Position numbers and translations under genes: made by a program | NCBI GenBank assembly: GCA_024690885.1 | Contig: JAILOI010000037.1 | Span: 1-64,000, forward strand | Length of the DNA: 64,000 nucleotides | Reading direction: 5' to 3' | DNA from: Lachnospiraceae bacterium | GTDB lineage: Bacteria; Bacillota; Clostridia; Lachnospirales; Lachnospiraceae | The notes under the pieces: generated by a model | What the model was told of the DNA's origin: nothing | Database searches by the model: none | The model's input: the letters and a program-made list of their open reading frames with translations, nothing else | In this document: one piece after another, positions 1 to 64,000 of the stretch | Layout of the letters: each line of letters starts with the position of its first letter | Position numbering within the stretch: position 1 is the stretch's first letter

Positions 1-127
<127 letters not shown>

Positions 128-153
128 TTATTCTTCCGCGTAATATCCTATCT

Positions 154-185
154 GATAAACACCTGTAAACAGGCACCGGTTTATC
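154..185 (-). promoter_or_regulatory. Hairpin in the rpsB 5' leader (possible S2 autoregulatory leader)
   Basis: gataaac/gtttatc outer arms with inner cctg/cagg arms, between the rpsB promoter and start codon. Confidence 0.5.
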
Positions 186-220
186 AAATCGTTACGCGTG
201 TTTTATTTTGAACCTTTGGT

Positions 221-249
221 ATTGTAGCACAGTTTCCCATAGGGTGCAA
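221..249 (-). promoter_or_regulatory. SigA-type promoter for rpsB
   Basis: Minus strand TTGCAC-N17-TACAAT. Confidence 0.75.
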
Positions 250-271
250 TCGCTTTTTGTTGAAAAAGCCC

Positions 272-1714
272 CTATCTTCCCATGAAAAACCCAAAGGTTG
301 TATGCAAAAAATAACATTGCAGCAAGCCAAAGGCGAAAGCAACCACCTGCTCCGGCAAGCATTTGCATGAGGATTTCCCTCCTTTTGCAGCAACGGGTAT
401 CAAGTAGCAAAGCCAGATGAGTCCCAAGCCAAACACCGGGAAAAAGTAACGTCCCTGCAAGCCTTCGATAACACTGCATCCCACCGGATTGTCTTTCAGA
501 ATCATCGCCGGTATTGTCAATGCCGCCACAAAGACCGGTAAGATCAAAGCAACCCCTTCCACCCAAGGCAGCGGCCGATGGATGCTAAGAGAATCGCGTC
601 TTCGCGCGATAAATTCCGTTAGAATCATAAGCAACGTTGCTACATACATCAAACGTACAGAATTGATTTCCTCCAGGAAGCCAAGTACCGTACCGGTCAT
701 GCTGGCAAACAAAAACGCCCGCTTCTCCAGATACGTGCGAAGCAACAGCTCCAGGTACGCAAGGGGCTGTTCATAAGCAAATGCGGTGGTGTAATTGCTG
801 CCGTTCTCTGTCCCAAGCTGAAACAACTCCCCCGGCGCCAACACCACGTCCGCACAATAGGCGCTTGCCGCCCCAACCAACAGGATGCTTACAAACTGCA
901 GGATTTTCTTGCCTGTAGAACACTCCGAAGAAGGTGTAAAACAAAGCAGGGCTAACGGCAATAACAACAGGTATCCGCCGCCCTTGATCAAACCAAGAAG
1001 CGCTGCAAATACCAGCGTGTGCACATAAGGAGATCCCCCTTCCGGTTTTCTCCAAAGCCACAGCGCCGATGCAATAAAATTCACGCTGATAGCCACCACC
1101 ATACCGTCATACGAAAAACCGCTGATGGTCTGAATCATCAGGGGGAGCATTCCTGCCAGAGCCACAATCCACTTGCCAACAGGAATCCGATACACGGCAT
1201 AGGCATACAGTGCAAACACCACCAGCCACTGACACCCCCGAGCCAGCATGGTCATATAGAAAAAGTTCAAATGCAGCAGGCGTGCCAGCAAGATTCCAAA
1301 CATCATGGGAGCATAATTAATATCCTGATAGAAGGCAAGTTCCGGCATCCGATGAGGATTTTCCACCAAGGTTTCCTCCACGGTCTGATTGCGGATAGCC
1401 CAATAGGCTTCATAATCCGCCCGACCCGGTCGATCACAATAGCAGGCATCATAGGCACTGCCGTCAGAAGCGCGCATCAAACCGCCATTGCCACCGTCCA
1501 GCAGGGATTCCACCCGGTCATAGGCACTCCAAAAATGATTCCCGCCATCCGGAATGGACCAGGGCGTGAGGGCTACCATCCCGGCCAAACCCAAAAACAC
1601 TCCACCCAGAAGAAAGGCTCTAAGTGGAGTGAACATCTTACGTACCATATAGAAGCCGCTCATACAAACAAAAGCAGCCATCATTCCATAAACAAACAAG
1701 GTTTGCGTAAACAT
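272..1714 (-). CDS. Polytopic membrane protein, DUF2142-like
   Basis: 480 aa, many hydrophobic TM segments, long extracytoplasmic loop after the first helices. Confidence 0.6.
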   Translation of the reverse strand: MFTQTLFVYGMMAAFVCMSGFYMVRKMFTPLRAFLLGGVFLGLAGMVALTPWSIPDGGNHFWSAYDRVESLLDGGNGGLMRASDGSAYDACYCDRPGRADYEAYWAIRNQTVEETLVENPHRMPELAFYQDINYAPMMFGILLARLLHLNFFYMTMLARGCQWLVVFALYAYAVYRIPVGKWIVALAGMLPLMIQTISGFSYDGMVVAISVNFIASALWLWRKPEGGSPYVHTLVFAALLGLIKGGGYLLLLPLALLCFTPSSECSTGKKILQFVSILLVGAASAYCADVVLAPGELFQLGTENGSNYTTAFAYEQPLAYLELLLRTYLEKRAFLFASMTGTVLGFLEEINSVRLMYVATLLMILTEFIARRRDSLSIHRPLPWVEGVALILPVFVAALTIPAMILKDNPVGCSVIEGLQGRYFFPVFGLGLIWLCYLIPVAAKGGKSSCKCLPEQVVAFAFGLLQCYFLHTTFGFFMGR

Positions 1715-1719
1715 ATCAG

Positions 1720-2748
1720 CTAGTCCTTATCGACCGTGCGAAACACCCAATGCTTCTGCACGTAGTAATTCATAAAATACAATGCGGTATCTACCACCAT
1801 CTTCAGCAGTACCACAACGCCGGAAACCAATCGATCCAGCCATGTGACACATAATCCGGAGATGGTTCCGGAAACAATCACCAAAGCAATATACTTTAAA
1901 AACTGCCCCACCAGATGTCCCTCTTGTTGGAATACCACCTTGCGATTCAAAGTAAAATTAAACAAGCAGGAACAACCTCTGGCCACATAGGTGGCAATCA
2001 AAATTGTCCATCCCACATGTACAAACAGGGTAAAAAGCCCAAACTCTAACACCACCGACAACAACGATACCGCGGAGTATCGAAACAAGCGTCGATAGAT
2101 GCGAACGGAATCCAACAGTGGATGAAAATGGGAAGAGGCGTTATTCTCCTCGTACACCGTGGTAATCGGCACTTCAAAAAATGCCACCCCTTGCTTACGT
2201 GCCGCAATGAGCATATTGGTTTCATACTCATAACGGTCACCTTCCGTATCGATGCAAGCAGATAGAAAACTTTGGGGAATGCCCCGCAGACCGGTCTGGG
2301 TGTCGGACACCTGAATCTGACACAGCAGGCGATACATCACCCGGGAAATCTCATTGCCAAACCGGCTTCTGGCCGGAACGGAGGGGTCGTGAAACTGCCG
2401 ACAACCCATAATTAAATCCGTCGGATGTTCCATCAATGCATCCCGCACCTTACAAATATCCTCCGGTAAGTGCTGTCCATCTGCATCTACGGTAATGACG
2501 CCGGAAACCGATTCCTTGGAACGGCAATGGCAAAAAGCGGTTTTTAACGCAGCACCTTTGCCACGATTTTGTTCGTGGGTAAGAATGGTAACCTGTGGCA
2601 TCCGGGCTAAATCGCGAAAGATCTCATCATAATCGCTTCCACTGCCATCATTGACCACCACAATATCCGTAAACGATTCACTTAACGTTTGTACAAAGGC
2701 GCACAGCTTCTTGGCCGGCTTATAAGCCGGAATAATAATCGTATACAA
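1720..2748 (-). CDS. GT2 glycosyltransferase fused to GtrA-like membrane domain
   Basis: N-terminal MYTIIIPAYKPAKKL...VVVNDGSGSDY...TVDADGQH (GT2 motifs); C-terminal GtrA-like four-TM domain ending YFMNYYVQKHWVFR. Confidence 0.88.
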   Translation of the reverse strand: MYTIIIPAYKPAKKLCAFVQTLSESFTDIVVVNDGSGSDYDEIFRDLARMPQVTILTHEQNRGKGAALKTAFCHCRSKESVSGVITVDADGQHLPEDICKVRDALMEHPTDLIMGCRQFHDPSVPARSRFGNEISRVMYRLLCQIQVSDTQTGLRGIPQSFLSACIDTEGDRYEYETNMLIAARKQGVAFFEVPITTVYEENNASSHFHPLLDSVRIYRRLFRYSAVSLLSVVLEFGLFTLFVHVGWTILIATYVARGCSCLFNFTLNRKVVFQQEGHLVGQFLKYIALVIVSGTISGLCVTWLDRLVSGVVVLLKMVVDTALYFMNYYVQKHWVFRTVDKD

Positions 2749-2760
2749 AGCAGAACTCCT

Positions 2761-3357
2761 TTATTGACGTTTCGTAATGATATTGGCAATTTCTTCATAG
2801 GTCGCACCCTTAGGGACCGAATACGTACCCGGCTGAATGATATTGTCGTAGTTGTTATTCTCAAGATAGGAATTGAATCGCTGCGCAGAATCCACCGCAC
2901 CCACCTGGTACAGCTTCTCGCCTACACGATTGGAACCGTCGCCACCGGAAATGGTGATTTCAAAATGCTCACCGGTTGCCTGTGGAGTTTCCTCCGCAGC
3001 TTCCTCCACAGCATCATCCGAAGTCGCAGATTCCGCCGAACCATCCTCCTCTGCAACTGCTAAGGCCGCCGCTTCATCTTCTTCGGTTGCGCCCGGAATT
3101 TTCTCAACCGTCATCTCGTTGCCATCGGCATCCACCGCGGTTTCCTTCTCCGTAGATTTTTCGGAATCTTCCTTGGACGCCGTTGTCTCCTCGCTATCAT
3201 CCGTTTGGCTATCCTGTTGTTCTGCCACGGTTTGCTCATCTTTTGCAGCTGCATCGGTGGTATCCAGCGGCTTTAAGAACGCTATGGCAATCAGAAAAAT
3301 AAGGGAGGTCACAAAAATACCAACGCCCATCCCTCGCATATAATACTTCAGTTTCAT
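2761..3357 (-). CDS. Single-TM protein with acidic linker and MltG/YceG-like N-terminal (LysM-like) module; no lytic domain
   Basis: One TM, Glu/Ser/Thr-rich linker, C-terminal ...QPGTYSVPKGATYEEIANIITKRQ. Start taken as MKLKYYMRG (ORF track start is 20 codons further upstream). Confidence 0.6.
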   Translation of the reverse strand: MKLKYYMRGMGVGIFVTSLIFLIAIAFLKPLDTTDAAAKDEQTVAEQQDSQTDDSEETTASKEDSEKSTEKETAVDADGNEMTVEKIPGATEEDEAAALAVAEEDGSAESATSDDAVEEAAEETPQATGEHFEITISGGDGSNRVGEKLYQVGAVDSAQRFNSYLENNNYDNIIQPGTYSVPKGATYEEIANIITKRQ

Positions 3358-3367
3358 CGTCTCTCCC

Positions 3368-4111
3368 CTATGCCCGGTAATCCTCATCAAAGAGGCCCAG
3401 CACCAATTTGATTTCACCTAATCCTCTGCCAAGCTTCTTGGCAATCTCAATCTCACTGTAACCTTCCTTGAACATCTGCAGAATCACTTCATTCTCATCT
3501 GCATCCGCAAGCTCCGCCTCATGGTCATCCTCTACTTTCTGCATAAATACCTGCTTCAGGGATTCCATGTTCTCTTCCACCGCTTTCCGCACATCCTCCG
3601 GAATTAAGGTGTCTTCCTCAGATACCTGTGTGTAAAGTGTTTCATCGATCGGTGCACCTTTTTGTTCCTCATAGGAAGCTGTCAGTGTTTTCACATCTTC
3701 CTTCATGGCACGCAAGGCAGATTCCGACTGCTGTAATTCTTCCGTTAATTTCGTAATCTTCTCCTGCTTCTCATTCAGCATGTTATAGAGAAAAAGCACC
3801 TCATCATGGGATTTATTCATAGAATCCAACACGGTATCGGAATACTCGTTGATTGCTAAAATCTTCTCGTTGGTTTCCTTATCCGACTTGTTCTCCAAAT
3901 CCATAATGGCATGATCCAAGCTGTTTTCGATGCGACGATCGATTTCGTCAGCAGCACGTCCCATTGCTTTCTCAACGATGGTATGTACTTCCTTCTCGCT
4001 CATCTTCTGAATATGCTCGATATCAGAAGAAGACAGCTTCTCCGTAACGAAGAAGCTGCCAACAAAAATAGCCAAGCCAATTAATAACAGTGTAATTTCT
4101 AAGCCAGTCAT
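3368..4111 (-). CDS. DUF6115-like membrane-anchored coiled-coil protein with C-terminal HTH-like segment
   Basis: N-terminal TM, coiled coil, C-terminal EVILQMFKEGYSEIEIAKKLGRGLGEIKLVLGLF. Confidence 0.6.
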   Translation of the reverse strand: MTGLEITLLLIGLAIFVGSFFVTEKLSSSDIEHIQKMSEKEVHTIVEKAMGRAADEIDRRIENSLDHAIMDLENKSDKETNEKILAINEYSDTVLDSMNKSHDEVLFLYNMLNEKQEKITKLTEELQQSESALRAMKEDVKTLTASYEEQKGAPIDETLYTQVSEEDTLIPEDVRKAVEENMESLKQVFMQKVEDDHEAELADADENEVILQMFKEGYSEIEIAKKLGRGLGEIKLVLGLFDEDYRA

Positions 4112-4126
4112 TGTAATTCTCCAAAT

Positions 4127-4456
4127 TTAGATTTTCATATCAAAGGAACCATGGTCGTTCTTCAGACGTACCGAGCCATCGGACACTTGAGATTTATCTT
4201 TCTTTTTCTTCTTGTTCCGATTGGCCTGATAGGTGTCCCCATTGCCACCACCTTCAAAGTCAAAGGGGTGATCTGCCGCTTCCTCCTTGTCCTTAACGGA
4301 ATGCAAATTTAAGTCCACACCTTCCTTTACTGCATTGGACGCAAACTCCTGTTGTACGATGGGTTTGTGTTCCTCTGCCGCTTTGTTGGCGGAAACCTCC
4401 GTTGTATTTTGTATCATTCCGTTAAAATCAATGGGACGAATAGACATAACACTCAC
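4127..4456 (-). CDS. Hypothetical protein in the flagellar operon tail
   Basis: 109 aa, in-line with the neighbouring genes; no recognised domain. Confidence 0.6.
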   Translation of the reverse strand: MSVMSIRPIDFNGMIQNTTEVSANKAAEEHKPIVQQEFASNAVKEGVDLNLHSVKDKEEAADHPFDFEGGGNGDTYQANRNKKKKKDKSQVSDGSVRLKNDHGSFDMKI

Positions 4457-4461
4457 ATCCT

Positions 4462-6063
4462 TTAAAGGTTGCTCACTAAAATTTCTCCGTTTTTCTTCTC
4501 AAACTGACAATAGGAACGCTTGTCCTTCATGGTCATCGAGAGATCGGAAATGGTAATCATAACACCGGAATGGATATCCCGCCGAACAATTACCTTGGCA
4601 TGCTTGGAATTAATCAACTCCTGATGCAGCGCATTAAACTCCACGCGACAGTCTTGCAACATGTCCTTGGTGGATCGAAGTTCTGACATCAGCTTATTCA
4701 AGTACAGCATATTCTTGTGATCCAACGCTTTACCGGACTCCACAAAGTCATTGTAGGTTTTAATGACCGGAGTCAACTTATTGATTTTCTTGGTCAACGA
4801 AGAGATACTCTTGTGAAGCTGTGTGTATCGTTCCTTCTTCTCCGGAGCCATGCCCACTTCAATATGGGTCATCGCTCCCATTTCAGAACCGATGGTCATG
4901 GACTCTACCTTGCCGCCCGCACGTACATTACCTCCGGCAATAAAGCCCTTCTTATCGATTACAATAATATCCTCGGAAGCATTCACTTCGCTATAGATAA
5001 TGGATCCGGTTTCAATATATCCGCCGGAAAAAACTTTGGCATTCTCAATAAACTGAACGATGACGTTGCCCTTGGCGTCTAAGATACCACGGCGCATACC
5101 ATGAATACCACGCTTTACAATGATCTGGCCACCGGCCTGGACCAACGCATCTTCTACGACACCATCCACAATAACGTCACCCTTGGCAACGATGGAGAAC
5201 CCTCCACGCACATTGCCGTGGATATGCACATTGCCGTCGTAATTAATATTACCAATGGAATTATCCACGTCCGCCGGTACATCATACACGTCGGATACAA
5301 ACACCTTGTCATTGACAAGGGATACATGACCGGTAACCGCTGCAAAAATCTCGGTACGATCATCGGAAATCCGGATATTCTGACCAAATTCCAAATGTTT
5401 GGATTTTACCGAACGGGTTGGAATATCCTGTCCGCAAACATTCTTTCCCGGTTTTCCACGATCCTCCGGTGTCAATCGTGCCAGCAAATCGCCTTCTTTC
5501 ACACCGCAAATCGTATTCAAATCGTGGTAATCCACGGAACCGTCCTCGTTATGTTTTGGTTTTAGGGAAGGATTGGTATTAAAGAAATATTCAATCTTAG
5601 CATCCCGGCCGATTTCCGGCTGAAGTCCTTCCGCAAAAACAAGATCCGTTGCATAACAAGGATCTTCTAAATATGCTAAAATCGCTTCTTGATCAATTCC
5701 ATAAACGACACCACGCTTGGATAACTCACCCATGATGTCTTTCGCGTTCATGCGAGAACCCTTCAGTGAAGGGGGCATAAAACGACAGGTTACACGCATG
5801 CGATCAAGCGAAATCTTGATCGACATCATCTCGCTGAATTCCAGGCCATCGCAATTACCAAAGGAAAAGGTACTCTCCTTGGGTTCTGCCAGTTGCCGAC
5901 GGAACTCCGATTTCTCATATTCCGAGATGCCATGTGCAGTCAAATATTCATCCACTTCCATCACATTGATTGGAAGTCCTCCCTCTTTCGGCGGATATAT
6001 ATGGCCGATTGCTTGAGAGCCGTTGATTTCTACTTGGACATAACCATTTAACTGATTGCTCAT
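4462..6063 (-). CDS. FapA/DUF342 family protein
   Basis: DUF342-type N-terminus and beta-helix region (GNVHIHGNVRGGFSIVAKGDVIVDGVVEDALVQAGGQIIVKRGI). Start MSNQ preceded by GGAGGAGG. Confidence 0.88.
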   Translation of the reverse strand: MSNQLNGYVQVEINGSQAIGHIYPPKEGGLPINVMEVDEYLTAHGISEYEKSEFRRQLAEPKESTFSFGNCDGLEFSEMMSIKISLDRMRVTCRFMPPSLKGSRMNAKDIMGELSKRGVVYGIDQEAILAYLEDPCYATDLVFAEGLQPEIGRDAKIEYFFNTNPSLKPKHNEDGSVDYHDLNTICGVKEGDLLARLTPEDRGKPGKNVCGQDIPTRSVKSKHLEFGQNIRISDDRTEIFAAVTGHVSLVNDKVFVSDVYDVPADVDNSIGNINYDGNVHIHGNVRGGFSIVAKGDVIVDGVVEDALVQAGGQIIVKRGIHGMRRGILDAKGNVIVQFIENAKVFSGGYIETGSIIYSEVNASEDIIVIDKKGFIAGGNVRAGGKVESMTIGSEMGAMTHIEVGMAPEKKERYTQLHKSISSLTKKINKLTPVIKTYNDFVESGKALDHKNMLYLNKLMSELRSTKDMLQDCRVEFNALHQELINSKHAKVIVRRDIHSGVMITISDLSMTMKDKRSYCQFEKKNGEILVSNL

Positions 6064-6090
6064 TGGCTGGCCAATCCTCCTCCCCATGTG

Positions 6091-6855
6091 TTAACCGGTC
6101 AAAATATTCATGTATGGTCCCATCTTCTTTTTCATTTTTACCAAGGCCTTGGTATGAAGCTGAGACACACGTGATTCAGAAACCTCTAAAACACGACTGA
6201 TTTCTTTTAACGTTAAGTCCTCATAATAATACAATAGTATGACTTTCTTTTCCTTTTCCGTCAATGTTTCCAGAGCTTCTGCCAAAACTTCTTTCAGTTC
6301 TTCTCTGGAAATAACATCCTCCGGCTGTTCAAAATGCGTATTGCGATGGGCATCCATTGCCGGCTCGTTGCCCTGCTCCATAAATTCATTTAGGGATACC
6401 AAGTTGGTTACCTTCAACTGAGACTGCCAACCTAAGTATTCATCCTCTGAGATTCCAAGCTCGCTTGCAACCTCTGCATCCGAAGCAACTTTACCGGTTC
6501 GAATCTCTACGGTTTTCGATGCTTCGTCAATTTTCTTCTGCTTCTGACGCACGGTACGGGGAATCCAATCCATCTTGCGGATCTGGTCCAAAATCGCACC
6601 CTTGATGCGTAAGCTGGCGTATGTTTCGAACTTTACCTCCTTGGCAAGATCAAACTTGTCAATAGCATCGATCAAACCAAATACACCATATCCAACCAAA
6701 TCATCGTACTCAACATTGCTGCCAAGATACATTGCCAGCTTGCCGGCAACCACCTTGACAAGGGGTGCATATTCTACGATAATCTGCTCTCTCAATTGTG
6801 GGGTGGGATTCTTACGATAATCATCCCAAAGTTTTTCCTTGTCTACTGTGTTCAT
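6091..6855 (-). CDS. fliA: RNA polymerase sigma factor, FliA/WhiG family (sigma-D)
   Basis: Sigma regions 2-4 recognisable: YDDLVGYGVFGLIDAIDKFD, EKEKKVILLYYYEDLTLKEISRVLEVSESRVSQLHTKAL. Confidence 0.95.
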   Translation of the reverse strand: MNTVDKEKLWDDYRKNPTPQLREQIIVEYAPLVKVVAGKLAMYLGSNVEYDDLVGYGVFGLIDAIDKFDLAKEVKFETYASLRIKGAILDQIRKMDWIPRTVRQKQKKIDEASKTVEIRTGKVASDAEVASELGISEDEYLGWQSQLKVTNLVSLNEFMEQGNEPAMDAHRNTHFEQPEDVISREELKEVLAEALETLTEKEKKVILLYYYEDLTLKEISRVLEVSESRVSQLHTKALVKMKKKMGPYMNILTG

Positions 6856-6876
6856 ATCCGTTCCCCATGTTCAAGT

Positions 6877-7155
6877 TTATTCGTCTTCTGATGCTTCATC
6901 CGACGTTGCTTCCTCTGAAGTTTCCCCCGCTTCATCCGAAGACTCCTCTTCCATATCCTCCGGCAACTCTGCCTCCGGGGCCAACGCCCAATCCAATACC
7001 ATCTTCACAATGGATCCGATGGTTAAAAATAAAAGTGCAGAAACCACCAAACGAACGGTAAACGTACCAAACGCAACATGCTGTACAATCGATACAATGC
7101 ATGAAATTGCGCATGCCATCAATGCAACAAACGGCGGTATCATTTTCGTATTCAT
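6877..7155 (-). CDS. Small membrane protein with acidic C-terminal tail
   Basis: 92 aa, two hydrophobic segments then a Glu/Ser-rich tail. Confidence 0.6.
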   Translation of the reverse strand: MNTKMIPPFVALMACAISCIVSIVQHVAFGTFTVRLVVSALLFLTIGSIVKMVLDWALAPEAELPEDMEEESSDEAGETSEEATSDEASEDE

Positions 7156-7169
7156 GTCATATTCTCCCG

Positions 7170-7664
7170 TTAAATGGTCTTCGGCGGCTTGCCCACAGCT
7201 TTGATTAAATAGTCCCCGGTTTCGCTGTAGAACTCTACGGTTCGACCGTAGTTAAGTCCGGTATCTTCCGCTAAAAGCTTCACACCCAATTCTTTGAGTT
7301 TTGCCTTGCTCGCCTCTGCGTTTCGTGCACCAACGTTAATGGTGGGTGCCGCACCGCCGGCAAACATGGTGGCGCCTCCGGCAATCTTGGCCACCAGACG
7401 GGATTTGTTCGCCCCCATCTTAATCATGTCATCGTACAGTTTCTGAATGCCCGTGTCCGCAAACTTCGCAATATTGGTATTGTTACGAATTTGGGTACTG
7501 TCAGGTAACATAATATGAGCAAGACCGCTGATCTTAGACACCGGATCATACATCGCGATGCCGATACAAGAGCCCAGTCCAATCGTGGTGAGATTGTCCG
7601 GAGCCTTGCATGCCTTAAGATCTGCCATTCCGACCTTAATCATTTCTCCCATATATGCATTCAC
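7170..7664 (-). CDS. cheD: Chemoreceptor glutamine deamidase CheD
   Basis: TIGLGSCIGIAMYD...GLAHIMLP...KIAGGATMF. Confidence 0.95.
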   Translation of the reverse strand: MNAYMGEMIKVGMADLKACKAPDNLTTIGLGSCIGIAMYDPVSKISGLAHIMLPDSTQIRNNTNIAKFADTGIQKLYDDMIKMGANKSRLVAKIAGGATMFAGGAAPTINVGARNAEASKAKLKELGVKLLAEDTGLNYGRTVEFYSETGDYLIKAVGKPPKTI

Positions 7665-7667
7665 CTC

Positions 7668-8288
7668 TTAAACTGGTAAACCTAATGCTCTCAATATCTT
7701 CTCATATGATTCGCCTTCCGGCATTAAAATAAAGTATCCATCGATGCCCACATCATCGCTAAACTCTGTCTTGATAAAAAGTGCATTATCTCCTACCATA
7801 CCGAACTGGATTGCCGGTACGCTAAGGATAGCTGCAGCCATATCAATGGACACGTATGGAATGGTTGGTGAGATATTCAAATTCGTAAGACCGGACAATG
7901 CAGATAGATAGGAGCCTGCAATAATATTACCGATTTCCCGAATCGCGGATAAGTCCATATCATCGAAATCCGCATCGTATTCCGGATCTCGCATCATCAG
8001 ACGATTCACCAGATGATGTGCTGACGTTAAATCCATCAGAAACATCATGCTTCCCTCGATATCATTCTCAACACCAAGTAAAATACCAACCACAATCTGG
8101 TCTTCGCTTCCGATTGCAGAGCCGATTTTCTCGACTGCAATCAGCTCAACCTTCGGCACTTTCATATCGAGCCGAAGGTTCAGCATATTCGCGATTGCCG
8201 TTGTGGCATTACCGGCACCAATGTTACCGATTTCTTTCAGTACATCAAAGTACTTCTCATTAATTTCCTCAAAGGAGCTTTCTGCCAT
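7668..8288 (-). CDS. cheC: CheY-P phosphatase CheC
   Basis: Two E-x2-N type motifs: EIGNIGAGNATTAIANML and IREIGNIIAGSYLSAL. Start MAESSFEE preceded by GAGG. Confidence 0.92.
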   Translation of the reverse strand: MAESSFEEINEKYFDVLKEIGNIGAGNATTAIANMLNLRLDMKVPKVELIAVEKIGSAIGSEDQIVVGILLGVENDIEGSMMFLMDLTSAHHLVNRLMMRDPEYDADFDDMDLSAIREIGNIIAGSYLSALSGLTNLNISPTIPYVSIDMAAAILSVPAIQFGMVGDNALFIKTEFSDDVGIDGYFILMPEGESYEKILRALGLPV

Positions 8289-8312
8289 AATAGTTTTCCT
8301 CAAAAACGATAA

Positions 8313-8783
8313 TTAGGATGCATCGACCTCATCCACCAATGCTGAGATTTCAAAAATAGAAATCAAATCATTGCCGTTCTTACCGATGCCATTAATAAAT
8401 GAGTTTGCGCTTCTCTTGGCATTCTGAACGTTACGCTCAATTTCCGACTCACCCAAAGAAATAACTTCCTTCACTTCGTCTACCTGAATGCCAACCAAAC
8501 CCTGTTCCTCAAGTTTTAAGATGATAATTCTGGACTTGTTGGTTAATACATCCTCGCCCAATTTCATCTTACGACGTGCACTCATAACCGGAACAACTTC
8601 ACCACGCAAGTTGATAACTCCGTTATAATGTGCCTGTGCTTTCGGCACACGTGTAATCTTCTGCATACGAACAATATTGTCTACCAGCGCAATGTTGATA
8701 CCATACTGCTCATCACCGATTTTTACAACGATATATTGAATTTTCTCTTCTTCAATTGCTTCTAATTCTTTATGATTCGCCAT
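8313..8783 (-). CDS. cheW: Chemotaxis coupling protein CheW
   Basis: QYIVVKIGDEQYGINIALV...VPKAQAHYNGVINLRGEVVPV. Confidence 0.95.
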   Translation of the reverse strand: MANHKELEAIEEEKIQYIVVKIGDEQYGINIALVDNIVRMQKITRVPKAQAHYNGVINLRGEVVPVMSARRKMKLGEDVLTNKSRIIILKLEEQGLVGIQVDEVKEVISLGESEIERNVQNAKRSANSFINGIGKNGNDLISIFEISALVDEVDAS

Positions 8784-8795
8784 AAGAAACCTCCC

Positions 8796-10916
8796 TTACA
8801 TCAATGCGTTTGCATCCAAAATCATAGCAACTTCACCATCACCTAAGATGGTTGCACCGCTGATAATCTTGTTATTCTCAATAACTTTGCCGAGAGATTT
8901 AATAACGATCTCCTGCTGACCGATCAAGTTGTCAACCACAAGGCCGGCATAGCTGTCGCCCTTCTTAACAACTACCACGATCAATGCATCCGGTTCCTCT
9001 TCCTTCGGTTCGAAATCCAAAAGCTCGTCCAAGCGAACCAACGGAATGACCATACCACGCAGATGAATGACTTCCTTGGCCTGTACGTATTTGATTTCGC
9101 TGGTCGGAATATCCTCGATGTTCATGATGCTACCAAGTGCAATTGCGTATTTCTCATCACGAACTTCAACCATCAATGCCTGAATAATTGCAAGTGTCAG
9201 AGGCAGGCGTACGGTAAATGTAGAGCCCTGACCAAGCTCCGTCTTTACTTCTACATCACCACCGAGAGCCTGAATGTTGGATTTTACAACATCCAAACCA
9301 ACGCCTCGTCCGGAAATGTCGGTAATCTTCTTCGCCATGGAAAATCCAGGGTTAAACAAGAAGTCCACGATTTCCTTCTGGGATAAGTTCTCTGCTTCAT
9401 CCGGAGATACCAGGCCGCGTTCAATGGCCTTATTCAGTACAGCTTCCGTATCAATTCCGCCACCGTCATCTCCAACCTGGATGATAACGTTGTTGCCTTC
9501 CTGGAACGCATTCAAGAAGATGGTTCCCTGTTCCGGCTTGCCGGCTGCAATACGGGTCTGCGGATCTTCAATACCATGATCTGCGGAGTTACGTAACAAG
9601 TGCTGCAACGGATCACCGATCTGATCTACTACCGTACGATCCAACTCGGTTTCCTCACCGGTCATAACCAGATCCATCGGCTTGTTCAGCTTTCTGGAGA
9701 GATCACGAATCATACGTGGGAACTTATTTACGGTGCTCTCAATTGGTACCATTCGAACCTTCATAACCGATTCGTGTAAGCTGGTGGTAATACGCTCTAA
9801 GTATTCAACCTGCTCACGGAAGGTCTGGTCCACATCTGCACCCTTGGCTTCCGCAGAACTAATGGATACGATGGAGTTCTTCGCAATGATCAACTCAGAT
9901 ACCTGGTTCATCAAGTCATCTAACTTCTCGATATCCACACGTACGGTACGTGCAGTAACCGGCTTATTGGCTGCCTTCTTATTGGCAGCTGCCGGAGTCT
10001 CTTTCTTTGCTGCAGGAGCAGGCGCTGCAGAAGCTGCAGGAGCAACCGGTGCAGGTGTGCTCTCAGATTCAGTAGCTGCCGGAGCCTCATCGCCGTCCTT
10101 ATCATATTGCTCAAAGGATACCTTGGCACATTCCACATTCTGAATTTCAGAAACAGCACCAACCGCTTCCTTCATTGCATTTAAATCATCGCCGGCGCAA
10201 CCTACGATACAACTGAAGGTGAGTTCAAACTTCTCATCTTCAATTTCCTGAGAGGATGGATGGTATACCAAAATCTCACCATAGTCCTCTAAGGCTTTAA
10301 ATACCAGGAATGCACGAGCAGCCTTTAGTAAGCATTCCGGATGGATATGCATGGTAAATCCAAACAAATTCAGTCCGGACTCCTGTGCTTCCTTTAATCT
10401 ACCCTTCTCAGAGTCATCTAATTTTAACGTCTTGAATTCTTCTGCGGAAGCATCCTCCGTCTGGGCCTCTTCTGCCTTCTCTTCCGCTTCCTCAGCAGGC
10501 GCAGCCGCTGCCGCTGCCGGTGCATCACCGCCGCCACCATTCAAGTAATCATTCAATTGCTTAATCAATACTTCGTTGTCTTCCGTACCTTCGTCCGAAG
10601 TATTCTTGACGGTATTCAGGTAGCCTTCGATCGCATCTAAGCACTGGAACAAGATATCAATCAGGTTGCTGTTTACCTTGATGGTATCGTTACGTACTTC
10701 GGAAAATACGTTTTCCATATCATGGGTCAAATGCTGCATGCGCTTAAAGCCCATGGTACCGGCCATACCCTTCAAAGAGTGAGCCGCACGGAAAATCTCA
10801 TTGATGGTATCCTTATTTTCCGGTTCCTGCTCCAAAGCCATAATGTTGTCGCTCAGGCTCTGAATGTGTTCGTTTGTTTCGTCAATGAAAATATCAAGAT
10901 ACTGACTTACATCCAT
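8796..10916 (-). CDS. cheA: Chemotaxis histidine kinase CheA
   Basis: HPt AAHSLKGMAGTMGF, HATPase GDDGGGID, SGRGVGLDVV, C-terminal CheW-like domain. Confidence 0.97.
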   Translation of the reverse strand: MDVSQYLDIFIDETNEHIQSLSDNIMALEQEPENKDTINEIFRAAHSLKGMAGTMGFKRMQHLTHDMENVFSEVRNDTIKVNSNLIDILFQCLDAIEGYLNTVKNTSDEGTEDNEVLIKQLNDYLNGGGGDAPAAAAAAPAEEAEEKAEEAQTEDASAEEFKTLKLDDSEKGRLKEAQESGLNLFGFTMHIHPECLLKAARAFLVFKALEDYGEILVYHPSSQEIEDEKFELTFSCIVGCAGDDLNAMKEAVGAVSEIQNVECAKVSFEQYDKDGDEAPAATESESTPAPVAPAASAAPAPAAKKETPAAANKKAANKPVTARTVRVDIEKLDDLMNQVSELIIAKNSIVSISSAEAKGADVDQTFREQVEYLERITTSLHESVMKVRMVPIESTVNKFPRMIRDLSRKLNKPMDLVMTGEETELDRTVVDQIGDPLQHLLRNSADHGIEDPQTRIAAGKPEQGTIFLNAFQEGNNVIIQVGDDGGGIDTEAVLNKAIERGLVSPDEAENLSQKEIVDFLFNPGFSMAKKITDISGRGVGLDVVKSNIQALGGDVEVKTELGQGSTFTVRLPLTLAIIQALMVEVRDEKYAIALGSIMNIEDIPTSEIKYVQAKEVIHLRGMVIPLVRLDELLDFEPKEEEPDALIVVVVKKGDSYAGLVVDNLIGQQEIVIKSLGKVIENNKIISGATILGDGEVAMILDANALM

Positions 10917-10920
10917 TGCT

Positions 10921-12075
10921 TCAACCTCCTATTTCTTTGACAATAGCGTTTGCAATGCCTGTAATCGGCGCAGACAGGTTCGAAAGCCCCATTTGATCCG
11001 TTGCTTTTGGCATTCCGTAAACAACGCAAGTATCCTCACTTTGTGTGATTACGTACAATTTCTTCTTGGTTTTCAATGATGCGATGCCTTTGGAACCATC
11101 TGCACCCATGCCGGTGAGTACCACACACAGAATGTTGTCGATGGACAACGATTCAAGGGATTGATACATCACGTCTGCACACGGTCGTAGATTGTTCACT
11201 GGCGGATCATCAAAAACTCTGGCCACTAGTTTCCCCTGGTTCTCAATGACCTGAAGATGCCGTCCGCCCGGAGCGATATAGACATAATCCGGTAACAGAA
11301 TCTCGTTTGGTTCTGCCTCTTTGACTGTAAGTTTCGCTTTGGAGTCAATGCGATCTGCTAAAGAAGCGGTAAAACCCTTAGGCATATGCTGTACCACCAC
11401 AATGGGCACTCCCACATGTTCCGGAAGCATGGGAAGAAAGGTATGCAATGCTTGTGGGCCACCGGTAGAAGATGCAATGGCAATCAAGCTATATTTACCT
11501 GTTCTTACAGGACGAGGTGCAACAGATTTGGAAGGACCACTCACATCCACTTTCGGCGGTTCCACCTTAGGTGCTTGTGGCTTCGGTTCGCTGGGTTGCG
11601 CGCTTGGAAGAGTATCCATCTTACCAACCATGGTAACAGAGCGCTTGGGCATATTCACCGGTGACGCTTCCACATATGGTTTGCCAACTGCAACGTGCAG
11701 GGCTTTCTCAAGTTCTTGAGAAAAGGTAAGTTTATCCGGTCCAGCCAAACGGTATGGACGTAGAACAAATTCTACGGCGCCGGACTCTAATGCTTCCACC
11801 GTAATATCCTGGTCTTCCTTGACTGTGGAAGAAATCGCAACCACGGAAACCTTGATATTATTGGCTTTCATCCGTTTCAAAACTTCTAGTCCCGAAACTC
11901 TGGGAAGCATCATATTCATGGTCACAGCATCATACTGATTGGACGTCAGACAACGATACGCACTTTCGCCATCCGAGCAAACATCCGCTGCTTGAAAACC
12001 TTGGATTGAATTGATTATATCACACATGAGTTTTCTCATGAGTGCAGAGTCATCGACGACTAGAATCTTATACAT
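10921..12075 (-). CDS. cheB: Chemotaxis methylesterase CheB
   Basis: REC domain plus methylesterase domain (IASSTGGPQAL, VVQHMPKGFT, LTGMGADGSKG). Confidence 0.97.
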   Translation of the reverse strand: MYKILVVDDSALMRKLMCDIINSIQGFQAADVCSDGESAYRCLTSNQYDAVTMNMMLPRVSGLEVLKRMKANNIKVSVVAISSTVKEDQDITVEALESGAVEFVLRPYRLAGPDKLTFSQELEKALHVAVGKPYVEASPVNMPKRSVTMVGKMDTLPSAQPSEPKPQAPKVEPPKVDVSGPSKSVAPRPVRTGKYSLIAIASSTGGPQALHTFLPMLPEHVGVPIVVVQHMPKGFTASLADRIDSKAKLTVKEAEPNEILLPDYVYIAPGGRHLQVIENQGKLVARVFDDPPVNNLRPCADVMYQSLESLSIDNILCVVLTGMGADGSKGIASLKTKKKLYVITQSEDTCVVYGMPKATDQMGLSNLSAPITGIANAIVKEIGG

Positions 12076-12815
12076 TACGTATCCCCTTGTTCTTTTCTGC
12101 GTATCCTGCGTTGCTGTTCAAAAATATACTTAACGATTGTCTCTTGCCATTCTGAGTCACGATACAAAAATTTCACACGATACAAATGATTATCATTGGG
12201 TCTGTCATATTTATTTTCTAATATTTTACCAAATAATTCTACATTTGTCTTAACATTTCCTTCGTCAATTGTAAATTGTAACAAGACATACGGTCGATCA
12301 CCGATATCCTTCCGGGAAACGAACCGGGCGCCACCACCACTCAAATCCAGAATGGTGCAGCTTCCGATGTCCTTCCGTAGGTTTCCGTTGTCTTGAAGCA
12401 TGGCGTGAATACTCGGAAGTTTTAATATGGTCTTCTCATCCATATCCAGGGGCAGGAAATAGGATGGTAAGGCACATTGCAGGCGATAGTATTCTCTACG
12501 CTGGAATCGCTCGATTTTACTGGTCAAAACCGCCTTCATAATATAGAAGTTCCCACGCTTATAACGTTGTACAATTTCCACTTGGCCCATACGCATGCCG
12601 GCCTTGGAAGAAAAGATCAGCTCATAGCGAATATTCAGGGGTAATAAGACCAGCTTACCGCCAACGCTGGGTACATCCAACTCCAGTGATCCATCGTCCA
12701 ATACATCAAACACTTTGCTGACAAAGGACTGCACTTCCTGACCGGTTGCCATACTACGGCTGGCTTCCTGCTGGATTCGAATATCTACTTTTGTACCGGG
12801 TAATATTTCTGTCAT
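12075..12815 (-). CDS. PilZ/YcgR-like flagellar brake protein
   Basis: YcgR N-terminal region and PilZ segments QRREYYRLQ and LDLSGGGARF. Confidence 0.9.
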   Translation of the reverse strand: MTEILPGTKVDIRIQQEASRSMATGQEVQSFVSKVFDVLDDGSLELDVPSVGGKLVLLPLNIRYELIFSSKAGMRMGQVEIVQRYKRGNFYIMKAVLTSKIERFQRREYYRLQCALPSYFLPLDMDEKTILKLPSIHAMLQDNGNLRKDIGSCTILDLSGGGARFVSRKDIGDRPYVLLQFTIDEGNVKTNVELFGKILENKYDRPNDNHLYRVKFLYRDSEWQETIVKYIFEQQRRIRRKEQGDT

Positions 12816-12825
12816 ATGCTTCCTC

Positions 12826-13698
12826 TTATGATTTATTCATAAAATTCCGAAAAAAATCCGTCAATCCGCGCCGTTGATACTCTGGCTTGGATTCTCCAAG
12901 AATACTTTTTGCTAACTGTTCAAAGGCTTTGGAAGATTTTGCCTGAGGCTGTGTCACGGATACCACCTGCTGATGAATTACCGCATGCTCGAGGGCGCGA
13001 TCCGAAGGAATCATGCCCAGGAAATCCACCTTGCCGTGTAAGAATCGGCCCACCACCGAATTCAATTTCTGATGGAGGTTGTTGGCTTCTTCCGCAGAGC
13101 TGACCTTGTTGGCCACCATAGAAATCTTGGTTGTGGTTGCGTCAAACTTAGGACTTTTGTACATAGCCTTCACCAGGGAATAAGAATCCGTAATGGAGGT
13201 TGGGTCCGGCGTGGTAACCAACAGCACTTCCGGGGACGCAACTGCAAACTCCAATACCGTATCCCCCACTCCTGCGCCGGTATCAATGATTAAGATATCG
13301 CATAGTTCATTTAGGGTAGATAAGGAACGAATCAGGTGACGTACCTGTAGCTCATCTAAGTTATTCAGACTGACAATGCCGCTGCCGCCGGAAACAAATC
13401 CAATCCCCATGGGACCTTCCGTCACAATCTCTGTGATTTTCTTATCGCCGTATATCACATCACTTAAGTTGTACTTCGGAACCCGTCCAAACAATACCTC
13501 TACGTTGGCCAAGCCAAAATCCGCATCAAAAATAATGACACGCTTGCCCATATTCCGAAACCATACACCTAAGTTGACTGCCAAATTAGACTTTCCAACG
13601 CCGCCTTTGCCACTGGTTACCGTAATTACACGTGCCTGTTGTATGTAGTTTAATTCCTGTGCTTTTACGATATTGCGCAAATGCTGTGCCTGATCCAT
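12826..13698 (-). CDS. flhG: MinD/ParA-like ATPase FlhG
   Basis: TSGKGGVGKSNLAVNLG deviant Walker A; adjacent to flhF. Confidence 0.94.
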   Translation of the reverse strand: MDQAQHLRNIVKAQELNYIQQARVITVTSGKGGVGKSNLAVNLGVWFRNMGKRVIIFDADFGLANVEVLFGRVPKYNLSDVIYGDKKITEIVTEGPMGIGFVSGGSGIVSLNNLDELQVRHLIRSLSTLNELCDILIIDTGAGVGDTVLEFAVASPEVLLVTTPDPTSITDSYSLVKAMYKSPKFDATTTKISMVANKVSSAEEANNLHQKLNSVVGRFLHGKVDFLGMIPSDRALEHAVIHQQVVSVTQPQAKSSKAFEQLAKSILGESKPEYQRRGLTDFFRNFMNKS

Positions 13699-15081
13699 TT
13701 AGTGACCTCCAAGCAACTGACGAACCATCTTCTGTGAGTCCACCACTTCAATATCGTTGGGTACGGTCTGTCCGTTGGTCACATAAGATAATTCCACGCC
13801 GGAATATAATTTCATGTTGTATACGTTGCCATAATTGGATGTCTCATCCAACTTGGTAAAAATCAAATCAAAATCGGTAAACTGCTTATAAGCATCAACG
13901 ATGGCTTTTAAATCCACCGCTTTGGTGGTTGCGCTTAACACCAGATAGATATCTCTGGAGTACTTGGCGTCCAATGCATTTAACAGCTGTTCCAAATTCT
14001 CGCGCTGTTCCGTATTGCGATGAGAAAAGCCCACCGTATCCACCAAAATCAAATCGCAATCATTCTGTTTTGCAACCAGTTCATTCAAGTTCTCTGCTGC
14101 ATAGCAGATTGCAAACGGCGCTTTTAAGATTCGGGCATATTCTGCCAACTGATTGGTGGCAGCAATTCGATATACATCCGATGTAATCAAGCCCACCTTC
14201 TTATGCATCCCAACCTGGAACATGGAAGCCAGTTTGGCAATGGTTGTTGTTTTTCCAACACCGGTAGGTCCAACCAGAAATACCACCTGAGGGCGGGAGT
14301 CCTCTCGCAGAGAGATGGTCTTCGGCTTGCCCATCTTCAATACCATCTTCTGGTAAACATTGGAAATCAAGTAATCCAAACTATTACCGGATGCAAGAAT
14401 TTTACCCATATCCTCTAATAACTGATTGATATAGACTTCCTCCAACTCGTGGTCCAACAAGGTGTTATACAAAATCTTCAAGAAGGATCGATTGCTGGTG
14501 GCGCGATTCAAAAATGGAGACGTCTCAGCAGCCTTGGTTTGCGACGTGACAGAGGAAACACCTGTCGTCTTCGGCTGAGAAACCGGCTTTGCTTCCGCAG
14601 GGGACGCATCCGAAGTAAACAAAGGCTGAAACTCCGGTTTCGCCGCTGCAGTTGTTGCGGCAGCAGGCGTTGTCTTCACTTCCGGCTTCGGCTGAGGTGC
14701 CGGATTTGATATGGACGGAGCTTCATTCTTCTTAATCACTTCTGAAATCTCCTGAAAGGCGCTCTTCAAATCATCCTGAGATGCACCCAGGGAAATCTGT
14801 TCATCTGCAACCGCCGTAAAGTTAGAGGTCGGGCGCAGAGGTTCCGGCTTCAGTGGTGCTGCAGACTCCGATACCCGATCCAAATCCATTACAAAATTTG
14901 CGCCGGCTGCATCATCTTCTACCGCCGCTGTTACCTCATATTCAGATTTCTGGAACAACCCCAGAAATCCACCCTTGCCGACTTCCTTCACGTTAAGGAT
15001 TACCACCTGGTTTCCAAGTTCATTCTTAGCCGCAGCGATTGCTTCTTCTTTTGTCTTACCCAAAAATTTCTTAATGGTCAT
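13699..15081 (-). CDS. flhF: SRP-like GTPase FlhF
   Basis: GPTGVGKTTTIAKLA; LILVDTVGFSHR; N-terminal MTIKKFLGKTKEEAIAAAK. Confidence 0.95.
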   Translation of the reverse strand: MTIKKFLGKTKEEAIAAAKNELGNQVVILNVKEVGKGGFLGLFQKSEYEVTAAVEDDAAGANFVMDLDRVSESAAPLKPEPLRPTSNFTAVADEQISLGASQDDLKSAFQEISEVIKKNEAPSISNPAPQPKPEVKTTPAAATTAAAKPEFQPLFTSDASPAEAKPVSQPKTTGVSSVTSQTKAAETSPFLNRATSNRSFLKILYNTLLDHELEEVYINQLLEDMGKILASGNSLDYLISNVYQKMVLKMGKPKTISLREDSRPQVVFLVGPTGVGKTTTIAKLASMFQVGMHKKVGLITSDVYRIAATNQLAEYARILKAPFAICYAAENLNELVAKQNDCDLILVDTVGFSHRNTEQRENLEQLLNALDAKYSRDIYLVLSATTKAVDLKAIVDAYKQFTDFDLIFTKLDETSNYGNVYNMKLYSGVELSYVTNGQTVPNDIEVVDSQKMVRQLLGGH

Positions 15082-15082
15082 C

Positions 15083-17131
15083 TTAGCCTGTCACCATCCC
15101 TACCGACTGCAGCTCAACGTTGTTCTCCACTTCGTTATAGGACACTACAATCAAATCATCAAAATAATCTTCACTTAATTTCTTAAAATACATACGAACA
15201 ATTGGGGAGCACACCACAATGGCGGACTTGCCCATCTCTTCGATTTTGGCAACCTCTGCCTTGGCAGACTCCATAATTGCATGAATCCGTTCCGGATCCA
15301 AGGTAATATAAGCGCCCTGCTCCGTCTGTTTGATGGACCCCATAATCTCCTGTTCCACCTTCGGATCCACGGTAATCACACGGTTGACCTCGGTTGGTTC
15401 GAAATACTTACCGGAAATCGCACGCTTCAAACCTTGACGGACATACTCCGTCAACACATCCGTATCGCGGGACGTAGACGCATGGTCGGCTAAAATTTCG
15501 AAGATGGTCAGCAAATCGCGGATGGAAATACCTTCCTTCAACAAATTCTGCAATACTTTCTGGATTTCGCCCAAATTCAACAGGCTTGGTGTTAGCTCGT
15601 CCACCAATACCGGATTGGATTCCTTCAGGTTGTTCACCAGATTCTGAACATCCTGACGGGTCAGAAGTTCATCAATATGCTGACGAATAATCTCCGTCAA
15701 GTGGGTTGCAATAATAGATGGCGGATCCACAACGGTATAGCCCAAGCTCTCTGCACGCTCCCGCTGGCTCTCGGTAATCCAGAGTGCCGGCAGATGGAAG
15801 GATGGTTCCTGGGTTGGAATACCCACAATTTCCTCCTCCACATAGCCCGGATTCATGGCCATATAATGGTCAAACATAATCTCACCTTCGGTAATCTGTA
15901 TGCCCTTGATTTTAATAATATACTGGTTCGGATTCAGCTGAATGTTATCACGCAATCGAATGATTGGAACGACTGTACCAAGTTCCAACGCAATCTGGCG
16001 ACGAATCATTACCACGCGGTCTAACAAGTCACCACCCTGGTTAACATCCGCAAGTGGGATAATGCCGTAACCAAACTCCAACTCGATGGGATCAACAGAC
16101 AAGAGAGAGACCACATTCTCCGGCCGTCGAATTTCCTCCGCCTCGGATTCCTCTGCCGCCACTTCCTGTTCGATGGATTCCTCCCCAATGGTTTTCTGCA
16201 TGGAATAACCGGTAATGATAAAAGCAATACCAAATGCCAAAAACATCACCGTATTCAATGGTGTAAACGCGAAAAAAATCATAATCGCGCCAACGATATA
16301 CAACGCCTTCGGCAAGCCAAATAACTGATGTACCAAAAGTCCGGAGAAATCTGCCTCTTTCGATCCCTTGGTAACAAGAATACCGGTTGCCAAAGAAATC
16401 AACAGGGACGGAATCTGGGATACCAGGCCATCACCGATGGTTAAGATACCATACTGACTCAAGGCATCTGCCGCAGACATACCACCGCGGGAAACACCCA
16501 TAATAATACCGCCGATTAGGTTTACAAAGGTGATGATCAGGCCGGCAGCCGCATCTCCCTTGACGTACTTCGTAGCACCGTCCATGCTACCGAAGAAACT
16601 GGCTTCGTTCTGCAACTTCTCACGACGTGCCTTCGCCTCTTCGTCCGTGATGGCGCCGGTATTTAAATCTGCATCGATGGCCATCTGTTTACCTGGCATC
16701 GCGTCCAAGGTAAAACGTGCCGTAACTTCTGCAACTCGCTCAGAACCCTTGTTGATGACAACGAACTGCACAATCAACAGGATGATGAAAATGATGGCAC
16801 CAACAATCAAGTCGCCTCCACCAACGAAGCTTCCGAATGTGGTAACCACATTACCGGGATTACCGGTGGTTAGAATCAATCGGGTGGATGAAACGTTCAA
16901 TGAAATTCGAAAAATCGTCGTAAACAAAAGAATCGTTGGGAAATTCGACATCTCCAAAATCTCTTGGGTATAGAGACAACGAATCATAATAATCAGTGCA
17001 ATAGAGATGTTGAGGGTCAACATCAAATCCAGAAGAACTGAATGGATTGGGACGATCAAAAATACGATAGCCGCCAGAATATACGCAGCGACACCAATAT
17101 CTGTTTTTTTCACACCACTGGTAACGTCCAC
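15083..17131 (-). CDS. flhA: Flagellar export protein FlhA
   Basis: 682 aa, FHIPEP-type sequence (DALPGKQMAID-like: LDAMPGKQMAIDADLNTG). Confidence 0.97.
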   Translation of the reverse strand: MDVTSGVKKTDIGVAAYILAAIVFLIVPIHSVLLDLMLTLNISIALIIMIRCLYTQEILEMSNFPTILLFTTIFRISLNVSSTRLILTTGNPGNVVTTFGSFVGGGDLIVGAIIFIILLIVQFVVINKGSERVAEVTARFTLDAMPGKQMAIDADLNTGAITDEEAKARREKLQNEASFFGSMDGATKYVKGDAAAGLIITFVNLIGGIIMGVSRGGMSAADALSQYGILTIGDGLVSQIPSLLISLATGILVTKGSKEADFSGLLVHQLFGLPKALYIVGAIMIFFAFTPLNTVMFLAFGIAFIITGYSMQKTIGEESIEQEVAAEESEAEEIRRPENVVSLLSVDPIELEFGYGIIPLADVNQGGDLLDRVVMIRRQIALELGTVVPIIRLRDNIQLNPNQYIIKIKGIQITEGEIMFDHYMAMNPGYVEEEIVGIPTQEPSFHLPALWITESQRERAESLGYTVVDPPSIIATHLTEIIRQHIDELLTRQDVQNLVNNLKESNPVLVDELTPSLLNLGEIQKVLQNLLKEGISIRDLLTIFEILADHASTSRDTDVLTEYVRQGLKRAISGKYFEPTEVNRVITVDPKVEQEIMGSIKQTEQGAYITLDPERIHAIMESAKAEVAKIEEMGKSAIVVCSPIVRMYFKKLSEDYFDDLIVVSYNEVENNVELQSVGMVTG

Positions 17132-17205
17132 AGATGTATCTCCTTCCTAAAAACTTACTAAAAGCACAAAATGTATTACAAAAATCCAAAGTAACACAAG
17201 ATATA

Positions 17206-18324
17206 CTACCTATTATTATAAATGACTGCGAGTACCTCTGCAACCGCTTGATACAACTCCGGCGGGATTTCTTGCCCAATATCTACGGTTGCATACAAGC
17301 TTCGGGCAAGGGGCTTATTTTCAACGATTGCCACCGCATGTTCCTTGGCAACTTCCTTGATTTTCTGAGCCAAATACTGTTCTCCCTTGGCAACTACAAT
17401 GGGGGCGTTGGCTTCATCCGCATCGTATTTGATAGCAACAGCCAAATGGGTCGGGTTGGTAATGACCACATCCGCTTGCGGAACGGACGCCATCATACGT
17501 CGCTGGGAAGCCTCACGCATACGCTGACGCTGTTGTCCCTTGATCTGAGGATCTCCTTCTGCGTCCTTGTACTCATCCTTGACTTCCTGCTTGGACATCT
17601 TAATGTCCTCCTTAAACTTCCATTTACGGAAGATTAAATCTGCAATACCAACGATGATGTAGACGATAGAGATTCGCATACCGGTATCGATCACCAGATT
17701 CCCCACCAGCGCCACGCCACGAAACAGGCTCAAATCATAGAGAATAAAAATCTCCGAAACGTGATCGCGCAAACTATAAAAAGCAATGAGACCAATCACT
17801 AAAATCTTTACAATGGACAAAAATAAGTTAAACACCGATTCCTTGGAGAAAAACATACGCTTTAAACCATTGATGGGGTTAAACTTATCCAGCTTCGGTT
17901 TCATTGGTTCGAAGCTGATCTTAAACTGAAACTGCAACCCGGTACTAAGGGCTGCCACAAGAAACCCACCGGCAAAAAACGGCGCGCAAATCAACAGAAT
18001 CTGCAAAATCACCTGGGTAAAAAAACCCTGCAGCGTATCCATAGATACTCCATGGGCCTGATGAGATGCAAATTCCAAAATGGAATCCCCATATACCCAT
18101 CGGAAAATCTTCACAAAACGATCTGCCATAAACGAAGAAAACAAGCGTAACCAGACGAACATAAACAACAGCTCCACGCCGAAGGCAAACTCCTGGCTTT
18201 TGCCCACCTGTCCCTTCTTACGGGTATCTTGAATTTTCTTGGCGGTCGCCGGCTCCGTCTTCTCATCCGCAAAAAACTGCAGATGATAGGAAAGCCGCAG
18301 GGCCCCACTATACTCCATGGTCAT
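17206..18324 (-). CDS. flhB: Flagellar export protein FlhB
   Basis: NPTH autocleavage motif (VVITNPTHLAVAIKYD). Confidence 0.97.
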   Translation of the reverse strand: MTMEYSGALRLSYHLQFFADEKTEPATAKKIQDTRKKGQVGKSQEFAFGVELLFMFVWLRLFSSFMADRFVKIFRWVYGDSILEFASHQAHGVSMDTLQGFFTQVILQILLICAPFFAGGFLVAALSTGLQFQFKISFEPMKPKLDKFNPINGLKRMFFSKESVFNLFLSIVKILVIGLIAFYSLRDHVSEIFILYDLSLFRGVALVGNLVIDTGMRISIVYIIVGIADLIFRKWKFKEDIKMSKQEVKDEYKDAEGDPQIKGQQRQRMREASQRRMMASVPQADVVITNPTHLAVAIKYDADEANAPIVVAKGEQYLAQKIKEVAKEHAVAIVENKPLARSLYATVDIGQEIPPELYQAVAEVLAVIYNNR

Positions 18325-19099
18325 ATAATCCTTCCGTCAGATTGATAATGTTATGCTTCATCTCCGTCACAATAAAATCCACTACTTCCGGAAACAGAAA
18401 GCTGACTAAAAGCAGCACTGCCAGGCCGGCCAACAGTTTAATTTGGATACCAACCGCAAACATATTCATCTGCGGAGCCACCTTAGCCATAATACCCAGA
18501 ACACAGTTGATAATCATCAGCGTTGCAAATACCGGAAGCATAATGCGAAATGCCACAATAAAATAATTCACCATCGCCAACGTTACAGAAGATAACAACA
18601 ACTCCCGATCCAATACGGCTCCGCCCAAGGGAATCAACTGGAAAGAATCCACAATGGCGCGAATCAAATACTGATGGAAATTCAAGGTCACAAGCATCAT
18701 CAGCATGAAGTAGTTATAGATACTACCGGTGATGGTCACCTGCATACGCTGGCTTGGATCAAACTCTGTCACCATAGAAAAGCCGATTTCCATATCAATC
18801 AGGTTACCGGCAAACACAATAATGGTACTGGCAAGATAGGCTGCATAGCCCATAATCAACCCAACCAGTGCCTCTTTTACAATGAGTACCCCAAATCCAA
18901 TGGCAGACGTATAGACTTCCTCTGTCGGATGTAAGGTATAAAGTACCAGAATGGAAACGATGGAAGCCACCCCAATCTTACTCATGGCCGGAATTCCTTG
19001 TTGATTAAAAAAGGGCGCAACGAACATAAAAGTTGCGATGCGCACCAAAATCAAAAGGAAATATTCAAAATATACAAGATTAAATGTAATATCTGTCAT
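18308..19099 (-). CDS. fliR: Flagellar export protein FliR
   Basis: Polytopic membrane protein; position and sequence typical of FliR. Confidence 0.94.
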   Translation of the reverse strand: MTDITFNLVYFEYFLLILVRIATFMFVAPFFNQQGIPAMSKIGVASIVSILVLYTLHPTEEVYTSAIGFGVLIVKEALVGLIMGYAAYLASTIIVFAGNLIDMEIGFSMVTEFDPSQRMQVTITGSIYNYFMLMMLVTLNFHQYLIRAIVDSFQLIPLGGAVLDRELLLSSVTLAMVNYFIVAFRIMLPVFATLMIINCVLGIMAKVAPQMNMFAVGIQIKLLAGLAVLLLVSFLFPEVVDFIVTEMKHNIINLTEGLYDHGV

Positions 19100-19102
19100 C
19101 GG

Positions 19103-19372
19103 TTATCCTAAGTAGACGCTGAAATTTCCCCATAAGCGCGTCATAAAATCCAAAAGATGATTTAAAATAAATGAGCCAAATACGATCAAAGAAACGAAAA
19201 TCGCAACAATCTTCGGCACAAACGTCAGGGTCTGTTCCTGAATGGAGGTAATGGTCTGAAAGATAGAGACAATCAAACCAACCACCAAGGAAATCAAGAG
19301 AGGCGGCGCTGCACAGATAATGATGGTATAAAACGCATCACGCATAATATCCAAAATCTGACCTTCTGTCAT
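19103..19372 (-). CDS. fliQ: Flagellar export protein FliQ
   Basis: 89 aa, two TM, PLLISLVVGLIVSIFQTITSIQEQTLTFVPKI. Confidence 0.96.
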   Translation of the reverse strand: MTEGQILDIMRDAFYTIIICAAPPLLISLVVGLIVSIFQTITSIQEQTLTFVPKIVAIFVSLIVFGSFILNHLLDFMTRLWGNFSVYLG

Positions 19373-19385
19373 GAGCTTCCCTCCT

Positions 19386-20246
19386 CTAATAGAACGTCTT
19401 GACCAAGTTTACAATTACCAAGTTCCATCCGTCTGCCAGCACAAACAACAAGACCTTGAAGGGCAAGGAAATGGTGGTAGGCGGGAGCATCATCATACCC
19501 ATGGACATCAATACCGATGCCACAACCATATCGATGACAATAAACGGAATATAAATCAAAAATCCAATGATAAACGCAGTCCGAAGCTCACTGATGATAA
19601 AACTTGGAACCAATACGTAGAACGGCACATCGTCGTAGTCCTCGTAGGTCACTTCTGCAATCTCGCAAAAGAGATTTAAATCCTTGGTCTGTGTCTGTCC
19701 GTACATAAACTCACGGAACGGAACCTCGATTTCCTCCAAGGCTTCTTCCTGGGTGATGGTTCCCTCATCCAACGGCTTTAGCGCATTCTCATTAATCTGG
19801 GAAAAGGTCGGCCACATAATAAAAATGGTCAAAAAAAGTGCCAAACCAATGAGAACCTGATTCGGCGGAGACGTCTGTGTACCAATGGCTGCTCGCACGA
19901 AATGCAATACGATGATGACTCGGGTAAAAGACGTGAGCATCACCAAAATCGAGGGAGCCAGTGCAATGACCGTCAACACCAACAGGATTTGGACGGTAGA
20001 AGAAAGGCTACCCGTATCTCCATCAAAAGATAAAGTGAATCCTCTGCCGCTGCCTGTGGTCTCATCGGATGCATTGGGAGCCCGATTGGTGGCACCATAA
20101 TCAGTGCTAAGCTCCGTCTCCTCGTCTGATTCCGTAGCAAAAACTGTCTCCGGTACGAATACCAGAGCCAGTGAAATTGCCAGCGCAATACACGCAAATA
20201 TAATACTGATTTTACAATAAAGTTTCTTGAATCCCTTCATGTGCAA
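19386..20246 (-). CDS. fliP: Flagellar export protein FliP
   Basis: SFTRVIIVLHFVRAAIGTQTSPPNQVLIGLALFLT. Confidence 0.97.
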   Translation of the reverse strand: MHMKGFKKLYCKISIIFACIALAISLALVFVPETVFATESDEETELSTDYGATNRAPNASDETTGSGRGFTLSFDGDTGSLSSTVQILLVLTVIALAPSILVMLTSFTRVIIVLHFVRAAIGTQTSPPNQVLIGLALFLTIFIMWPTFSQINENALKPLDEGTITQEEALEEIEVPFREFMYGQTQTKDLNLFCEIAEVTYEDYDDVPFYVLVPSFIISELRTAFIIGFLIYIPFIVIDMVVASVLMSMGMMMLPPTTISLPFKVLLFVLADGWNLVIVNLVKTFY

Positions 20247-20249
20247 TGC

Positions 20250-20633
20250 CTACTTATCTACATTCGAATTCTCATTCCGGAAGGAATCCATAAAATCCTT
20301 AAAATTCTTAGAAAGTTTCGTTACATCCGGTACCGTAACGTCTTCTGTCGAAAGATCAAGATCCTCGCCTCTGACTTGTCCAATGGGCGCAATTTCATCC
20401 TTGCCCACGCCAATCACAAAGTAGTCTTCCTTGCCGACACGTACCACCTGGATATATTTATTGTTGGCTACCCGCGCAGTCTCAATAATTTCAATGTTCT
20501 TATTGAAGGTATGCGCCTTCTGGTAGTTTGCAATAAATCGCGTTGTATAATAGGTTAGTACAAGTACTCCCACAAAGATAATGAGAACGACAATAAATTC
20601 AAACACATTCTCACCTGTTGAAGTTACATACAT
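20250..20633 (-). CDS. fliO: Flagellar protein FliO/FliZ-like
   Basis: Single TM then KYIQVVRVGKEDYFVIGVGKDEI; fliO position upstream of fliP. Confidence 0.85.
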   Translation of the reverse strand: MYVTSTGENVFEFIVVLIIFVGVLVLTYYTTRFIANYQKAHTFNKNIEIIETARVANNKYIQVVRVGKEDYFVIGVGKDEIAPIGQVRGEDLDLSTEDVTVPDVTKLSKNFKDFMDSFRNENSNVDK

Positions 20634-20637
20634 GGAC

Positions 20638-21000
20638 TTAGCCTATAACTTTCTTAACCGCTTCTAATACACGTTCTGCCTGGAATGGCTTAACGATAAA
20701 GTCCTTGGCGCCGGACTGAATTGCCTCAATAACCATTGCCTGCTGACCCATAGCAGAACACATAATAACACTTGCATTCGGGTCCTTCTCACGAATACCC
20801 TTCAAAGCACCAATGCCGTCCATCTCAGGCATTGTGATATCCATCAAAACAAGATCTGGATTGCATTCAGAATACGCTTCAATAGCTTTGACTCCGTTCT
20901 CAGCTTCGCCTACAACATTGTAGCCATTCTTTGTGAGGATATCCTTAATCATCATTCTCATAAATGCTGCATCATCACAAATTAAAATATTCTTTGCCAT
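20638..21000 (-). CDS. cheY: Chemotaxis response regulator CheY
   Basis: 120 aa stand-alone REC domain (ILICDDAAFMRMMI, DLVLMDITMPEMDGI). Confidence 0.95.
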   Translation of the reverse strand: MAKNILICDDAAFMRMMIKDILTKNGYNVVGEAENGVKAIEAYSECNPDLVLMDITMPEMDGIGALKGIREKDPNASVIMCSAMGQQAMVIEAIQSGAKDFIVKPFQAERVLEAVKKVIG

Positions 21001-21024
21001 CTTTTCATCTCCTCTTCGCCTATG

Positions 21025-22176
21025 TTATTTCATGATTTCCGTAATACGGATACCAAACGCTTCCTCAATGACAACTACCTCGCCCTTGGCAACAAACTTG
21101 CCATTCACGAGAACGTCAATCGGTTCACCGGCTATCTTATTTAATTCTATAATGGTTCCGGGAGCAAAATCAAGTATATCATGAATTGATTTATGAGTTC
21201 TACCCAATTCTACGGTTACTTCCAACGGTACATCCATGATTAAATCGATGTTTTCCGCAGAAAACGTTGGAACATAGCCCGGAGTAAATGACGTGAACTG
21301 CGCCTGCTGTACATTGTACTGCTGCTGTGGCGGCGGTGCCATCATCGGTTGTGCCATCATTGGCTGACCGGCCATCGGCTGTGGTGCCGGTTGTGCTTCC
21401 GGTTGTGGCGCCAATTGTGGCTCCGCTTGTGGAGCTGCCTGTGGTGCCGGTTGCGGATCAAAGGCATTGTCATCCACGGTGGAAGCAGAATCACTCTCCA
21501 TATTAGAGGTAATGTCTCCGCACATTTCCTTGGCCAATTCAATAGGATACAGCTGCATAATCTTGCTGTCAATCAAATCCCCAATTAAAAGCTTAAATTC
21601 GATTTTGATGAAATTGCCACGAAGAAAGTCATCAACCTCTGCCCCATCCAAGGACTCGGACATATCAATCAAATCAGAGGATGGTGGAGAAATATCTACC
21701 ATCTTGTTCAGCATGGAAGAAAGGGATGTGGCCGAAGAACCCATCATCTGGTTCATCGCCTCACTGATAGCAGATAAGTGAAGTTCACCAATCTCGCCGT
21801 CGGTGTTGGAGCCATCACCGCCCATCATTAAGTCCGTAATAATCTTGACATCGTTCTCCTTCAGTACCAAAACATTGGTACCGTTCAGACCCTTGGTGTA
21901 ACCGATCTTGACCATAACGCAAGGACGAACGTATTCATCTGCGATATTCGACCAAGTCGAAACCGAAACCACCGGTGTGGAAATTTCCACCTTCTTGTTT
22001 ACCAAAGAAAACAAGGTGGTGGCTGCCGTTCCCATACTGATGTTGGCAACCTCCCCAATGGTATCTTTCTCGTTGTCTGTTAAGTCACCGTCTGACGGAG
22101 CGCTAGAGCCTTGGGAAGCTGCTGCATCATTAAACAGCGCATTAATTTCTTCCTGTGACAGTGTGGTGTCACCCAT
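21025..22176 (-). CDS. fliY: Flagellar switch protein FliN/FliY
   Basis: CheC-like domain, Pro/Gln/Ala-rich linker, C-terminal SpoA domain (DVPLEVTVELGRT). Confidence 0.95.
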   Translation of the reverse strand: MGDTTLSQEEINALFNDAAASQGSSAPSDGDLTDNEKDTIGEVANISMGTAATTLFSLVNKKVEISTPVVSVSTWSNIADEYVRPCVMVKIGYTKGLNGTNVLVLKENDVKIITDLMMGGDGSNTDGEIGELHLSAISEAMNQMMGSSATSLSSMLNKMVDISPPSSDLIDMSESLDGAEVDDFLRGNFIKIEFKLLIGDLIDSKIMQLYPIELAKEMCGDITSNMESDSASTVDDNAFDPQPAPQAAPQAEPQLAPQPEAQPAPQPMAGQPMMAQPMMAPPPQQQYNVQQAQFTSFTPGYVPTFSAENIDLIMDVPLEVTVELGRTHKSIHDILDFAPGTIIELNKIAGEPIDVLVNGKFVAKGEVVVIEEAFGIRITEIMK

Positions 22177-23161
22177 CTTCTTGCTCCTCCCTCAAAATTG
22201 TTGTTACTCGCACCGCGTAATTCTTGCCGGATGAACCCGGTAATGCAGTGAATTTCTTGATATCACCCACATAAATTTCCAACTCATCGTCAACCTTACG
22301 GTCCAAGCGAATGATATCTCCTATCTGTAATGCCGCAAAATCACTGACATTGATAGAACTGTTTCCTAGAACAGCAGTAACCGGAACCGCAGCCTTCGAA
22401 ATCAATTTCTCGATATCGTCACTGAAGGATTCCTCTGCCACGTCCTGCTGGGATGAGTACCAGAATTTGGTATTCAGCTTATCCATCACAGGCTCTAGTG
22501 TGAGATATGGGAGGCACACATTAATCAGTCCCTCTACATCTCCTATTTTAATATTTATTGTCACAATTGCAATCATTTCCGATGGGGAAATAATCTGTGC
22601 AAACTGAGAGTTGGTCTCGATTCGCTCCAATCGTGGCATGACATCCAAAACGTTTAACCACGGCTCGCGCAGAAGTTCTACGCAAGAGTTCATGACACGT
22701 TCTATGATGATCATCTCAATTTCGGAAAAGTCACGTACCTTATCAAGAGGTTCGCCTTCACCTCCAAGCATTCGGTCTACAATGGTGTAACCAATCTTGG
22801 TGGCCATCTCCATAATAATGTTGCCCTTTAAGGGTGCGAAATCAATAATTCCAAGAAGCACCGGATTGGACAGTGCGTTGGAAAACTCCATATAGGTAAC
22901 GGCCTCAGAGTTCATAACCTCCACCTGGATATTCTTCCGCAAGAAAACCGGAAGGTTTGTGGAGAGCAATCGACCATAGTGTTCGAAAATAATCTCTAAG
23001 GTACGTAAGTGTTCCTTGGAAAACTTAGATGGTCTGGCGAAATCATAGTCTTTGACGGACTGCTTTTCGCCTTCTTTTTTCATTTCTTCGGCGTCTACCT
23101 CACCACTACTTAAAGCAGCAAGGAGATTATCTATCTCACTTTGAGACAGTACATCACTCAT
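22169..23161 (-). CDS. fliM: Flagellar switch protein FliM
   Basis: MSDVLSQSEIDNLLAAL CheY-binding N-terminus, SpoA C-terminus. Confidence 0.97.
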   Translation of the reverse strand: MSDVLSQSEIDNLLAALSSGEVDAEEMKKEGEKQSVKDYDFARPSKFSKEHLRTLEIIFEHYGRLLSTNLPVFLRKNIQVEVMNSEAVTYMEFSNALSNPVLLGIIDFAPLKGNIIMEMATKIGYTIVDRMLGGEGEPLDKVRDFSEIEMIIIERVMNSCVELLREPWLNVLDVMPRLERIETNSQFAQIISPSEMIAIVTINIKIGDVEGLINVCLPYLTLEPVMDKLNTKFWYSSQQDVAEESFSDDIEKLISKAAVPVTAVLGNSSINVSDFAALQIGDIIRLDRKVDDELEIYVGDIKKFTALPGSSGKNYAVRVTTILREEQEDG

Positions 23162-23203
23162 GAGATCTCACCACCCTTGTTTCAAAAATCATAGCAATCA
23201 TTC

Positions 23204-23719
23204 CTAGTTAAACGTAACCTTGGAGAAACCAACGCTTACCACTAAGTTGTTGCCAAATTGCGCATTCAGTTCATTCTTAATCTCTCGCTGTACGCCACTT
23301 TGATCTGCGGAAATCTCCGCCAATGTATACTTGGATACCACAGAATTTACGGTACTGCTGATAATTCCGGCATAGTCATCCATCGCAGGCTGATAGGTCT
23401 CATAGCTTTCACTATTCTTGTTCAAAGACAAGGAAACGGAAATCACCGCATAATGTGGATTGCCGTCAGCATCCTGCTTCAAATTGATGGTCAAAGACTC
23501 CGGCAGGTTGTAAACCGTAACATTCTCCAAAGATATATTCTCGGTGGATTCTGCGCCGGTTGCTGCCTGTAAATCCAAATCAATGGCATCACAAATCTTG
23601 GTCACCAATTCATTCACTTTCTTTACTTCCGGCATAACCGTAATGGTTAAGATTGCAGTCAAAACAATGTTCACCAGAACCAACGCAAATGTAATGATGG
23701 TTAATAAATTCTTCTTCAT
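23204..23719 (-). CDS. fliL: Flagellar basal-body-associated protein FliL
   Basis: Single TM plus FliL-like periplasmic domain, between motB and fliM. Confidence 0.88.
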   Translation of the reverse strand: MKKNLLTIITFALVLVNIVLTAILTITVMPEVKKVNELVTKICDAIDLDLQAATGAESTENISLENVTVYNLPESLTINLKQDADGNPHYAVISVSLSLNKNSESYETYQPAMDDYAGIISSTVNSVVSKYTLAEISADQSGVQREIKNELNAQFGNNLVVSVGFSKVTFN

Positions 23720-23737
23720 GCTAATAAACCTCTCCCG

Positions 23738-24721
23738 CTATTCCAAACTGTCTGAGTTATAGGAATTATAAATCTTGATTTCAACCCTTCGGTTTCTGGC
23801 ACGACCTTCTGCAGTGGAATTATCTGCAATCGGTTCGTAATCACCGCGACCGGAGGAATAAATATGAGCCGGATCAATATCCGTAACCTCTCGCAACTGG
23901 TTTGCCACGTTCAGAGCTCGATACATGGATAATACGTCGTTGCTCTCATATTTGGAAGAAGAAATGGGCACATTGTCCGCATGTCCTTCTACTTCAATCA
24001 GATTGTCCGAGTAGTTATTTAAAATCTTACCAATACGTTCCACCAGAGGAACCGCCTCACCTCGCAGGGTTGCTTCTGCAGAATCAAACAGCAACGCCCC
24101 GCTTAAGGTAATCCGCACATACTGGCCATTGAAATCCACTTCAATCTGGTCCTGGATACCATAGGCAGATGCCTGTTCCTGCACCTTCTGGGCCATCTTC
24201 TCGCTTTCCGACAGTGCCTTCTGTTCCAGAAGTTCTTCTGCTTCTTGTTCCGACGTAACACCGGACTCGGTACCATCCTGGGACTCAGATCCCTGGTTTG
24301 CACCTGTGGTAGACTGACCTCCATTGTTGGCGGTCTGAACCTCTCCGGTACTTTCCATCTGGGTATCTGTAGTTGCACCACCATTGTTATTCATGCTGGT
24401 TTCACCACTCGGCGTGCTTTCGCCGCCTTCTGCACCTTCGCCTTCACTTAAGGAATCACCAAAAAAGTTCGCAATATCCGGCAACTGACTAACACCACTT
24501 CCAACCAGCTGGCCATCCACAATGGTGGCCCCGCTTGGTGTAAAAATACTAAACGCTGCCGACAAGGACGCTGCTACCATCTCGTACTTTGCTGCATCTA
24601 CCGAAGACATGGAGAAGAGCAACACGAAGAAGCACAACAGCAAATTCATTAAGTCGGAGAAAGTCGCCATCCAAGCGGGCGAGCCTTTGGGCGCGTCTTC
24701 CTGCTTCGGTTTTTTAGCCAT
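23738..24721 (-). CDS. motB: Flagellar stator protein MotB
   Basis: GSPAWMATFSDLMNLLLCFFVLLFSMS plus OmpA domain (EVEGHADNVPI...ALNVANQL...GRGDYEPIADN). Confidence 0.96.
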   Translation of the reverse strand: MAKKPKQEDAPKGSPAWMATFSDLMNLLLCFFVLLFSMSSVDAAKYEMVAASLSAAFSIFTPSGATIVDGQLVGSGVSQLPDIANFFGDSLSEGEGAEGGESTPSGETSMNNNGGATTDTQMESTGEVQTANNGGQSTTGANQGSESQDGTESGVTSEQEAEELLEQKALSESEKMAQKVQEQASAYGIQDQIEVDFNGQYVRITLSGALLFDSAEATLRGEAVPLVERIGKILNNYSDNLIEVEGHADNVPISSSKYESNDVLSMYRALNVANQLREVTDIDPAHIYSSGRGDYEPIADNSTAEGRARNRRVEIKIYNSYNSDSLE

Positions 24722-25533
24722 CAGCCTTCACCTCCGCCGCCTTCTTCACCGCCCAAAGATTCACGTACCTTCGGAGGTAAGAATGTCTTCAACTTCTCTT
24801 CGATTACATGTGGGTTTTCACCGGCCTGAATGGAAAGTAAGCCCTCAACCGCAATGGTCTTATAAGCAACTTCCAGGCTATTGTTCACCGCAAGCTTCGC
24901 TGCGGTAGGTGAACACAACCAGTTTGCAATCAAGGAACCGTACAAGGTGGTCAACAACGCAACCGCCATATTCGGTCCGATGGTGGAGAAATCCGACAGG
25001 TTCTTCAACATGTTAACCAATCCAATCAGGGTACCGATCATACCCCAAGCAGGACCCATCTCTGCCCATTTCTCCCAGAATCCAATGCCCACCTTATGGC
25101 GTGCTTCCATGGAATCAATATCTGTCTCCAAAATGGCACGAACCAAATCTGCATCGGTACCATCAACAACCAGCATGATACCTTTCTTCAAAAACTCATC
25201 TTCGATGGAGTTTGCAGATTCTTCCAATGCCAGTAAGCCTTCCTTACGTGCAATGTTTGCCATATCAATAACACTGCGAATAACCGCTGTCGGATCCGTG
25301 CCCTGCGGTTCTTTCATTGCCAAACCAAGTCCACCGAATCCACCGGTGAAATTTGGCATCTTATTACTTGATAATACGGAGGTCAGGGAACCACCGATTG
25401 TGATAATGATGGATGGTACGTCAACGAAGTTTCCCAGCGCAACAACACCACCAGAGGAAACAATTCCGAACACTACCATGATTATACCGGCTACAATACC
25501 GCCCAAATATGCTATATCCAAAGCATTCACCAT
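24721..25533 (-). CDS. motA: Flagellar stator protein MotA
   Basis: Four-TM MotA/ExbB-type sequence (GPAWGMIGTLIGLVNMLKNL). Confidence 0.96.
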   Translation of the reverse strand: MVNALDIAYLGGIVAGIIMVVFGIVSSGGVVALGNFVDVPSIIITIGGSLTSVLSSNKMPNFTGGFGGLGLAMKEPQGTDPTAVIRSVIDMANIARKEGLLALEESANSIEDEFLKKGIMLVVDGTDADLVRAILETDIDSMEARHKVGIGFWEKWAEMGPAWGMIGTLIGLVNMLKNLSDFSTIGPNMAVALLTTLYGSLIANWLCSPTAAKLAVNNSLEVAYKTIAVEGLLSIQAGENPHVIEEKLKTFLPPKVRESLGGEEGGGGEG

Positions 25534-25609
25534 CCTATCTTCAACTCGGGATTACGATCATTGAAAAAAATTCAGTCGATTGGCGCAAAGACACCTACTT
25601 TTTGGTTTA

Positions 25610-25638
25610 ATTCTACTAGATTTTGTGTATCTTGTCTA
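25610..25638 (-). promoter_or_regulatory. SigA-type promoter upstream of motA
   Basis: Minus strand TAGACA-N17-TAGAAT. Confidence 0.65.
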
Positions 25639-25710
25639 CCGACTTTTGAAAACTTTTACCATGGAAAACCAAATAAATAAAAGATTTTTTGCTATTTTTG
25701 TCCAAATCCA

Positions 25711-25741
25711 TAAACCACAAGAAGTAGGAGTTCCGTCTGGG
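25711..25741 (-). terminator. Hairpin downstream of flgE
   Basis: gaagtaggagt...actcctacttc arms (approximate boundaries); no good U-tract, so may be an attenuator or processing site. Confidence 0.5.
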
Positions 25742-25776
25742 ACTCCTACTTCCGTAAGTTTCACGAATTTATGAAA

Positions 25777-27441
25777 TTATCGCTTCAAGTTTGTCAATTC
25801 TTCCAACAGAGTATCGGAAACGGTAATGATTCTGGAGTTTGCCTGGAAACCACGCTGCGTGGTAATCATCTCTGTAAACTCTGTGGAGAGGTCAACGTTG
25901 GACATTTCCAACTGACCACTACTCATCTTACCGCCGTCTGCCGTAACCTCAACACCGATTCCATCGAAATCACCGGAGTTTAAGGTGCTGGTAAATACGT
26001 TGTCACCAAGTGCTTCCAAACCGGAGGCATTGGCAAACTGTGCAACTGCAATCTGGCCCAAAAGAACCGTATTACCATTGTCATAGGAACCGAAGATCTT
26101 ACCGGTCTTATCAATGGATACACCGGTCATGGCACCAAGTTTCTTACCTGCGCCATCACTGGAATCCGCCACGGTACCACGCTCAATTCCAAGAGTAGAA
26201 CTACCACCGTTGTTGTAGTTTAAAGATTTCGAAAAATCGATGGTAATATCACGGAACTGATCTCCCAGCAAGGATGCATTCAAGGTAACGGTCGAGCCAT
26301 CACCATTGATGTTATTGAAGGTACCATCACTGACATTAAACTGCAGCGGAAAGTTGGTATCGGTATAGGAAACCATCAAATCACCGGTACCACTCACGGA
26401 TACGCCGGTAATGTTATCCGGGAAGGAAGATGCATTCGCAAACATATCAGAAATCTTGGCGGTAATGGTAGATGTGGTACCATCGGTTGTCTTAGACAAG
26501 GTCAGCACGCTATCCGGAGTAATTCCGGTTCCCAGAGCCACAATACTGCTGACATTTACTGCATAACCTGCAGGGGATACAATCTGTCCATTGGAGTATG
26601 TATAATTGCTGTTTAAGATATATGGGTTAGTTGCGGAAGAATCTGCATCACCAAACAACTCTGCCAGGTTATTCACCTGCTCTGTGGTATTGGTGGTATC
26701 CGCAATTGCCTCTGCTAAAATATCCACATTATCCTGATCTAAGATACTGGTTAAAGCAATGGTATAAGCACCGGTCTCCACGTCCTGTGCCTTCACTGCA
26801 AACTTCGCGGTATATGCATAACCCAGATTATCATAAAAGGTCAAGTTCATGGCACGTCCGGCAACAGAGTTTACATCCGTATCGTTCTTGTCGATAATAC
26901 CGGATACATTGGCCTGTGTGGTTGCTTCCGGTTCAGATGTTAAATTTGCTGCCTGCATAATACGAAGCGGACTAACCGTATCCTGACGGATAGCGTTGGT
27001 TTCTTCATCCACCTGCCATCCCATAACCAGATAACCGGTAGAGGTCATGGCAAGGTTTCCGTTACCATCCAAGTAGAAAGAACCTGCACGGGTAAACAAG
27101 TTCTCGGAACCGTTGTTTACGATGAAGAAATTGGTGGAATTGGAATCCGTTAACTTGATATCGAACGCATTACCGGTATTCTGTGCTGCACCGGCACTAG
27201 CGATGGATACCTTAATGGATCCGCTCTGAGTACCAAGACCAATCTGCGTCGGGTTCACACCACCGGTGGTTGCAGTCGCACCGGATGCTCCGGCTGTGGT
27301 CTGATACATGATATCTGCAAATGTGGTTGAAGATGATTTAAACGCTACGGTGTTAACGTTAGAAATATTGTTACCAATAACGTCCATTTTTGTCTGGTGG
27401 GTCTTCAGACCGGATACACCAGCATAAAGTGATCTCATCAT
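25777..27441 (-). CDS. flgE: Flagellar hook protein FlgE
   Basis: MMRSLYAGVSGLKTHQTKMDVIGNNISNVNTVAFKSS and C-terminal DLSTEFTEMITTQRGFQANSRII; SD GGAGG before 27441. Confidence 0.95.
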   Translation of the reverse strand: MMRSLYAGVSGLKTHQTKMDVIGNNISNVNTVAFKSSSTTFADIMYQTTAGASGATATTGGVNPTQIGLGTQSGSIKVSIASAGAAQNTGNAFDIKLTDSNSTNFFIVNNGSENLFTRAGSFYLDGNGNLAMTSTGYLVMGWQVDEETNAIRQDTVSPLRIMQAANLTSEPEATTQANVSGIIDKNDTDVNSVAGRAMNLTFYDNLGYAYTAKFAVKAQDVETGAYTIALTSILDQDNVDILAEAIADTTNTTEQVNNLAELFGDADSSATNPYILNSNYTYSNGQIVSPAGYAVNVSSIVALGTGITPDSVLTLSKTTDGTTSTITAKISDMFANASSFPDNITGVSVSGTGDLMVSYTDTNFPLQFNVSDGTFNNINGDGSTVTLNASLLGDQFRDITIDFSKSLNYNNGGSSTLGIERGTVADSSDGAGKKLGAMTGVSIDKTGKIFGSYDNGNTVLLGQIAVAQFANASGLEALGDNVFTSTLNSGDFDGIGVEVTADGGKMSSGQLEMSNVDLSTEFTEMITTQRGFQANSRIITVSDTLLEELTNLKR

Positions 27442-27593
27442 AATATTGTTCCTCCAAATCACTGTAAGTATAAATTTCCGTCCATGGAGTGCTACTACTG
27501 ATCCGGCATCCTTGCCGAATTTTTTAGGTTTGAAGGAGTTGTAATTCATTGCCGCTGTCGGTTGGCAATGAGAAAGCTTCCATAAGGTCCAGC

Positions 27594-27989
27594 TTAAGCA
27601 ATTACAGCTCCGTCAATGTTGGTGAATACCTTCTCTAGGGATTCCTCCTGATTCATGGCGGTGACCACCGTTTGGGATGGTACATTTACAATAAATGCCA
27701 TGGAATCTAATAAAACCAAAGAATCTTGGATTCCTTTTTCCCCAGCTTTTGCAGTTGCTGCTTCCAGCCGCTGACTCTGCTCCTGGGATAATGTAATGTT
27801 TCGGTCATCCAATCGCATGGATGCATGCTTGGAAAACTTTACATTAGAGTTATCGGCAACTTCCAACTGATTTTTTAGGATGTTGGAAAAAGGAGTTTGG
27901 GAAGTAATCGGGGTTGAACTTTTGGTTTTATTTAAGTATTGGTTGGTTACCTGCTCAATGGAGGTAAAACCGTTGACCATCTTGTTCAT
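27594..27989 (-). CDS. TIGR02530-like flagellar operon protein
   Basis: FSKHASMRLDDRNITLSQEQSQRLEAATAKAGEKGIQDSLVLLDSMAFIVNV; between flgD and flgE. Confidence 0.9.
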   Translation of the reverse strand: MNKMVNGFTSIEQVTNQYLNKTKSSTPITSQTPFSNILKNQLEVADNSNVKFSKHASMRLDDRNITLSQEQSQRLEAATAKAGEKGIQDSLVLLDSMAFIVNVPSQTVVTAMNQEESLEKVFTNIDGAVIA

Positions 27990-28001
27990 ATCCTGCTCCT
28001 T

Positions 28002-28661
28002 TTATGCTTCGGTTTCACTTGCTTTCTTTGCAGCTACCAGTTCTGACATACGGGAAATGTACTTTTCACAGGTCGCCTGGTCTTCTGCAGAAATCATGGT
28101 TTTCTGATAAGCGTCTAAACTGGAATATACCGTTTCAAGAGCAACCACCTTCTTGTAATTATCGTCGGTGTAGGTCATGGTCTTGTAATCCGGTAGCTCC
28201 TTAATCATTGCGCTTAAGGTATCTTTTAAGGTTAATGCGGTGTGATAGGTATCATCCAAAATCGTCTCCACTGCCGTGACATCATAAAGCTTGCCATCCA
28301 CTGAAATCTTGGTTCCGGAACTATCCGTCTTCACAAAATCCACATATCCCTCTGCGCCGCCGTTTTCTGCATTCATAATGACATACTTGCCGGATAAGGC
28401 ATTGGCGGAAATATTGGTAACATCGGACTGCAAGGTCTGCATGGTCTCTACCTGGGTAAAGGTTGCAAGTTCCTTCACGTACTCCGAATTATCCGTCGGC
28501 TCCATAGGATCCTGGTATTTCATCTCTGCAACCAACAGCTGCAAAAACATATCTTTGGTATCTTTGGAAGCCTTCTGAGCTTTCGTAGATTCCGTTGCGG
28601 TGTTGGTATTTTCTACCACCTTACCGTTTTGAATTTGCTGTACATATGTTGTTTCTGCCAT
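28002..28661 (-). CDS. flgD: Flagellar hook capping protein FlgD with atypical C-terminus
   Basis: DMFLQLLVAEMKYQDPMEPTDNSEYVKELATFTQVETMQ. Confidence 0.93.
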   Translation of the reverse strand: MAETTYVQQIQNGKVVENTNTATESTKAQKASKDTKDMFLQLLVAEMKYQDPMEPTDNSEYVKELATFTQVETMQTLQSDVTNISANALSGKYVIMNAENGGAEGYVDFVKTDSSGTKISVDGKLYDVTAVETILDDTYHTALTLKDTLSAMIKELPDYKTMTYTDDNYKKVVALETVYSSLDAYQKTMISAEDQATCEKYISRMSELVAAKKASETEA

Positions 28662-28676
28662 ATTTTACTCCTTAAT

Positions 28677-30203
28677 TTATGCCGTAAAATTAATGGAATT
28701 TCCGGCATCCTTCATCATACGAGCCACCAGTGTTTCCTCTTCACTCAGCGTATCTGCCAACTCATCCATCTGATTGAGATTGATGTTGCTGCGTCGTGTA
28801 CTTGCGAATGGCTTGGATTCTTCCGGTTGCTGTTGATTCGGTTGATTCTGGCCTTCCTCTAGGTTCCGTTCAAACTCATGGGTTCCAACGGAAACTTCAA
28901 CGGCTTCCACCTTAATGCCCTGCTGATTCAAGTTATCCTTCAATACAGACATCTGATATTCCATCGCCTGACGAACTGCTTCGTTCTGTAATGTGATGTG
29001 TGCAGTAACTTTGCCGTCATTCTCTGCAACATTTAAAATCATACGGCCCAAATTCTGAGGATTTAACTCCATCTCCATGGAAGTTACTTGCTGGCTAATG
29101 GTAACCTTGGCATTGTTTACAATCTGCTGAATAATATCTCTGGTATCAATACCGGAAGTATAAGTGGTACGTTCCACCGTAGCCTGAACTTGTTCTGCAG
29201 TTGCCGTAAAGGTTGGTCCAACAGGTGCTTCTGTTGATGGTGTGGTTGGTTGTGACGATGTGCTATGATGTTTGCCCATCATCTGGTCCCTGGCGGAATT
29301 GGTTTCATTTTGGGCGGTGTTTCCGGTTTCCTTCATCAGATTCTTCAATCCGCCTTCCACTTCGTCAGCCAAATCATTGGTTTCATCCACTTCCACATTG
29401 GATTCTTTTACCAATACCTTTGGTACCTCTGTTTCCTCGTCCATTGGAAAATCATGTAACAGCTCTTCCCCAGGTCCATCCATTGGCGCATCCTTTGGAG
29501 TTTGCATCTCCATTGCTACACCTTCTTGCGGCATTACCTCATGTCCTACCATCGGTTGTTCGTTACTTGGGATGTTCACAACGTCCTGTGAAATGTCATT
29601 GCCATCCATTGGTACAATCTCGCCGGTAAACATTTCTACATCCTTCAATGTTTCTATGGTCATCTGAGATGTTTCTACCATCTCTGCGCCCAAGCTTTGA
29701 ACTTGATCCAAGAGATTGGAAACCGTATCCGATACCAATAGTGATACATTGTCCTGAGAATTTAGTTCCGAAATCAGTTTTGTGAGATTTGCGGGATTCA
29801 AAAGATCCAGGTAGGTAAGCCCTAAGGTTTCCATTGCAGTTGCGATTTCCTCTTCCGTAACATCCAGAGATTCTTCCAACAGTTCATTGGTTTTCTGAGA
29901 AAACTCTTCAATGGCATCTTGTCCTGCGCTTACAGTCTCAGCGTTTAAATTCTTTGGGCCTTCTTCTGCGGCCTGCGGAATCTTCTTTGCTGCGTCCATT
30001 GGTTGTATTTGCTGTTGTGGAATCGTGATTTGCTGGGAATTATTGAGATCGCGATTGGATGTTCGAAAATCCGTAAAAGAAATGCTATGGAACATCAAAT
30101 CCTGGAAATTTCCCGATGATTGATCAGATTTCGCTGCGGATTGCACTTGTGTCTGGCCGAGATTCATTAGAACCGGAACATCTGACACATTTGCACTTGT
30201 CAT
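28677..30203 (-). CDS. fliK: Flagellar hook-length control protein FliK
   Basis: C-terminal FliK core MELNPQNLGRMILNVAENDGKVTAHITLQNEAVRQAM; SD AAAGGAGG before MTSANV. Confidence 0.92.
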   Translation of the reverse strand: MTSANVSDVPVLMNLGQTQVQSAAKSDQSSGNFQDLMFHSISFTDFRTSNRDLNNSQQITIPQQQIQPMDAAKKIPQAAEEGPKNLNAETVSAGQDAIEEFSQKTNELLEESLDVTEEEIATAMETLGLTYLDLLNPANLTKLISELNSQDNVSLLVSDTVSNLLDQVQSLGAEMVETSQMTIETLKDVEMFTGEIVPMDGNDISQDVVNIPSNEQPMVGHEVMPQEGVAMEMQTPKDAPMDGPGEELLHDFPMDEETEVPKVLVKESNVEVDETNDLADEVEGGLKNLMKETGNTAQNETNSARDQMMGKHHSTSSQPTTPSTEAPVGPTFTATAEQVQATVERTTYTSGIDTRDIIQQIVNNAKVTISQQVTSMEMELNPQNLGRMILNVAENDGKVTAHITLQNEAVRQAMEYQMSVLKDNLNQQGIKVEAVEVSVGTHEFERNLEEGQNQPNQQQPEESKPFASTRRSNINLNQMDELADTLSEEETLVARMMKDAGNSINFTA

Positions 30204-30303
30204 ATGTGTCCTCCTTTCTAAGATTTTTACCCGAAACATTGCCATCCGTAGCGATTGGGTTAAGATGTCTTCCTTGACCATACAAGGAAGTCTATAAGAA
30301 CAA

Positions 30304-31062
30304 TTAAGGCTCCATCAATTTCGTTAACGCAGCTGCGGTATCCACATCCATCTCTCCTAGGATTGCCGCTCTGGACTTGGTGTCCATGGCAAGCAGGATT
30401 TTGGAAACCAATTTCAGGTTATCCGTCATGGTGTTAAATATCTCAGCAGCATCTTTGGGATCCATGGTGGAATATGTCTTGGCATAGTCCTCAATTTGTG
30501 CATCCGCTTGAAGCTGACTGACCACTTGTTTGTATATCGCCTCTGCATTTTCCGGCTCTATACTCTCATAGTACTCCTTATATTCATTTATATCGGGCGC
30601 TTGGTCAGAAAAAACAACCTCTTTATAAAATTTTTCTTTGATTGCTTCAAATTCTTGTTCTTTTTGTTTGTACGTAGCAAGCTCTGCCGCCTGTGCTTCC
30701 AAATCAGCAATATGTGCAGAGTCCGAGCCGCTTTGTTCTTGCGCCGCCGCCAACTGGCCTTCTAATTCCTTGATACGAACCACCGCTTCATCCACGGTTG
30801 CATAATCATAGGCCGCATCTTCCTGGGCGTAAGTCTGAGCTTCCGGAAGGATTTTATTGATAATTGGCACATCCTTCAACCGAGGATAAAGTACAGTAGA
30901 ACCAATACCTCCCACATCCATCTTCACCAACAAGGCAAAAATCGCAGCCCAAACAACCAGAATCAGAAGAATGGCTACGATAATCATTCCAACGCCGCCT
31001 TCTGCTTCCTCTTCGGTGCCTTTTTCTTTTTTCTCTTCTACTTCTTTTGTTTCGTCTGCCAT
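30304..31062 (-). CDS. MotE/MgtE-N-like flagellar operon protein
   Basis: N-terminal TM, coiled coil, C-terminal MgtE-N-like YSTMDPKDAAEIFNTMTDNLKLVSKILLAMDTKSRAAILGEMD. Confidence 0.82.
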   Translation of the reverse strand: MADETKEVEEKKEKGTEEEAEGGVGMIIVAILLILVVWAAIFALLVKMDVGGIGSTVLYPRLKDVPIINKILPEAQTYAQEDAAYDYATVDEAVVRIKELEGQLAAAQEQSGSDSAHIADLEAQAAELATYKQKEQEFEAIKEKFYKEVVFSDQAPDINEYKEYYESIEPENAEAIYKQVVSQLQADAQIEDYAKTYSTMDPKDAAEIFNTMTDNLKLVSKILLAMDTKSRAAILGEMDVDTAAALTKLMEP

Positions 31063-31083
31063 ATAAAACCACCTAATCAGTAC

Positions 31084-31533
31084 TTAATGTTTGTGTTCTG
31101 AGCCATAGGTAAAGCTTACCAGCTCATCAATTTCCTTATTCTCCTGTCGCGCCGCCTCTTCCTTAAATTCATCCAAGGCATGCTCTCGCAAGTTTTCATG
31201 TGTCTTACGGTCTTTCATTACTGCATCTAAACGCATACGGGCCATGTCTAACTCCTTCTGGGCCCGGCGAATCGCAAACATTTGATCACGAATCTTCACT
31301 TTGATGCTATCGATTGCCCGCTTGATTTGTTGAATCCGCTGCAAATCTATATTGCCACAAGAAGCTTCCTTCAGTTCGTTATCATATCCTGCACGGCGTA
31401 GCAATAACTCCTGAAGCTTGTCCTGTTCCTCATGAAGCTTGGCATTGGCAATACCGAAGGCCATCTTCTCCTGGGTTTCCATCTTCTGTTTGAGTTCCAA
31501 TATGTTTTGCATGCGATAGACAAACTTCGCCAT
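31084..31533 (-). CDS. fliJ: Flagellar export chaperone FliJ
   Basis: Coiled-coil protein downstream of fliI; FVYRMQNILELKQKMETQEKMAFG. Confidence 0.92.
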   Translation of the reverse strand: MAKFVYRMQNILELKQKMETQEKMAFGIANAKLHEEQDKLQELLLRRAGYDNELKEASCGNIDLQRIQQIKRAIDSIKVKIRDQMFAIRRAQKELDMARMRLDAVMKDRKTHENLREHALDEFKEEAARQENKEIDELVSFTYGSEHKH

Positions 31534-31547
31534 AAGGCCCTCTCAAT

Positions 31548-32861
31548 CTAGGCTTCTTCCTCCGGGAAGATGGCATTTAAGGTTGCAAGTGCTTCCTCAA
31601 ATTCAACCTTCTCATCGGTTGCCTGCAACAAAAAGTCATTCACGGCATCGATTTTAGAAATTGCAAAATCAATGTTGCGATTGGATCCCATCTTGTAAGC
31701 ACCAATATTAATCAAATCCTCCGCTTCCGCATAGGTTGCCATAACATTCTTCATACGTCCCGCCAGCATCTTGTGTTCTCTGGAGGCTACTGCGCTCATA
31801 ACACGGGAGATGGAGGCCAACACGTCGATGGCCGGATAATGATTCTTCTGTGCCAACTTACGATTCAAGACGATATGACCATCCAAAATACTTCGGGCCG
31901 TATCTGTAATCGGCTCATTGAAATCATCACCGTCTACCAAAACCGTATACAAACCGGTGATAGAGCCCCGGTCGGAATTACCGGCACGCTCCAGCAACCG
32001 TGGCATGGTGGAATACACACTCGGTGGATATCCACGGGTAACCGGCGGTTCTCCGGACGCCAAACCAATTTCACGCTGTGCCATAGAAAAACGGGTTAAG
32101 GAGTCCATCATCAGAAGCACATCTTTGCCCTGGTCACGAAAATACTCCGCAATAGCCGTCGCGGACATGGCTGCCTTTTTACGAATTAACGCCGGCTTAT
32201 CCGATGTTGCCACAACAACAACAGAACGACGCATACCTTCTTCTCCCAAATCGTGTTCCACGAATTCTCGCACCTCACGACCACGCTCACCAATCAATGC
32301 AATGACATTGACCTGGGCCTTGGTATTGCGGGCAAACATACCCATAAGGGTACTCTTGCCAACACCGGATCCGGCAAAAATACCGATACGCTGTCCCTTG
32401 CCGACGGTAATCAGTCCATCCACTGCCTTCACGCCCAGTGGAAGCACTTCTGAGATAATCTCACGTGACATAGGATCCGGCGGATCTGCATCCACAGGAT
32501 AGATGGCATTCAACTCCAACTCCTCCTCGGTATCCGTCGGGCGGCCCAAACCGTCCACCGTATGTCCAAGCAAGGCATCTCCAACCGGTATACTTAAGGG
32601 GTGACCGGTATTTCGTACCAGGCAACCGATGCCCACACCTTCCACAGTTTCGTAAGGCATCAGCTGTAATCGCTTGTCCAAAAAGCCAACGACCTCTGCC
32701 TTCACCACGGTGTGATCGTCCACGATAATCTCACACAAATCATTGAGTTTCGCATCCGGGCCTACAGATTCAATGGTTAAGCCGACCACCTTGGTAACTT
32801 TCCCCAGGTGATTAAAATATGAATTATTTAATGTCGATAAATATTTTCGTCGGTCAATCAC
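31548..32861 (-). CDS. fliI: Flagellar export ATPase FliI
   Basis: GIFAGSGVGKSTLMGM; ALIGERGREVREF. Confidence 0.97.
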   Translation of the reverse strand: MIDRRKYLSTLNNSYFNHLGKVTKVVGLTIESVGPDAKLNDLCEIIVDDHTVVKAEVVGFLDKRLQLMPYETVEGVGIGCLVRNTGHPLSIPVGDALLGHTVDGLGRPTDTEEELELNAIYPVDADPPDPMSREIISEVLPLGVKAVDGLITVGKGQRIGIFAGSGVGKSTLMGMFARNTKAQVNVIALIGERGREVREFVEHDLGEEGMRRSVVVVATSDKPALIRKKAAMSATAIAEYFRDQGKDVLLMMDSLTRFSMAQREIGLASGEPPVTRGYPPSVYSTMPRLLERAGNSDRGSITGLYTVLVDGDDFNEPITDTARSILDGHIVLNRKLAQKNHYPAIDVLASISRVMSAVASREHKMLAGRMKNVMATYAEAEDLINIGAYKMGSNRNIDFAISKIDAVNDFLLQATDEKVEFEEALATLNAIFPEEEA

Positions 32862-32900
32862 ACCCGTACCCCTTCAATAAACAAAAAGGATTAAAAATCC

Positions 32901-33830
32901 TTACATGCTTAAAGATTTCAAATCCTTTACTAAATTATCGAGCTCAACATCCAAGCTACAATCAAATACACCACCGTCCGTTTCAATCAAACACTGATGT
33001 ACTTCCAATACCGGATCACGAATAATATCCAGCTGCAAGTCAACGCCAACCTTCTCTTGCAATTGCGATTTGTACTGATTCAAAAAGTCAAAATTCTCAT
33101 CGTTGACTTTAATCAAAAACTCACGGCTATTCTCAATATTCACCAATGCGTTATCAATCAAGTGTAAAAGCAAATCCTTCTTGTTGCCAAACTGAATCAG
33201 GAAAAAACGTTCCATCACTTCGGCAATAACTTCTACCAATTCGCCTTCCATGCCACGTTCCTTCTCCGCAAATTCTTCATACATACGACGACGTTCCACT
33301 TCCAGTTCGTCCTTCTTGTCGTTGTATTCATTCATTGCCTGGGAAAGGCCTTCCTGATAGCCCTGTTTCTTGCCTTCCTCTTCATAATGGCTTTTCAGCG
33401 CTTCCGCCTGGGTTTGGGCTTCTGCGATGATTGCATCTGCCGTATCCCTTGCATCCGCAAGAAGCTCATCAGCCTGCGCCTGAATTGCCTCCATATCTAC
33501 GATAGCTTCTTCTGCCTCTTCTTCCGCTTCTTCCACCTGATTAATGACCGGATTGCCCTCATCATCAATCACAACCAGTGGCGTACCATCCTCATCCAGA
33601 GGAAGCAAAATACGTCCCTCTTCATCAGATGGAAAAATCGTATTTCCCTCTTCGTCCACTTCAATGGCCGCAAAAAAATCATCAATTTTCTGCTGGCGAA
33701 ATCCATCCTTCTGCTTGATGATTTTCTGCTGGAATTCCTGTATTCTCGCCTGGATTTTCTCGTTGTAATCCAAACTTACTTTGTGATCCTCATCATCCGG
33801 GACTATCTGACCCTTGTACACCTTATACAA
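32901..33830 (-). CDS. fliH: Flagellar assembly protein FliH
   Basis: Long coiled coil and FliH/VatE-like C-terminus, between fliG and fliI. Confidence 0.9.
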   Translation of the reverse strand: MYKVYKGQIVPDDEDHKVSLDYNEKIQARIQEFQQKIIKQKDGFRQQKIDDFFAAIEVDEEGNTIFPSDEEGRILLPLDEDGTPLVVIDDEGNPVINQVEEAEEEAEEAIVDMEAIQAQADELLADARDTADAIIAEAQTQAEALKSHYEEEGKKQGYQEGLSQAMNEYNDKKDELEVERRRMYEEFAEKERGMEGELVEVIAEVMERFFLIQFGNKKDLLLHLIDNALVNIENSREFLIKVNDENFDFLNQYKSQLQEKVGVDLQLDIIRDPVLEVHQCLIETDGGVFDCSLDVELDNLVKDLKSLSM

Positions 33831-34833
33831 TTAAGTCGTCACCTCCACCTCTGGAAATCACAATCTCGGAAGCATCCTCTAACTTACGGATAACACCAAC
33901 AATCTTCTGCTGTGCTTCCTCTACATCCTTCATTCGAACCGGACCCATGTAATCCATGTCTTCCTTGATCATAGCTGCAAGACGGGAGGACAGGTTCTTG
34001 AAGATAACATTCTGAACTTCTTCGTTCGCACCCTTCAGTGCAACACCAAGGTCGGAGTTTTCCACATCACGCAACACACGCTGAATGGAACGATCGTCCA
34101 AAAGCAAGATATCCTCGAAGACGAACATCTTCTTGCGGATTTCTTCGGACAATTCCGGTTCTTCGATTTCCAAGGTCTCCATGATACGCTTCTCGGTACC
34201 ACGGTCTACCGCATTCAAAATAGCAACCACCGCATCGACACCACCGGCAATAGTGAAATCCTGATTGATCAAGGAAGATAACTTACGCTCCAATACACGT
34301 TCTACTTCCTTGATAACTTCCGGCGACGTACGGTCCATCAACGCAATACGTTTTGCAACATCCGCCTGTTTTTCCGGAGGAAGTGCTCCCAAAATCATGG
34401 ATGCCTGTGCCGCCGGTAGATAAGATAGAATCATCGCAATGGTCTGTGGATGTTCATCCTGGATGAAGTTTAACACCTGGGAAGGCTCCGTCTTACGAAT
34501 AAACTCAAACGGACGAACCTGTAAGGAAGCGGTCAACTTGGTAATGACGCGCTGTGCCTCATCCGAACCAAGCGCCGTCTCCAACAATTCCTTGGCATAT
34601 CCAATACCACCTTCGGCGATATACTGCTGTGCCAAACAAACCTGGTAGAATTCGTTGATAACGTCTTCCTTCACCTGAGGCGAGATGCTTCGGGTATTGG
34701 CAATCTCCAAGGTAAGTTCTTCAATTTCTTCTTCCTTCAGATGCTTAAAAATATCCGCAGACTTCTCCGGACCTAATGTAATCAGCAGGATTGCCGCTTT
34801 TTGCACACCTGTTAATTCATCAATTTCTGCCAT
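33823..34833 (-). CDS. fliG: Flagellar switch protein FliG
   Basis: EHPQTIAMILSYLPAAQASMILGALP; C-terminal MFVFEDILLLDDRSIQRVLRDV. Confidence 0.97.
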   Translation of the reverse strand: MAEIDELTGVQKAAILLITLGPEKSADIFKHLKEEEIEELTLEIANTRSISPQVKEDVINEFYQVCLAQQYIAEGGIGYAKELLETALGSDEAQRVITKLTASLQVRPFEFIRKTEPSQVLNFIQDEHPQTIAMILSYLPAAQASMILGALPPEKQADVAKRIALMDRTSPEVIKEVERVLERKLSSLINQDFTIAGGVDAVVAILNAVDRGTEKRIMETLEIEEPELSEEIRKKMFVFEDILLLDDRSIQRVLRDVENSDLGVALKGANEEVQNVIFKNLSSRLAAMIKEDMDYMGPVRMKDVEEAQQKIVGVIRKLEDASEIVISRGGGDDLIV

Positions 34834-34834
34834 G

Positions 34835-36442
34835 TCAACCTCCCCAGTCCTCGTTTAACCAGTTGCGCAATAATGCTGCCACGGCCTCCGGATTCTCATC
34901 AACAAATTTCTCAATGAGGATTCTGGTTTCGGATTTCTCACTAAAGCCAATATCCTCCAAATTCTCCTGCTCCTGTTCCTGCAGAAGATCTTCCACGGAA
35001 ATTTCTTCCGCAACTTCTTCCTCTCGCTCCACACGCAAGGAACGGAATACCACAAATCCAAGCATTGCAAGAATCAGTACTGCAATGACAATCTGTAAGA
35101 TATCCATCAAATCCGGGCCGCCCTCGGAATATTGGAACATCGGCTGTTCATACGCAATCACCGAGATATTGGCAACCGGAATACTGGTGGCATTGGAAAT
35201 GGCATTGATGATATCCTCATCCACCTCCGTACGCACCTGATTCTTATTCTGTTCTACAAATTGATCAAAGGTCATATCATCGAGGGTTCCGTTTGCTTTC
35301 AAGGTATCCTCGTTGTAAACCACATAGTTGTAAGCCACTACGGAAATGGAAGAGGTATCATATTTCACATCTCCCACCGCATTTTGTGTCTGCGTAATGG
35401 TTTCATTCGGCAGATAATCCCAAACTTCATCACTGGTATGGGATTCACTGTTTGCAGAATCTTCTATCACATAGGTGGTATCATCATTGGAATCCGTACC
35501 CGGTGTTCCGGCCACTCCATTGGTACTATCCGTGGTAGACTTGGAATAGCTATCCAGGTAGCCTTCCTCACGGCCCTCGGCAACATCATACTCATATCTG
35601 GTTTTCTTCTCATCAGAGAAATCCATATCTAAGTTTGCTTCTACACGTACATTGTCGTACAAGGTAGAACCGTCATTGCTTCCGGCCAGGATGGTTTTAA
35701 TCTTCTGGGCTGCAATTCGCTCCGCTTCCCGTTTCACTGCCTGATTGGAAGATGCAATACCGGCAGCGGTAGCTTCATCTCCACCGGAGAAAAGTACATT
35801 GCCTTCACTATCAATAATGGTAATATTCTCCGTGGTTTTGTTACCCATACCGGTGGCAATCATATGCGCCATGCCATTGGCCTGGTCGGTGGTAATCGCA
35901 CCACCCAATTCCAGCTTGACGCTGGCATAGGAATCTTCTTTCTGGGAAATCAGGGTACCATCATATTCCGGAATGGATAATACCACTTCTGCAGAGTTGA
36001 CCTGCTCCATGGATTCCAGAATGTCTTCGTACTGATTTTCCAAATATACCTGATATTTCTTCTGCTTATCAGCTTCTGTGGCGCTCAGGCCACCATCTAA
36101 GGCATCGCTGATGGTAAATCCCGCAGATGGGATATCATTCGAGCCTAGTAAAATAACTGCCTGTGCCTTATCTTCTTCGTGAATGGAATACGTCAATCCA
36201 TCGCTGGAGACTTGATACGTAATGTTCTCACCTTCCAAAAGTCCCTGAATGGTTTTGGATTGGGTTGCATTCTCAGCAACCGCAATGGTGATCCAGGTAG
36301 GACGGGTTACCACGTAACCCAAAATAGACAGTGCCACTACAACCACTGCAGCTGCACTGATGATAAGCGCCTGTTGGCGTCGATTAAATTGTTTCCACCA
36401 TGTAAGAATCCGATTTAAAATTCTTTGGATTTGTTCTGGCAT
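34835..36442 (-). CDS. fliF: Flagellar MS-ring protein FliF
   Basis: YscJ/FliF domains and two TM segments; 535 aa. Confidence 0.96.
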   Translation of the reverse strand: MPEQIQRILNRILTWWKQFNRRQQALIISAAAVVVVALSILGYVVTRPTWITIAVAENATQSKTIQGLLEGENITYQVSSDGLTYSIHEEDKAQAVILLGSNDIPSAGFTISDALDGGLSATEADKQKKYQVYLENQYEDILESMEQVNSAEVVLSIPEYDGTLISQKEDSYASVKLELGGAITTDQANGMAHMIATGMGNKTTENITIIDSEGNVLFSGGDEATAAGIASSNQAVKREAERIAAQKIKTILAGSNDGSTLYDNVRVEANLDMDFSDEKKTRYEYDVAEGREEGYLDSYSKSTTDSTNGVAGTPGTDSNDDTTYVIEDSANSESHTSDEVWDYLPNETITQTQNAVGDVKYDTSSISVVAYNYVVYNEDTLKANGTLDDMTFDQFVEQNKNQVRTEVDEDIINAISNATSIPVANISVIAYEQPMFQYSEGGPDLMDILQIVIAVLILAMLGFVVFRSLRVEREEEVAEEISVEDLLQEQEQENLEDIGFSEKSETRILIEKFVDENPEAVAALLRNWLNEDWGG

Positions 36443-36475
36443 TCCTTTACCCCTTAATCATTTGTATCCCTACGA

Positions 36476-36781
36476 TTAAATCTGCATGTTCATAATCGTC
36501 TGATAGCTTTGTAAGAAACGATCACGGACCGCTACCGTATAATTTAACGCCACCTGGGCCTTCCGCTCGGCAATCATCAAGTCATGGGTATTGTCAGCAA
36601 GACCAAGCGCAAACTTCATCTCTTCAATCTGTGCCGTATTCTGTAAGTCATTGGTTTCTTTCACCATATTCTTGGCGGCATCCAACACTTGTCCGAAGCT
36701 ACGATCTTCGGAAACCACCGGTGTGCGTTTCTCGGTCACCGGCGTCTTGGTATATTGCGCTAATACGCCTGTTACATCCAT
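36476..36781 (-). CDS. fliE: Flagellar hook-basal body protein FliE
   Basis: 101 aa, C-terminal VALNYTVAVRDRFLQSYQTIMNMQI. Confidence 0.94.
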   Translation of the reverse strand: MDVTGVLAQYTKTPVTEKRTPVVSEDRSFGQVLDAAKNMVKETNDLQNTAQIEEMKFALGLADNTHDLMIAERKAQVALNYTVAVRDRFLQSYQTIMNMQI

Positions 36782-36798
36782 AATCTAACTCCTATCTA

Positions 36799-37242
36799 TC
36801 AACCCTGTCCGATGGAAATTCCCTGTTGAGCCATAGATTTTACGGCATCAAAGGCAGTCACATTGGCCTGATATGCACGTGAAGAATCAATCAGGTTGGT
36901 CATCTCCGTTACCGTATTCACGTTCGGGTAGGTCACATAGCCATTCTCATCCGCATCCGGATGGGATGGGTCATATTCCATAATCATATCGGTTTCATAA
37001 TCTTCCGTAACGGAAATAACCTTCACGCCGTTGCCCTTAAAGGAAGATGCATAATTTAACGTCTGGGCAAAGCTTGGATTCAAGGGTTTCTCTGCAAAGG
37101 TCACAATCTTGCGACGATATGCACCGCCCTCCTCCGTACGCGTTGTATTTACATTGGCAATATTCTCTGCAATGGTATCCATACGAAACCGCTGCGCGGT
37201 CATACCGGATCCACAGATATCAAACGATTGAAATAATCCCAT
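36799..37242 (-). CDS. flgC: Flagellar rod protein FlgC
   Basis: FDICGSGMTAQRFRMDTIAENIANVNTTRT. Confidence 0.96.
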   Translation of the reverse strand: MGLFQSFDICGSGMTAQRFRMDTIAENIANVNTTRTEEGGAYRRKIVTFAEKPLNPSFAQTLNYASSFKGNGVKVISVTEDYETDMIMEYDPSHPDADENGYVTYPNVNTVTEMTNLIDSSRAYQANVTAFDAVKSMAQQGISIGQG

Positions 37243-37262
37243 ACAAACTTACCTCCGCTTCA

Positions 37263-37667
37263 TTAGGACTTGGTTACAATATCAAAGCGACTAAATTCCG
37301 CATTGGTTGCGGTGGTCAGCGCCTGATAATTCAACTGTTCGGAAGCCAATTCCACGTTCTCTGTATCCACGTCTACATTGTTGCGGTCAATACGATAAGA
37401 GAAGTTGGCGTAGTCCGTATACTGGGTACCGTTGAGTTTTGCAGTATCCATATTCTTCACCACACGGTTGATGGAGCCATCTCCCAACTGCATGGCAGTC
37501 GTCTTCATCTGGCGTTCTAATACGCTCTTAAATTCAATGTCCTGTCGCTTATAATTCGGAGTATCCACGTTCGCTAAGTTGTTGGCAATCATCGTCTGAC
37601 GCAGCCAACTGGCATCCATGGTCCGATCTAAAACATTGATATAAGAAAAAGCATCGGATGATATCAT
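37263..37667 (-). CDS. flgB: Flagellar rod protein FlgB
   Basis: LRQTMIANNLANVDTPNYKRQDIEF; start MISSDAFSY. Confidence 0.95.
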   Translation of the reverse strand: MISSDAFSYINVLDRTMDASWLRQTMIANNLANVDTPNYKRQDIEFKSVLERQMKTTAMQLGDGSINRVVKNMDTAKLNGTQYTDYANFSYRIDRNNVDVDTENVELASEQLNYQALTTATNAEFSRFDIVTKS

Positions 37668-37704
37668 ACTTACTCCCTTCCGGTACAAACACCACTCTCA
37701 ATTT

Positions 37705-37733
37705 ATTATAGAAATATCGCAGGAAAAAGACAA
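37705..37733 (-). promoter_or_regulatory. SigA-type promoter of the flgB flagellar operon
   Basis: Minus strand TTGTCT-N17-TATAAT, 38 nt upstream of the flgB start. Confidence 0.8.
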
Positions 37734-37808
37734 GTGTTTTTAACATGATATTGTGGGTTTGTCCTTATCAAAAAACTAAATATAGCATCCTCTTTCAAAA
37801 GAGAATAT

Positions 37809-37846
37809 AAAAAAGGGACTCATAGTCGCCTATAAATCCCTTTTCG
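37809..37846 (-). terminator. Rho-independent terminator downstream of codY
   Basis: Minus strand AAAAGGGATT-TATAG...CTATG-AGTCCCTTTTTT. Confidence 0.85.
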
Positions 37847-37884
37847 CGTTTCATCCATGTTATGAACTTTAAAATGTAGTTACT

Positions 37885-38667
37885 TTAAATATCGGTATCA
37901 TTCTGTAATTTCTTTAATTCATCGAATACCGCATCGTTTAATACCTTAATGTAGGTACCCTTCATTCCGGAGGAACGAGACTCAATGACACCGGCACTTT
38001 CGAACTTACGAAGTGCATTTACGATAACGGATCTGGTAATGCCAACCCGATCAGCGATACGGGATGCAACCAGGATACCTTCGTTGCCATCTAACTCATC
38101 AAAAATATGAACAATTGCTTCCTGCTCAGAGAAAGACAAGGTATTGATTGCAGATTTCACGATACGCTTCTTACGGCTCTCCTCTGCATTCTCCTCGTTC
38201 ACGGAACGCATCATCTCAAGACCAACCACGGTGGTACCGTACTCGGACAAGATAATATCATCAATGTCATACTGCTTGTCATAACGATAAACAAACAAGG
38301 TACCAAGACGCTCACCTGCAATATCGATTGGGGTAATAATTGCAGCATAACGCTGAATATCATCCTTCTCAAAACCTAAGGTTTCCAAATTCACATTCTC
38401 CTTGGTGGATAAAATACCAAGTAAACGTTCATTGAGCATCGGATCGATAAAACCGCCAACCTTGTCAACGATCAATTCTGTCAAATCCTTGGTTCCGTCC
38501 GCATGGCTAAGGCCAAGTGCCTTACCCTTCTTGGAAATAACCAGGATACTGGAATCCAAAATCTCAGTCAAAACAGAACAAATATCGTTAAAGACAACCT
38601 TAGAAGAATTATTGTTATGTAATAATTTTCCAATCTTACGGGTCTTATCTAAAAGCTGTACACTCAT
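37885..38667 (-). CDS. codY: GTP/BCAA-sensing global regulator CodY
   Basis: MSVQLLDKTRKIGKLLHN; C-terminal wHTH ASRIADRVGITRSVIVNALRKFESAGVIESRSSGMKGTYIKVLN. Confidence 0.97.
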   Translation of the reverse strand: MSVQLLDKTRKIGKLLHNNNSSKVVFNDICSVLTEILDSSILVISKKGKALGLSHADGTKDLTELIVDKVGGFIDPMLNERLLGILSTKENVNLETLGFEKDDIQRYAAIITPIDIAGERLGTLFVYRYDKQYDIDDIILSEYGTTVVGLEMMRSVNEENAEESRKKRIVKSAINTLSFSEQEAIVHIFDELDGNEGILVASRIADRVGITRSVIVNALRKFESAGVIESRSSGMKGTYIKVLNDAVFDELKKLQNDTDI

Positions 38668-38705
38668 ATACTTCCTCCAAAAAAACTAAAAACAGATACA
38701 GACTT

Positions 38706-38734
38706 ATCTTACAATATCTGTCGAAAAAATTCAA
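38706..38734 (-). promoter_or_regulatory. SigA-type promoter of codY
   Basis: Minus strand TTGAAT-N17-TAAGAT. Confidence 0.7.
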
Positions 38735-38735
38735 T

Positions 38736-38750
38736 AATTATCAAAAAATT
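38736..38750 (-). promoter_or_regulatory. Candidate CodY box
   Basis: AATTTTTTGATAATT, 13/15 to AATTTTCWGAAAATT, abutting the codY -35. Confidence 0.6.
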
Positions 38751-38780
38751 TATACAGAATCCGTGATTGTGTCCAGACTA

Positions 38781-40853
38781 TTAAGATTTTGATTCTGCAA
38801 TATAGCCGCATTGTTCATTGGCACAAACAATCCGATTGCCCTTCTGCACCATATAAGAACCACACTTCGGGCATTTCTGTTCCACCGGGCGTGGCCAACT
38901 CATAAAGTCGCAATCCGGGTAATCTTCACAGCCATAGAACCGACGGCCCTTCTTGGTCTTACGTACCACAATATCCTTCCCACACTTCGGACATGCAACA
39001 CCAATCTTCTCCAAGTAAGGCTTCGTATTACGGCAATCCGGGAATCCCGGACAAGCTAAGAACTTTCCATGTGGGCCATACTTGACCACCATGTTCCGTC
39101 CACAATTCTCGCAGATGACATCCGTTACTTCGTCGGAGATTTCCACCTTTTCCAATTGCTCCTGGGCAATTTTGACGGATTCCTCCAAATCCGGATAGAA
39201 GTTTCGAACGATGGACTTCCAATCCACTTCGCCCTCTTCCACACCATCCAACAGGCTTTCCATATTTGCGGTAAAGCTCTCATCCACGATGGTAGCAAAC
39301 GATTCCTTCATGATGTCATTGACCACATCACCAAGCTCGGTCACGAAGATGCTGCGGCCTTCCTTGCCGATGTAACGACGCTTTAGAAGTACCGTAATGG
39401 TCGGCGAATAGGTACTCGGTCTGCCGATTCCAAGTTCTTCCAGGGTATGAACCAAAGACGCTTCGGTAAAATGTGCCGGCGGCTGAGTAAAATGCTGCTT
39501 CTCCTGGAATTCATTCAACGTCAGCTTACTCTCTTGTGTCAGTGACTCGGTTACGGAGTTCTTATCTTCCTCCTCATCGTCTGCAGATACATACACACTC
39601 ATGAAACCGTCAAAAATACGTTTGGAAGTAGCAAGGGAGAATACGTAATCTCCTGCGCCCACACGTACGGTGGTGGTTTCAAATTCTGCAGATGCCATCT
39701 GGCTTGCCATAAAGCGACGCCAAATCAACTGATACAAACGGAACTGATCTCTGGACAAGGATTCCTTGATATCCGAAGGGATCAGATGCAAGTTTGCCGG
39801 ACGAATGGCCTCATGGGCATCCTGAATGTTCTTCTTGGACTTCTTGGTTGCAATGTCCCGATCATCGGAAAACTCTGCACCGTATGTCTCGGTAATGAAT
39901 GCCTTGGCATCTGCCTTGGCTTCATCGGAGATACGAACCGAATCCGTACGAAGATAAGTAATCAAACCTACGGTTCCACTGCCCTTGATGTCCACACCTT
40001 CGTACAACTGCTGAGCAACCTGCATGGTCTTCTGCAAGGAGAAGTTTAATGCCTTGGATGCTTCCTGCTGTAAGGTGGAAGTGGTGAATGGAAGGGGTTT
40101 CTTCTTCTCGCGCTTGGATTTCTTGGTGCTGATGACATGAAATTCTTCCTTTTCACAGGACTTCATGATTGCATCCAAGGTTTCCTTGTCGGAGATATCC
40201 ATCTTTCCATCCTTGTCGCCATAGAAGCTGGCAACAATTGGTTTCTTTGCACCCTTGACGGATAATTCCACGTCTAAGGTGTAGTATTCCTTCGGAATAA
40301 ATGCATTAATTTCGTCTTCGCGATCACAGATGATGCGTAACGTAACGGACTGCACACGTCCGGCGGAAAGTCCTCGTTTTACCTTGGCCCACAACAGTGG
40401 ACTAATGCGATAACCAACCATACGGTCTAGGATACGACGTGCTTGCTGTGCATCCACCAGATGCATATCAATGTCCCGGGGATTCTTGAATGAGTTCTTC
40501 ACTGCATTCTTGGTGATTTCGTTAAATGTAATCCGGGAATAAGATTTATCTTCCAGCTTTAACGCCTTGGTTAAATGCCAGGAAATTGCCTCTCCTTCCC
40601 GGTCCGGATCTGTTGCAAGATATACGTGATCTGCTTTCTTTACCTCCTTACGAAGGGACGCCAGCAAATCGCCCTTGCCACGAATGGTAATGTAGCGCGG
40701 TTCGAAATCATTCTCCGGGTCGATACCCAGTTGGCTCTTGGGCAAGTCTCTTACGTGTCCGTTACTAGCAACGACTTCGTAATTCTTACCTAAGAACTTC
40801 TTGATTGTTTTCACTTTGGTAGGGGACTCTACGATAACAAGATTCTTAGCCAT
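38781..40853 (-). CDS. topA: DNA topoisomerase I
   Basis: MAKNLVIVESPTKVKTIKKFLGKNYEVVASNGHVRDLP; C-terminal zinc-finger repeats. Confidence 0.98.
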   Translation of the reverse strand: MAKNLVIVESPTKVKTIKKFLGKNYEVVASNGHVRDLPKSQLGIDPENDFEPRYITIRGKGDLLASLRKEVKKADHVYLATDPDREGEAISWHLTKALKLEDKSYSRITFNEITKNAVKNSFKNPRDIDMHLVDAQQARRILDRMVGYRISPLLWAKVKRGLSAGRVQSVTLRIICDREDEINAFIPKEYYTLDVELSVKGAKKPIVASFYGDKDGKMDISDKETLDAIMKSCEKEEFHVISTKKSKREKKKPLPFTTSTLQQEASKALNFSLQKTMQVAQQLYEGVDIKGSGTVGLITYLRTDSVRISDEAKADAKAFITETYGAEFSDDRDIATKKSKKNIQDAHEAIRPANLHLIPSDIKESLSRDQFRLYQLIWRRFMASQMASAEFETTTVRVGAGDYVFSLATSKRIFDGFMSVYVSADDEEEDKNSVTESLTQESKLTLNEFQEKQHFTQPPAHFTEASLVHTLEELGIGRPSTYSPTITVLLKRRYIGKEGRSIFVTELGDVVNDIMKESFATIVDESFTANMESLLDGVEEGEVDWKSIVRNFYPDLEESVKIAQEQLEKVEISDEVTDVICENCGRNMVVKYGPHGKFLACPGFPDCRNTKPYLEKIGVACPKCGKDIVVRKTKKGRRFYGCEDYPDCDFMSWPRPVEQKCPKCGSYMVQKGNRIVCANEQCGYIAESKS

Positions 40854-40870
40854 TTGAAAACCTCTGATTA

Positions 40871-42049
40871 TTATTTACATCGAATGTATTGATTCTTAAA
40901 GCTTTCCCGGATGAGACCCAATTCACACAAACGCATCACAATAGAAATCAGCTTTAAGAGATCCAAGCCAGTTTCATCCGCTACATCCTGAATGCTTCTG
41001 GCATAGAAATCGAAACAACTATACACCATCGAATCTTCTTTTTCAAGGGAAAATTCAGGTGAATTATCTGATTTCTTATCTTTTTGGTCTTCTGTTTTAC
41101 TTATTATACCCGCTTTTTCCGGTTCATAATGTGTCAATTTTGGCATGTTTTCCATTTCTTCTATATAAGTACCAAGCCCGCTTTCCCGGTATTCCTGCCA
41201 GAAGGTTTCCGGATTTTGCAGGATCCCCGCACCCTGTCGTATGAGATTATTGCATCCCGTACTCATCACGTCCGTAATCCGCCCCGGCATGGCATAGATA
41301 TCCCGCCCTTGTTCGAGGGCGAAATCCACAGTGATGAGGGAGCCACTCTTCTCCTTGGCTTCCATCACCATCACCACATCGGATAATCCGGAAATAATAC
41401 GATTTCTTGCAGGAAAAAAGCGTGCAATGGGCTGTGTCCCCGGACAATACTGAGAAATCAGCAACCCCTTGGTTCCAATTTGCTCATAGATATCCCGATT
41501 CTCTCTCGGGTAGCAATACTCCACACCGCCACCTAGGACTGCGATGGTTTTGCCTCCTGCCGATAGGGCCCCACGGTGAGCTGCTCCGTCAATACCCCGA
41601 GCCATCCCACTGACAATCACCGCTCCCTCTTCGGCCAGGGATCTGGCAAAATGCATGGACATGGTTTTCCCGTAATTGCTGGCTCTGCGAGCCCCCACCA
41701 TGGCGATGGTTTTTCCGTTGGCGATGGATAAATCTCCTCGATAGAACAAGCCATATGGTGCGTCCACCACCCCACGCAGCCGCAGGGGATAATCCGTCAT
41801 GCCCAGGGTGGTCAGATAGATGTCTTTCTCCACCATGGTTTGTGTGTCTTTTAGAATCCGTGCCTCACATCTCGAATCCAGGATGCCCTGAATTTGTGCC
41901 GCACTTAAGCCCTCCACGCCCTGCAGAGCAGTTTTGGATGCTTCATAGATGCCCCTTGCAGAGCCAAAGTGTTCAAATACCAGGCGCTTTTTCAAATCCG
42001 TCAGACCATAGTAGGCGGCCCACCAATATTCATAGCTTAACTCATTCAT
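40871..42049 (-). CDS. dprA: DNA processing protein DprA
   Basis: MVGARRASNYGKTMSMHFARSLAEEGAVIVSGMARGIDGAAHRGAL. Confidence 0.96.
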   Translation of the reverse strand: MNELSYEYWWAAYYGLTDLKKRLVFEHFGSARGIYEASKTALQGVEGLSAAQIQGILDSRCEARILKDTQTMVEKDIYLTTLGMTDYPLRLRGVVDAPYGLFYRGDLSIANGKTIAMVGARRASNYGKTMSMHFARSLAEEGAVIVSGMARGIDGAAHRGALSAGGKTIAVLGGGVEYCYPRENRDIYEQIGTKGLLISQYCPGTQPIARFFPARNRIISGLSDVVMVMEAKEKSGSLITVDFALEQGRDIYAMPGRITDVMSTGCNNLIRQGAGILQNPETFWQEYRESGLGTYIEEMENMPKLTHYEPEKAGIISKTEDQKDKKSDNSPEFSLEKEDSMVYSCFDFYARSIQDVADETGLDLLKLISIVMRLCELGLIRESFKNQYIRCK

Positions 42050-43584
42050 TGCAGTTCCACCTCCCAGTACTTTTTGTCCATACTCTTGTAGGTGGTGGCC
42101 AGCATCAAATGCGGTAAGCCAATGGTCACAGCTCCTTCCAAATCTGCTATGGTACGAGCTACCCGTATGACCTTATGGTAGGTGCGGGCCGTCAGTCCCA
42201 AGGAGTCAAACTGCTGCTTCATAAAGGCCTGCTCCTGTTCTCCCAACGGGCAATACTTAGGGATATCCCTGGCCGGTATTTGACTGTTGAACTGGTAGGG
42301 TTCCTTGGCAAAGCGGGTCTGCTGGATCTGTTGGGCCAAAACCACCCGCTTTCGAATCTCAGCAGAAGGCTCATTGGCGCTGGTGTTTACGATGTCGTTG
42401 TAACGGACCTTTTCCACCGAGACACAGATATCCATACGGTCCAACAGGGGCTGGGAAATCCGGCTTAAATACCGGTCAATCTGGGGCTTGGTACAATGAC
42501 AACGGGCCGCATCCTCCGAAGCAAAATATCCGCAAGGACAGGGGTTCATGGCTGCCACCAGCATGAAGTTCGCCGGAAACGTAAAATCCCCATTCACACG
42601 GGATACATGAATTTGCTTATCTTCGAGGGGCTGACGCATAATTTCGATGGTCTCCCGCCGAAACTCCGGCAACTCATCTAGGAATAAAACGCCCCGGTGG
42701 GCCAGGGAAATCTCCCCGGGATGCGGCGTCTGGCCTCCGCCTGCCAATCCATTGGCGGAGATAGTATGATGGGGTGCCCGGAAGGGACGTTGATTGATTA
42801 AGCTCTGTCGCTGGCCAAAAAGCCCACAGACACTGTAAATCTTGGAAACCTCCAGCTGCTCCTCCATAGTCATGGGCGGTAGAATCGATGGAATGCATTT
42901 GGCTATCATGGATTTACCGGCCCCCGGTGGTCCGATCATCAGAAAGTTGTGCATACCGCTGACGGCGATTTCACAAGCTTTTCGCAGGAAGGCCTGGCCC
43001 TGGATGTAGGCAAAGTCATTGCCATTATCCCCCGGCAGTTCTCCTTCCACCGCTTCCGGTTTCAACGGTTCGATTCCGTCATTTAAGTAGGCAATCACAT
43101 CCGATAGATGCGCCACCGGGACGATGTCCATCCCCGGCACCAGCATGCCTTCCCCGTAATTGTCCCATGGCAAAATCACCCGGGTCATATTGGCATCCCG
43201 GGCAGCCAGAACCATCGGCAGAATACCGGAAATCGGGTGCACCTCTCCGTTGAGTCCCAGTTCCCCGATGAAGACCTTCTGTTCCAATGCTTTCGGATGG
43301 ATTTCTCCATTTGCCGCCAATACTGCAATGGCGATGGCCAAATCAAAGCCACTGCCGTTCTTTTTGATATTGGCCGGGGATAAATTGACGGTGATGCGTT
43401 TGATGGGCAACACATAGCCACTATTGCGTAGCGCGGTACGCACCCGGTCTCTTGCCTCCCGCACTTCCGAGGATAGAAAGCCCACCAGTTCAAACATGGG
43501 CATACCCTCACTAATATCCGCTTCCACGCGGACAATACTACTATCAATGCCACGCAAATTCGTGGACATCACAGCTTTATACAT
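42046..43584 (-). CDS. YifB/ComM family Mg-chelatase-like AAA ATPase
   Basis: GPPGAGKSMIAKCIPSILPPM; LSPANIKKNGSGFDLAIA; start MYKAVMSTNLRG. Confidence 0.95.
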   Translation of the reverse strand: MYKAVMSTNLRGIDSSIVRVEADISEGMPMFELVGFLSSEVREARDRVRTALRNSGYVLPIKRITVNLSPANIKKNGSGFDLAIAIAVLAANGEIHPKALEQKVFIGELGLNGEVHPISGILPMVLAARDANMTRVILPWDNYGEGMLVPGMDIVPVAHLSDVIAYLNDGIEPLKPEAVEGELPGDNGNDFAYIQGQAFLRKACEIAVSGMHNFLMIGPPGAGKSMIAKCIPSILPPMTMEEQLEVSKIYSVCGLFGQRQSLINQRPFRAPHHTISANGLAGGGQTPHPGEISLAHRGVLFLDELPEFRRETIEIMRQPLEDKQIHVSRVNGDFTFPANFMLVAAMNPCPCGYFASEDAARCHCTKPQIDRYLSRISQPLLDRMDICVSVEKVRYNDIVNTSANEPSAEIRKRVVLAQQIQQTRFAKEPYQFNSQIPARDIPKYCPLGEQEQAFMKQQFDSLGLTARTYHKVIRVARTIADLEGAVTIGLPHLMLATTYKSMDKKYWEVELQ

Positions 43585-43676
43585 ATTCACTCCTAACCGG
43601 GAATGGATTCGTCGAATGACGATAGAAATAAAATCGATGGATGTATCATAGCACAAAAATGGGTATAATAAAACCC

Positions 43677-44558
43677 ATGAATCGAGAAATCCTATATACC
43701 ATTACAAAAGAATATCCGAGTATTCACCATTTTTTCAAGGAGCATCAGTATCCGCGGGGGTTGGTGGCTGCTTTAAAAAGAAATCCCCTGGTATTCAAAA
43801 ACGGCAATCCCACCATGGCGTATCAGCCCTTGTCTCCGGGAGATACCCTGCTGATTCGCCTCCCCCTGGAGTCGACCCATTCCTCCATGCAGATCATTCC
43901 AACCGATGTGCCCCTTGATATCGTCTATGAGGACGAGGATTTACTGGTGGTCAATAAGCCGGCAGGCATGTCCATCCATCCGTCTTTGCATCATTACGAG
44001 GACTCTCTGGCCAATGCGGTTGCCGGATATTATAAAAAACAAGGTACTTCCATTGTGTTTCGTTGCGTCAATCGTCTGGACAAAAACACCACCGGTCTTA
44101 CTATCATTGCGAAAAACCAGCTGGCTTCTGCCGTATTAAATACCCAGGGCAAAAACCGGGAGATTCATCGCACCTACTATGCCGTCGTGGAGGGCGCCAT
44201 TACGGAGGATGGCACCGTTGATGCGCCCATTGGACGTCTAGGAGATTCTGTAATCTTGCGCACCATTGATTGGGAGCATGGGCAGCAGGCCGTCACCCAT
44301 TATCATCCCCTGCAACAGGCCAATGGCTTTACCCTAGTGGAATGTCACTTGGAAACCGGTCGTACCCATCAGATTCGGGTGCATATGAACTATATTGGAC
44401 ATCCCATGCCGGGCGATTATCTTTACCATCCGGATTTTAGCCGGATTGCAAGACAGCCTCTGCATTCCGCACGCCTCGTCTTTCACCATCCCATTACCGG
44501 AGCCGTCATGGATTTTCGATGTCCCATGCCAAAAGATATGGAGGAGCTTCTATCATAG
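43677..44558 (+). CDS. RluA family pseudouridine synthase
   Basis: HRLDxxTxG-type motif as VNRLDKNTTGL; VEVxLxTGRxHQIR as VECHLETGRTHQIRVHM. Confidence 0.92.
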   Translation: MNREILYTITKEYPSIHHFFKEHQYPRGLVAALKRNPLVFKNGNPTMAYQPLSPGDTLLIRLPLESTHSSMQIIPTDVPLDIVYEDEDLLVVNKPAGMSIHPSLHHYEDSLANAVAGYYKKQGTSIVFRCVNRLDKNTTGLTIIAKNQLASAVLNTQGKNREIHRTYYAVVEGAITEDGTVDAPIGRLGDSVILRTIDWEHGQQAVTHYHPLQQANGFTLVECHLETGRTHQIRVHMNYIGHPMPGDYLYHPDFSRIARQPLHSARLVFHHPITGAVMDFRCPMPKDMEELLS

Positions 44559-44571
44559 AAGACTCCTCCAT
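44538..44571 (+). terminator. Terminator spanning the rluA-family stop codon, possibly bidirectional
   Basis: atggaggag-cttcta...tagaag-a-ctcctccat followed by TTTATTT. Confidence 0.75.
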
Positions 44572-44572
44572 T

Positions 44573-45190
44573 TTATTTCTTGTTATGTAAAATATGTTTA
44601 CGAATAAACGCTTCTGTTTTCTCTTCTCCCTCTGTTGCCAGCTTTTCCAGCATAAACTCCAGGAGCGCTCCACTTTGGGGATGCAGCAGAAGTTTGCTTT
44701 TGCCCTTGTTGTAATAATCGAGGGCACTCCGATTGGTGTAGTGTTCCTTCATGTAATTCTTGCAGGCAGAAACCCGATCCACATACATCTCCACCACATA
44801 CTTCACCGGCATCTTCATACCGCCGAAAATCTGCTGATCATCCAGGGTGTAATCCATCCAATATTCCAGATGATGGAGGTTTCGTCCCTTGTGATGCAGC
44901 CAGGCTCGAGAGCAGCCTTCTTCCGCACGTTCCACATTGTTTGGACTTTTGTTCCCCTGATAATACCGACAACCGGCCAGAAATTCCACCGGGTGATACT
45001 TACTTAAATCATGGAGCAATCCCTGCTTGTATAAACCTAAACGAAAGCAACCCTTCATCACCAACCACTTATGATGATTGATGGTCCGAAGATGTCCCCA
45101 GGCCTTCTTCCAGGAAAACTTTCCCCGCGTTCCCGGAATCTTCTGATATTCCTCTAAAAACCCCTCCAAATCCTCTCTTGGATCAATCAT
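44573..45190 (-). CDS. DUF5662-like protein
   Basis: INHHKWLVMKGCFRLGLYKQGLLHDLSKYHPVEF...ERAEEGCSRAWLHHKGRNLHHLEYW. Confidence 0.8.
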   Translation of the reverse strand: MIDPREDLEGFLEEYQKIPGTRGKFSWKKAWGHLRTINHHKWLVMKGCFRLGLYKQGLLHDLSKYHPVEFLAGCRYYQGNKSPNNVERAEEGCSRAWLHHKGRNLHHLEYWMDYTLDDQQIFGGMKMPVKYVVEMYVDRVSACKNYMKEHYTNRSALDYYNKGKSKLLLHPQSGALLEFMLEKLATEGEEKTEAFIRKHILHNKK

Positions 45191-45204
45191 TGTCTGTACT
45201 CCTG

Positions 45205-47037
45205 TTATTTACCTACCAATATGGTCACCGTACCGCCCGGCACGATAGCCAGCGACTGCTTCGAAAGCGGCTCTGTGTCCGGCTTCCATTCCGCATCACC
45301 GGTATTGGTGACAAAATACCACTTCCGTCCACCCAATAACTTCGGCAACGCAAAGGATTCCTCACCATAGTAGAAGTTGATGCAAACCATCACATCTTCT
45401 TCCTCATCGCCCCGACCGTAGGCTCCATTGTAGAGAATGCCGATGGCTTTCTTCTCTTCTCCGATGCCCATAATCCAAGGCTCTCTGCCATGGTAGGACA
45501 AATCCGGCAAGCCGGTGGTGCGATAATCGCTCTGCTGCATCGGTTCCTCTAAGGACAACACGGTATGCGCCTTACGGAAGGCAATCAACTGTGTCACATA
45601 TTCCCGCAGCTGCTGGGCATTCTTCCGTTTATTGAAGTTCACCCAACCCACCTCGTTGTCCTGGCAGTATGGGTTGTTGTTGCCCATGGCGGAATTTCCA
45701 ACCTCATCCCCGGAAAGAATCTGAGGTACCCCCTGGCTCAAAAGCAACAGTGCCATAGCCGTACGCACATTGCTGTTGCGCACCTTCTGAATCATCCGAT
45801 TGTTGGTAGGGCCCTCCTGGCCGAAATTAAAACTGCAATTATAATTGCTGCCGTCCCGGTTGTCCTCCCCATTGGCCTCGTTGTGCTTCTCACCATAAGT
45901 AAACACATCCATGAGGGTGAATCCGTTGTTGTTGGCAATGAAATTAATATAGCCGGAGTATTCCTCCTGACGACGCATCATATTGGCCAGCTCATTTACG
46001 TTCCCATCCATGTGGTTCTGTAAGCGGCGCAGCGGATACTGGAAAAAGTCATTGTACGTAAATAAGTGCTTACTTCCGTCGTCCTTCAGCAAGCATTCCC
46101 GTGGGAACTGATCATAGAAAACCTTGGTATTGCCAAGCAATGGTTCCTCGGCAATCCGCATGCCCGGAAGCGGTGCACCTAGAAGATGGAATCCATCGAT
46201 GTGGTATTCCTTCACCCAAAACTTCAGTGCATCTAAAATCACATCATCCGACGCTTCTCCGGTAAAGGAGAACTCCATAATCACTTCCATCCCTGCATTA
46301 TGAATGGCTTCCACCATCTCCTTGCAGTGTTTTCTGGCCTCCTCGCCACCAAAGTAACTGGCCTTCGGAGCAAAATACGCTGCATTGCCATAACCCCAGT
46401 AATTGGGCTTCATCGGCGGTTCTGCCACCAATACGGAACGATAGTTTTCATCCAGTTCAAAATGGGTATGATAAAAGATATCTTCAAAATCATAGAGGGG
46501 CATAAACTCTAAGGAGGTAACCCCTAACTGCTGTAACTCCGGCAACAATTCCATGATGCCCCGATAATTGCCCTTCATGGAAGCCGGCAAGCCATGCTGC
46601 ATGGTAAATCCGCGCATATGCAGTTTATAGAGAATCATATCACCGGTGGCAATCACAGGACGCTGTTCCTGCCACGCATAACTTCCCGCATCAAATCCAC
46701 CATACACCCGATACTTCGCTTCCATGCGGCGCTCATCCATCCAACGATCCCGTCCAATGATTTGGGTAGCATAAGGATCAAGCACATCTTCGCCGTCAAT
46801 CTCATACCGATAGCAGAGTTTCTCCCAGGGATATCCCTGTAAGGACACAGAAATCACACGTCCCATATGATAGGTCTGTGGCACGTGAATTTCATACAAA
46901 CATTCGTAGGTTTTCTTGTGGAATAATCGGATTTTGCTATCAGCTAACACGGGTAACACATACGTGAAGGTCACCGTATCCTCTCTGCGGCTTGCACCGT
47001 AAGTAGCAAAATCTCCAATGGTCATTGATGTTTTCAT
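45205..47037 (-). CDS. GH13 isoamylase/GlgX-like protein with degenerate catalytic motifs
   Basis: Region-IV-like FIANNNGFTLMDVFTYGEKHNEANGEDNRDG and CBM48-like N-terminus; regions I and II lack canonical residues. Start MKTSMTIGDF. Confidence 0.8.
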   Translation of the reverse strand: MKTSMTIGDFATYGASRREDTVTFTYVLPVLADSKIRLFHKKTYECLYEIHVPQTYHMGRVISVSLQGYPWEKLCYRYEIDGEDVLDPYATQIIGRDRWMDERRMEAKYRVYGGFDAGSYAWQEQRPVIATGDMILYKLHMRGFTMQHGLPASMKGNYRGIMELLPELQQLGVTSLEFMPLYDFEDIFYHTHFELDENYRSVLVAEPPMKPNYWGYGNAAYFAPKASYFGGEEARKHCKEMVEAIHNAGMEVIMEFSFTGEASDDVILDALKFWVKEYHIDGFHLLGAPLPGMRIAEEPLLGNTKVFYDQFPRECLLKDDGSKHLFTYNDFFQYPLRRLQNHMDGNVNELANMMRRQEEYSGYINFIANNNGFTLMDVFTYGEKHNEANGEDNRDGSNYNCSFNFGQEGPTNNRMIQKVRNSNVRTAMALLLLSQGVPQILSGDEVGNSAMGNNNPYCQDNEVGWVNFNKRKNAQQLREYVTQLIAFRKAHTVLSLEEPMQQSDYRTTGLPDLSYHGREPWIMGIGEEKKAIGILYNGAYGRGDEEEDVMVCINFYYGEESFALPKLLGGRKWYFVTNTGDAEWKPDTEPLSKQSLAIVPGGTVTILVGK

Positions 47038-47067
47038 GCGTTTCTCTCTCTCAAACAAGCTATGGAC

Positions 47068-47073
47068 ATTATA
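47068..47073 (-). promoter_or_regulatory. -10 box for the GH13-like gene
   Basis: Minus strand TATAAT ~30 nt before the start; -35 weak. Confidence 0.5.
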
Positions 47074-47078
47074 TCATT

Positions 47079-47092
47079 GTTTCCCCGGAAAC
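47079..47092 (+). promoter_or_regulatory. Palindrome, candidate operator
   Basis: GTTTCC-CC-GGAAAC inside the GH13 promoter spacer, between divergent promoters. Confidence 0.45.
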
Positions 47093-47114
47093 CGAAAAAA
47101 ACATTCCCAAAATA

Positions 47115-47143
47115 TTGAAAAAATCTTCCATCCACCCTATAAT
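47115..47143 (+). promoter_or_regulatory. SigA-type promoter of the DUF1292 gene
   Basis: TTGAAA-N17-TATAAT. Confidence 0.8.
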
Positions 47144-47174
47144 GAGCGAAAGTACCCCAATAAAGGAGAGAAAT

Positions 47175-47492
47175 ATGGCAGCAAACAATGATGTATTCCC
47201 AATTGATGAGAATGATACCGATGTCTGCGTTACCTTGGAATTAGATAACGGAGAAACCTTAGAATGCGAGATTCTTACCATCTTCGAGGTGGAGAACCAG
47301 GATTATATCGCACTTCTTCCGGTGGATGAGCAAGGAACTCCATTGGATGAGGAGGTTATCATCTATCGCTATAGCGAGGATGCCGAAGGTGCTCCAATTC
47401 TGGATAACATTGCTTCTGACGACGAATTTGAAGCCGTATCCAAGGTCTTCGATCGCATGTTAGAGGAAGCAGAAGCATCCGAAGAAGCATAA
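47175..47492 (+). CDS. DUF1292 family protein
   Basis: VTLELDNGETLECEILTIFEVENQDYIALLPVDEQ; SD AAAGGAGAG before 47175. Confidence 0.9.
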   Translation: MAANNDVFPIDENDTDVCVTLELDNGETLECEILTIFEVENQDYIALLPVDEQGTPLDEEVIIYRYSEDAEGAPILDNIASDDEFEAVSKVFDRMLEEAEASEEA

Positions 47493-49210
47493 CAGTTGCT
47501 TTCTTGCAGAAATCGTGATGGATACAGGAGCTCGTTTCCGCGCTGTTCAATGGTGCAGATAACGAGCTCTTTTTTTGCTCGTGTCAAGGCCACATAGAAC
47601 ATCCGGCGTTCCTCCTCTAAGGCCGTTTCTCCCTCCGCACGCTTGGAGGGTGTAATACCGTCGTTTACGTCCAGAAGCACCACCCGATCAAACTCCAATC
47701 CCTTGGCACCGTGGTAGGTATGAAAGCAGATAGAGGCCTTCGTTGTTTTTGCAACAGACTCTGTATCCTGAAGCAGAAATTCCACGAAGGAAGTACCATC
47801 GGGAAAATCCTTGGATAAATCTCCCAACTCTTCCATCACACGTAGATATACATCCATATCCATGCCGGATTTGGTGGCATATTCCCGTACAAATCCCTCA
47901 TATCCCATGCCCTTCCGAATGAAATTAATGGCGGCGTAAGGCCGCATCTTCCCCAGCAACGTCAAATTCTGTTGCAATTCCAACAGCTTTCCATAGGTAG
48001 CGGCATCCTGTCGATATTCCAGCGCCAATCCGGCCAAATCAATATACCGATGATCCAATCCATACCTGGAAATTCCCCGATTGGGTTTATTTGCCACCAA
48101 TAGAAAATCCTCCCGATACACCGTATCATAGGCCATCCGCAAATAACTGCGGATATCCTTGGTAATCCAGTGACAAAGCAGAGAGGAACCGTTGTCTGTG
48201 AAGGAATACTGCACCTCCTTCTGCTTGCATTGTTCCGCCAAAATCAACGCCTGCATGCGGTTTCGAAACAACACACCGATGGTCTCTTCCGGATATTGTT
48301 CCTTCCGCTTCTTCATCCAGGAAACAACGTAGGCCGCTTCGGTCATAGGATTTTCGAAGTTTTTTACTTCTACCCTTCCATCCTTGCCACTGGCCGACTG
48401 AATCTCCTTGGCAAAGCGATGCTTGTTATGGGAAATCAGCTCCATGGCACACCCTAAAATCTGTTTCCTGCAGCGGTAATTGACGTGCAATACAATCTGC
48501 CTGGCATCCGGATAATCCTTGGGAAAGCCTAGCATAATCGATGGATTGGCCCCACGGAAGCCATAGATGGCCTGATCGTCATCCCCAACCATATACAGAT
48601 TGTTCCTCGGATAGGCCAGCATCCGCAAAATCTCGTACTGCCCGTCAGACATATCCTGCATCTCATCCACCAGGAAGTATTGAAAGCGGTCCCGCCACTT
48701 CTCCAATACCGGTTGGTTTTCCGACAACAGCTTGCGGCATTTCACAATCATATCATCAAAATCCAAGAGATGGAGCTTCTCCTTCTTCGCCTCAAAGGCA
48801 TCCTTCAGTAACGCCTCTTCCTCTTCCGATAACTCCTGCAGAGACGCCTCAATGCCAAGTTCTTTCCGACAGGTTTCCAACAACTTATGTTTCTTGTTTC
48901 CGGATATAATATCATCCGTCTGATAGCCTTTGGCTTCTTTTAAAATTTGAAAAAAGATACGATGAAACGTGCCAAAGGTCACCTTGGTTTCCTTGGCTTT
49001 CGCTTTCCATAGATAACGGTTCTGCATCTCCCTGGCCGCTTCCCTGGTAAAGGTCACGACAAGTATTTGTTCTTCCGGGATGTGGAGTTCTTCCACCAGA
49101 TAACAGATGCGTTCCGTTAAGACTGTAGTTTTACCGGATCCAGGTCCGGCAATAACAAGACAAGGACCGCTGCCATGACAGGCAGCGGCCTGTTGTGATT
49201 GATTTAACAC
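47369..49210 (-). CDS. UvrD/PcrA-like ATP-dependent DNA helicase
   Basis: GPGSGKTTVLTERI, VDEMQDMSDGQYEIL, GDDDQAIYGFRGA, HTYHGAKGLEFDRV, YVALTRAKKEL. Confidence 0.95.
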   Translation of the reverse strand: MLNQSQQAAACHGSGPCLVIAGPGSGKTTVLTERICYLVEELHIPEEQILVVTFTREAAREMQNRYLWKAKAKETKVTFGTFHRIFFQILKEAKGYQTDDIISGNKKHKLLETCRKELGIEASLQELSEEEEALLKDAFEAKKEKLHLLDFDDMIVKCRKLLSENQPVLEKWRDRFQYFLVDEMQDMSDGQYEILRMLAYPRNNLYMVGDDDQAIYGFRGANPSIMLGFPKDYPDARQIVLHVNYRCRKQILGCAMELISHNKHRFAKEIQSASGKDGRVEVKNFENPMTEAAYVVSWMKKRKEQYPEETIGVLFRNRMQALILAEQCKQKEVQYSFTDNGSSLLCHWITKDIRSYLRMAYDTVYREDFLLVANKPNRGISRYGLDHRYIDLAGLALEYRQDAATYGKLLELQQNLTLLGKMRPYAAINFIRKGMGYEGFVREYATKSGMDMDVYLRVMEELGDLSKDFPDGTSFVEFLLQDTESVAKTTKASICFHTYHGAKGLEFDRVVLLDVNDGITPSKRAEGETALEEERRMFYVALTRAKKELVICTIEQRGNELLYPSRFLQESNCYASSDASASSNMRSKTLDTASNSSSEAMLSRIGAPSASSL

Positions 49211-49263
49211 GATGATTCCTTCCCAAGTTCTCTTCTTACTGGGCGGGAAAGAGACATCACAAA

Positions 49264-50721
49264 TTAAGCAAGTGCCTTCTCCAGACGGGCAATACCATCC
49301 TGAATCCGGCGTAAGGATTCTTCCTTACCGAAAATTTCCATCAATTCCGTTGCACCACCCGGTGTCATCTGCTTACCGGATACCGCAGTACGGATTGGCC
49401 ATAATACATAGCCGTTCTTATACTCATGCTCTGCAGCAAACTGCTGAATGGTTGCATAAAGTGCATCGTTGGAGTAATCCTCTGCAGCTTCTAATACCGG
49501 AAGTACCTCACGCAGTACGGCAAGCGAAGACTCGGTATTGGTCTTCATCTTCTTGTGGGTGTACATTGCCACATCATAATCCGGCAACGCTTCAAAGAAA
49601 TCAATGTGTTCCTTAATATCCGGGAATACTTCGATTCTGGTCTTTACCATGGCAGCAATCTTCTTCAGATCGTAATCCTTAGTGATTACATCCTTTATGT
49701 ATGGAAGTGCCATCTCGTAGAAGGTATCAAAATCCATGGCCTTCATGTACTCGCCGTTCATCCAGCGAAGCTTCACGGTATCGAATACAGCCGGAGACTT
49801 GCTGATATGATGATAATCAAAGTTCTTCACCAACTCATCCAAGCTCATAATTTCCTGATTGTCTTCCGGGCTCCATCCAAGCAATGCAACGAAGTTAATC
49901 ACCGCCTCGGTTAAGTATCCCTGCTCAATCAAATCCTCGAAAGAAGAATGACCGCTACGCTTGGATAACTTCTGATGCTCCTCGTTGGTAATCAACGGGC
50001 AGTGAATGTAGGTTGGAACTTCCCAGCCGAAGGCCTCATACAGACGGTTGTACTTCGGTGAAGAAGACAAATACTCGTTACCACGAACCACATGGGTGAT
50101 GCCCATCAAGTGATCGTCTACCACGTTGGCAAAGTTATAGGTTGGATATCCGTCGGACTTAATCAAAATCATATCGTCCAATTCGGAATTATCTACGGTA
50201 ATATCTCCATAAATCTCATCGGAGAAGGTGGTGGTACCGGTGCGTGGGTTATTCTGACGAATAACAAAAGGCTTACCGGCTGCTAAGTTTGCCTCTACCT
50301 CTTCCTTAGATAGACCAAGACAATGCTTGTCATAAATGGAAATCTCCTTGCCGGCAACTACCTGCTTCAAGGAATCCAAACGACACTGATCACAGAAGCA
50401 ATAATAGGCCTCTCCCTTGTCAATCAACTTCTTGGCATACTCCATGTAGATGCCGGCCTGCTGACGTTCACTCTGAACATATGGGCCAACACCGCCGTCC
50501 TTGTCCGGACCCTCATCATGAATCAATCCGGTTTTCTCCAAGGTACGATAGATGATGTCTACAGCGCCTTCCACATAACGTTCCTGGTCTGTATCCTCGA
50601 TTCTAAGAATGTAATCTCCATCTTCATGTTTCGCAATTAAGTATGCATACAATGCAGTTCTTAAATTACCCACGTGCATACGGCCGGTTGGGCTTGGTGC
50701 GAATCTAGTTCTAACCTTCAT
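49264..50721 (-). CDS. gltX: Glutamyl-tRNA synthetase
   Basis: [31 protein letters not shown] motif. Start MKVRT with SD AAGGAG. Confidence 0.97.
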
Positions 50722-50783
50722 GTTATCCCTGCTCCTTATATATAAAATCTCAATATGATTGAATTGCTTTCGCAACTAATCTA

Positions 50784-51953
50784 TCATGCCTTAAGTCCGC
50801 ACAATTTGTCAACCGAAGAAATGATCTGCATAATCTCCGGAACGTAGTAATTGTGCTCTTTCATCAAGTGATCGATTTCATCACGCTCACTCTTTAATGC
50901 CTTGGTATTCTCCTGAATACGGGAACGTACTTTGGCACGGCGCTCCACCAGGTTATGGTTTACGCGCTTCATATCCTCCGGGTTTACCAGCGCCCGTACC
51001 TGCTTTAACCAAATCTTGCGATCATAGAGATCGATGGCCTCTAACAGGCGGATATACAACTTGTAGAAGTAATCCAAATCCGTATTGTCCGCTTCGAATC
51101 GCTCCTGGGATTCCACGGTATGGATATAACACTCCCATACATAGTTTAACTCATGGGAATTGGAAATCTCGTAACGCTCCTGTTCATACCGAATGGCTCT
51201 GGTGACATTGGCGTATTTCATCCGCACCACATTCAACAACGCAATGGTATCGTTTAATTTCCGCAAGGTCTTCCGACGGACCTTCTGATTATGGTTTAAT
51301 CCCAGCATCAGCAGCATGGCAATCAGCGCCCCTACGAAGAAGACACCCATAAACACCCCACGTACCGAGGATAACTCCTCCCATAAAAACAGTAAGACCA
51401 CCAGGAAGGAACCAAATACCACCAGCGATAGAATCGCCAGCAGGCGGTACCACTTCTTGGAACGGCTTAGGTCATGATACTCCATATCCAGGCGGCTCTT
51501 CTCCGCCTCTAAATACTGCATATCCTTCTCCACCGTTGCCTGATAACGCTCGTTCTCCTGCATCCGGTGAATGGTGGACGGCAGAATCTCTTCATTCTCC
51601 TCCATCAGGGTATACTGAGCATCCGAAATCAGCGGATCCCGATTCAAGAAGTTCTGTCTTGAATGGGTCAACTCCTCGATGTTCTTGGCGCAGGTCCGCA
51701 AATCCTGTTGCTGCTTGTCCGGCAAATTCTGCAAGGTCTGGATATCCTTCAGATAGTCCGTGATGATACGATATTCGGTTTTCTGCGCTTCAATCTCCTT
51801 GGTGGTGGCAATAATCTGTTCACAGGAATCTAAGATATAATGCTCCAGCTTCTTGGGATTGTCCCAGTCATCAATGCCGCGAATCTCCTCATAAACCTTC
51901 TGAAACGCCGCATCTAATTCCGACTCTTTCTTTTTTTTGCGACTAAAAAACAT
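50784..51953 (-). CDS. Uncharacterised coiled-coil protein with two central TM helices
   Basis: Coiled coil, LLAILSLVVFGSFLVVLLFLW and VFMGVFFVGALIAMLLMLGL, then a second helical region. Confidence 0.75.
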   Translation of the reverse strand: MFFSRKKKKESELDAAFQKVYEEIRGIDDWDNPKKLEHYILDSCEQIIATTKEIEAQKTEYRIITDYLKDIQTLQNLPDKQQQDLRTCAKNIEELTHSRQNFLNRDPLISDAQYTLMEENEEILPSTIHRMQENERYQATVEKDMQYLEAEKSRLDMEYHDLSRSKKWYRLLAILSLVVFGSFLVVLLFLWEELSSVRGVFMGVFFVGALIAMLLMLGLNHNQKVRRKTLRKLNDTIALLNVVRMKYANVTRAIRYEQERYEISNSHELNYVWECYIHTVESQERFEADNTDLDYFYKLYIRLLEAIDLYDRKIWLKQVRALVNPEDMKRVNHNLVERRAKVRSRIQENTKALKSERDEIDHLMKEHNYYVPEIMQIISSVDKLCGLKA

Positions 51954-51967
51954 GTATCCTTGCTCCT

Positions 51968-52795
51968 CTAAATTTTACACAGCCGCGTGTAATCCTTCTT
52001 CCAATCGTCCACGACTTTGGTTAGCTGTTCCATATAAGCAAAGGGTTCCCGATAGTCCACCCGCATCTGGTTGACGGTATCGGAAAAATCCGAAATCTCC
52101 CGACTATGAAATACTTCTTCTACGGCCGACTTTACCGTCGCTACGTCCGCTTCGGCCACTTGGAAGCGGGTGACGGCATGTTCAAATCCATCCATATCCC
52201 GGCCGCACAGATACGCGTAGAGTAAGCTGCGCAGGGAGCCACTGTTATGATTGGCCAGATAAGCCTTCTCGAAGCAGGTGGCTGCCTCCTTGAAGAAGAA
52301 CAACCGACTGTAGGCCGTTCCCAAGTTATGGTATACATTGCCCTCCAGACTCTTGGTCATCTCCAGTTCCCCATCCAAAATATTCTCATATTCATAGATG
52401 GCATCCACCAGACGTTGTTTTTCCATCAAACGATCTCCGCGGATTTTCTTGCATTCCGCCTCCGTCTTATTCTCGAAGGTGGTAATCACTTCCATCAGTT
52501 TCTTGATTTCACTGGCAGTCAGATAGCCACAGGCCGTCAGAATATGACCCACAAAGATGTGCAGCGGCGTATTTTCCTCAATGAGGTGTACCAGCTCCGT
52601 CTCCAACTCCTTCATCCCCAGTTCTTTTCCAATCCAACGGCACAAATCCATATTGGAAAACGATGCATTCAGAAGGTACACATTGTGAGAAATATAATAG
52701 CTTAACTCTTCCAGGGAATAGATATTCAGCGAGAGTTCATCGATAAAATACGGCGTTGCCGCAATGGGTCTTTTGCATAGAATTAATTCTCCCAT
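51968..52795 (-). CDS. Uncharacterised TPR-like protein
   Basis: GNVYHNLGTAYSRLFFFKEAATCFEKAYLANHN TPR repeat. Confidence 0.75.
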   Translation of the reverse strand: MGELILCKRPIAATPYFIDELSLNIYSLEELSYYISHNVYLLNASFSNMDLCRWIGKELGMKELETELVHLIEENTPLHIFVGHILTACGYLTASEIKKLMEVITTFENKTEAECKKIRGDRLMEKQRLVDAIYEYENILDGELEMTKSLEGNVYHNLGTAYSRLFFFKEAATCFEKAYLANHNSGSLRSLLYAYLCGRDMDGFEHAVTRFQVAEADVATVKSAVEEVFHSREISDFSDTVNQMRVDYREPFAYMEQLTKVVDDWKKDYTRLCKI

Positions 52796-52809
52796 GTGTC
52801 CTCCTTTCT

Positions 52810-54054
52810 CTAGGCGATGGAAACCGTATGGCTCCAGGTTTTATTGGTGGCCGGAACCAATTCTCCAAACCCCAAATCTTTGATTTCAATTACCACTTGT
52901 TTATCGTTGGATGCCTTGGCACTGATCCGCAACCGGGTCATCCGGCTTTCTCGTTTCGGTAAATCCGATAACTCCAGCACTTCCACCCGGGATTGACGAT
53001 TGTCGAGGCGCTGTACCCAAACTTCAATCTCCGGCGAACCCTCTAAGATGACTTCACACTCTCCGTGGCTTTCGTACCAGTTATCACCGGCATTCACCAG
53101 ATTCACAAACTTCAATTCATTCTGGTCGCTGACCTTCAAGGAGACATTCAACTTCAGTTCGTTGTCCCCAATGTAGATAAAGGGCCAGTCTCTGCAACCA
53201 TCCTTGATGGCGCCCGCATAGCAGGCCCCCTTGGAATAGAGATTCTTGCCTAAGAACACCCGACGTCCCTGACACAGATGCTGCAAGGACACCTTCATCC
53301 AGTCATCATCGAAGCCATCTCCAATGAGATACACCGCAGAAATATAATCCTCCCCGAACGTCTCCGTAATCACCCTATCAAAGGCCATATCCCTGTTCTC
53401 AATCAGACTGCCGTGGTTGCCCTGTTCTAAGGTCACCACCTGAGGCTTCTGGTACATATCCCGCTTCAGACGGCAATGCAAGAGATTCTTGCCGGTGAAG
53501 TCAAACATCATCACATCGTGTAGGAAGATGGAAGGTTCCTGGTTTAACACGTAATAATAAAAACTCTCCCGATAGTCAATCACCACCAACTGTTGAGAGG
53601 ATAGCCCCATACGGTTGGCCACCATGTTAAAAAGCTCCACTACGGTCAGATTCAACTCTCCCACCGTCACCACCAGTTTCGCCAAGTGACTGCCGGCCTG
53701 ATAAGTTCCAGGCATGGAGAGAATCTTGCGGATAAAAATCATGAACAGTTCCCGACTGTCATAGTCCTCTCCATCCACAAACACCCGCTTGCCACTGAGG
53801 GCGTTCTCATACAAATCCTCCACCGCTTCGGCTTCGTTGGATTGAATCCGCCGTCTGGCTTCATTCCCGAAAAACCACTGTCCCATGCCCTTGCGCTTTG
53901 CAAGCAAGGTGGGAATCTGATATGCTTCCGTTCCCATCACCGTACTTATGGTAGCCGGTTCTTCCATATGCAATTGATAGTAGGAAATCAAGGTATACCT
54001 ATTGCTGATATCCAACCCGAAATATACCCCATCCTCTTTCTTCGTCTGCTCCAT
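52810..54054 (-). CDS. DUF5716-like protein with Hsp70/actin (ASKHA)-type motifs
   Basis: VYFGLDISNRYTLISYY, MMFDFTGKNLLHCRL, VYLIGDGFDDDWMK resemble phosphate-1, phosphate-2 and adenosine motifs. Start MEQTKK with SD AAAGGA. Confidence 0.65.
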   Translation of the reverse strand: MEQTKKEDGVYFGLDISNRYTLISYYQLHMEEPATISTVMGTEAYQIPTLLAKRKGMGQWFFGNEARRRIQSNEAEAVEDLYENALSGKRVFVDGEDYDSRELFMIFIRKILSMPGTYQAGSHLAKLVVTVGELNLTVVELFNMVANRMGLSSQQLVVIDYRESFYYYVLNQEPSIFLHDVMMFDFTGKNLLHCRLKRDMYQKPQVVTLEQGNHGSLIENRDMAFDRVITETFGEDYISAVYLIGDGFDDDWMKVSLQHLCQGRRVFLGKNLYSKGACYAGAIKDGCRDWPFIYIGDNELKLNVSLKVSDQNELKFVNLVNAGDNWYESHGECEVILEGSPEIEVWVQRLDNRQSRVEVLELSDLPKRESRMTRLRISAKASNDKQVVIEIKDLGFGELVPATNKTWSHTVSIA

Positions 54055-54067
54055 AAGTGTGATTCCT

Positions 54068-57000
54068 TTATAACAACGTAAACAACTGCTCGGTTGCAAA
54101 ATCAAAGGACTGATACTGCTTCATGGAAGCCACCAATTCCTTGTCATTCTGATAAACAAAATCGCTTTGCATGCGATTGAGAAGCAAATAACGGCTAAGT
54201 TCCCCGTTCTCCACAATATCCTGGTAGGACAATTCCTCGTGGGCAAGCACTTCGGTGGAATTGTTCACTTCCCGGTAGATGTCATAGGTGATTTTCTCAC
54301 CGAAAAACATCATAAACTGACGGACGTAGATGCCGTCATACATCTCAATCATCTCTTCCGTCTGTTCGTCCCCATCATCCTTCTGATAACGAATAAACAA
54401 ACGCTCCCGCGGCATGCCCCGATACTCGGCAAATACCTTGTCGTAGAGGTGATACTTCACCACCAGACGATCGTCCATCCGGCGGAAAAAGCCAAAGTAG
54501 GTATTCCTTAGAATGTATTCCCGCACCAGCTCGTCCAATAGCTTAAATTCGTGGTTCTCCAGGGAATCCTGTAGGGATAAATACTTCATCATGGCAATCT
54601 GACAGCATTCGTTGGTCTTCTCCCCACGCCGCAGCATGTGGTAGATTTGTTCGAATACATGATCCGGCACCGACGTATCTTCCAGGATATACTGATGTGC
54701 CAGGTAGGTCAGATAGGCCTCCACAATCATCTTGTTATTCTTGTGTTCCAGGTAAGACTCAAACACACCATAGGCCCGCTCGTCCAAGGCATCCATATAG
54801 AGCATCTGAGTTAAAATCCGCTCCTCCAGCGCCGAGGTATCCAACTGTCTGGCCGCCGCAAAGGTCCATAGGGTTATCATCTCTTCCGTCGGACCGGCGA
54901 AGTGATAATTCAAATAAAACAGCGTCTCTTCCGTGGACAGATACTGCTTCAACAGAGCCGCACAAACACTCACCAAAAAATCATCCGTGGTATCCAAATC
55001 AGCCTGTAATTTCTTGGTCACCAGGCGCAGCATCAACTTCTTCGACGCGTTCCACACATGATAGTGGGAAAAGATTTCAAAGGCCTTATCATAGGCATCA
55101 CTTAACACCAAAAGTTCAAAGATAAAGCACATGGTCTTCGAATCCAGATGTTCATAATCCCGCTCCTGCATCAGATGTTCATTCAGAAGCGCTTCCTGGC
55201 CGTGGGCCTGTAAGAACTTAATAAAGAACGGGTACATCTTGTGCTTGTAAGCATCTGAAATCCAATCGGAATTATAGAATCCCACCACCTTGTCCATATC
55301 TTCGGAGGATAATTCCAGAGACTCCTCAAATTCCGTAAGATCATGGACAAAATAATGCAGCGGTTTCGTGGTCAACTGCTTAAAACGATCAATCAGTTGC
55401 GGTCCCTGGAGGAGCGTTTCTATGAAGTAGGCATGATCATCGGTAATTAAGTTGCTGCCCTTCTCCTCCAAGAAAATCTGATAATGATCTGTATAGAGCG
55501 GTACGTAAGCCACACGGTTTACCACCGGTACAATCACCGGCTTGTCCAACGCCTCTTCAAACACCATCACCCGGGTAATATCCGGGTAGATGCAGATGAT
55601 CTTCTTGGTAAAAAACAAACTTGCCATGGCATCTGCCACGTCCCCATCAATCATCTTATGATCCAAGGCATCCTGGTAGATAATAGCCCGGTTGTCATCC
55701 ATCTTGCCCAGCTGCATCTCTTCGAGCGCAAAGCGTTCGATGGTCTTCTGATACTGCTTATAAATCTGCTCCTGGGAGCGCTTATTGGTAATGATATTGG
55801 CGTATAGAAAGGCCCGCATATTAGCCGGCAGCTTGTTCTGATAGCCGAAATACATGGCCACCGCATTGGGCAGCGGATCAATGGAATCCTTGGGCAGGGA
55901 CAACAGGAAGGCTTCGTAAAGTCCCGTCACTTTAATCTCATGCTCCACACCAAGCGCATACCAATGATGGTATACTTCTTCCACCTTCTGCGCCGTAATC
56001 AAATACCGAAGGATGGCCGCCAGAAGTTCTTCTTCCCCAAACTGCTGATAGGTTTGTCCCACAATGGTAAATACCCGATCCCGGAAGGTTTTCTCCTGTT
56101 CCAGCAAATGGGTAATCTGGATAGCTAAGTTGCCGGTAATGCCATCGTGTTTTCTGGCCCAGTTTAAAATCTTCAAGGAGAAGGCATCGAAGGATTGTAC
56201 CAGATACGGATCCTGGCAAATCAAATCATAGGCTTCAATATACAAGAACGGCGAGTCCACTCCGGCCATCACCCACTGGGCAATTGCCTTTAATTTCTGG
56301 GCGCGGTCGTTGATGTACTCCTTTCGTAAAAAGGTCAAAAACCAAAAGATACGAACATCTTCCGGATGCTCACGGAAAATCAGTTCAATTTCCCGGGTCA
56401 GACGATCCACATAGTTTTCTTCCGGTTCAATCAAGGTGCACAGATAGAGCAAATACGCCCATTCCGTAGACTTCTTATCACTGATATCCTGCTTCAATTG
56501 TTGGATTTCCCACAACGCATCCTGGCGCTGCTTGTTGGCAATCAAGGCATGGGTTTTGATCAGATTAAAATACGGATTCTGCTGAATCTCCTCGCTCATG
56601 GTGGACATGAGGGCGATGGTCTGGTTACACCAATCACCGGTGGTCATCTTCCGCAGACGATAGTTTACATACATGGAGAGCAATTGATACTTGATTTTCT
56701 TGGTCTCTAAGCTCTTCGATTCCACCAAATCTTCTTCGTCACAAGTAGCGGCCATAATATGGATTTCCCGATGTTCCCCGCCACCGTCAAAGGTGATTCT
56801 GGCATAATTCTTGCCGGCATGAAGGCGATTCTTGTGAATGTAGTAATTCAAGGACAAGGTACTGCCCACGAAGAAATCAGCTGTAATATAGGTATTCTCC
56901 AAGGTAATAAACTCCGCATCACAAGCAATGCGAATATCAATATTGCCCCAGGTGTTCTTCGTAATTTCAATGGACTCCTTCTGGTTTTCGTCCACATGAT

Positions 57001-57607
57001 AATACACCCGATCCTTGGTATCCAAGGTGTAGGTCACCGCACTTTTTTGGTTGCAGGCAACCAAAAAAGCCTCCAAGTTCCGAGACGTTGGCGGCACACT
57101 GATAAAGCCACGATATAATAATTGGATGTTACCGGATTGGTGTGTGATAAACTCAGAAAATTCCTTGGAATAAAACAACTGCATCGCTTCATTCCAATGT
57201 CCGTTGGCCAGGGACGCAAAGTCCGAAAGCTCACGGATTTCCCCAATGGAAGAGGTGGGGTATTTTCGCACATAATGCACATCAAAAGGAAGGTGATACT
57301 CACAGCCGTTTCCAATAATATCAAAGGAACCGGAAATTGTATCCCCCTCATAAAAGCCCTGATGAATTACCTGGAAATGAATCTTGGATTCCAACCCGTC
57401 GAACTGCGGTGTCCCGATATAAATATAGGGATTGGTACAGTACACCATCCCTCGTACAGGCACCTGATTGGTACTACGTATAACAAAATCTCCTTCACAG
57501 CCTTCGAATGCGTGACAAGAGATTTCGATTTCGCCCGGTTGAATATCTAAAATCGGCTTTTCATCATCGAATTGTCCTTCCGACAATCGCCAAATTCTTC
57601 TGCGCAC
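54068..57607 (-). CDS. DUF5717-like 1179-aa protein, beta-rich N-terminus plus TPR-like helical region
   Basis: GTG start with SD AAGGAG; N-terminal Ig-like repeats and long alpha-repeat C-terminal part. Confidence 0.75.
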   Translation of the reverse strand: MRRRIWRLSEGQFDDEKPILDIQPGEIEISCHAFEGCEGDFVIRSTNQVPVRGMVYCTNPYIYIGTPQFDGLESKIHFQVIHQGFYEGDTISGSFDIIGNGCEYHLPFDVHYVRKYPTSSIGEIRELSDFASLANGHWNEAMQLFYSKEFSEFITHQSGNIQLLYRGFISVPPTSRNLEAFLVACNQKSAVTYTLDTKDRVYYHVDENQKESIEITKNTWGNIDIRIACDAEFITLENTYITADFFVGSTLSLNYYIHKNRLHAGKNYARITFDGGGEHREIHIMAATCDEEDLVESKSLETKKIKYQLLSMYVNYRLRKMTTGDWCNQTIALMSTMSEEIQQNPYFNLIKTHALIANKQRQDALWEIQQLKQDISDKKSTEWAYLLYLCTLIEPEENYVDRLTREIELIFREHPEDVRIFWFLTFLRKEYINDRAQKLKAIAQWVMAGVDSPFLYIEAYDLICQDPYLVQSFDAFSLKILNWARKHDGITGNLAIQITHLLEQEKTFRDRVFTIVGQTYQQFGEEELLAAILRYLITAQKVEEVYHHWYALGVEHEIKVTGLYEAFLLSLPKDSIDPLPNAVAMYFGYQNKLPANMRAFLYANIITNKRSQEQIYKQYQKTIERFALEEMQLGKMDDNRAIIYQDALDHKMIDGDVADAMASLFFTKKIICIYPDITRVMVFEEALDKPVIVPVVNRVAYVPLYTDHYQIFLEEKGSNLITDDHAYFIETLLQGPQLIDRFKQLTTKPLHYFVHDLTEFEESLELSSEDMDKVVGFYNSDWISDAYKHKMYPFFIKFLQAHGQEALLNEHLMQERDYEHLDSKTMCFIFELLVLSDAYDKAFEIFSHYHVWNASKKLMLRLVTKKLQADLDTTDDFLVSVCAALLKQYLSTEETLFYLNYHFAGPTEEMITLWTFAAARQLDTSALEERILTQMLYMDALDERAYGVFESYLEHKNNKMIVEAYLTYLAHQYILEDTSVPDHVFEQIYHMLRRGEKTNECCQIAMMKYLSLQDSLENHEFKLLDELVREYILRNTYFGFFRRMDDRLVVKYHLYDKVFAEYRGMPRERLFIRYQKDDGDEQTEEMIEMYDGIYVRQFMMFFGEKITYDIYREVNNSTEVLAHEELSYQDIVENGELSRYLLLNRMQSDFVYQNDKELVASMKQYQSFDFATEQLFTLL

Positions 57608-57634
57608 AATTTGCTCCTTAACGTACTGGATCGG

Positions 57635-57662
57635 TTGATTTTGCGACCCAAAAAGCTATAAT
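57635..57662 (+). promoter_or_regulatory. SigA-type promoter of the aminotransferase gene
   Basis: TTGATT-N16-TATAAT. Confidence 0.65.
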
Positions 57663-57663
57663 G

Positions 57664-57692
57664 ATTATAAACCATTTGCCTAGGACAGACAA
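57664..57692 (-). promoter_or_regulatory. SigA-type promoter of the four-gene DUF5717 cluster
   Basis: Minus strand TTGTCT-N17-TATAAT. Confidence 0.75.
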
Positions 57693-57721
57693 GGCGAAAC
57701 ACCCAATTGGAGGACCAAAAT

Positions 57722-58810
57722 ATGATTGAGCACAAGGACCACTTTCACGGAAGTGACCTCGAAAAAATAGAAGCCATCTATGGCATTCCCAAGGAGGAAA
57801 TTCTCTCCTTTTCTGCTAACGTCAATCCCCTTGGAATTTCCACCAAACTTCGGCAGGAATTATCCAATCACATTGATGTCATTACCAGTTACCCGGACCG
57901 GGAATATACCGCTCTGCGTACGGCAATCGCCAATTATTGCGGCACCAAGCCGGAACATATTCTGGTTGGCAACGGTTCTACTGAGCTGATTGCACTTTTT
58001 ATCCAGATTACCCATCCAAAGAAGGCCCTGATTCTCGGCCCTACCTATTCGGAATACGAGCGGGAAATCTCGCTCGAGGGCGGTCGTACCACCTATTTCC
58101 CACTACGGGAGCAGCAGGAATTCACCCTTCAATTAGAAGACTTCAAAAGCAAGCTCACCGACGACTTGGATTTGGTGGTATTGTGTAACCCCAACAATCC
58201 AACCTCCACTTGCATCAGCAAGCAGGATATGCGAGATATCTTAGATGTTTGCAAGGAGCATTCCATCTATGTAATGGTGGATGAAACCTATGTGGAATTT
58301 GTGGATGACATTGCAGCCATCACGGCCATTCCACTTACCGCTTATTACAACAATATCATCATCCTGCGCGGAACCTCGAAGTTCTTTGCCGCCCCGGGGC
58401 TACGTCTTGGCTATGCCATCACCGGCAATACCGATTTGTTACATCAAATCAGCCAGTACAAGAACCCTTGGATGATCAATTCCCTGGCTGAGAAAGCGGG
58501 CGAGATTATGTTCTCCGATATCGATTATATCCAACAGGCCCGCGCCTTAATTATGACGGAGCGGAAGCGCTTGTATGAGAAGTACAATGCAACCACCCGC
58601 TTCCATGCTTATGCGCCCACTGCCAACTTCATGCTTCTGAAGATTTTGGATGAACAGGAAACCGCAGAATCCTTGTTTGATCGGGCTATTCGCGAAGGCA
58701 TGATGATTCGCGATTGTTCCACCTTCCCATTCTTAAGCGATCGATTCATTCGCATCTGCTTTATGTCACCGGAAGATAACGATCGCCTCTACGACTGTTT
58801 AACCCGCTAA
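57722..58810 (+). CDS. HisC/CobD-like PLP-dependent aminotransferase or decarboxylase
   Basis: Fold-type I motifs: FSANVNPLG, CNPNNPTSTCI, VDETYVEFVDD, LRGTSKFFAAPGLRLGYA. SD GGAGG. Confidence 0.88.
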   Translation: MIEHKDHFHGSDLEKIEAIYGIPKEEILSFSANVNPLGISTKLRQELSNHIDVITSYPDREYTALRTAIANYCGTKPEHILVGNGSTELIALFIQITHPKKALILGPTYSEYEREISLEGGRTTYFPLREQQEFTLQLEDFKSKLTDDLDLVVLCNPNNPTSTCISKQDMRDILDVCKEHSIYVMVDETYVEFVDDIAAITAIPLTAYYNNIIILRGTSKFFAAPGLRLGYAITGNTDLLHQISQYKNPWMINSLAEKAGEIMFSDIDYIQQARALIMTERKRLYEKYNATTRFHAYAPTANFMLLKILDEQETAESLFDRAIREGMMIRDCSTFPFLSDRFIRICFMSPEDNDRLYDCLTR

Positions 58811-58814
58811 AGAA

Positions 58815-58842
58815 AAGCGTTGCACCATCCGGTGCAACGCTT
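58815..58842. terminator. Bidirectional terminator between convergent aminotransferase and MCP genes
   Basis: AAGCGTTGCACC-ATCC-GGTGCAACGCTT followed by TATTTTTAT. Confidence 0.88.
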
Positions 58843-58846
58843 ATTT

Positions 58847-61000
58847 TTATACTTGCTGTTCTTCTGTAACTTCTGTTGTCATCTCATCCTCTAACTTAAA
58901 GTTATTGACGATGTCATTCAAATTGGAGGATACACCTTGCTGGTTTTCGGCCATCATACTGATGTCGGTGACCATATCCGATACTTCCTCAATGGTTTCC
59001 GTTACAGAGGAGGATGCTTCTGCGGTCTCGGTTGCACTTTCTGCAATAGAGCCAACTGCGGAATTCACCTGTTCCATGGACTCCTTGATATAGGAAACCA
59101 TGTCCGCCGTCTGAGTTGTTAATTCACCGAAGGACTGGGCATCCGTTCCATACTGCTGTCCCACATGAATGAAGTTCTCATAATCCGGAGCTACCGTGTC
59201 TCGTACAAAGGATAACAATTCACCGGAGCTTCGATCGAGGGATGTAAACGCATCCTGGATCTTGTCGATGGTTTCCTGAATCTGGGTAACCGCCTCTGCC
59301 GTCTCGCTGGCAAGCTTATTAATCTCTGAAGCAACCACCGCAAATCCACGACCATGCTCACCGGCACGTGCCGCCTCAATAGATGCATTCAAGGATAACA
59401 GGTTGATCTGACCGGCAATATCCGAAATGGAGTCTGCCAGTGTGCCGATTTCACTGATGACCGTCGCCTGCTTACTTGCTTCCTCCAACTCCATACCACG
59501 CTGCTTGGCAATGGCAATTGCCTTGTCGCAAGATTCTCTGGACTGCCGCTTTATATCCTCGGCACGACGCTTAATCTCTTCTACCTGTTCCTTGGTATGT
59601 TCCGTATCTTCCGCAAGCTTCTGTACCGAAGAATTCACTTCATTTGCCGAAGCAGAGACCTCTTCGGTGGCTGCACCGGTATTGGTCATAGCATCGTTGA
59701 CCTTGATCATGGAATCCCGAATCATCTCAAACCGATTGCTCAAATCAGAAGCCACCAGATTCAACTTGGAGGAAGAATCCGACACTTCATCGGAACCATG
59801 AGAAATATTACGAATCACAGTGGAATTGGATTCATACATCTGGTTCAAGGACTCCGACATCTGTCCAATCTCATCCTTCCGATTCACTCGAATCTTATCG
59901 ATGGTAAAATTGCCATGCGCCAATTCTCCTGCAAACTGCTTCACCGCAATAATCGGCTTTGCAATACCGCCGGCTACAAACCAAATAATGATGACACAGA
60001 TAACCACGGAGAGCAAACAAATCGGAACGGTCACCTTGGTCATCGCCATGGCAGCATCCTTAATTTCAGAGGTGGTCATAGAAATCATCAATTTCCAATT
60101 CACCCCCGGAATGGTGGTATAGAAGCCATCATAGGCGCCATACTTCACTTCGCCCGATTCCTTGGAAATCACTTCGGAAGCCACCTTGTTAATACCATTG
60201 TCCGTATCATCCGCAATATTCACGGAATTTGTATATTTGGCAGCATCTGCGCAATAGATATAGGTTCCATCTGCCATGGTTAAAATTGCACGACCGGTAT
60301 CCCCAATCTGAATACTTCCAATCACCTGGGAGATGGTATCCAAACTGATATCCACTGTAATACAACCGAGGAATTTCCCATTCAAAATAATCGGCGCCGA
60401 GCAACTGGCCATAATGGAATTCGATGCGGAATCAAAGTAAGGGTCGGTAATGGTTGCTGCAACTTCTGACATTGCTGCCGCATTTTTATAATATGTTTGG
60501 CTGAAGTAGTCATATTCCGCATTGGAATATTGCCAGTCTTCTACAACGGAAGAACCATTCCGGTACCAATACGGGCCTACGTATTTTTGATTGGCATAGG
60601 CCTCATCCCCGGTATAAACATTGGGTTCAAACCAAATACCGGAACCGAGAATTAAATCATTGTTTAAAACGGTGGCGGAAAAAATATCCTTATAGGTTGC
60701 CATATCCGTCTCCGTATAGGTGTTGGCTACCATGAGCGAGAGATTCTCGCAGGTTAACCGAATTTCCTGCAGCGAACCGTCTACTGCATTCGCATTGGCA
60801 TCCAGGGTTGCCTCCATCTTATGTCCCACTTCTGCAGTAATCGCGTTGCTGGCCAGCTGACCACTGACAAACGCAACCACGTTGACGGCAATGATAACCA
60901 CCGGAAGTATCAGCACCAGCAGATGCCCCTTAATTCCCATACCCTTCTTAGATGAGTTTGCACCACTTTGTTTTCGACTTGCTTTCTTTGCTTTCGCCAT
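58847..61000 (-). CDS. Methyl-accepting chemotaxis protein with Cache-type sensor
   Basis: Cache-like ectodomain, HAMP, signalling hairpin [31 protein letters not shown]. Confidence 0.96.
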
Positions 61001-61073
61001 AGTGTAAATCCCCTTCATATGTCGTATTTCTCTTCCCCATCAACTGGTTCTATTATACCTTTTTTGTGCGAAA

Positions 61074-61098
61074 ATATCGATATGGAAAGTATTATTTA
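61074..61098 (-). promoter_or_regulatory. Sigma-D/FliA-type promoter of the MCP gene
   Basis: Minus strand TAAA-N14-TCGATAT, one mismatch to CCGATAT. Confidence 0.65.
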
Positions 61099-61136
61099 CA
61101 ACAAATTTATATAAATTTTCTTGCTATGGCAAAAAA

Positions 61137-61168
61137 TTAAGCCCCATACCCAAAGGTATGAGGCTTAA
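61137..61168 (-). terminator. Terminator downstream of tpiA
   Basis: Minus strand TTAAGCCTCATACC...GGTATGGGGCTTAATTTTTT. Confidence 0.88.
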
Positions 61169-61184
61169 AAGTAGGAAACAAAAT

Positions 61185-61931
61185 TTATGCGTTAACGATC
61201 TTGCCGAAATCTGGCTTCAAGCTAGCGCCACCGATCAAACCACCATCGATGTTTGGCTTGGAAAGAAGCTCAGCAGCATTGCCGGCATTCATAGATCCGC
61301 CGTACTGAATACGTACTGCATCAGCAGTTGCCTGATCATATAACTTCGCAATCAACTCACGGATGAAAGCGCAAACTTCCTCTGCCTGATCAGCAGTTGC
61401 AGTCTCGCCGGTTCCGATTGCCCAGATTGGCTCATAAGCGATGACTAAGTTCTTCACCTGGTCAGCAGTTACACCGCTAAGATCCCAAGTAATCTGACGC
61501 TCAATCCACTCCTTGTAAGTACCTGCCTTACGAAGTGCAAGAGACTCACCGCAGCAAAGAATTGGAGTTAATCCGGCAGCAAATGCTTTCTTCACCTTCG
61601 CGTTGATTAAGATATCATTCTCGCCGAAGATGTCTCTTCTCTCGGAATGACCCATGATAACATACTTCACACCAGCATCAACCAGCATTGGAGCAGAAAT
61701 TTCACCGGTGAAAGCACCCTTGTCCTCGATGTAGAAGTTCTCAGCACCAATTGCAACGTTGGTACCCTTAACAGCTTCTACAACAGGAACGATGTCGATT
61801 GCAGGTACGCAATAAACAACATCAACTGCATCATTAACAACTAAATCCTTCAGCTCAGCAACCAACTTAACAGCCTCAGATGGAGTCATGTTCATCTTCC
61901 AGTTGCCGGCAATAATTCTTCTTCTAGACAT
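61185..61931 (-). CDS. tpiA: Triosephosphate isomerase
   Basis: [34 protein letters not shown]. Confidence 0.98.
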
Positions 61932-61966
61932 ATTTAATTATATCCTCCAAAATTATCTAAATCTGT

Positions 61967-62072
61967 AATAAGCGTTAGATGGATGTTTATCTACAAGGCA
62001 GTGATTGCGACGATGTACTGGGTACATCGAGCAAACAAGAACGCAGTAGATAGCATGCAGATAATGCTTATT
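61967..62072 (-). other. Long imperfect hairpin between pgk and tpiA
   Basis: Nested arms: aataagcgtta/taatgcttatt, tatctac/gtagata, ttgc/gcaa, cgatgtac/gtacatcg. Confidence 0.75.
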
Positions 62073-63279
62073 TGTCGTTTGCTGCAGCAACGCCAGGTAA
62101 TTCCTTACCCTCTAAGAACTCAAGGGAAGCTCCACCACCGGTAGAGATATGGCTCATCTTGTCGCCATAGCCCATCTGGTTTACAGCAGCTGCAGAATCA
62201 CCACCACCGATAATGGTTGTAGCATCTGTATCAGCAAGAGCCTTAGCAACAGCTAAAGTACCTGCAGCAAGGGTTGGGTTCTCGAATACACCCATCGGTC
62301 CGTTCCAAACAACGGTCTTTGCGGTCTTAACAGCCTCAGCAAAAAGTTCAGCAGTCTTAGGTCCGATATCGCAGCCTTCACGGTCAGCAGGCATCTTGTC
62401 AGAATCAACAACAACGGTATCCACCGGTGCATCGATTGGGTTCGGGAATTCCTTGATGGTAACTGCATCAACCGGAAGAAGTAACTTCTTACCAAGCTTC
62501 TCAGCCTTAGCCATCATTTCCTTACAGTAATCCAACTTCTCGTTGTCAACAAGGGAAGTACCAATCTCAAGTCCCTGAGCCTTCAAGAAGGTGTAAGCCA
62601 TACCACCACCGATGATCAAGGTATCGCACTTCTCAAGAAGGTTGTTGATTACGTTCAATTTGTCAGCAACCTTAGCACCACCGAGGATTGCTACGAATGG
62701 ACGTACCGGATTCTCTACTGCATTTCCAAGGAAATCAATTTCCTTCTGCATTAAGTATCCAACAACAGCGGTGTCTACAAGACCAGCAACACCTACGTTG
62801 GAGCAGTGTGCTCTATGAGCAGTTCCGAATGCATCGTTAACGAATACATCGCAAAGAGAAGCAAGATCCTTAGAGAAAGCCTCTCCGTTCTTGGTCTCTT
62901 CTGCACGGAATCTGGTGTTCTCAAGCAATACAACATCTCCGTTGTTCATTGCTTCTACTGCTGCACGTGCGTTTGCACCTACAACTTCCGGATCAGCAGC
63001 AAACTTTACTTCCTGTCCAAGTAACTCAGATAATCTCTTAGCTACCGGTGCAAGTGTCTTGGTCTGCTTGTCCTCTTCGGTCTTTACCTTGCCAAGATGA
63101 GAGCAAAGGATAACCTTGCCGCCATCAGCGATCAACTTCTTAATGGTTGGAAGAGCTGCTACCAGACGGTTCTCGTCGGTAATCTTGCCATCCTTCAAAG
63201 GTACGTTGAAGTCGCATCTGCAAAGTACGCGCTTTCCGTTTACGTTGATGTCATCAACAGATTTCTTATTTAATCCCAT
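62068..63279 (-). CDS. pgk: Phosphoglycerate kinase
   Basis: [47 protein letters not shown]. Confidence 0.98.
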
Positions 63280-63308
63280 GTTTCGTCCTCCATGTGTTTA
63301 ATAAAAAA

Positions 63309-63333
63309 GGGTCCGGTCCAAAAGACCGGACCC
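63309..63333 (-). terminator. Terminator/attenuator between gap and pgk
   Basis: Minus strand GGGTCCGGTC-TTTTG-GACCGGACCC-TTTTTTA. Confidence 0.9.
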
Positions 63334-63357
63334 AATTTGAGTCTAAGATTCGTTCGA

Positions 63358-64000
<643 letters not shown>

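Follow-up and report, generated by a model that had tools for sequence, protein, structure and literature searches.

A degenerate Hsp70 without subdomain IIB in a near-universal Lachnospiraceae gene cluster, the probable remnant of a multi-Hsp70 operon

The chaperone DnaK/Hsp70 (PF00012) shares with the protein family DUF5716 the fold of both NBD and SBD-beta and, by way of a protein designated here Hsp70-B, common ancestry; it differs in possessing the catalytic residues K70, E171 and T199, NBD subdomain IIB and the alpha lid, none of which DUF5716 retains. Subdomain IIB is the part of the NBD on which all known nucleotide exchange factors act (PMC4753570). An analogy in the manner of working is offered by Ssz1 of the yeast ribosome-associated complex, a lidless, non-hydrolysing Hsp70 that its partner keeps in a stable complex (PMC8476630), although Ssz1 binds ATP, is eukaryotic, has a J-protein partner and shares no immediate ancestry with DUF5716. 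With respect to gene neighbourhood, the GAP1-N2 GTPase systems (Kaur et al. 2020, PMC7159879) also bring together HSP70, GrpE, a truncated HSP70 and FNIII/TPR proteins, whereas the full operon described below is without the GTPase/GAP1 core, has spread vertically throughout an order and includes DUF5717 and an Hsp70-VWA fusion. In the literature searched, the families DUF5716 and DUF5717 (PF18980, PF18983/PF18984) are named only in an unrelated context and without a function, the full operon is not described and the gene cluster considered here has no assigned function. The present analysis connects both families with Hsp70 and with an Ig/solenoid scaffold, and the link to Hsp70 provides a testable biochemical hypothesis for the cluster.

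The cluster consists of near-universal core genes of the Lachnospiraceae, a family that ranks with the commonest bacteria of gut and rumen. It was studied in a 64,000 nt stretch of Lachnospiraceae DNA (the window), in which it lies on the minus strand, as do all features located below. The genes are g1 (DUF5717; 54068..57607, GTG start, 1179 aa), g2 (DUF5716, the degenerate Hsp70; 52810..54054, ATG start, 414 aa), g3 (a small TPR protein; 51968..52795, 275 aa) and g4 (a two-TM hairpin with coiled coils either side; 50784..51953, 389 aa). A preliminary description of four same-strand genes spaced 12-15 nt apart agrees with this layout, all four ORFs being in place with intergenic gaps of 13, 14 and 14 nt in the window; across 70-77 relatives the corresponding medians are 15, 10 and 17 nt, and a purine-rich ribosome-binding site precedes every start from g1 to g4. 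Measured against the nearest relative, L071 (82-87% amino acid identity), dN/dS is 0.04-0.08 for g1-g4 and 0.05 for g1, with dS near saturation. These are real genes under strong purifying selection.

The family names DUF5716 and DUF5717, given in the preliminary description, are borne out by Pfam: g2 matches DUF5716_C at 2e-104 with 349 bits (curated cut-off 34.7), and g1 matches DUF5717_N at 5e-240 and DUF5717 at 1e-86, with 799 and 291 bits (cut-off 25). The same description called g2 'ASKHA-like', which holds for the fold (DnaK closest, E 1e-19) but is too weak a term, as DUF5716 is a degenerate, bona fide Hsp70 descendant comprising NBD and SBD-beta, more than a generic ASKHA protein. When the AlphaFold model of g2 (pLDDT 90.7) was searched with Foldseek, the top matches, covering NBD and SBD-beta, were DnaK structures (4ani, 9.6e-20; 2v7y, 4.5e-19; probability 1.00); the atypical Hsp70s Ssz1 (5e-16) and Sse1 were also matched, and the 50 best matches listed were Hsp70-type proteins or complexes containing one. 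The PF00012 profile does not detect g2 directly, and when the sequences of the PDB were searched directly with a DUF5716 profile, DnaK alone was returned, at an E of 0.31, so that sequence alone leaves the question undecided; it was settled by the operon relatives together with the fold. In hhalign comparisons DUF5716 aligned with Hsp70-B at 100% (1.1e-52) and with Hsp70-C at 99.3% (1.2e-20), and Hsp70-B itself matched the Pfam HSP70 profile (PF00012) at 1.4e-17 and DnaK in the PDB at 5e-11. The sequence homology of DUF5716 to Hsp70 is thus transitive, passing through Hsp70-B.

Three motifs placed like phosphate-1, phosphate-2 and adenosine motifs had been noted in g2, and they do occupy the homologous Hsp70 positions, but the catalytic residues are gone. 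At the phosphate-1 position (53992..54024) FGLDISNRY has kept the Asp and lost TT, at the phosphate-2 position (53482..53508) FDFTGKNL stands against FDFGGGTL with loss of the catalytic Thr, and at the adenosine-motif position (53299..53331) LIGDGFDDDW stands against LLEGGSSSMPW. The equivalents of DnaK K70, E171 and T199 are R, Y and N in g2 of the window, and both E171 and the GGGT loop are lost in all DUF5716 proteins compared (n=30). About 75 residues, corresponding to subdomain IIB, have been lost at a junction at 53392..53409; the spacer from T199 to the adenosine motif is 54-71 residues in DUF5716, as against 109-146 in Hsp70-B and 137 in DnaK. The SBD-beta (residues 301-412; 52819..53154) is present in the AlphaFold model and was recognized by Foldseek, and the model, from which the C-terminal alpha lid is absent, ends in SBD-beta strands at residue 412. 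Because the K70, E171 and T199 equivalents and subdomain IIB have been lost, an ATP-driven chaperone is unlikely; ATP-independence of DUF5716 is strongly implied, and its altered site suggests that ATP is not bound. The phosphate-1 Gly-x-Asp is nearly invariant among DUF5716 proteins, in view of which some residual ligand binding could persist at this position.

The partner proteins were also largely as first described. The giant Ig/TPR protein, g1, models as a scaffold-type protein of two Ig-like domains and TPR-like alpha-solenoid: Ig-like beta-sandwiches at residues 20-113 (57269..57550; assigned from AlphaFold secondary structure and Foldseek) and 193-287 (56747..57031; AlphaFold and Foldseek) are followed in the AlphaFold model by a first TPR-like alpha-solenoid at residues 298-664 (55616..56716; also by Foldseek), a second alpha-solenoid at residues 736-1051 (54455..55402) and a C-terminal beta domain at residues 1057-1127. 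Foldseek matched the first Ig-like domain to Ig/ASH-type domains of ciliary proteins and the first solenoid to Ski3, Ctr9 and IFT-A. The identification of g3 as a small TPR protein is probably right: its own Pfam TPR score is sub-threshold (4e-5), but its ortholog, the full operon's TPR gene, has four clear TPRs (5e-26). Although Pfam gave nothing above cut-off for g4, the two-TM coiled-coil membrane protein is evident from its transmembrane hairpin (residues 171-189 and 199-217; 51303..51443), and g4 is orthologous to the TM gene adjoining valS in the full operon.

Where the preliminary description stopped at a four-gene unit, other genomes show the cluster to be the remnant of a multi-Hsp70/GrpE operon. 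Many genomes of other Lachnospirales families carry this full operon (GrpE, four Hsp70s, VWA, TPR and TM) in the order DUF5717, Hsp70-A, GrpE, Hsp70-B, Hsp70-C, Hsp70-VWA, TPR, two-TM protein and then valS, the Hsp70-VWA protein carrying a MIDAS-like motif in its VWA domain; in one family (f5) DUF5717 is often on a different contig from the Hsp70 genes. The valS gene, which follows the g4-type TM gene in full operons, follows the reduced cluster in two Lachnospiraceae. In the tree, DUF5716 forms a single clade (100), sister to the Hsp70-B of L045 (99) and within the B clade (100), which shows descent from Hsp70-B with a single origin. Sampled Lachnospiraceae genomes contain a housekeeping DnaK, MreB-type matches and one full-strength GrpE, and full-operon genomes contain 3-4 additional Hsp70s and a second GrpE, inside the operon. 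As the sampled Lachnospiraceae have only the housekeeping DnaK and one GrpE, the powered parts have been lost rather than relocated. An independent reduction is seen in genome G016, where DUF5717 and Hsp70-B are kept, g4 is elsewhere and the accessory Hsp70s are gone; its Hsp70-B retains subdomain IIB (131-residue spacer), so that losing the partner Hsp70s need not entail losing IIB, and a strict rule that IIB disappears with the Hsp70/GrpE partners was rejected.

Within the Lachnospiraceae the four genes co-occur as a conserved neighbourhood, a check proposed at the outset: gene order is kept in 66 of 80 relatives, most of the remaining ones being interrupted by contig ends. Both outcomes named at the outset as refuting, a model lacking an ASKHA fold and a failure of the four genes to co-occur, thus failed to appear. 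The locus scan used a Lachnospiraceae-centred query and the loci recovered were of the reduced type; a mixed query of DUF5716 and full-operon Hsp70-B gave no conserved stretch. PF18980 was found in 293 of 299 Lachnospiraceae genomes (98%), nearly always in single copy, and was absent from the genomes sampled outside the order. The g4 gene is absent from G193, G110, G173 and G167 and no more than marginal in G102; membrane tethering through g4 is therefore not essential everywhere.

With slightly better than even confidence, we propose that the cluster is a reduced multi-Hsp70 operon in which DUF5716 acts as a static, nucleotide-independent module on a membrane-tethered DUF5717 scaffold. In the ancestor of the Lachnospiraceae, the Hsp70s predicted to be ATP-competent would have disappeared along with their exchange factor, leaving those components that had never needed ATP. 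Hsp70-B, from which DUF5716 derives, is catalytically degenerate already in the full operon, IIB being lost afterwards; since this loss came on top of catalytic degeneration, DUF5716 is expected not to cycle ATP and to be unresponsive to all nucleotide exchange factors. With its SBD-beta intact in the model, it may instead be a static client- or partner-binding module, held by DUF5717 as its Ig/alpha-solenoid scaffold, while g3 would serve as a TPR adaptor and g4 would provide the membrane anchor. We infer a physical complex, client binding, membrane localisation and, as its role, a membrane-tethered, nucleotide-independent platform for assembly or holding, with the housekeeping DnaK as a possible partner. 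Of the 'membrane-linked chaperone or scaffold' first suggested, the scaffold half stays the leading interpretation. It is fairly probable that the Lachnospirales own a dedicated chaperone machine of four lidless Hsp70s (one VWA-fused, one a pseudo-Hsp70), GrpE, TPR adaptor, membrane anchor and Ig/solenoid scaffold, of which the Lachnospiraceae dropped the powered part, leaving a near-universal, nucleotide-independent pseudo-Hsp70 machine without the exchange-factor subdomain. By uniting several Hsp70s, one GrpE and a giant scaffold in a single unit, the full operon would represent a new architecture for an Hsp70 machine, and the reduced cluster a natural experiment on the usefulness of an Hsp70 without ATP, the exchange-factor subdomain and the linked exchange factor both having been lost.

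A less likely explanation is that DUF5716 is a co-chaperone like Ssz1 or Hsp110 that binds DnaK or J-proteins and, through DUF5717 and g4, brings DnaK to a particular client or to the membrane. The Foldseek matches to Ssz1 and Sse1, the absence of a lid and little or no ATP hydrolysis in Ssz1 (PMC8476630), and the presence of a housekeeping GrpE-DnaK in the genome are consistent with this; however, Ssz1 and Sse1 retain ATP binding (PMC8476630) where the DUF5716 site is lost, a J-domain was not found in the operon proteins and, from the branch lengths in the tree, DUF5716 evolves fast, unlike DnaK. An assignment of the cluster to conflict or antiphage systems related to the GAP1-N2 GTPase systems is improbable. 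In firmicutes the HSP70-GrpE theme of those systems does combine HSP70, GrpE, a second HSP70 that lacks the peptide-binding domain, and FNIII proteins carrying a DnaJ or TPR fusion (PMC7159879), but no GTPase or GAP1 gene was found among those assigned in full operons L045, L049, L051 and L055, PADLOC gave weak matches only, linking the Hsp70 NBD to a single candidate model, and near single-copy presence in 98% of Lachnospiraceae with absence from samples outside the order is unlike that of mobile defence genes; this explanation is already disfavoured by distribution.

A further, very improbable reading takes DUF5716 for an ATPase of actin-like filaments or pilus assembly (FtsA/MreB/PilM type) and the cluster for a module of cell division or of pili: the ASKHA superfamily is shared, the partners are membrane coiled-coil and TPR proteins and the PilW profile matches g3 weakly (E 0.007), but DnaK is the top fold across NBD and SBD-beta, the tree gives Hsp70-B ancestry and the nucleotide site is destroyed, so that fold and tree led us to reject it. 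The loss of several ancestral genes and a whole subdomain might also suggest a functionless decaying remnant, a reading that is highly improbable and refuted by selection and retention (dN/dS 0.04-0.08, 293/299 genomes, conserved gene order).

The start of gltX lies 62 nt downstream of g4, and the cluster transcript may continue into it; gltX was rejected as a co-transcribed member of the system, being a neighbour in only 7 of 74 relatives and hence local. Upstream of g1-g4, a consensus scan located a putative sigma-A promoter, TTGTCT-17-TATAAT (57664..57692). The single SigA-type promoter of the preliminary description is weakened by the frequency of promoter-type consensus matches in the region, which is not above chance (11 observed, 12.3 expected), but a sigma-A promoter ahead of g1 is plausible because the -10 TATAAT and its flanks are kept in L071 and, on visual inspection, also in L089.

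The four open reading frames of the cluster stood as they had been placed in the preliminary description, all on the minus strand, with gaps of 13–14 nt and good ribosome-binding sites. Pfam assigned g1 (54068–57607, 1179 aa) to DUF5717 and g2 (52810–54054, 414 aa) to DUF5716 (PF18980) and gave a weak TPR match for g3 (51968–52795); g4 (50784–51953) matched no Pfam family over the cut-off in this search and is predicted to form a two-helix membrane hairpin. Comparison with the nearest relative, locus L071 (82–87% amino-acid identity), gave dN/dS values of 0.04–0.08, which are rough because dS is near saturation but indicate that the four are genuine genes. A scan across 84,980 species genomes yielded 455 relatives of g2; among the 80 kept for neighbourhood comparison, taxon-specific titles were Lachnospiraceae or genera usually placed in or near it, and the order g1-g2-g3-g4 was found in 66 of the 80 loci (median intergenic gaps 15, 10 and 17 nt), contig ends interrupting most of the remainder. 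PF18980 was present in 293/299 genomes of the window's family, sampled at nearly one genome per genus, and in 242/245 of its high-quality genomes, almost always as a single copy. Across an order-wide sample of 196 genomes, 89 had PF18980, 93 had DUF5717 and 88 had both, 64 of these carrying the two on a single contig no more than about 12 kb apart; neither family gave a match over the cut-off in class and phylum samples outside the order. Being near-universal in the family and without such matches beyond the order, the DUF5716 gene is a core gene confined to this lineage, not a mobile island. Three high-quality Lachnospiraceae genomes (G790, G851 and G858) had no PF18980 match and are natural losses. 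In several Lachnospiraceae genomes g4 was missing or went undetected, and Eisenbergiella loci L130, L140 and L148 have no g4 3′ of g3.

Elsewhere in the order, other families carry the cluster genes within a larger operon, typically (N-terminal Ig part)-DUF5717-Hsp70-A-GrpE-domain protein-Hsp70-B-Hsp70-C-Hsp70-VWA-TPR-two-TM protein-valS. Its Hsp70s matched Pfam HSP70 at 5e-76, 1.4e-17, 7e-63 and 4e-96 in gene order, and the GrpE, VWA and TPR parts matched their families at 3e-13, 2e-10 and 5e-26. The Hsp70s terminate after SBD-beta, and in the Hsp70-VWA fusion, kept in full operons (e.g. L051:6494–8572), the VWA domain, with a MIDAS-like DTTGS, occupies the lid position. At L051:11869–13803 the GrpE domain is C-terminal in a 560–640 aa protein, the long N-terminal part of which matched no Pfam family over the cut-off. 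In full operons (L045, L049, L052, L055 and L162) the TM gene is followed by valS, and in two Lachnospiraceae loci (L033 and L038) valS comes after the reduced cluster, which supports positional orthology of cluster and operon; genome G038 keeps the TM-valS pair, displaced by about 30 kb. In genome G003 (L045:5204–8383) the Hsp70-VWA and TPR genes are broken into several frames, reflecting either assembly errors or an operon caught decaying. In the predicted DUF5717 model (pLDDT 85.7), two Ig-like sandwiches are followed by an alpha-solenoid, then by a beta insert and another solenoid, and last by a beta domain at the C-terminus; its matches to Ig/ASH-like domains of ciliary proteins and to TPR scaffolds (Ski3 and Ctr9 among them) are structural analogy only. 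L047 and L045 encode the Ig part in a gene of its own, and its fusion to DUF5717 in both Lachnospiraceae and L051 suggests joint function. In family f5, DUF5717 is frequently apart from Hsp70 genes.

DUF5716 descends from Hsp70-B. Profile comparison with Hsp70-B gave 100% with an E value of 1.1e-52, against 1.2e-20 for the canonical-looking Hsp70-C, and in a DnaK-rooted maximum-likelihood tree DUF5716 formed a single clade (SH-aLRT 100), sister to the Hsp70-B of L045 (99) and nested in the B clade (100); the method was quick and B includes several long branches, so that finer branching is unsure. L045 is an intermediate, with GrpE and the remaining Hsp70s still present. DnaK and Hsp70-A, -C and -V keep the phosphate-1 (DLGTT/DFGTT), phosphate-2 (GGGT) and adenosine (GGS/GGT) motifs and E171; K70 persists in DnaK and almost throughout Hsp70-A and -V, but not in Hsp70-C. 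These motifs and residues are already eroded in Hsp70-B, and DUF5716 as a rule retains only Gly-x-Asp of phosphate-1 and, in place of the adenosine motif, a reworked GxGFxxxW. Subdomain IIB is gone from DUF5716: only 54–71 residues separate the T199 position from the adenosine motif (137 in DnaK, 109–146 in Hsp70-B) and, in the model, the strands after phosphate-2 lead directly into the helix before the adenosine site. In Hsp70 structures IIB forms part of the adenine pocket. It is also the target of all known exchange factors (PMC4753570), and with this subdomain missing and the motifs eroded, ATP cycling by DUF5716 is very unlikely. In the PDB, the predicted model (pLDDT 90.7) came closest to GrpE-bound DnaK (9.6e-20) and to DnaK without its lid, and the atypical Hsp70s Ssz1 and Sse1 were matched as well; query-normalised TM-scores of about 0.42–0.60 are as expected when a hinge joins two domains and one subdomain has been lost. 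Having the fold and ancestry of an Hsp70 and lacking the catalytic residues, IIB and lid that mark a functional canonical Hsp70, DUF5716 is filed as a pseudo-Hsp70. In family f22 (L052, L162, L163 and L164), where GrpE and the other Hsp70s are intact, Hsp70-B is very divergent and short (412–433 aa), a second route of degeneration.

Searches for HSP70 and GrpE in 18 genomes showed that the powered operon parts have really been lost from Lachnospiraceae. The Lachnospiraceae genomes, and G167 of family f8, had housekeeping DnaK, weak MreB-type matches and one full-strength GrpE; the few further matches were contig fragments, apart from a further Hsp70-like gene that G028 carries away from the cluster. 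Full-operon genomes had three to four additional Hsp70s, nearly all in the operon, which also encodes a second, weaker GrpE. The coincidence of IIB loss with GrpE loss is based on a single loss event. Genome G016 of another family is an independent reduction: DUF5717 adjoins Hsp70-B at L064, unrelated genes (WecG-type, YitT, secA) follow 3′, accessory Hsp70s are absent and a TM homolog is elsewhere. The G016 Hsp70-B retains IIB, which shows that this subdomain can survive without accessory Hsp70s. Lachnospiraceae retained DUF5717, Hsp70-B, TPR and usually TM, and G016 DUF5717 and Hsp70-B; the two reductions thus kept the same core, seemingly the parts without ATPase. Because both spared these parts, DUF5717-Hsp70-B may be the working core, which the powered Hsp70s would have loaded, remodelled or recycled and which in Lachnospiraceae would serve passively at the membrane, as scaffold or holdase. 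The main rival explanation is that DUF5716 recruits DnaK in an Ssz1-like manner. For the passive core, we infer a physical complex, its clients and its location. No functional papers on DUF5716 or DUF5717 were found in the literature searched; the closest published account concerns GAP1-N2 GTPase systems, whose HSP70-GrpE theme shares parts with the operon but has a GTPase core that the operon lacks (PMC7159879).

The promoter proposed at 57692–57664 is plausible: L071 conserves its -10 and flanking sequence, as does L089 when judged by eye, but such matches in the region numbered 11 against 12 expected by chance. Upstream lies a divergent aminotransferase-like gene (57722–58810, plus strand), the same neighbour as in 36/69 relatives; gltX (49264–50721) starts 62 nt 3′ of g4, a local adjacency found in 7/74 relatives. 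Between 50500 and 58000, terminator-like sites were above chance (19 against 6.3 expected, SD 2.4), most of them lying within coding sequence on the coding strand.
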